Below are positions 1-21,475 of a stretch of DNA of 21,475 bases, in pieces (positions within the stretch are counted from its first letter, which is position 1; each line of letters opens with the position of its first letter). Made by a program: the position numbers and the translations under genes. Below the pieces are notes generated by a model. That model was not told the origin of the DNA. It saw nothing but the letters and a program-made list of their open reading frames with translations, and ran no database searches. This DNA comes from a virus: positions 1-21,475 of IMG/VR virus record IMGVR_UViG_3300033998_000382; one strand, written 5' to 3'.

Positions 1-284
1 GGCTCTGGTATAAAAAGGGTCGGGGTCACCCCCGCCGGCCTGGCCGATTGCACCTCGTAGTCGACCAAACGGGCCCACCGCAGAAGGCTTTCGTACTTAG
101 TAGCCGTATCTGGGAACAGCTCATGCTCTATCGCATCTAAGCGATATTCCTGCTTTTCAATCTGGTCCGCAAGGCACTCAAGCAGGATATTGCCGATGTG
201 TTTGGCCTCGGTGTCCCAGCTGGGCCAGCGCTGCTTCACGAACTGCTTTAGTTCTGTAAGGATCTGCTCATAGGTCCGGGCCAC
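1..284 (-). CDS. Baseplate J-like wedge protein (N-terminal part only)
   Basis: This is an open frame of 94 codons running off the left edge. It starts with GTG right after the TAA of the gp25-like gene, and a GGGAGGGGG run lies about 10 bases upstream. The N-terminal residues (ARTYEQILTELKQF, then WPSWDTEA and later RLDAIEHELFPDTATKYESL) fit the N-terminus of J-like baseplate assembly proteins of phage tails and extracellular contractile injection systems. In those, a helical segment with 'RLD' and 'TA' is followed by 'LLRWARLVDYE' and a Pro/Ala strand. Position after gp25 and spike genes is where gpJ/gp6-type wedge proteins usually lie. It would form the baseplate periphery linking the hub to tail fibres. 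The C-terminal part lies outside the window, so the J domain itself is not seen. Confidence 0.7.
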   Translation of the reverse strand, partial: MARTYEQILTELKQFVKQRWPSWDTEAKHIGNILLECLADQIEKQEYRLDAIEHELFPDTATKYESLLRWARLVDYEVQSARPAGVTPTLFIPE

Positions 285-653
285 TTACACACCCCCTCCC
301 AGTGTTATTTCGGTCGCTCTTGCTTCTCTTAGACCCACATCTGGGGCGCTCCACAAAATCCGTACCCGATAGGTAGCGCTCTCGTAGTCGTATGTTACCG
401 TCACTTCCTCCACCTTAGCCCGTGGCTCCCAGCGTTCTATGTCGTACTTAACCAGACCCGCAATCATTGCCTCCAGCTTGGGGCCAGGATTGCGAAAGAC
501 TACCAGCACAGCATGATTTCCGAATTCCGGCAACCTGGGATGCTCACCCGGTAACGTGGTCAGGATCACCCGGATTGCGGCGGCTATCTCTTCGGCTACG
601 TCGGCAGGATACTGAAATGCTCCGTCTCCTCTATGCTGCAATGGGTATAGCAC
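285..653 (-). CDS. gp25/gpW-like baseplate wedge protein
   Basis: This is a small baseplate wedge protein of the gpW/gp25 family, which joins inner baseplate to tail tube and sheath. The diagnostic stretch is LTTLPGEHPRLPEFGNHAVL followed about 45 residues later by ERWEPRAKVEEVTVTY. This matches the family pattern of 'L.T..GE....PEFG' and 'WEPR+.V..V'. The frame is open from a GTG at 677. I chose the GTG at 653 because GGAGG at 662-666 lies 8 bases upstream and because it begins just after the stop of the spike gene (659). That gives 122 aa, a normal length. The next gene begins directly at the stop (TAAGTG), so the genes are translationally coupled. Confidence 0.88.
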   Translation of the reverse strand: MLYPLQHRGDGAFQYPADVAEEIAAAIRVILTTLPGEHPRLPEFGNHAVLVVFRNPGPKLEAMIAGLVKYDIERWEPRAKVEEVTVTYDYESATYRVRILWSAPDVGLREARATEITLGGGV

Positions 654-658
654 CGGCT

Positions 659-1087
659 TCACCTCCAGAAGCCGCACCAGATCGGCTTATCCGGGTCCCC
701 GCCCTCGAATTCCACCCAAACCCCCGTGCCGGGTGGAATTTCCCAATCTCTTGGATCGGCACCCACGATTTTGGGCAACTTCTTCCGCGTTACCACCAAG
801 TAGTTACCGCTCGAAAGATAAGGTGTTGCAGGCGAGGTGTGTTCCTTGTCGGTATAAGCCGCGTCCACGTGCAGGTCGTCTATTACTCCGCCAGCGGAGC
901 CGGAAGTATACACAAGCTCTGGCGGTAACACCGGGTAGGCCCAGTGTTCCAAAGTTTTGAAACCGAAAAGGGCGGGCACCTGCACCTTTACCCGCCCTTT
1001 CCCCTCCGGATCTTTGCCCACCACGACTATGCCCCGGTACTTTCCATATATTTTCGGTTTCAGTTCAGGTAAGCGGTGACCGTCCAT
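659..1087 (-). CDS. gpV-like baseplate spike protein
   Basis: This is a 142-aa protein of the phage baseplate assembly V family: an OB-fold related to T4 gp5 N-terminus, VgrG tips and PAAR-type spikes. Visible signatures are the N-terminal 'GIVVVGKDPEGKGRVKVQVP' and the C-terminal 'GTGVWVEFEGGDPDKPIWCG', both typical of the OB-fold. It forms the membrane-piercing central spike or its base at the tail tip. It lacks any long C-terminal needle or lysozyme domain, so a separate protein may supply these. Its ATG is 8 bases after a GAGG and overlaps the 3' end of the gpD-like hub gene by 28 bases. That overlap, and the order D-V-gp25-J, are typical of contractile tail operons. Confidence 0.88.
   Translation of the reverse strand: MDGHRLPELKPKIYGKYRGIVVVGKDPEGKGRVKVQVPALFGFKTLEHWAYPVLPPELVYTSGSAGGVIDDLHVDAAYTDKEHTSPATPYLSSGNYLVVTRKKLPKIVGADPRDWEIPPGTGVWVEFEGGDPDKPIWCGFWR
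662..666 (-). promoter_or_regulatory. Ribosome binding site deciding the gp25-like start
   Basis: GGAGG on the minus strand overlaps the end of the spike gene and lies 8 bases upstream of GTG 653. It favours that codon over the GTG at 677, which has no Shine-Dalgarno. Confidence 0.6.
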
Positions 1088-1863
1088 GCTTCATGCCTCA
1101 CTTCATGTACACATTTAGTTACCCTGCGCTTGCTTCCGTCAGGCAATATCACGTTGCACCCCGCCCGGAGACCGGGTTGGCCCACGCATACCAGCTTTCC
1201 TTTCGGGTCCGCCGCTGCCAGTCGCTGCAAGTAGTCCCGGGCCTCCGCCGGGCTGTGAAACACTTCCGCTATTCTCGTTTCCACCCCTTCACCCACGGAC
1301 ACCTCAAAAGCCCTGCCGTCCGGAGTGAATCCCGCTGCCACATACTTTCTACCATCCGTCCTAGCTGGTCTCAGTTCTATTACGTGACTTATCTTCACTT
1401 CCGGCGGATCCGCTACATTAATGCTTCCGTCTCCATCCCGCCAGACAGGTATATTCCCTGCTAGGCGATATAGAAAAGCTATATCACTTTCGTTCTGAGC
1501 GTAAGTTCTATCTCCACCGCTAGCCGCTATTTTCCCAGTCTTTTCTCCTCTCTTGTTCAAAAGTTTTGTTATCGCAGCCTGGCGGGGACCGGGATAAACA
1601 TCTTGCGTTTTTGCCAGCCATTCCTTCCCAAATTCCCACGCAATAACTGTTACTGGTTCTCCATAGATTACCCGCCGGACTACGTAATTTGCTACCTTTT
1701 GCAGATTACCAGGAACTCCAAAAGTAGCACTTATCCTATCTCCTTCTTTGAATTTGATCTGTGCCTTGCTGTCCCAGTATACCGTGAGACCTCCGATTTC
1801 TTTCAAACTCGTCTCCCAGATTAATGACACAGGAGCAGCCTGAATACCCTCGACCACAATCAT
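1060..1863 (-). CDS. gpD-like baseplate hub protein
   Basis: This 267-aa protein resembles the late-control gpD / T4 gp27 / VgrG N-terminal hub family, which forms the trimeric adaptor between tail tube and spike. Supporting features are a beta-rich N-terminal half with 'EGDRISATFG', the central 'QNESDIAFLYRLAG' typical of hub proteins ('SD..FL.RLA'), and position directly upstream of the gpV-like spike. The ATG is preceded by AGGTGATTG, and its first bases overlap the stop of the LysM gene (ATGA), indicating tight coupling. It is shorter than many gpD proteins (about 330-390 aa), as is common in small Firmicutes tails. Confidence 0.8.
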   Translation of the reverse strand: MIVVEGIQAAPVSLIWETSLKEIGGLTVYWDSKAQIKFKEGDRISATFGVPGNLQKVANYVVRRVIYGEPVTVIAWEFGKEWLAKTQDVYPGPRQAAITKLLNKRGEKTGKIAASGGDRTYAQNESDIAFLYRLAGNIPVWRDGDGSINVADPPEVKISHVIELRPARTDGRKYVAAGFTPDGRAFEVSVGEGVETRIAEVFHSPAEARDYLQRLAAADPKGKLVCVGQPGLRAGCNVILPDGSKRRVTKCVHEVRHEAWTVTAYLN

Positions 1864-2078
1864 TGCTCAATCACCTGTAAAACGTCATTGTAATCGGGGA
1901 TGAGGATTACTGTTCCTGGCTGCGGCTCCTGAGTTGGGTCGTCAACTCCGTTAGCCGAGGCTATCGCCCACCACAGATGGGGGTTCTTATAGAAGCGGTT
2001 GGCCAGGTTGCACCATGTATCCCCGCTATCCGCGGTATAGGGCCGGCCTTTACCAAATAACTCTAACCTGTGCAACAT
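1860..2078 (-). CDS. LysM-domain tail protein (gpX/XkdP-like)
   Basis: This 72-aa protein is essentially one LysM-like module: 'GDTWCNLANRFYKNP', then 'LWWAIASANGVDDPT' and 'PGTVILIPD'. Proteins of this kind sit next to the hub in P2 (gpX), PBSX (xkdP) and extracellular injection systems. They bind the inner baseplate and peptidoglycan, or clamp the tube end. GAGGTGAG lies 4-5 bases upstream of the ATG. The stop overlaps the next start by one base. Confidence 0.88.
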   Translation of the reverse strand: MLHRLELFGKGRPYTADSGDTWCNLANRFYKNPHLWWAIASANGVDDPTQEPQPGTVILIPDYNDVLQVIEQ

Positions 2079-2082
2079 AATC

Positions 2083-2628
2083 TCACCTCACGATAATGCG
2101 TTCAACCTGAGGTACAGCCTTTTTAGGCCTTCCTTTGCTACGTACGGCCTGCCTAGCCTGTGCCTTTTTCTCTCCACCAGGTTTCGGTTGTGGCGGTGGG
2201 GCAGGCGTACCATAGTCCACCGTAGACTGTACCTCTACAGTGAGGTCCCGCGGTTTTAACGCTGGCGTCCAGGAGTTGTAGGTAACCCTCCATTCTCTTA
2301 TCCTGATAGGCATCTGGAAGCCGCCTATGGTGATAAAAGCCAAAGGAGGCACATTATCCGGCCCTGTTGGAAAGGCCAGGTAGCGGATAAACTCAACCTG
2401 CTTTGCTACGTCTCCCACATTACCCTGAGAGATAAACCTGCATACAAACCTGACCTGGCGGGGTCCTCCGTATTTAAACTGAAGTGGCGGGGCAACAGCC
2501 CCGCTCACTTCCGGTTCATCGTATATAGCGGACTTCAAGTCCTCTAGCAAATGCGGGTTGGAGAGAAACTCTATCACTTCTCCTGTGTCCATTCGAGTCA
2601 GCATAGCACGTTCGGGTTTCTGGATCAC
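2083..2628 (-). CDS. CIS-tube-like tail/baseplate adaptor protein
   Basis: This is a 181-aa protein placed between the tape measure and the LysM gene. The first 140 residues are beta-rich and carry features of the 'contractile injection system tube' N-terminal domain family (T4 gp53/gp54-like caps): 'IEFLSNPHLLEDLKSAIY', 'GGPRQVRFVCRF', 'PPLAFITIGGFQMPIRIREW', and 'LKPRDLTVEVQSTV'. In many relatives this domain is fused to LysM; here LysM is the next, separate gene. The last about 40 residues are Pro/Lys/Arg-rich and probably flexible. The GTG start overlaps the stop of the tape measure gene by GTGA. The family call rests on pattern and position. Confidence 0.68.
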   Translation of the reverse strand: MIQKPERAMLTRMDTGEVIEFLSNPHLLEDLKSAIYDEPEVSGAVAPPLQFKYGGPRQVRFVCRFISQGNVGDVAKQVEFIRYLAFPTGPDNVPPLAFITIGGFQMPIRIREWRVTYNSWTPALKPRDLTVEVQSTVDYGTPAPPPQPKPGGEKKAQARQAVRSKGRPKKAVPQVERIIVR

Positions 2629-5600
2629 GCCGGCACCACCCGCCTCGCCTGCATATCTTCAATGAACTCGATAACCGTTTCGGCAATTACTCGGCCATCG
2701 AGCACCAACTTAACAGGCTGTCTGGTAACTACCTGGGGTGTAGCCGCAGAAGCTACTTCGCTCCGTTCCTGCTTTACCCTAGTCACAATGACCGGTGGGG
2801 TAGCCAGCGTTCCAACACTTACCGGAGCCACCGGTGCAGCTGGTGCGGGGAAAGAATAAGCCACCGCCATCTTTACCTGTGGCTCGGCGGAAAGGCTGGA
2901 AAGGCGCCGGAAATCGGCGCTAAGCTGCATTACCGTAGCCTGGGAGACCTCCATGATACTAGTTAGGGCCCGCTCGATGTAGGAAGGCGAATGGATACCC
3001 AGGCCCGCTTTGAAGCCTTCCCAGAGGTTGCTAGCCGCAGTTCTAGCGGCACTCCAAAAATCATTGACTTTACTGCTTATTGTGTTTATTACCTGTTGCA
3101 AAATCTCCAAAACCTTCCCCGGCAATCCAGCGATAGTATCGACCATCCCCCTGACGATGTTAGAGCCGGCCTGGTACGCAGCCTGCCATAGTTCTGTAGC
3201 CCTGCTAACAATTGCATTAACTATGCCAGATAAGAACGCTCCAACCGATACTCTAACCAGCTCCCATGTATTAACTGCCGCCTGCCGTACACCGTCCCAC
3301 GTTTTTGCAAACCAGTCAACGACCACAGGACCCCATTCGGCCAACTTCTGGCTGATGGCTCCGGCAAGCCAATTGACTATATCCTGCCCTACTCTCACAA
3401 TGCCCAGGGCCAATGTTGCCGGCAAACCAATTATTATTGCTGCTAGACCGATGACCAAGTACTTGCCTACCTTGCTGAGGTCGATTTTAGTAAACCCTTC
3501 TGGTATAGCCTCCGCCAGCGATCTCCCGACTTCCTGTCCGACTGGCTTAACATCCGTTCCCAACCGAGAAGCCCAGGACCTAACCGATTCCACAATTCGG
3601 TTCGGTAATTCTTTGAACCAGGCAATAATGTTCTGGAATCCGCTTCTGAGACCCTCTGCAACCTTACCCGGCCACTCGCGGACTCCAGCAGCCCAATTAG
3701 AAAGCGCTTCCCTGGCGTTTTGGAGTGCTTGCCGGAGCGAAGTGGCTATACCTTGCCCCCACTCGCGTATTGCCGTCACCGTGCGCCCTGGCAACTCCTT
3801 GAACCAAGTGACGATAGTGTCTACCCACGAAGTAACCGTAGATATAATCCTTTTTTTCGTCTCGCGACCCCAATCAACTACAGCTTCGTACCACTCGGTA
3901 ATGGTGTTGCTGACTTGCTTACGTACCTGCTGGCCCCATTCCCAAGTAGCCTTAATCCAGCCTGTAAGGCCCTCTACTAACCGCTTTCCGGCAGCGGTTA
4001 TCTTATTCCAAACTACTTCGGGAATCTGGTCCAAACTTTCCAGCGGCGCATTTAAGAGATAGGAATATAACTTGACCAAAATCCCCTCAATGCCGCCAGA
4101 GGTCAGCTCTTTAAGTTTCTCTGTTATCTTGCTCCAAATATCTTTGAAAAAGTTGTAGACAGGAGCAACCAGTCTTCCTGCCGTTTCTCCAATGTTATAC
4201 AAGCCCTGCAAGAGATTATCCCACGTAAAGAACCGCTTCAGAGAATCCCACTTCTCAAGCAGCTTCGTTTTGGCCCCTTCAAAGGTGCCAACAACCCTAT
4301 CCCAAGCTCCTTTAACTGCGGTCTTGATTTTATCCCAGTGCTCTGCTATAAGTAATGGAACTCCGATAACCGGCAGGAATGCAGCCAGCAAGTATTTTCC
4401 CCAGGCCGGAAGGCCAGAGAACCACCCAGTTAACTTACCCCACCAGTCAGCTATAACAGCCTTCACCTTTTCCCAATGTCGTAACAGGAAATATATCCCG
4501 GTAGCTAGCCCGGCAATCGCCGCTATGACCAGGCCTATTGGGTTGGCACTCAGGGCCGCATTAAGCACCCACTGCGCCCCGGCCCAGGCAAGGGTAGCCA
4601 CGCGGACCACCATCATGGCCCCGGCATGGGCCAACGCTGCGGCTCTTGCGCCCCACGTTGCCAACTCCGTCGCCAGCATGCCCGTCCGTAGCGCCACGAG
4701 CCCCTGGACGAATGACGGTATCACGAGGAGTACTGCCCCACCGAATAGAGCCAAAGCCGAGCCCCCTACCAGGACCCAAGCCGCCGTCTTTTGTAAACCC
4801 TCCGGCATCCGGTTAAAAATGTCTACGCCCCTTTCTATAATTCCAGCAATGGCCTTAAACGTAGGAGCTAGAGTATTCCCGATGGTAAGCCCGACAGCTT
4901 CTATTGAACCCCGCAGCTGCTCCATCGCTCCGTTTAAGCCGCTCATTTGCACTTCTGCCGCATTCTGGGCCGCTCCAGCACTGCCCTCCAGCTTCTTCTG
5001 CCAGTATTCCAGGGCGTTGGCTCCCCGTAAGGTAACCTCCCGGCCGTCGATCATGGCCTTTGCCTGGGCATTCAGACCGGCAGCAACAGCCCGGATCCCG
5101 TCGGTGCCGAAGATAGTCGCTAAAACGTAGTCCTGAAAGGCCTTAGTCCCTTGTGCCGCCGCCTGGGTGAGACCCAGAGCTTGGTCTTTTGTAAGACCGT
5201 ATGCCTGGGCCAGCCCTTTTAACTGATCATCAGATGCTCCAGCAAAGGACGCGAACTGATTTACCAGTTTACCGGCAGCAGCAAAGGATAATTCAAATTC
5301 CCGGATGATCTGCGGCCACGGCTTCATGTTGCCCTGAGCATCGCGGAGCTTGATGCCCAGCACGTTCATAATATTCGAGGCCTCGGATGTAGGAGCTATA
5401 AGGGACATCAACGCTGATTTCATCGAGGTGGCTGCATCCTGGGCCGAACCGATGACGTTTCGGGCAGCCATCAGGCCGGCCAAGGCTGCTTCCAAGGATT
5501 GCCCAACCTGCCCCGCTACTCCGGCCACGGAGCCCAGAGCTGCATCAAATTCGTTAGCCTTGAGCATTGAATTCTGGATAGCAGCAGTAAAAACATCCGC

Positions 5601-6185
5601 CACATGGGCCGCGTCACTCATTTGCAGTCTGAACCCCTGAATGGCGGCAACTATCGCCCGGGTCGCCTCCGGCATTTGGATAGCACCTGCGGCCGCAAAA
5701 TCGGCTATCGGCCGGAGCAGTGCCTTAACATCCTCAGCAGCAGAGACACCGGCCGAAGCTATCTCATACATTGCTTCAGCGACTTCCCGGGCCGAGAACT
5801 TGGTATCTGCCCCGACCTTGATGGCGTATTTACTCAAGTCTTTGAATTGTTCTTCCGTCCATTGGGCTACAGACCTCGCATTAAGCATTTGTTGTTCAAA
5901 GTCGCCAAAACTCTTAACAGCAAAACCCGCGGCAGCCAGTCCCGCAGTTCCAACGCCCATAAGCGCCAAACCAGTGTTGCGGAGGGCAGCCTGCACTCTC
6001 TCGTCGCCCAGGGCCCCCAGCTTCGGCTGGATCTGGTCCAGGCTGGCTTTGGTCTTGTAGTACATCTCTTCGGCATCAGCCGTGATGTTTTTCATAGCCC
6101 TATCAATTCTCTCAAGGCCCAGCGTAGCGTCGTCTTTCACGAAGAAATGAAACCCCAGGCCCATCAAATTGAAATTGAGCGCCAC
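2625..6185 (-). CDS. Phage tail tape measure protein
   Basis: This is an 1186-aa tape measure protein that sets tail length, fills the tube and is ejected with DNA. The N-terminal about 400 residues are the TP901-type core, rich in Ala/Gly with 'FSAREVAEAMYEIASAGVSA' and 'GLMAARNVIGSAQDAATSMK'. Hydrophobic, potentially membrane-inserting stretches lie near residues 467-490, 543-565 and 905-925. Residues about 728-877 hold tandem 22-residue units with tryptophans. The C-terminus carries 'GLGIHSPSYIERA', a common tape measure ending motif. At about 0.15 nm per residue the tail would be near 175 nm long (inference). The GTG start follows AAGGAGGGTAG, and that TAG is the stop of the chaperone extension. 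Confidence 0.95.
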   Translation of the reverse strand: MALNFNLMGLGFHFFVKDDATLGLERIDRAMKNITADAEEMYYKTKASLDQIQPKLGALGDERVQAALRNTGLALMGVGTAGLAAAGFAVKSFGDFEQQMLNARSVAQWTEEQFKDLSKYAIKVGADTKFSAREVAEAMYEIASAGVSAAEDVKALLRPIADFAAAGAIQMPEATRAIVAAIQGFRLQMSDAAHVADVFTAAIQNSMLKANEFDAALGSVAGVAGQVGQSLEAALAGLMAARNVIGSAQDAATSMKSALMSLIAPTSEASNIMNVLGIKLRDAQGNMKPWPQIIREFELSFAAAGKLVNQFASFAGASDDQLKGLAQAYGLTKDQALGLTQAAAQGTKAFQDYVLATIFGTDGIRAVAAGLNAQAKAMIDGREVTLRGANALEYWQKKLEGSAGAAQNAAEVQMSGLNGAMEQLRGSIEAVGLTIGNTLAPTFKAIAGIIERGVDIFNRMPEGLQKTAAWVLVGGSALALFGGAVLLVIPSFVQGLVALRTGMLATELATWGARAAALAHAGAMMVVRVATLAWAGAQWVLNAALSANPIGLVIAAIAGLATGIYFLLRHWEKVKAVIADWWGKLTGWFSGLPAWGKYLLAAFLPVIGVPLLIAEHWDKIKTAVKGAWDRVVGTFEGAKTKLLEKWDSLKRFFTWDNLLQGLYNIGETAGRLVAPVYNFFKDIWSKITEKLKELTSGGIEGILVKLYSYLLNAPLESLDQIPEVVWNKITAAGKRLVEGLTGWIKATWEWGQQVRKQVSNTITEWYEAVVDWGRETKKRIISTVTSWVDTIVTWFKELPGRTVTAIREWGQGIATSLRQALQNAREALSNWAAGVREWPGKVAEGLRSGFQNIIAWFKELPNRIVESVRSWASRLGTDVKPVGQEVGRSLAEAIPEGFTKIDLSKVGKYLVIGLAAIIIGLPATLALGIVRVGQDIVNWLAGAISQKLAEWGPVVVDWFAKTWDGVRQAAVNTWELVRVSVGAFLSGIVNAIVSRATELWQAAYQAGSNIVRGMVDTIAGLPGKVLEILQQVINTISSKVNDFWSAARTAASNLWEGFKAGLGIHSPSYIERALTSIMEVSQATVMQLSADFRRLSSLSAEPQVKMAVAYSFPAPAAPVAPVSVGTLATPPVIVTRVKQERSEVASAATPQVVTRQPVKLVLDGRVIAETVIEFIEDMQARRVVPA
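3555..4004 (-). repeat. 22-residue (66-bp) Trp repeat in the tape measure gene
   Basis: Reading residues 728-877 of the tape measure gives about seven degenerate units. The spacing is Trp, 14 residues, Trp, 6 residues, then the next unit. Two units share 'WFKELP(G/N)R', and one unit is shortened to 18 residues. DNA identity between units is only moderate, so these are old protein-level repeats and not recent duplications. Confidence 0.75.
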
Positions 6186-6188
6186 CGG

Positions 6189-6428
6189 CTACCCTCCTTT
6201 CATGGCGTCATATTCTTCCTGTAGCCGCTCTATTAACTGCTCGTACAGCTGGAGTCTCCACCGCACGGGCATCTTCATAATCTCGGAGAACGGCTGCCCC
6301 AGGCCGCTGCCCATTGTGGTATACATAAGCCAGAATATTTGCTCCGCCAAGGCCTCCGGCGAGGTGTTGCACAGAAAGTCTACCGCCAACTGGGCGGCCT
6401 CGTGGTCCTTATTATCCCCGTCGGCAGT
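6189..6428 (-). CDS. Tail assembly chaperone, frameshift extension (T part)
   Basis: This is the -1 frame segment read after ribosomes slip at 6428-6434. It adds 79 residues beginning TADGDNKDHEAAQLAVDFL to the upstream chaperone, giving a fusion of about 315 aa. The segment contains 'EQIFWLMYTTMG' and 'FSEIMKMPVRWRLQLYEQL', resembling the short helical proteins (DUF6760-like) found just before tape measures, which recruit the tape measure during tail assembly. No ATG with a good ribosome site starts it independently; the first possible start is a TTG at 6389 without a clear Shine-Dalgarno. It ends in TAG inside the ribosome binding site of the tape measure gene. Confidence 0.82.
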   Translation of the reverse strand, partial: TADGDNKDHEAAQLAVDFLCNTSPEALAEQIFWLMYTTMGSGLGQPFSEIMKMPVRWRLQLYEQLIERLQEEYDAMKGG

Positions 6429-7135
6429 AAAAAACCCTGCCCTGCCAGGGGTAGGTCCATATCAAAGACGTTCCAGCACTCCGGGCACTCGACAGCAATA
6501 CCCGTGTTCACGCCGCACTCTCGCGCCTCCACCTCTCCACGGAAGGCTGCCGCGTCCGAGGCAGGGAGATCCGCAAACGCCTTGCGGGTGACCATCTTCT
6601 CGCCCTCAATCTCCACCACCCGGAGAAGCATGATCGAAGTCATCAAAGCGTCCGGGTGCTCCCGGCGCAAAACCGCCATCTTCTGCTCGTCCCGGCCGCG
6701 AAGCATCCGCCACTTTATCGTTTTGCCCGATTTAGGCAGGGTAAAGGTAAAGGTGTGCTCCGGCTTCGCGTATTCTGGGTCCTCAAGGTACCTCACCTTT
6801 AGGTCACCCAGGTTTTCTTCCCATTCAAATCTGGCGTTGCACCGCGGGCAGGTTACCCGAAAAACAAACTCATCACCATAGGTTATCCGACGCAGCTGGA
6901 TAAGGGCGAAAACCCTGTCGCCCACCAGCATGTCAGTTACGTCCACGCCCGGGGTAACAAGGCAAGCCTGCAGGACCTTGTTGAGAGCCTCCCACTCCCT
7001 ACCCTGCCGGTGGTTCAATAGCATATCCTCTTCGGCCGTGGTCATCTCCCGCAGTTCGCCTTCCCACCTTCCGGGAAAAAGAAATACACCCGGCCTGATT
7101 TCAGCTTCAGCTAAAGTCTTGGGCAGTTCGATCAC
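6380..7135 (-). CDS. Tail assembly chaperone (G part), zinc-ribbon type
   Basis: This 251-aa protein sits between tail tube and tape measure, the fixed place of tail assembly chaperones in long-tailed phages. It resembles the T4 gp26/gp51-type baseplate/chaperone proteins of contractile tails in having two distant CxxC pairs (CPRC at residues 96-99 and CPEC at 217-220) that could bind zinc. Middle motifs are 'LVGDRVFALIQLRRITYGDEF' (inside which the helix LQLRR-type pattern is common) and 'DALMTSIMLLRV'. Near the C-terminus the T-TTT-TTA slippery site allows a -1 shift, so the protein is made in a short form ending PPSWR and a long fused form. The ATG lies 9 bases after AGGGAGGG. Confidence 0.82.
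   Translation of the reverse strand: MIELPKTLAEAEIRPGVFLFPGRWEGELREMTTAEEDMLLNHRQGREWEALNKVLQACLVTPGVDVTDMLVGDRVFALIQLRRITYGDEFVFRVTCPRCNARFEWEENLGDLKVRYLEDPEYAKPEHTFTFTLPKSGKTIKWRMLRGRDEQKMAVLRREHPDALMTSIMLLRVVEIEGEKMVTRKAFADLPASDAAAFRGEVEARECGVNTGIAVECPECWNVFDMDLPLAGQGFLLPTGIIRTTRPPSWR
6428..6434 (-). promoter_or_regulatory. -1 programmed ribosomal frameshift site T-TTT-TTA
   Basis: On the minus strand the chaperone frame reads GGT TTT TTA, so T TTT TTA sits exactly in the X-XXY-YYZ register for tandem -1 slippage. After slipping, the next codon is ACT, and the frame stays open for 79 codons to the TAG at 6189. A G-rich tract (GGCAGGGCAGGG) just upstream could act as an internal Shine-Dalgarno-like stimulator, and GGCAG can pair with CTGCC downstream. 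Both stimulators are inference. Confidence 0.88.
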
Positions 7136-7157
7136 TCTAATCCCTCCCTAATAGTTT

Positions 7158-7179
7158 AAAAACCCGCTTTTTATGCGGG
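7158..7179 (-). terminator. Intrinsic terminator/attenuator after the tail tube gene
   Basis: The minus strand reads CCCGC, a 7-base loop ATAAAAA, GCGGG, then TTTTT. The TAA stop of the tube gene is in the loop, so the hairpin covers the end of the gene. It would lower transcription of the chaperone, tape measure and baseplate genes relative to sheath and tube. The 5-bp stem is short, so partial read-through is expected. Confidence 0.75.
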
Positions 7180-7626
7180 CTCAAAGTAATCAATAGCCAG
7201 AGTAACTTTGCGGATCAGTTTTTCGTTGGAGGTGTTATCCCACTCGCCTGCTACAAATTCCTTCGGCCAGGCGCCGTAGACGTTCCAGCGCTGAACTTCT
7301 CGACCGGCCCGGTCTAGCTGGATAATTGAGAGGTTGCGCTTGTAATCGGATGGATCCGCGCCCCCCGTTTCCTGGGCGGCGTCTAGAACTTGCTTGAACC
7401 AGTTATAAATCTCCAGGTTCTCGGTAGCTCCGTATTCCAGCGTTATATCCTCGAATTTACCCATACCCGGGCTCTTGTCGGGCAACAAGGCACCGCCTTC
7501 GAGGTGTTCAATTGTTTCTACCGATGCTTTCAACTCGCTGCACTTCTGGAAACCTGTCTGAGTTATTCCGTCTATCTCCACAAGAAACTTAAACCGGTCC
7601 AGGTACCTCCGCGCTTTGCCAGCCAT
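7171..7626 (-). CDS. Tail tube protein (T4 gp19-like)
   Basis: This 151-aa protein forms the inner rigid tube of the contractile tail. It fits the T4 gp19 / injection-system tube family: 'RFKFLVEIDGITQTGFQKCS' at the start, 'EHLEGGALLPDKSPG', 'FEDITLEYGAT', 'IYNWFKQVLDA', and near the end 'RWNVYGAWPKEF' with 'IRKVTLAIDYFEP'. It directly follows the sheath gene, the standard order. The ATG has AGGGGGTGAGG upstream. Its stop codon lies in the loop of an intrinsic terminator hairpin. The family is closer to gp19/eCIS tubes than to the P2 FII type. Confidence 0.93.
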   Translation of the reverse strand: MAGKARRYLDRFKFLVEIDGITQTGFQKCSELKASVETIEHLEGGALLPDKSPGMGKFEDITLEYGATENLEIYNWFKQVLDAAQETGGADPSDYKRNLSIIQLDRAGREVQRWNVYGAWPKEFVAGEWDNTSNEKLIRKVTLAIDYFEPA

Positions 7627-7638
7627 TTACCTCACCCC

Positions 7639-9177
7639 CTAACCTTCGGTCTTGACCTGCCGTTGGAACTCAAACCAGATGAACTCCGCCGGCCGCTGGG
7701 TAGCCAGACCAATTAAGCCCCGTACAATGCCCTGGTCGATGAACTCCTGGGTGTTGAGTTCTTCATCAATTTTAACCACAAAGGCATCTTGCGGCTTTTC
7801 ACCACGCAGACCTCCCTGCTTCCACACCGTCAGCAGGAAAGAGGTAATGCTCCTGGTCAGCCGCTTCCACAGGCCGGGCTCGTTATTCTCGAACTCGGCA
7901 AACTGGGTCCCTTCGTAGATAGACTTCTCGCAATAAATGAAGGTCCTACGCTCGTTGATGTACGGGAACTTCTTGCTACCATCAAGGGTCCTCGCGCCGT
8001 AAACCCTTATGCCGTAACCACGCAGGAAGCAGATCGTGTTAATCCTGGCCGGATAAAGCACGTCCCGCACTGCTTTGTCGTTGACTAACTCGTTTTCTAA
8101 ACCGATGACCCCGGCCAGCCGTCCATCTTCGATACCGGCCGCCACCTTCCATACGCCTTTATCACCATCGGTGCGGGCGTATGCGCCAATGATGAAGCCG
8201 GAAGGCGGGACCACCTTTTCCTTGCCGGTAGCCGGATCTATGATCTTCACGTTGGGGTAGTAAAAAGCCCCATAGGTGCTGTTCAGGCCAGCTGTGGTTT
8301 CCACGTAGGTCTTGACCTGGTCCGGAGTGTTGCCGAAAGGCGGATCCAGCACCGCAAAGCAATCCTTGCGGCCGGCGCAATAATCCAGCACCCCGTTCTG
8401 CACAGCAGAGGTAGCCACACCCGGCACTGCAATGAGTAGGCTTTCCGGGATCACGTCCAAGGCATAGAGCCCTGTGCGGCCGGCAGGAGAGCCGATGTAG
8501 TCAGTATCGGCTAGATCAGTTAAGCCGTCATCTCCGTTGGCCAAGCTGAACGTGCCAACCGCCGGCCTATCATTCGGGGCAACGGTAGTGCTGCCCATGT
8601 CCGTAACCGCGATATACTTGCTCACCCCGTTGATGCGGGTTTCAACGTAATCCAGATCGGTATCAATCATGGAAAGCTCATCAAATACTTCCCGCACTAC
8701 GTCCTGCCCACCGATGGTCTCCAGAACCGTTAACTTAAACTTATTGGCCTGGTCCTTGGTCGCGTCTTCAATCTTTACCTTGATCCTGTTGCCCCAGGTA
8801 CCTTCGTTTAGGGCATCAATCTTAAGAGTATCGGTCGGCGTGGTGGCCCTGTCCTGCAAGGTAACCGTGGCCTTAACCGCGGTGAGAGTGGCTGGATCGC
8901 CCGGGTCGGTGTAGTGGGCCGTCCTCACCACGTATACCCGAGCACCACGCTTGTTAAGGAATAAGCCGTAGGCAGCATAGGCCAGCCATCCATTGGGGGT
9001 AAACCCACCGAATTTGTCTATAAAATCCGTCCAGGATGTGACAAGAACCGCCTGTCCGATGGGGCCCTTTTCCGCAATGCCTACCAGGGCTGCCGTGCTG
9101 GTCGGCACCCCTGCTATGGTCACCACCTGGGGCTCTGCTTCAGTCACATAGTGCCCAGGAGAGAGGAATTCCGGCAT
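7639..9177 (-). CDS. Contractile tail sheath protein
   Basis: This is a 512-aa sheath protein of the phage tail sheath (XkdK/gp18/gpL) family; its contraction drives the tube through the cell envelope. The N-terminus 'FLSPGHYVTEAEPQ' with 'GVPTSTAALVGIAEKGPIG' is the typical sheath start. Further motifs are 'KRGARVYVVRTAHY', 'GYGIRVYGARTLDGSKKFPYIN', and a C-terminus 'GLATQRPAEFIWFEFQRQVK', corresponding to the C-terminal handshake domain. Residues about 95-250 form the inserted outer domain. Length is ordinary for the family. The ATG overlaps the stop of the small upstream gene (TAATG), implying coupling. This identification commits the phage to a contractile tail. Confidence 0.96.
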   Translation of the reverse strand: MPEFLSPGHYVTEAEPQVVTIAGVPTSTAALVGIAEKGPIGQAVLVTSWTDFIDKFGGFTPNGWLAYAAYGLFLNKRGARVYVVRTAHYTDPGDPATLTAVKATVTLQDRATTPTDTLKIDALNEGTWGNRIKVKIEDATKDQANKFKLTVLETIGGQDVVREVFDELSMIDTDLDYVETRINGVSKYIAVTDMGSTTVAPNDRPAVGTFSLANGDDGLTDLADTDYIGSPAGRTGLYALDVIPESLLIAVPGVATSAVQNGVLDYCAGRKDCFAVLDPPFGNTPDQVKTYVETTAGLNSTYGAFYYPNVKIIDPATGKEKVVPPSGFIIGAYARTDGDKGVWKVAAGIEDGRLAGVIGLENELVNDKAVRDVLYPARINTICFLRGYGIRVYGARTLDGSKKFPYINERRTFIYCEKSIYEGTQFAEFENNEPGLWKRLTRSITSFLLTVWKQGGLRGEKPQDAFVVKIDEELNTQEFIDQGIVRGLIGLATQRPAEFIWFEFQRQVKTEG

Positions 9178-9392
9178 TATTGCTCACTTCCTTTCTTCGC
9201 TTTGTTCTCAACAGGTGCCACTGGAGTAACTTTCAGGTATCCGGCCGCAATTGCGGCTTTCACCTGCTCGCTCTTGAGGACTTCCTCATCTACCTCACGC
9301 TCTTCTAATGCTTGTAGGTGCAGTCCCTTCCCTGTTCCTAATTCCAACGCTAATGGTGCATTTTGCTTGTTTTTGAGCCTCACCATGCCCAT
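9177..9392 (-). CDS. Small pre-sheath protein (Mu gp38 position)
   Basis: This 71-aa protein lies immediately before the sheath gene, where Mu-like phages have gp38 (DUF2635). It has a short beta-like part ('RLKNKQNAPLALEL', 'GKGLHLQALEEREVDEE'), a helix ('SEQVKAAIAAGYLKV') and a charged tail. The pattern of a ligand-free beta domain, 'EREV', then an 'AAG.LKV' ending is common in small phage proteins that decorate or join head and tail. AGGGGGTGAAAA precedes the ATG. No enzyme motif is visible; function is unknown. Confidence 0.7.
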   Translation of the reverse strand: MGMVRLKNKQNAPLALELGTGKGLHLQALEEREVDEEVLKSEQVKAAIAAGYLKVTPVAPVENKAKKGSEQ

Positions 9393-9403
9393 TTTTTCAC
9401 CCC

Positions 9404-9955
9404 CTACTTTCTCAAGGTATAGGAAACATTATCCTCGCCCCCGGTAACGGGGTTATGATAAGTCGCCTGGAACTCCTTCGCCAGCTTGCCGTCGTAGAAG
9501 ACCCCGCTGCTGACCTCCACGCCTTCCACCACGAAGCGACCTGTCGCCCGGAGCAACCCTCCACCTGCCCTACTCGGGCTGGTCAGAGGCTCTAGTATAC
9601 GTAAGGGGTATTCATATTCCCCGACCACAAGGTAGGGGTTTGCTTCCAGCCAGGCCGTCAATTTCTCACTAATACTCAGTACCTCCAAAGCCTTCTCCGC
9701 CGCTATCTCGAAGTCAAACTGCAGATCGTAAAACCCGGGCGGTGCATAAACCCTAACCGTTCCTGCCGTTTCATCCTTGACCTGGTCGGGTACATTTGCA
9801 TCGTCCAACCTTACTTCAACGACATCCGGCAAAAAAAGGATCAGCACCGGCAACTGGGCTATCTCCAGCATGGAGTCGTGGGTGCTGATCACAGTATTGG
9901 GCAACACTTCAGCTTTGAATCGCTGGAGAAGGGTCCGCATTACCGCCTCTATCAT
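9404..9955 (-). CDS. Tail terminator / tail completion protein candidate
   Basis: This 183-aa protein occupies the tail terminator position (Mu gp37 DUF1834-like) between the virion morphogenesis gene and the sheath gene. It begins with an amphipathic helix (MIEAVMRTLLQRFKAEV) and continues with alternating beta strands ('LPVLILFLPDVVEVRL', 'YDLQFDFEIAA') and 'AEKALEVLSISEKLTAWLEANPYL', a helix found in terminator folds where monomers ring-cap the tail tube. The ATG overlaps the preceding stop (TAATG). The assignment rests on synteny and secondary structure pattern, with no catalytic motif to test. Confidence 0.6.
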   Translation of the reverse strand: MIEAVMRTLLQRFKAEVLPNTVISTHDSMLEIAQLPVLILFLPDVVEVRLDDANVPDQVKDETAGTVRVYAPPGFYDLQFDFEIAAEKALEVLSISEKLTAWLEANPYLVVGEYEYPLRILEPLTSPSRAGGGLLRATGRFVVEGVEVSSGVFYDGKLAKEFQATYHNPVTGGEDNVSYTLRK

Positions 9956-10524
9956 TACGGTCCACCTCCCAGGGTGCCCTTAAGCACCGTTTCAATAAAC
10001 AACTCCTGCCAGTTTTCCTTTTCCGCCTCAAAGACAGGCTCAAAGGTGGGCCGCCGTAGGATCCGGATGTACTTCGTGCTATTCTTGAGGTGCAACCCCT
10101 GGCGATGGAACCAAGCCCGCATCTTGGGGGTAACCTTGATATAGAGGTCGCCGCCCTGGCCGTCTCCCAGTTCATGGACGGCCGCGATATTGACCAGAGG
10201 ATGGCCTTCCCTGCCCTTAGCCGTCCGCAGGACTCCCACGAAAACAGTTGCACCGTCGATAACCCGGCTGGTTATGCTGTTGCGCAGGTCTCCATGGTTG
10301 ATCAGAGGCTTAGAGGAACCTTTGCGGGCAATAGTGAAGGGATGATTAGGCGCATACCTCTGGCCTCCCGGCGCTCCTTCGGTCATCCCCTTTTTGAGAG
10401 ACTTAACTGCGGCCTGTCCTATCCGGTTTAACCCGGTTTTATAAGCCTTCTTAAAGTTGTCGTCCAACCGCTCCAGGAAGGCCTTACACTTCGCCCAATC
10501 GCCAATCAACTTCCCCTGGATCAT
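9955..10524 (-). CDS. Phage virion morphogenesis protein (gpG/gpS-like)
   Basis: This 189-aa protein is a member of the phage virion morphogenesis / tail completion family (P2 gpS, Mu gpG). It carries 'GGQRYAPNHPFTIARK', 'KPLINHGDLRNSIT' and then 'ATVFVGVL' and 'VNIAAVHELG', which match the family order of 'PL..tG.L..si', 'v.vG' and 'iHq.G'. A long C-terminal helix follows. It acts in head-tail joining. Its ATG overlaps the stop of the head closure gene by one base (ATGA). Confidence 0.85.
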   Translation of the reverse strand: MIQGKLIGDWAKCKAFLERLDDNFKKAYKTGLNRIGQAAVKSLKKGMTEGAPGGQRYAPNHPFTIARKGSSKPLINHGDLRNSITSRVIDGATVFVGVLRTAKGREGHPLVNIAAVHELGDGQGGDLYIKVTPKMRAWFHRQGLHLKNSTKYIRILRRPTFEPVFEAEKENWQELFIETVLKGTLGGGP

Positions 10525-10952
10525 CCCCTGGCACCCGCCTCGAACATGACTTTGAGCATCCTCGAACGCCCCCCATAGTGGACCGCAGGCCGCTTTTCGG
10601 TAATGTAAAGCTCTACGGGTACTCCGGCTATGCTGGCAATTTTATCTCCCTTGTTCAACCCCCCGGGCGGTTCGGCCTCAATGAGCAGGTAGCCCGAAGT
10701 TTGCGGTGAATCCCCGCCTGGCACCATATTGAGCGCCTGGAAACGGTCGTATTTCACCTGGGCTTGTACAGTCACCGGCGTACTCTCATATTTCACGTCC
10801 CCGATGGGCTCCCGGAAGTCCGGGTCATACTTGGTGGCCACATGGTCAACCCGGTAAATAATCACTTCTACCGGGTGAATAAGTTTAGGTCTCACCAGAA
10901 GCACTTCCCCTGTGGTAATATAGTCGTGGAGGTGGTAATCTTGTCCAATCAT
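10521..10952 (-). CDS. Head closure / minor head-tail protein candidate
   Basis: This 143-aa beta-rich protein lies between the connector and virion morphogenesis genes, the usual head closure (XkdH/SPP1 gp16-like) place. Visible strands include 'TPVTVQAQVKYDRFQALN', 'SGYLLIEAE' and 'GDKIASIAGVPVELYITEKRP'. The KGDKI..IAG pattern is typical of small beta-barrel closure proteins. Its ATG (10952) overlaps, on the opposite strand, the first codons of the plus-strand gene at 10941. Its ribosome site is weak (AAGG 7 bases upstream), so expression may have been disturbed by the inserted gene. Confidence 0.6.
   Translation of the reverse strand: MIGQDYHLHDYITTGEVLLVRPKLIHPVEVIIYRVDHVATKYDPDFREPIGDVKYESTPVTVQAQVKYDRFQALNMVPGGDSPQTSGYLLIEAEPPGGLNKGDKIASIAGVPVELYITEKRPAVHYGGRSRMLKVMFEAGARG
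10928..10932 (+). promoter_or_regulatory. Ribosome binding site of the plus-strand moron
   Basis: GGAGG is followed after 8 bases by TTG at 10941. This is the best start on the plus strand here and supports a true gene in place of the longer frame that begins inside the head closure gene. A TAATAT hexamer at 10916-10921 could be a -10 element, but no convincing -35 is seen. Confidence 0.55.
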
Positions 10953-11192
10953 TGGGAACCTTGTCCGCGTTGTGGCTCTAATAGGACCATGTTTTTGAAT
11001 AAGTGGTTACCTGGCTGTGTAGTTGGCATTGGAACTGGCTTTATCTGTTTCTTGATCGGTATTTTCTTCTGGCCCTTTTTATTTCTTGTTCCCCTCGGAT
11101 GGATAGCAGGTCTTGTTCTCGCTCTCATTGGTAACCCGCGCATGTTTTGCCGCGACTGCAACTACGGTTGGGACCCTAAACACCCCCAATAG
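10941..11192 (+). CDS. Small membrane protein with two CxxC pairs (moron candidate)
   Basis: This is an 83-aa protein on the strand opposite to all other genes. It has CPRC at residues 8-11 and CRDC at 70-73, followed by 'NYGWDP', and between them a long hydrophobic stretch (about 24-63) long enough for two membrane passes. Both cysteine pairs would then be on the same side of the membrane, together forming a split zinc ribbon. It fills exactly the only gap (10953-11175) in the minus-strand operon, overlapping the neighbours' ends by 12 and 17 bases. The base composition looks AT-richer than its neighbours. Such lone reversed genes in late operons are usually morons expressed from the lysogen. 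I do not recognise a named family. Confidence 0.72.
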   Translation: MSNHWEPCPRCGSNRTMFLNKWLPGCVVGIGTGFICFLIGIFFWPFLFLVPLGWIAGLVLALIGNPRMFCRDCNYGWDPKHPQ

Positions 11193-11802
11193 CAATTGGC
11201 ACTCGGTATAAGGCAAGAACACCATCAATATCCGGGTCACCCGTCAGATCCATGGTTCCAACCAACCGCTCCAGAGTGTAGGAATGGCCATCGGTGGTCT
11301 CACTCACAATGCGGGACCGCTTTCTCTCCTCCTGCCCCTCGGCGTCACCTAAAAGTGGTATCTCCCGGATTACCAGCCGCTTTGCCACCTGCTTTATCAG
11401 CAGTGGCGTACGGTATTCCGTGCCAACTTTGTCCACATATCCCCAAGTACCCTCGATGGCTATGTTCTGTCTCCCTTTGGGCCAGCCGGCTTCCCGGTAA
11501 ATGCGCGGGTTGCGCCGATCGTCGGGGAAAAAGCGGTTGTACACCTGGTAATCCGTAACAGCCTGCCCGTCTACCTTGACGCTGGTCACCTCGATAGCAA
11601 AAACGGGCAGATAAAGCATCTGGCCACCGTTGCCGTCGAGAGTAATAGTCATGGCCCGGGGTTCAAACCACTGCCTTGTTACCCCGTCGATGTAGGCGGT
11701 GGCCAGCTCAATCAACATGGGAAGTCTGAAGTCGCTGACCCGCTCCGGAGTTATCCCTTCGGCACGGATCTCTTCAATGGTGCAGTAAGCCACGGTGGCC
11801 AC
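11176..11802 (-). CDS. Head-tail connector protein (gp6-like/Mu gp36 position)
   Basis: This 208-aa protein lies after the capsid cluster, at the head-tail connector place. The N-terminal part is a helical bundle: 'CTIEEIRAEGITPERVSDFRL', then 'LIELATAYIDGVTRQWFEPR'. This is followed by 'TITLDGNGGQMLYLPVFAIEVTSVKVDGQ', a beta section seen in many Firmicutes gp6-like connectors ('LdG.G...L.LP..pi..vtsV.vdG'). Then comes 'QNIAIEGTWGY', and a helix 'LLIKQVAKRLVIREI'. It would bind below the portal as a dodecameric ring. The start is GTG, just after the stop of the DUF5659 gene. Confidence 0.78.
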   Translation of the reverse strand: MATVAYCTIEEIRAEGITPERVSDFRLPMLIELATAYIDGVTRQWFEPRAMTITLDGNGGQMLYLPVFAIEVTSVKVDGQAVTDYQVYNRFFPDDRRNPRIYREAGWPKGRQNIAIEGTWGYVDKVGTEYRTPLLIKQVAKRLVIREIPLLGDAEGQEERKRSRIVSETTDGHSYTLERLVGTMDLTGDPDIDGVLALYRVPIAIGGV

Positions 11803-12030
11803 CTACCTGTGGATGAGTTTCTTTAAAGCCCTGATCTCCGCATCGTACTTGCGGAAATCGGAGTTTGCGAACTCCAGCACCAGCTGCTCCGCAACGTCAA
11901 TGCTGTCATCAAAGTAAAAGACCGCCTTCCTGGGATTGGAGCGGTCTACCTTGGCTAACTCTAATCCCCGCAACTTCAGGTAACCGGCCAGGGCCAGGTC
12001 CGAAGTTGCAAACTCTTTAATTTCAGCCAT
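11803..12030 (-). CDS. DUF5659-family small protein
   Basis: This 75-aa protein fits the DUF5659 pattern: 'FATSDLALAGYLKLRGLEL', then a strand 'RKAVFYFDDS' and a helix ending 'AEIRALKKLIHR'. Members are scattered through phage structural operons and have no known function. The fold looks like a small alpha/beta with a terminal helix. GGAGGAGG lies 3-4 bases upstream of the ATG. Its place next to capsid and connector suggests a head role, but this is inference. Confidence 0.7.
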   Translation of the reverse strand: MAEIKEFATSDLALAGYLKLRGLELAKVDRSNPRKAVFYFDDSIDVAEQLVLEFANSDFRKYDAEIRALKKLIHR

Positions 12031-12041
12031 GGTCCTCCTCC

Positions 12042-12251
12042 TTAGCCGGTATAGTTATCCGACTTGATCGTCTTGAGGGTTACGGTGGCCGTAGTGGCCG
12101 CAGTACTATCAGTGCCGGCGGTAACTCCCCCGTGAGTATGGGTCTGCAGGGCATTCTTCAACGCCTCCAAATCGGCTGCCATATCATTTAAGATTCGCCA
12201 GAGTTTTTCCTGATGGGCACCTGCGTCCCCAATGTTGTATGGGATTTTCAC
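12042..12251 (-). CDS. Small structural protein with His/Thr-rich segment
   Basis: This 69-aa protein has an N-terminal helix ('QEKLWRILNDMAADLEALKNAL') followed by 'QTHTHGGVTAGTDSTAATTA' and a short beta tail. The H-T-H-G-G-V sequence resembles junctions between a coiled coil and a beta domain in fibre and decoration proteins, and could bind metal or knit trimers. GTG start overlaps the previous stop (GTGA). Not recognised as a named family; a capsid decoration or fibre-like role is a guess. Confidence 0.6.
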   Translation of the reverse strand: MKIPYNIGDAGAHQEKLWRILNDMAADLEALKNALQTHTHGGVTAGTDSTAATTATVTLKTIKSDNYTG

Positions 12252-12454
12252 CGCTTATCACCCGCCGTTTCAAACAGCCCGGAGGCAAGTAGCCGTTTGG
12301 CAAGTTCTGGGTCCTCAACCTGCTGGGGAACATCCTTCACGAACTTTTTCCCGCCGGAAACCAGAGTGGCCGCGCCCTTCAGCACCAGCACGGCCACCTT
12401 TTTCTCCTGGATTTTCTCTTGATTCGCAACATCCTTAGCCTGCTTCTCAGCCAT
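12248..12454 (-). CDS. Small hypothetical structural protein after capsid gene
   Basis: This 68-aa protein has a lysine-rich coiled N-terminus, then 'VAVLVLKGAATLVSGGKKFVKDVPQQVEDPELAKRLLASGLFE'. The beta part followed by 'P..VEDPELAKRLL.SGLFE' is a recurring small-protein pattern in phage head modules. It has a good ribosome site, GGGGAGG before the ATG. It may be a head decoration or head-tail protein, but no function can be assigned from sequence. Confidence 0.62.
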   Translation of the reverse strand: MAEKQAKDVANQEKIQEKKVAVLVLKGAATLVSGGKKFVKDVPQQVEDPELAKRLLASGLFETAGDKR

Positions 12455-12470
12455 CTATTATCCTCCCCTA

Positions 12471-13385
12471 TTAAACGATGTCATAGCCAATGACTAATGC
12501 ATCGTCAACCACGATCTGAGCTGCATCAACCCGGCTGGTCATGGTGTATTCGATAATTCTCTTCCTGGGCTGGCGGACACGCTCACTAGTGAAATCCCGC
12601 TGTATGCCTGTGGCCAGGTTCTTCCGCAAGGTGAGGACAATCACGTCATCAGGAATAAAGTCCACTGGGAATATGGTTATCCCTTTATACTGTGGCAGCT
12701 TGCCCGTCTGCAGTAGCTCATCCGCCCAGGCGGTCTGCCGGGTGGTCAACTGCTCAATATAAGCTTCAGCCACGGTAGGAGAGACATAGAACCTCAGTTC
12801 AGCTTTGTTTGCCTTCCATTTGTTGGGCAGCATGTTCAGCATGCCCGGGAAAACCACGCCTTTGTAGTCGGTGCTACCGTTAGTATCAAATTTATGAGTA
12901 TTCGCGCTCGCTTTGGCCAGCTTAATAAAACCGTCATCAATTTGAAGGAAGGCGTCGGCAGATGCGGTATCGCCATTCCAGGACAAGTCGGTTAGGTCGT
13001 TGGCAAACTGCATGGCTAGCATACGTGCGATATGGTCCTCGGCTCCCGCCCGCTCAATGTTGTCCTCCAGGAAGGACAGGGAGATGTCGGCCGGAAGGAT
13101 AACCTCGACCGTGTTCAGTTGCTTCTTGCTGGTTTGAATACCAGCAGTTTCGGTGGGCTCGGTGGCTTCCACGCCCTTCCGGATAATCCGGCTTGCTACC
13201 CCGATGAAGTCTAAGTCCTTCGTCGGGCCATCCATGCGCTCAGTCCGGATATCCTTGAGAAACGCGGACTGGTCCACCATGTAGTCAATGAACTTGTTTG
13301 CCTGTTCGGGATTTAATCTGCCCCCGGTATTCAAGGCAGCCGTGGTAATAGCTGCTTTAGCGATGAGAGTCCTGTTGGAAATCAC
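12471..13385 (-). CDS. Major capsid protein (HK97 fold, P2 gpN/XkdG-like)
   Basis: This 304-aa protein follows the protease and scaffold genes as expected for the major capsid protein. P2-family traits are 'EQANKFIDYMVDQSAFLKDIRTERM' at the N-terminus (E-loop precursor region), 'LTDLSWNGDTASADAFLQIDDGFIKLA' in the middle (compare the P2 'GWNGT' motif followed by 'GW'), and 'NKAELRFYVSPTVAEAYI' with 'YKGITIFPVDFIPDDVIVLT' in the A domain, the usual place for 'G..v..vp.mP......l'. Length is on the short side for the P2 type (about 350 aa). The start is GTG with a GAAGGGGG upstream. Confidence 0.88.
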   Translation of the reverse strand: MISNRTLIAKAAITTAALNTGGRLNPEQANKFIDYMVDQSAFLKDIRTERMDGPTKDLDFIGVASRIIRKGVEATEPTETAGIQTSKKQLNTVEVILPADISLSFLEDNIERAGAEDHIARMLAMQFANDLTDLSWNGDTASADAFLQIDDGFIKLAKASANTHKFDTNGSTDYKGVVFPGMLNMLPNKWKANKAELRFYVSPTVAEAYIEQLTTRQTAWADELLQTGKLPQYKGITIFPVDFIPDDVIVLTLRKNLATGIQRDFTSERVRQPRKRIIEYTMTSRVDAAQIVVDDALVIGYDIV

Positions 13386-13403
13386 CTTGTTTACCCCCTT
13401 CTT

Positions 13404-14279
13404 TTAGCTGATGAATACTCCGCCCCAAAAGCTTTCGGACTTCTCTACCTTATCCTTTTCCTCGGGGACCTTGTTGGAGATACCCCGCGCTTTCTCTACC
13501 ACTTCCAGGCGGTCTTCCAGGGGTTTAATGGCCTCGGCCACAGCCGCCTTGATAACCTCCTGAAGCTCATCTTTCTCCTGGCCGGCCTCCGGCTTCCCGT
13601 CCGCCTGCTTCTCCAGTTTTTCTAACCTCTCGCTAATTGGTTTAGTAGCCTCGTTAACCGCTTCGGCCACCATCTTGGCCAATTCCTCTTTGGTCACTTG
13701 CGTTCCCTCCCCGTCTTGGTTATCGGCTTCGGCCTCGGCGATAATTTGAGCCAGGATGCTGTGGGCATCCTTCAATGCTTTGAGCCGTGCCGCGCTGATT
13801 TTGCGCCCTGCTTTTTTAACTTCTGTACCAGCCTTTATTTGCTCTAATGCCTTGGTCACGCCAAGTTGCCCTATTTTCCCGAGCAGGTACGCCCGGAATT
13901 CGTCAATTACCTGCGTTATGCGGGCAGCCTTGTCCTCAGTATCGCTGCTTAAGATATTTGTACAAACATCCCTTAAGGTAGAAAAAGCTCGCCACAAGGC
14001 ATCCTCGGTTTCAATGGCCGCCATTGCCCGGGCAAAAGACGGAGGTTCCTCCTGAGCCTTCCGGGTGCCAGTGAAAAAATCCTTAAGCACCTTAAAGAAG
14101 CTGCGAAACTCCCTTTGCTCCTGGTCTGGCTGTCCATGGTCCTGGAGTGCAGTCGGCTCTTCTTCCGGCCACTCGGCGGATTTAAAAATCTTAAACTGCC
14201 GCCGGTTGGCCCCCTTGTGCACCAGGCTCACCATCTGGACGTCAACATTTCGCAATTCCCCAGGTATCGGTTTATCCAC
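13404..14279 (-). CDS. Scaffold-like protein (XkdF C-terminal part)
   Basis: This 291-aa, strongly charged, helix-rich protein precedes the capsid gene, the typical scaffold position. Its first 35 residues, including 'VQMVSLVHKGANRRQFKIFKS', match the end of XkdF-type protease domains ('SLVd.gAN...f.i.Ks'). Residues 195-275 are coiled coil ('EELAKMVAEAVNEATKPISERLEKLE', then a similar second copy 'AVAEAIKPLEDRLEVVE'). It starts at GTG with GGAGG (14288-14292) 8 bases upstream and directly follows the TAA of the protease gene in the same reading frame. In relatives protease and scaffold parts may be one protein. Role: internal scaffold removed by the protease. Confidence 0.75.
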   Translation of the reverse strand: MDKPIPGELRNVDVQMVSLVHKGANRRQFKIFKSAEWPEEEPTALQDHGQPDQEQREFRSFFKVLKDFFTGTRKAQEEPPSFARAMAAIETEDALWRAFSTLRDVCTNILSSDTEDKAARITQVIDEFRAYLLGKIGQLGVTKALEQIKAGTEVKKAGRKISAARLKALKDAHSILAQIIAEAEADNQDGEGTQVTKEELAKMVAEAVNEATKPISERLEKLEKQADGKPEAGQEKDELQEVIKAAVAEAIKPLEDRLEVVEKARGISNKVPEEKDKVEKSESFWGGVFIS

Positions 14280-14939
14280 TTAACTCACCTCCCCCTCCGG
14301 GATCAATTCGGCGACACCGGCCATTGAATAGCCGGTGATCTCCCCCTTGAGAATGGCCTGCCACGTCTCCTCTTTCAGGATTTTGGTGCCCAGCACCCAG
14401 GCGCCTGGGGTGAAGTCCGGGTCTCCCGGCCGAGCAATGAAGCTCTCCACGACAACCCCCTCGTCGGGCTCCCAGTCGTGCTGCTTGTCGATTTGGGTGA
14501 GCCGCAGGTTCTCCATGAACCGGTGGGCCATCTTTTCGATTTCCTCCGCGGTCATCCATTGTCCCTGGGAGTCCTTTTCGTTGGGAACGTAGACCTCACC
14601 GTAGACAATCCGCTTTTGCAGGTCCGCCTTCTTAAAGGCAACCTCTTTCTTGACCTCGCCGACCTCCCCGATCCCCAGCCGCTTGGCATGGGCCTGCAGG
14701 TGGGCCAGGGCCTCCTTTCGTAATTCCTCTGCCGTGATGCTGTCGGTAACCGGCTGTATCTGTTTTGCCCGGGCCAGGGCATTTCGCAGGTGCGGCAGGT
14801 CCACCGTGCTGTCATCGTTGGGGTCTGTTACCCCCTTGCCATGGTGCGGCAGGTGCCTGGCCCGTTTGTCCTTGGTTTCACCCTTTTTGTAAGCCGGCTC
14901 TATAACCGCAAAAGCGGCATCCGGTAAATTATTGAGCCC
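14280..14939 (-). CDS. XkdF-like prohead serine protease, C-terminal piece after in-frame UGA
   Basis: The open segment from GGG (14939) to TAA encodes 219 codons. It begins 'GLNNLPDAAFAVIEPAYKK', continues 'RARHLPHHGK' and 'VDLPHLRNALARAK', a conserved module of prophage proteins. It then carries the protease domain: 'RIVYGEVYVPNEKD', 'IDKQHDWEPDEGVVVESFIA', 'GAWVLGTKI' and 'ITGYSMAGVAE', with His in DKQHDW and Ser in GYSMAG as likely catalytic residues. There is no in-frame ATG/GTG/TTG before GTG at 14804, which lies inside the conserved module and lacks a ribosome site. The upstream 112-codon frame is in the same register, separated only by TGA. So the piece is either made by read-through or is a broken gene. 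Confidence 0.72.
   Translation of the reverse strand, partial: GLNNLPDAAFAVIEPAYKKGETKDKRARHLPHHGKGVTDPNDDSTVDLPHLRNALARAKQIQPVTDSITAEELRKEALAHLQAHAKRLGIGEVGEVKKEVAFKKADLQKRIVYGEVYVPNEKDSQGQWMTAEEIEKMAHRFMENLRLTQIDKQHDWEPDEGVVVESFIARPGDPDFTPGAWVLGTKILKEETWQAILKGEITGYSMAGVAELIPEGEVS
14288..14292 (-). promoter_or_regulatory. Ribosome binding site of the scaffold-like gene
   Basis: GGGGGAGGTGAG with its GGAGG at 14288-14292 lies 8 bases before GTG 14279. It shows that the second in-frame break (TAA 14280-14282) is a normal gene junction, unlike the upstream UGA, which has no restart signal. Confidence 0.7.
14896..14938 (-). other. Hairpin directly after the in-frame UGA
   Basis: Following UGA by one base, GGCTC (14934-14938) can pair with GAGCC (14896-14900), and inside this CCGC-TTTT-GCGG forms a tight stem (14906-14917). 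The apical loop is about 27 bases from the UGA, in the range known for bacterial SECIS elements, but it is UUUU and lacks the conserved loop G. It could be a read-through stimulator or chance. Confidence 0.3.
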
Positions 14940-15272
14940 TCAAATGAAGGCGGTTGTCCATTTCGCTTTTGTGATCTGTTCCAGTACCGCCTTCATGGGA
15001 ACCACCTCCTTTTTCACGTGGGTCAAGTCAGGGTGCTCCTTAACCCACTTCTTGGCCTTGTCCAGCGTCCAATTCTTATCCTTGGGAAAAATTAAAGACT
15101 GGGCAACCATTGACCCAGTCCCGTTTTTGAGTTTACCGACCACCATTTTAATGCCGTTGGTATTCTGCAGCTCTATCGTCCGAAAAGTTCCCTCCTGGAA
15201 GTCATCCGGGGACCTTATCCGGTAGCGGTAGCTGGTGCTGGTTTCGTCCCAGCCCCTATTTTTTTCGGGCAT
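14940..15272 (-). CDS. XkdF-like N-terminal domain ending at in-frame UGA
   Basis: This is a 110-aa product starting at ATG 15272 with GAGGTGG 6 bases upstream (a TTG at 15278 is in frame but overlaps the ribosome site). It holds 'YRYRIRSPDDFQEGTFRTIEL', 'IKMVVGKLKNG' and 'AQSLIFPKDKNWTLDKAKKWVKEH', a small domain recurrent at the N-terminus of phage XkdF-type proteins, where 'FPK..WT..KAKKWV..H' is typical. It ends KWTTAFI-stop. The next codon in the same frame begins the conserved LPDAAFAVIEP module, so this looks like the first part of one protein cut by UGA at 14940-14942. It overlaps the stop of the upstream gene by 17 bases. Confidence 0.7.
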   Translation of the reverse strand: MPEKNRGWDETSTSYRYRIRSPDDFQEGTFRTIELQNTNGIKMVVGKLKNGTGSMVAQSLIFPKDKNWTLDKAKKWVKEHPDLTHVKKEVVPMKAVLEQITKAKWTTAFI

Positions 15273-15639
15273 AATCAACCACCTCGCGTAAATGCGGCGG
15301 CAGCAGCTCCGCCGGGTAGAGCCTGGCCGCTATGCGGTCCAGGTACCACCACCAGCGTTCAAGCGGCGGCCTGGGCCGCATCTTCTTCCGTTCCCGCCAG
15401 CGGCCATCGTAAACGCACCACTCATTGACTCCCCTGGCGTGCTTTACAATGGCAATATCCGCAACAATTACCGCTTGTTTTTGCTCTTCGGTCAACTCCT
15501 CCCAGTGCTCGTGCAGGTAATCGCGGTCGTAAACAAAGCGGCTTATGGTTTCGTAAGTCAAAACCTCATCGTCCCACTCCGGGTAAACCCCGATGGTGTA
15601 GGAACGCAGGTAATCTTCCAGGGTCATTTCTCTCGGCAT
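15256..15639 (-). CDS. Hypothetical protein downstream of head morphogenesis gene
   Basis: This 127-aa protein is not recognised. The N-terminal half is acidic ('PEWDDEVLTYETISRFVYD', 'HEHWEELTEEQKQAVIVAD'), and the C-terminal half is basic and Trp-rich ('RERKKMRPRPPLERWWWYLD'). I chose ATG 15639 because GGAGG lies 8 bases upstream and it begins 3 bases past the TGA of the head morphogenesis gene; the frame is open 5 codons further up. It lies directly after a gene with a nuclease-like C-terminal domain, so a partner or inhibitor role is possible, but nothing in the sequence proves it. Confidence 0.65.
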   Translation of the reverse strand: MPREMTLEDYLRSYTIGVYPEWDDEVLTYETISRFVYDRDYLHEHWEELTEEQKQAVIVADIAIVKHARGVNEWCVYDGRWRERKKMRPRPPLERWWWYLDRIAARLYPAELLPPHLREVVDYARKK

Positions 15640-15641
15640 GG

Positions 15642-17036
15642 TCACTTCCTCCACGTCAACTCTACCCAGCCCTGACTTCTTTTGGCGTCCTCAATTCTTG
15701 CATCCAGGAAAACACGTTGCTCCTTCCGCGGCCCGTAAAACGTCTTTATCTGCTGGGTGTCCGCATCGACGACCACAACCCGCCAGTCCACCCCTCCCTT
15801 GGCGAAGGCGTACTGGAGATGGTCGTCCTTGAAAAACGCAAACACTCTGTCCGGGCTGAGTATAACGCTTTTGGCCGCCTCAACAAGTTCCTTAGTGTCG
15901 CCAATTCCCAACTCGGTGTGCTTTAAATGGCTTTTCGCTTTCCGCTCCGGCCAGGTCGTATGAGTCAGGGCGTTTAACTTATTTGTCCTCTCAAACGGAG
16001 TAAGGCTTTCCAGGTAATCACGTACCTCTTTCTGTGCCCTGCTGACCATCTCGCGTTCGTATTCAACCGGTACGTCTTCAGGTACTATTGTAACACTTTC
16101 CCTCCTCACGGTCACTCTAGGCACAACGGTGCTGCGGCAGTGAAAGTGGTAAGGCGGAAAGGCCATCCCGACCGGCAGGGTTCCGGTCGGCTTTCCACGA
16201 ATGTCCTCCAGTTTCAACCAGGGGGCTATCTTCTTTACGTCTTCCGGGCTTTTGGCGTCCAAAAGGGCGTCCCTCAGTCTAACGGCCTGCTCCACCTTGA
16301 TTATGCGGCCGTTCATCTCCCTGCATATGGCCGACGTCCTCTCGTCCATAACGGCAACGACCTCATACTCCGTTATCTCGGCCTCGACCATGCTTTCAAT
16401 GGCTCCCATGTTCCTTGCCCGGGTAATAGCATTCGCTGCAAGCCCGCGCCAGTAAGCGTAAGAGCGCCCTTTGAACTGTTCCCCCAGCATCTCCTTTAGG
16501 GCCTTCCCCACCTCTGCCCTGCCGAGACCCTGTTCAACGGCCAGTTCCCTGACCTTCCCCGCAATAGTCTCACCCAGCTGCTCCGAGTAATAGTTGCCGA
16601 TCCAGTAAACAGTGTGCTGGATAAGCATCTCTTTAGCCCGTTCGTCAACCAGATTGAGTGAAACCCCTACGTTCAACTCTTTGGCGAACGCCTCCCTGCC
16701 GTGCATGTATGCCGCTGTGACAATGGCGGTCACCTTTTCGGCGGTAGAAGCGGCCAAAGACGGGCCCAGGTGGTATTCCAGGGACTTTATGACCATGTCT
16801 ATTTTCTCGGGCGTAAGCGGATCTCCGAGCTGGCGCAGCTGCTCCAGAGCGGTTTCAATGGCTTTTTTAACTTGCTCGTTCCACTGCCTGCCCAGCGTTT
16901 CCTTTAACCTGCGTTCAAACTTTTCTATCTCCCCCGCTTCCTTGCACACAGGTACGAAAAACATGTAATCCAGGATGTAATCTATGGCCCGGGCGAGCTC
17001 CCGTCTTTCCTCTTTACTCAGCAAGCCCCAGTTCAT
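15642..17036 (-). CDS. Mu gpF-like head morphogenesis protein with PBECR-like C-terminal domain
   Basis: This is a 464-aa minor head protein that binds portal and capsid during assembly. The Mu-F-like core lies at about 130-310: 'LAANAITRARNMGAIESM' (199-216), 'MDERTSAICREMNG' (230-243) and 'PPYHFHCRSTVVPRVT' (294-309), with His/Cys residues that could bind metal. An extra domain follows at about 345-464: 'WPERKAKSHLKHTELG', 'SVILSPDRVFAF', 'LQYAFAKGGVDWRVVVVDA'. This strand pattern with H370/H373, 'SPD.V' and a Tyr is like PBECR (phage Barnase-EndoU-ColicinE5/D-RelE-like) nuclease domains often fused to this family; the nuclease call is inference. ATG follows GAGGAAT and overlaps the portal gene by 23 bases. 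Confidence 0.85.
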   Translation of the reverse strand: MNWGLLSKEERRELARAIDYILDYMFFVPVCKEAGEIEKFERRLKETLGRQWNEQVKKAIETALEQLRQLGDPLTPEKIDMVIKSLEYHLGPSLAASTAEKVTAIVTAAYMHGREAFAKELNVGVSLNLVDERAKEMLIQHTVYWIGNYYSEQLGETIAGKVRELAVEQGLGRAEVGKALKEMLGEQFKGRSYAYWRGLAANAITRARNMGAIESMVEAEITEYEVVAVMDERTSAICREMNGRIIKVEQAVRLRDALLDAKSPEDVKKIAPWLKLEDIRGKPTGTLPVGMAFPPYHFHCRSTVVPRVTVRRESVTIVPEDVPVEYEREMVSRAQKEVRDYLESLTPFERTNKLNALTHTTWPERKAKSHLKHTELGIGDTKELVEAAKSVILSPDRVFAFFKDDHLQYAFAKGGVDWRVVVVDADTQQIKTFYGPRKEQRVFLDARIEDAKRSQGWVELTWRK

Positions 17037-18612
17037 ATTCCTCTAACCTCTTCCGCACCTCGATCAGGAAACTGGCAAACTTCTTGACCGCCTGGGCCTC
17101 ATCTTCGGCCATGGCACTAGTAGCGGCAACAATTCCCGCCCGCAGTTTAGCGAGATAAACTTCGAGGGGTTCATCCAGCCAATCCGCCCTTTCCGGGTCG
17201 GGCAGTTCCTTGTTGAGAATTTCCTCTATCATGCGCCGGGCCTCCCGCACGGTTATCCCGGCCTTAATAAATGTGCCCAGCATTCCGGTCATCTCCTGGG
17301 CCGTGTCAACGGTAGGCGCCAAGCTCTTGAACTGCCAGTACTTAACGTCCATAGCCGGAAACAGCTTGCGGTTGATTAGGAAATCGAACTCATCCCGTTC
17401 CGGACCAAAAACCTGCTCCTCTGCTACCAGCCGGCTTTCTTCTGCCGTGGCCCTGGTATAGTCAGTTGTTTTGCCAACGTAGATGGGCGGCAACCTAAAA
17501 GCCGACCGCACTTTCTCCTGGTTCTTATCGTCATACTCGATAAAGAGGGCATCCTTCTGCTGGGCCTCGATCAGGGGTTTAATCTCGATACCGGCCTTCT
17601 GCCCCGATGGTGCCAATGGATTAGGAGTTGTCTCCGCCTCAATTACGAGTATTTTGTGGAACCCTTTGCGCCCCTTGATATTTTCCTGGATATAATCCTC
17701 TATCCGCTTAACGCTATCCGAGGCAAGCCGACCGGAAACCAGAACGGCCAACGGGGGAACCGTCTTGTTATCGAAATACTCGTAATTGACCTCTTCGGCC
17801 TGCCGGCTACCCCTCACCGATAGAATATTGCCGATCCACCGCGGTATGCCGTAGGGCGACCTGGGCGAATAAATTTTGAAGTGAATAACCTCGGTAGCCA
17901 GTACAACATCCGGCTTTTTTGCCTCTTCTTCGGTTAATACCTTGCCGGTTTTGGCGTCTATCAGCCTAGGATCTCCGAACTCCTTAAAGTACACCATTTT
18001 GCCGTCCCTAATCTGGACGAACCGCCTGAACCTTTTGCGGTGGGGGATTTCCTCATAACTGTTGTCGTCTCTTTTAACCCGCAAGACAATATCAGTCGGT
18101 TCAGGATCCAGCGGGGTAAGACGCATGGTGTAACTCTCCAGGTGCTCTATCCCGGCAATTTCACCCTTGCCGTTCCGCAGTATCTCCCAGTAGGCATTGC
18201 CGGTGGTCTCCAGGTCTCGCCTGGTTTTCCGCCTGATTTTCGTAAAGCTCTCGTCCGGGTTACAATACCGGAAAAAATTCCTTATGCGGCGCCGCTCGGC
18301 CTCCACCTCGGAAGGATATTTCCCGTCTGGGCCCAGCGTAACCCCCTCCACCGGCTCAAGCGTAAACCCAAACCCATCAATGTTGGTCTCCATGGCCTCT
18401 ATACACTGCGGGAGGATATTGCTGTACTCCGGCAGAAGGGTAAGTACCCGCAGATCATAAGGCGGCTCGATCACTCCCCCTTCTCCATATAGCCTGGCAA
18501 AGGGGTCCTCTTCCAATTTATTGCTGGTAACTATCTCCTTGCCGCCAAGCACCTGGGCCTTGTAGATGGTTGCCTGCAAGGCATCATTGTTAGTTTCCAA
18601 GTTAGTTTCCAA
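17014..18612 (-). CDS. Portal protein (PBSX family)
   Basis: This is a portal protein, about 532 aa, of the PBSX/HK97-like family; it forms the dodecameric ring through which DNA is packaged. Signatures are 'YGEGGVIEPPYDLRVLTLL' near the N-terminus, 'NILPQCIEAMETNIDGFGF', 'ATEVIHFKIYSPRSPYGIPRW', 'DNKTVPPLAVLVSG', and 'VRSAFRLPPIYVGKTTDYTR' with a helical C-terminus. The frame is open from GTG 18621, but that codon overlaps the ribosome site AAGGAG. TTG 18612 is 8 bases after AAGGAG and is the better start. The gene begins 12 bases after the stop of the large terminase and overlaps the start of the head morphogenesis gene, a standard packaging-operon arrangement. Confidence 0.94.
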   Translation of the reverse strand: METNLETNNDALQATIYKAQVLGGKEIVTSNKLEEDPFARLYGEGGVIEPPYDLRVLTLLPEYSNILPQCIEAMETNIDGFGFTLEPVEGVTLGPDGKYPSEVEAERRRIRNFFRYCNPDESFTKIRRKTRRDLETTGNAYWEILRNGKGEIAGIEHLESYTMRLTPLDPEPTDIVLRVKRDDNSYEEIPHRKRFRRFVQIRDGKMVYFKEFGDPRLIDAKTGKVLTEEEAKKPDVVLATEVIHFKIYSPRSPYGIPRWIGNILSVRGSRQAEEVNYEYFDNKTVPPLAVLVSGRLASDSVKRIEDYIQENIKGRKGFHKILVIEAETTPNPLAPSGQKAGIEIKPLIEAQQKDALFIEYDDKNQEKVRSAFRLPPIYVGKTTDYTRATAEESRLVAEEQVFGPERDEFDFLINRKLFPAMDVKYWQFKSLAPTVDTAQEMTGMLGTFIKAGITVREARRMIEEILNKELPDPERADWLDEPLEVYLAKLRAGIVAATSAMAEDEAQAVKKFASFLIEVRKRLEEYELGLAE

Positions 18613-18624
18613 TGCCACCACTCC

Positions 18625-21063
18625 TTAACCCAACACATAGGCCCGGCCTGCCCTAGTTTGTATCCCGTCGCTGATATCCCAGGCGGCTATCTGGGCCGCA
18701 TACGAGGTAACGTCAACCTGGTCGTCATGTTCACCGCTGGGAAATGCCAGCAGTTCCGCTTCGTACTCACCCAGCCAGGGGGCGCTTTTAGGGAAATACA
18801 CCATCCCGGCCTGCATCCTGGCCGCAGCCGGCAGGGCACGGGTAACTTTATCCGTCTCTGCTTTGAGCTCCACCACCGGGAGGCCTTCACGAAGCAGCAT
18901 CTGATACAGCGTAAGACCCAAGCCTCTAGATTCTACGGCCTGGACTGCGGGCTTAAATCTCAAATACGCCTGCCTGAACAGGTTGATCTGGTCCGGTCCC
19001 TCCAGCCGCTCCCGGATAAGGTCCAGAAGCAGGAGCTCCCGGTCGGGCGTGAGCGCCCAGGTGCCCAAAACGAAATAGTCTGCCGTGGTCTTGGTGGACC
19101 CGGCCGGGTCGCAGGTCTGGAATATCCAGCAGTCCTTCTTGGGTACCCTCTTGTCGCCCTCCGGCCGGTGCAAAGTGTACCACTCAGCTTCGGTCCGGTA
19201 ATAACGGAAATATTTACGTTTGAAGATGCCCCCCTCAGCCGGCTGGGGCCGCTGCTGATAGAGGGCTGCCCAAACATAACTTCCTACGCTGGCCTTGGTA
19301 GCCTCCAACGCCTTTTCATCGTATTGCTCTGGCCATAACGCTTCACCAGGTTGTCTCCCCAAAGGATCATTTTCCTCGGCCAGGGCTGGCAACCGCAGCA
19401 CCACCCACTGGTCGGCTTGAGAATCATCCCCAGCTTGTCTTAGAAGCCGACCAGCCAGGTCGTCTTCATGCCACCTGGTAAGGACCAGGATCACGGCTGC
19501 GCCTGGGAATAGTCTCGTGCGAAGCACAAACCGGTACCAGTCCCACACCGCATCCCGCTGCACTTTGCTGTTGGCAGCCTCGGCATCTTTCACCGGGTCG
19601 TCTATGATGGCCAGATGAGCGCCCTGGCCGGTGATGGGACCACCGATGCCTGCGGCAATCATGCCGCCGGGAGGTTGCCCGGGTGGAGCATTTTTATCTA
19701 ACACGTCCCACCGGTACATGGCACTGACATCTGGATTAACTTCCAAGCCCCACACCTCAGGCGCAAACTGGGCAAAGTCGTTCCTTGCCCGCATAGAAAA
19801 GCGAGCCGCAAGGCTCGCTGTGTGAGACGCTATGATAACCCGCCGATCCGGGTGACGCCCCAGGTACCAGGCGGGAAATTTGACCGTGGTGGTTTCACTG
19901 TTGTGCGTCGGCAGCATGCCTTCGCCGACCAGGAATAGATGGGACGGGTGGTCCACCTCGATGCATACCGTGTCAGCATACCCCGCTGGTTCAATGGTAA
20001 TGTAGTTGCCCAGGAACCGTGTTCCATTTTTGCAGCGCTCTCGCTTTCTTGGCAGTGATGCTGCTTCGGAGAAGTAGAACATAACACGCCACTTGCGTCC
20101 ACATATTCTACCGTTTAACGTAGCTGTTCCCTGAATAACGGTACACTTGACACCAAGAGAACGCACTAGCTCAGTTACATCTCTTGCTAGACGCTCATTC
20201 GTGGTACAAAACTCTACCTGGCCGTCAGGCGCCACATGGCCATCGGTATCAATGAGGCCCTGCAACAACGCAATGCGTTGTTTCCTTGACGCGCGTAGAT
20301 ATTCAGGCGGAATATGTTTGTTGTTAAGCAAGCCATACTTTTTTAAGAGAACATGTAAACCAAGGATGCCAATATTCCTCTCGTCCTTATGGGGTCTGGT
20401 AACGAATCCTTCAGCCTTAATTCTCGCTAGAATATGCTCCCTGTCTTCCTCACCCTGAGTGATGAACCCGCAAGAGCTCCGGCCATCGCCGAGCCACACT
20501 CCCAGCGTGTAGGGCGGGACTGGTAGGGCGCGCTCAGGCAACTCAAGTCCGGCATGCATCGGCACCATTGGAGCGCGAAAGTCTCTCATTCGCTGCTGAC
20601 GGTGATATAGAAACTGCGTCTCCCGAATACTAAAGATCTTGCGTTTCCGGTCAAGCCTCACATACCACTCGTGCGCAGCATCAGCGAGCACGCTGGTGCC
20701 TGTGTCCGTAGTAACCCTATAAACTGGACGATTCCGCCAGACTGGCGACATACCTACTACACGGGTCACCGTGCCATCGCCAGCAAACACCTCGTCACCA
20801 GGTCGCAGAGCCTCGATGGTTGTCCAACCATGAGGCGTCGGAATCAGCGTACCGACCGCCAATGCCTTGCCATGGCGCGGAGGCATCTCCACGATTAGCC
20901 TGGAGATTTCACCCCGCTCTACGGCCATCAGATACTCCCCCAGGAGTTTTATATGCGCCGGCCGGCGATAACTGGGATCAACGTAACTGGCCCAGCCAAG
21001 GACGTGTGCCCGGGCCGCGCCTATCCTCCAGGCCTGGTTGCTTATCCTCGGCAAATATGGCAT
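18625..21063 (-). CDS. terL: Terminase large subunit with intein in its P-loop
   Basis: This is the DNA packaging motor. Numbering from the longest frame (TTG/ATG-type start at 21195), the Walker A 'MPPRHGK' ends at residue 110, and its partner 'SETTTV' resumes at 433 after an intein of 322 residues. Walker B is 'AHLAIIDDPVKD' (526-537), followed by 'LVLTRWHEDDLAGRLL'. The C-terminal nuclease shows 'CDPAGS' (D696), 'VESRGLG' (E755) and 'HDDQVD' (D824/D825). Mature protein would be about 490 aa from ATG 21063 (residue 45), which I prefer because homology-like sequence starts near there. It still overlaps the small terminase by 86 bases. No clear ribosome site precedes that ATG, so the start is uncertain. 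Without splicing the ATPase would be inactive. Confidence 0.93.
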   Translation of the reverse strand: MPYLPRISNQAWRIGAARAHVLGWASYVDPSYRRPAHIKLLGEYLMAVERGEISRLIVEMPPRHGKALAVGTLIPTPHGWTTIEALRPGDEVFAGDGTVTRVVGMSPVWRNRPVYRVTTDTGTSVLADAAHEWYVRLDRKRKIFSIRETQFLYHRQQRMRDFRAPMVPMHAGLELPERALPVPPYTLGVWLGDGRSSCGFITQGEEDREHILARIKAEGFVTRPHKDERNIGILGLHVLLKKYGLLNNKHIPPEYLRASRKQRIALLQGLIDTDGHVAPDGQVEFCTTNERLARDVTELVRSLGVKCTVIQGTATLNGRICGRKWRVMFYFSEAASLPRKRERCKNGTRFLGNYITIEPAGYADTVCIEVDHPSHLFLVGEGMLPTHNSETTTVKFPAWYLGRHPDRRVIIASHTASLAARFSMRARNDFAQFAPEVWGLEVNPDVSAMYRWDVLDKNAPPGQPPGGMIAAGIGGPITGQGAHLAIIDDPVKDAEAANSKVQRDAVWDWYRFVLRTRLFPGAAVILVLTRWHEDDLAGRLLRQAGDDSQADQWVVLRLPALAEENDPLGRQPGEALWPEQYDEKALEATKASVGSYVWAALYQQRPQPAEGGIFKRKYFRYYRTEAEWYTLHRPEGDKRVPKKDCWIFQTCDPAGSTKTTADYFVLGTWALTPDRELLLLDLIRERLEGPDQINLFRQAYLRFKPAVQAVESRGLGLTLYQMLLREGLPVVELKAETDKVTRALPAAARMQAGMVYFPKSAPWLGEYEAELLAFPSGEHDDQVDVTSYAAQIAAWDISDGIQTRAGRAYVLG
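19900..20865 (-). mobile_element. Class 3-type intein with LAGLIDADG homing endonuclease
   Basis: This is an in-frame protein-splicing element of 322 residues. It starts 'ALAVGTLIPTPHGWTTIEAL' (block A, Ala1 in place of Cys/Ser) and ends 'GMLPTHN' before Ser+1. Block B has His65 and Trp67 ('AAHEW'), block F has Cys301 ('VCIEVDHPSHLFLV') and block G has Thr320 before His321-Asn322. This is the Trp-Cys-Thr set that marks class 3 inteins, in which the block F Cys starts splicing. The endonuclease motifs are 'LGVWLGDG' (121-128) and 'LLQGLIDTDG' (200-209), with Asp127 and Asp208 as likely metal ligands, so it appears intact. The DNA looks AT-richer than the flanking extein, consistent with transfer. 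Splicing would rejoin GK and S of the Walker A motif. Confidence 0.93.
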
Positions 21064-21475
21064 CAAGAAGTTCGGGCCTTTCGGCAATAATTCGCTGGGT
21101 GATTTCGTATTCACGGCGTTCCACCACCTCCGGCCTAGCCGTAGGTTTGCCGGAGAGAAGTTGGGCATCCTGAATGGCATAGTGCATAGCACCAACTACA
21201 GCCCGGAGCCAGGCAGCGGAGTCACGATCTTTATCACCCGGCCTGGCCATAAAGGTCCTGGTTTCACGCACCCCATCCTCGGCAAGCCGATAAAGTTCGT
21301 CGGCCAGGGCCTTGAGGCGTTCCACAATGTAGTCTTTCGCTTCAGCAACAGCCTCTTGGGCCGCCTGCTTAGCCAAAGCCTCCAACTTTTTCGGGGTTCG
21401 GTTCGGTTCGTTCGGTTCGCTTGGTTCGGTTCGGTTCGCCTCCGAACGCCACCGCTTGATGGTTCCCGCCGGGAT
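20978..21475 (-). CDS. terS: Terminase small subunit (N-terminus beyond window)
   Basis: The frame is open to the window's right edge; the start lies outside. The first visible residues, 'IPAGTIKRWRSEA', are the end of the helix-turn-helix DNA-binding domain of PBSX/XtmA-type small terminases. Then comes a low-complexity linker (NRTEPSEPNEPNRTP) made by CGAAC pentamers, a helix 'KQAAQEAVAEAKDYIVERL', and 'DRDSAAWLRAVVGAMHYAIQDAQLLSGKPTARPE', the oligomerisation region ('LLSG..T.RPE' is typical). The C-terminus ends 'GPGTRPWLGQLR'. It recognises packaging sites and regulates the large terminase, whose gene overlaps it. Because the ATG is missing, full size is unknown. Confidence 0.85.
   Translation of the reverse strand: MPAGTIKRWRSEANRTEPSEPNEPNRTPKKLEALAKQAAQEAVAEAKDYIVERLKALADELYRLAEDGVRETRTFMARPGDKDRDSAAWLRAVVGAMHYAIQDAQLLSGKPTARPEVVERREYEITQRIIAERPELLDAIFAEDKQPGLEDRRGPGTRPWLGQLR
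21396..21438. repeat. GTTCG/CGAAC pentamer repeat in terS linker
   Basis: Seven complete and one partial copy of GTTCG lie in 43 bases, with one TTG interruption. On the coding strand they read CGAAC and encode the Asn/Pro/Glu/Arg/Thr linker between DNA-binding and oligomerisation domains. As 5 is not a multiple of 3, only changes of three copies keep the frame. Confidence 0.85.

Follow-up and report, generated by a model that had tools for sequence, protein, structure and literature searches.

Both class 1 and class 3 inteins occur in mycobacteriophages, whose terminases offer seven insertion sites; one of these (TerL1-a) lies between the invariant P-loop lysine and threonine of the large subunit, TerL (Kelley and colleagues, 2016, PMC5050341). 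The TerL inteins tested in that study splice, DNA cutting was demonstrated in the laboratory for two, and an unspliced TerL pentamer is considered unlikely to form (PMC5050341). A first-pass annotation of the locus described here had reasoned that packaging depends wholly on splicing, which is a sound inference and one already published (PMC5050341). It had also described class 3 inteins as much rarer than those of class 1. Class 1 is indeed the majority class among inteins overall (PMC5222942), yet among phage terminases inteins of class 3 are frequent, and the P-loop site there has been known since 2016 (PMC5050341).

The intein that we examine here interrupts terL in a complete IMG/VR record of 21,475 bases (hereafter, the window), and is an ordinary, newly found example of an element type well known at exactly the P-loop site. 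Like the TerL1-a inteins known from mycobacteriophages and from a prophage of Kocuria rhizophila, it lies between Lys and Ser/Thr of the TerL P-loop (PMC5050341); the class 3 triad is present in the actinophage TerL inteins that we read at the same position. However, the window belongs to another phage lineage, and its intein is only about 40% identical to the best annotated phage inteins. For example, Gordonia phage YungMoney gp5 and Mycobacterium phage JeTaime gp10 are annotated terminases with GK/A...N/S or T junctions (slashes mark splice junctions throughout), inteins about 41% identical to ours and the class 3 triad, but both have Ser in block B where the window intein has Asp, and that of YungMoney ends in TRN rather than THN. 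Similarly, the mycobacterial DnaB class 3 inteins of known structure (MchDnaB1, 6rix and 6riy; Msm DnaBi1, 6bs8) share with it an Ala-Leu-Ala start, DAxH-x-W, Cys F:4, Thr G:5 and a THN end, and the DnaB-type relatives that we fetched sit, like the window intein, at a P-loop GK/S site. The solved DnaB examples are nevertheless mini-inteins that lack an endonuclease, whereas the window element is full-length and resides in TerL.

Position in terL and splicing residues

The terL reading frame (18625-21195, minus strand), open through both exteins, codes for the large subunit of the terminase and 322 intervening residues. The intein runs from 20865 to 19900 on the minus strand as 322 in-frame codons with zero stops, between an upstream extein ending in IVEMPPRHGK and a downstream extein beginning SETTTVKFPA. 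The insertion point therefore falls between Lys and Ser of the Walker A loop (P-loop), splitting PPRHGK/SE, precisely as first annotated. The host gene is identified as TerL by PHROGs (phrog_38, 5.4e-107), Pfam (Terminase_6N and Terminase_6C) and NCBIfam (psiM2_ORF9), and in 300 genomes from a single phylum, chosen around a Bacillota MAG, its best match is 53% identical. Downstream of terL, on the same strand, are genes for a portal, a Mu F-like head protein, an XkdF-type protease, a virion structural protein, a tail sheath and a tape measure, and given this gene set, the window belongs to a phage or prophage with a contractile tail. Scanning the whole window for Rfam families and tRNAs gave no match. 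Upstream of terL lies a partial ORF whose position fits a small terminase subunit, although it matched no family; it contains a short series of TTCGG-type repeats at 21396-21440, which encode EPNRTEPSEPNEPNRT. The features of the locus, all on the minus strand, are as follows, with the supporting evidence in brackets.

20866..21063, minus: TerL N-extein, ending PPRHGK; likely ATG at 21063, start uncertain (loop uninterrupted in L011-L018)
19900..20865, minus: predicted class 3 intein with LAGLIDADG endonuclease, 322 aa (residues, Pfam, phmmer, alignment, AlphaFold, Foldseek)
20863..20865, minus: Ala1 (sequence)
20665..20682, minus: block B core DAAHEW, with Asp62, His65 (B:10) and Trp67 (B:12) (sequence, phmmer, census)
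20470..20508, approximate, minus: first LAGLIDADG motif region, LGVWLGDG, with Asp127 (Pfam, alignment)
20236..20275, approximate, minus: second LAGLIDADG motif region, LLQGLIDTDG, with Asp208 (Pfam, alignment)
19963..19965, minus: Cys301 (F:4), expected first nucleophile (sequence, phmmer, census)
19900..19908, minus: Thr320 (G:5), His321 and Asn322, the last at 19902-19900 (sequence, phmmer, census)
18625..19899, minus: TerL C-extein (remaining ATPase, nuclease), beginning SETTTV (Pfam Terminase_6N and Terminase_6C; PHROG 38)

The intein opens with Ala, rather than Ser, Thr or Cys, and its Trp67, Cys301 and Thr320 align with Trp B:12, Cys F:4 and Thr G:5 of the crystallised class 3 inteins. 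His65 occupies B:10, His321 is penultimate, Asn322 is terminal, and the +1 residue is Ser. As His65, Trp67, Cys301, Thr320 and Asn322 are invariant in alignments of both 7 and 49 sequences, the assignments to blocks B, F and G are upheld, including the previously proposed placement of Cys301 at F:4 and Trp67 at B:12. Searches of the PDB with phmmer retrieved the class 3 DnaB inteins (6rix, 2.3e-21; 6riy, 1.1e-20; 6bs8, 2.2e-19), in register over residues 1-68 and the C-terminal block from Cys301 to Asn322, whereas the native class 1 gp41-1 intein reached only E = 0.26. Pfam LAGLIDADG_3 and Hom_end exceed their cut-offs within the intein; Pfam Hint_2 (23.3 vs 28.4 bits) and NCBIfam intein_Cterm (12.8 vs 15.6) fall slightly under their curated ones. 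AlphaFold modelling of the intein with 49 window and locus sequences gave a mean pLDDT of 96.4, and Foldseek matched the model to 6rix, 6riy and 6bs8 at TM-scores of 0.83-0.87 (normalised by target), and over its full length to endonuclease-bearing inteins of PI-SceI type (TMq 0.73-0.79). The phmmer and Foldseek results favour class 3 splicing domains, and suggest membership of the class 3 clade, in the sense of similarity only. Every residue named in the first-pass annotation is found at the number given there, and the nearest solved relatives are of class 3, so that its identification of a class 3 intein with a WCT triad stands. From this residue signature, Cys301 would be the first nucleophile and the protein would be expected to splice.

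Census of relatives and the block B aspartate

Patterns confined to the endonuclease domain were used to gather relatives from genomes in IMG/VR and GTDB, and 166 inteins were aligned. Because the search patterns lie in that domain only, the splicing blocks are unselected in this census. Cys301 and Asn322 are present in all 166, His65 in 165, Trp67 in 164 and Thr320 in 162, and the +1 residue is Ser or Thr in 154 of the 166 as parsed by script, which misplaced the intein end in approximately 12 rows with over-long sequences, an error that touches the +1 counts and not the aligned residues. The insertion falls directly after GK in 101 of the 166 relatives and after a terminase-like PP...K loop in 21. 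In addition, tblastn identified 771 annotated phage records with relatives, 569 of them at a coverage of at least 80%.

The Asp that replaces the expected Thr in block B had been regarded as less usual, a view that the census overturns. This position is occupied by Asp in 147 of the 166 relatives (with Ser in 6, Gly in 4 and Cys in 4), and the crystallised class 3 inteins read ADAAH or ADAQH in block B; Asp is therefore typical of class 3, and Asp62 is neither an oddity nor to be taken for a defect.

Several variants were observed among the relatives. Six of the 166 end in TCN, with Cys for the penultimate His (L024, L034, L071, L103, L115 and L130), and in three of these (L071, L115 and L130) Cys additionally replaces the block B Asp. 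Two loci (L053, 866-1876; L064, 2501-3514) combine a full WCT triad with an apparent Cys start, as placed by profile alignment, and class 1 and class 3 nucleophiles may coexist in them. The same intein family also uses a second terminase P-loop site, PPRH/TKSEFA, located some two residues upstream of that in the window (L036-L042, L044, L072, L077 and others). In L116, L120, L121, L124 and numerous loci of Actinomycetota, moreover, the same endonuclease-bearing class 3 family occurs at a GK/STL P-loop with flanks that resemble DnaB helicase (AARPGVGK/STLGLD). Finally, a class 3 relative lies inside a gene annotated as "HNH endonuclease" (Mycobacterium phage ScoobyDoobyDoo gp195; L189, 901-1884), a label that may stem from the intein rather than from the host protein.

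Endonuclease, empty alleles and probable movement between terminases

The intein contains two LAGLIDADG motifs, each with an acidic end residue (Asp127 and Asp208), and matches PF14528 at 33.4 bits against a cut-off of 22.5. In comparison with the relative L002, its endonuclease part has a pN of 0.134 vs a pS of 0.78, synonymous sites being saturated; that pN should remain at 0.13 despite such saturation indicates that the endonuclease has been under selection. Purifying selection is evident on both the splicing and endonuclease parts, and the earlier impression of an intact LAGLIDADG domain is borne out by the presence of both motifs and by this constraint.

Intein-free terL alleles, which the first-pass annotation had proposed to look for, do exist: eight TerLs (L011-L018) share 60-68% identity with the window TerL in its spliced form and have an uninterrupted PPRHGKSE, and no intein was found elsewhere in those of their records that were tested. 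The closest inteins, by contrast, come from uncultivated viruses in IMG/VR (L002, L003 and L004), where they also comprise 322 aa, occupy the TerL site PPRFGK/SE and are 78% identical to the window intein across all 322 residues. Their host genes differ markedly, with TerL exteins that share just 40% (N) and 53% (C) identity with those of the window, and C-exteins that are AT-rich on the L002 side (37% GC vs 59% in the window). The extein tree places the window among intein-free TerLs with L002 outside, whereas window and L002 group together at 100/100 in the intein tree, and the path between the two is 0.29 for the intein vs about 1.1 for the exteins. Given this disparity in identity, the gap in GC and the conflict between trees, the sequences are better explained by horizontal homing among divergent terminases than by vertical descent.

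An alternative explanation for this pattern is vertical inheritance, with loss of the intein in the intein-free relatives and no horizontal homing into the window lineage. Loss in L011-L018 is possible, since L103, which branches just outside the clade, has an intein in its TerL, and inteins are less diverged than exteins in some other groups too; if inteins evolve more slowly than exteins, as they may, the argument for transfer is weakened. However, the pair L006 and L026 shows the opposite, the intein diverging more than the extein, and the excess of intein over extein identity between window and L002 is large. Consequently, we consider vertical inheritance unlikely, though it is the alternative that deserves most weight.

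Proposed route of splicing and homing

We are highly confident that the terL of this contractile-tailed phage or prophage carries a class 3 intein that is both mobile and bifunctional, splicing and homing by the following route, the chemical steps, splicing and cutting of which are modelled on class 3 biochemistry, where Cys F:4 acts first (PMC5222942, PMC7664689) and is obligatory in the inteins tested (PMC5222942). A single precursor would be translated from terL, in which Cys301, positioned by Trp67 and forming a protease-like triad with His65 and Thr320, which activate it, would directly attack the peptide bond between the P-loop Lys and Ala1. The N-extein would then be transferred to Ser+1, and cyclisation of Asn322, aided by His321, followed by an acyl shift, would rebuild the PPRHGKSE loop and so yield an active packaging ATPase. 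The LAGLIDADG activity would cut intein-free terL at the conserved codon run, and repair would copy the intein in. It is conceivable, albeit improbable, that splicing is conditional, with Cys301 reversibly oxidised or metal-bound in the host and DNA packaging awaiting a host signal; the analogy is with mycobacterial DnaB inteins, for which redox and zinc control are reported (PMC6195587, PMC7360933).

Alternatively, the residues could have been kept in a remnant that no longer splices, leaving a broken terL allele, and such a class 3 pseudogene is documented in Arthrobacter (Arth_1007; PMC3196547). That pseudogene, however, lacks Cys F:4 and His B:10, whereas the window intein has every catalytic residue; the frame is open through both exteins, which match terminase profiles, and purifying selection acts on the splicing and endonuclease parts alike. 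An inactive remnant is thus supported neither by the sequence nor by selection, and we regard it as very improbable. More doubtful still is a class 2-like route, in which Ser+1 attacks the N-terminal junction directly with Cys301 a bystander: Ala at position 1 is permitted in class 2 as well, but the WCT signature is complete and kept in nearly all relatives, the nearest solved inteins are of class 3, and the obligatory role of Cys F:4 noted above argues against it.

The window intein, read as a mobile class 3 element, opens no new mechanism. It provides a well-resolved example, complete with empty alleles, of the apparent movement of class 3 inteins among distantly related phage terminases at the P-loop.
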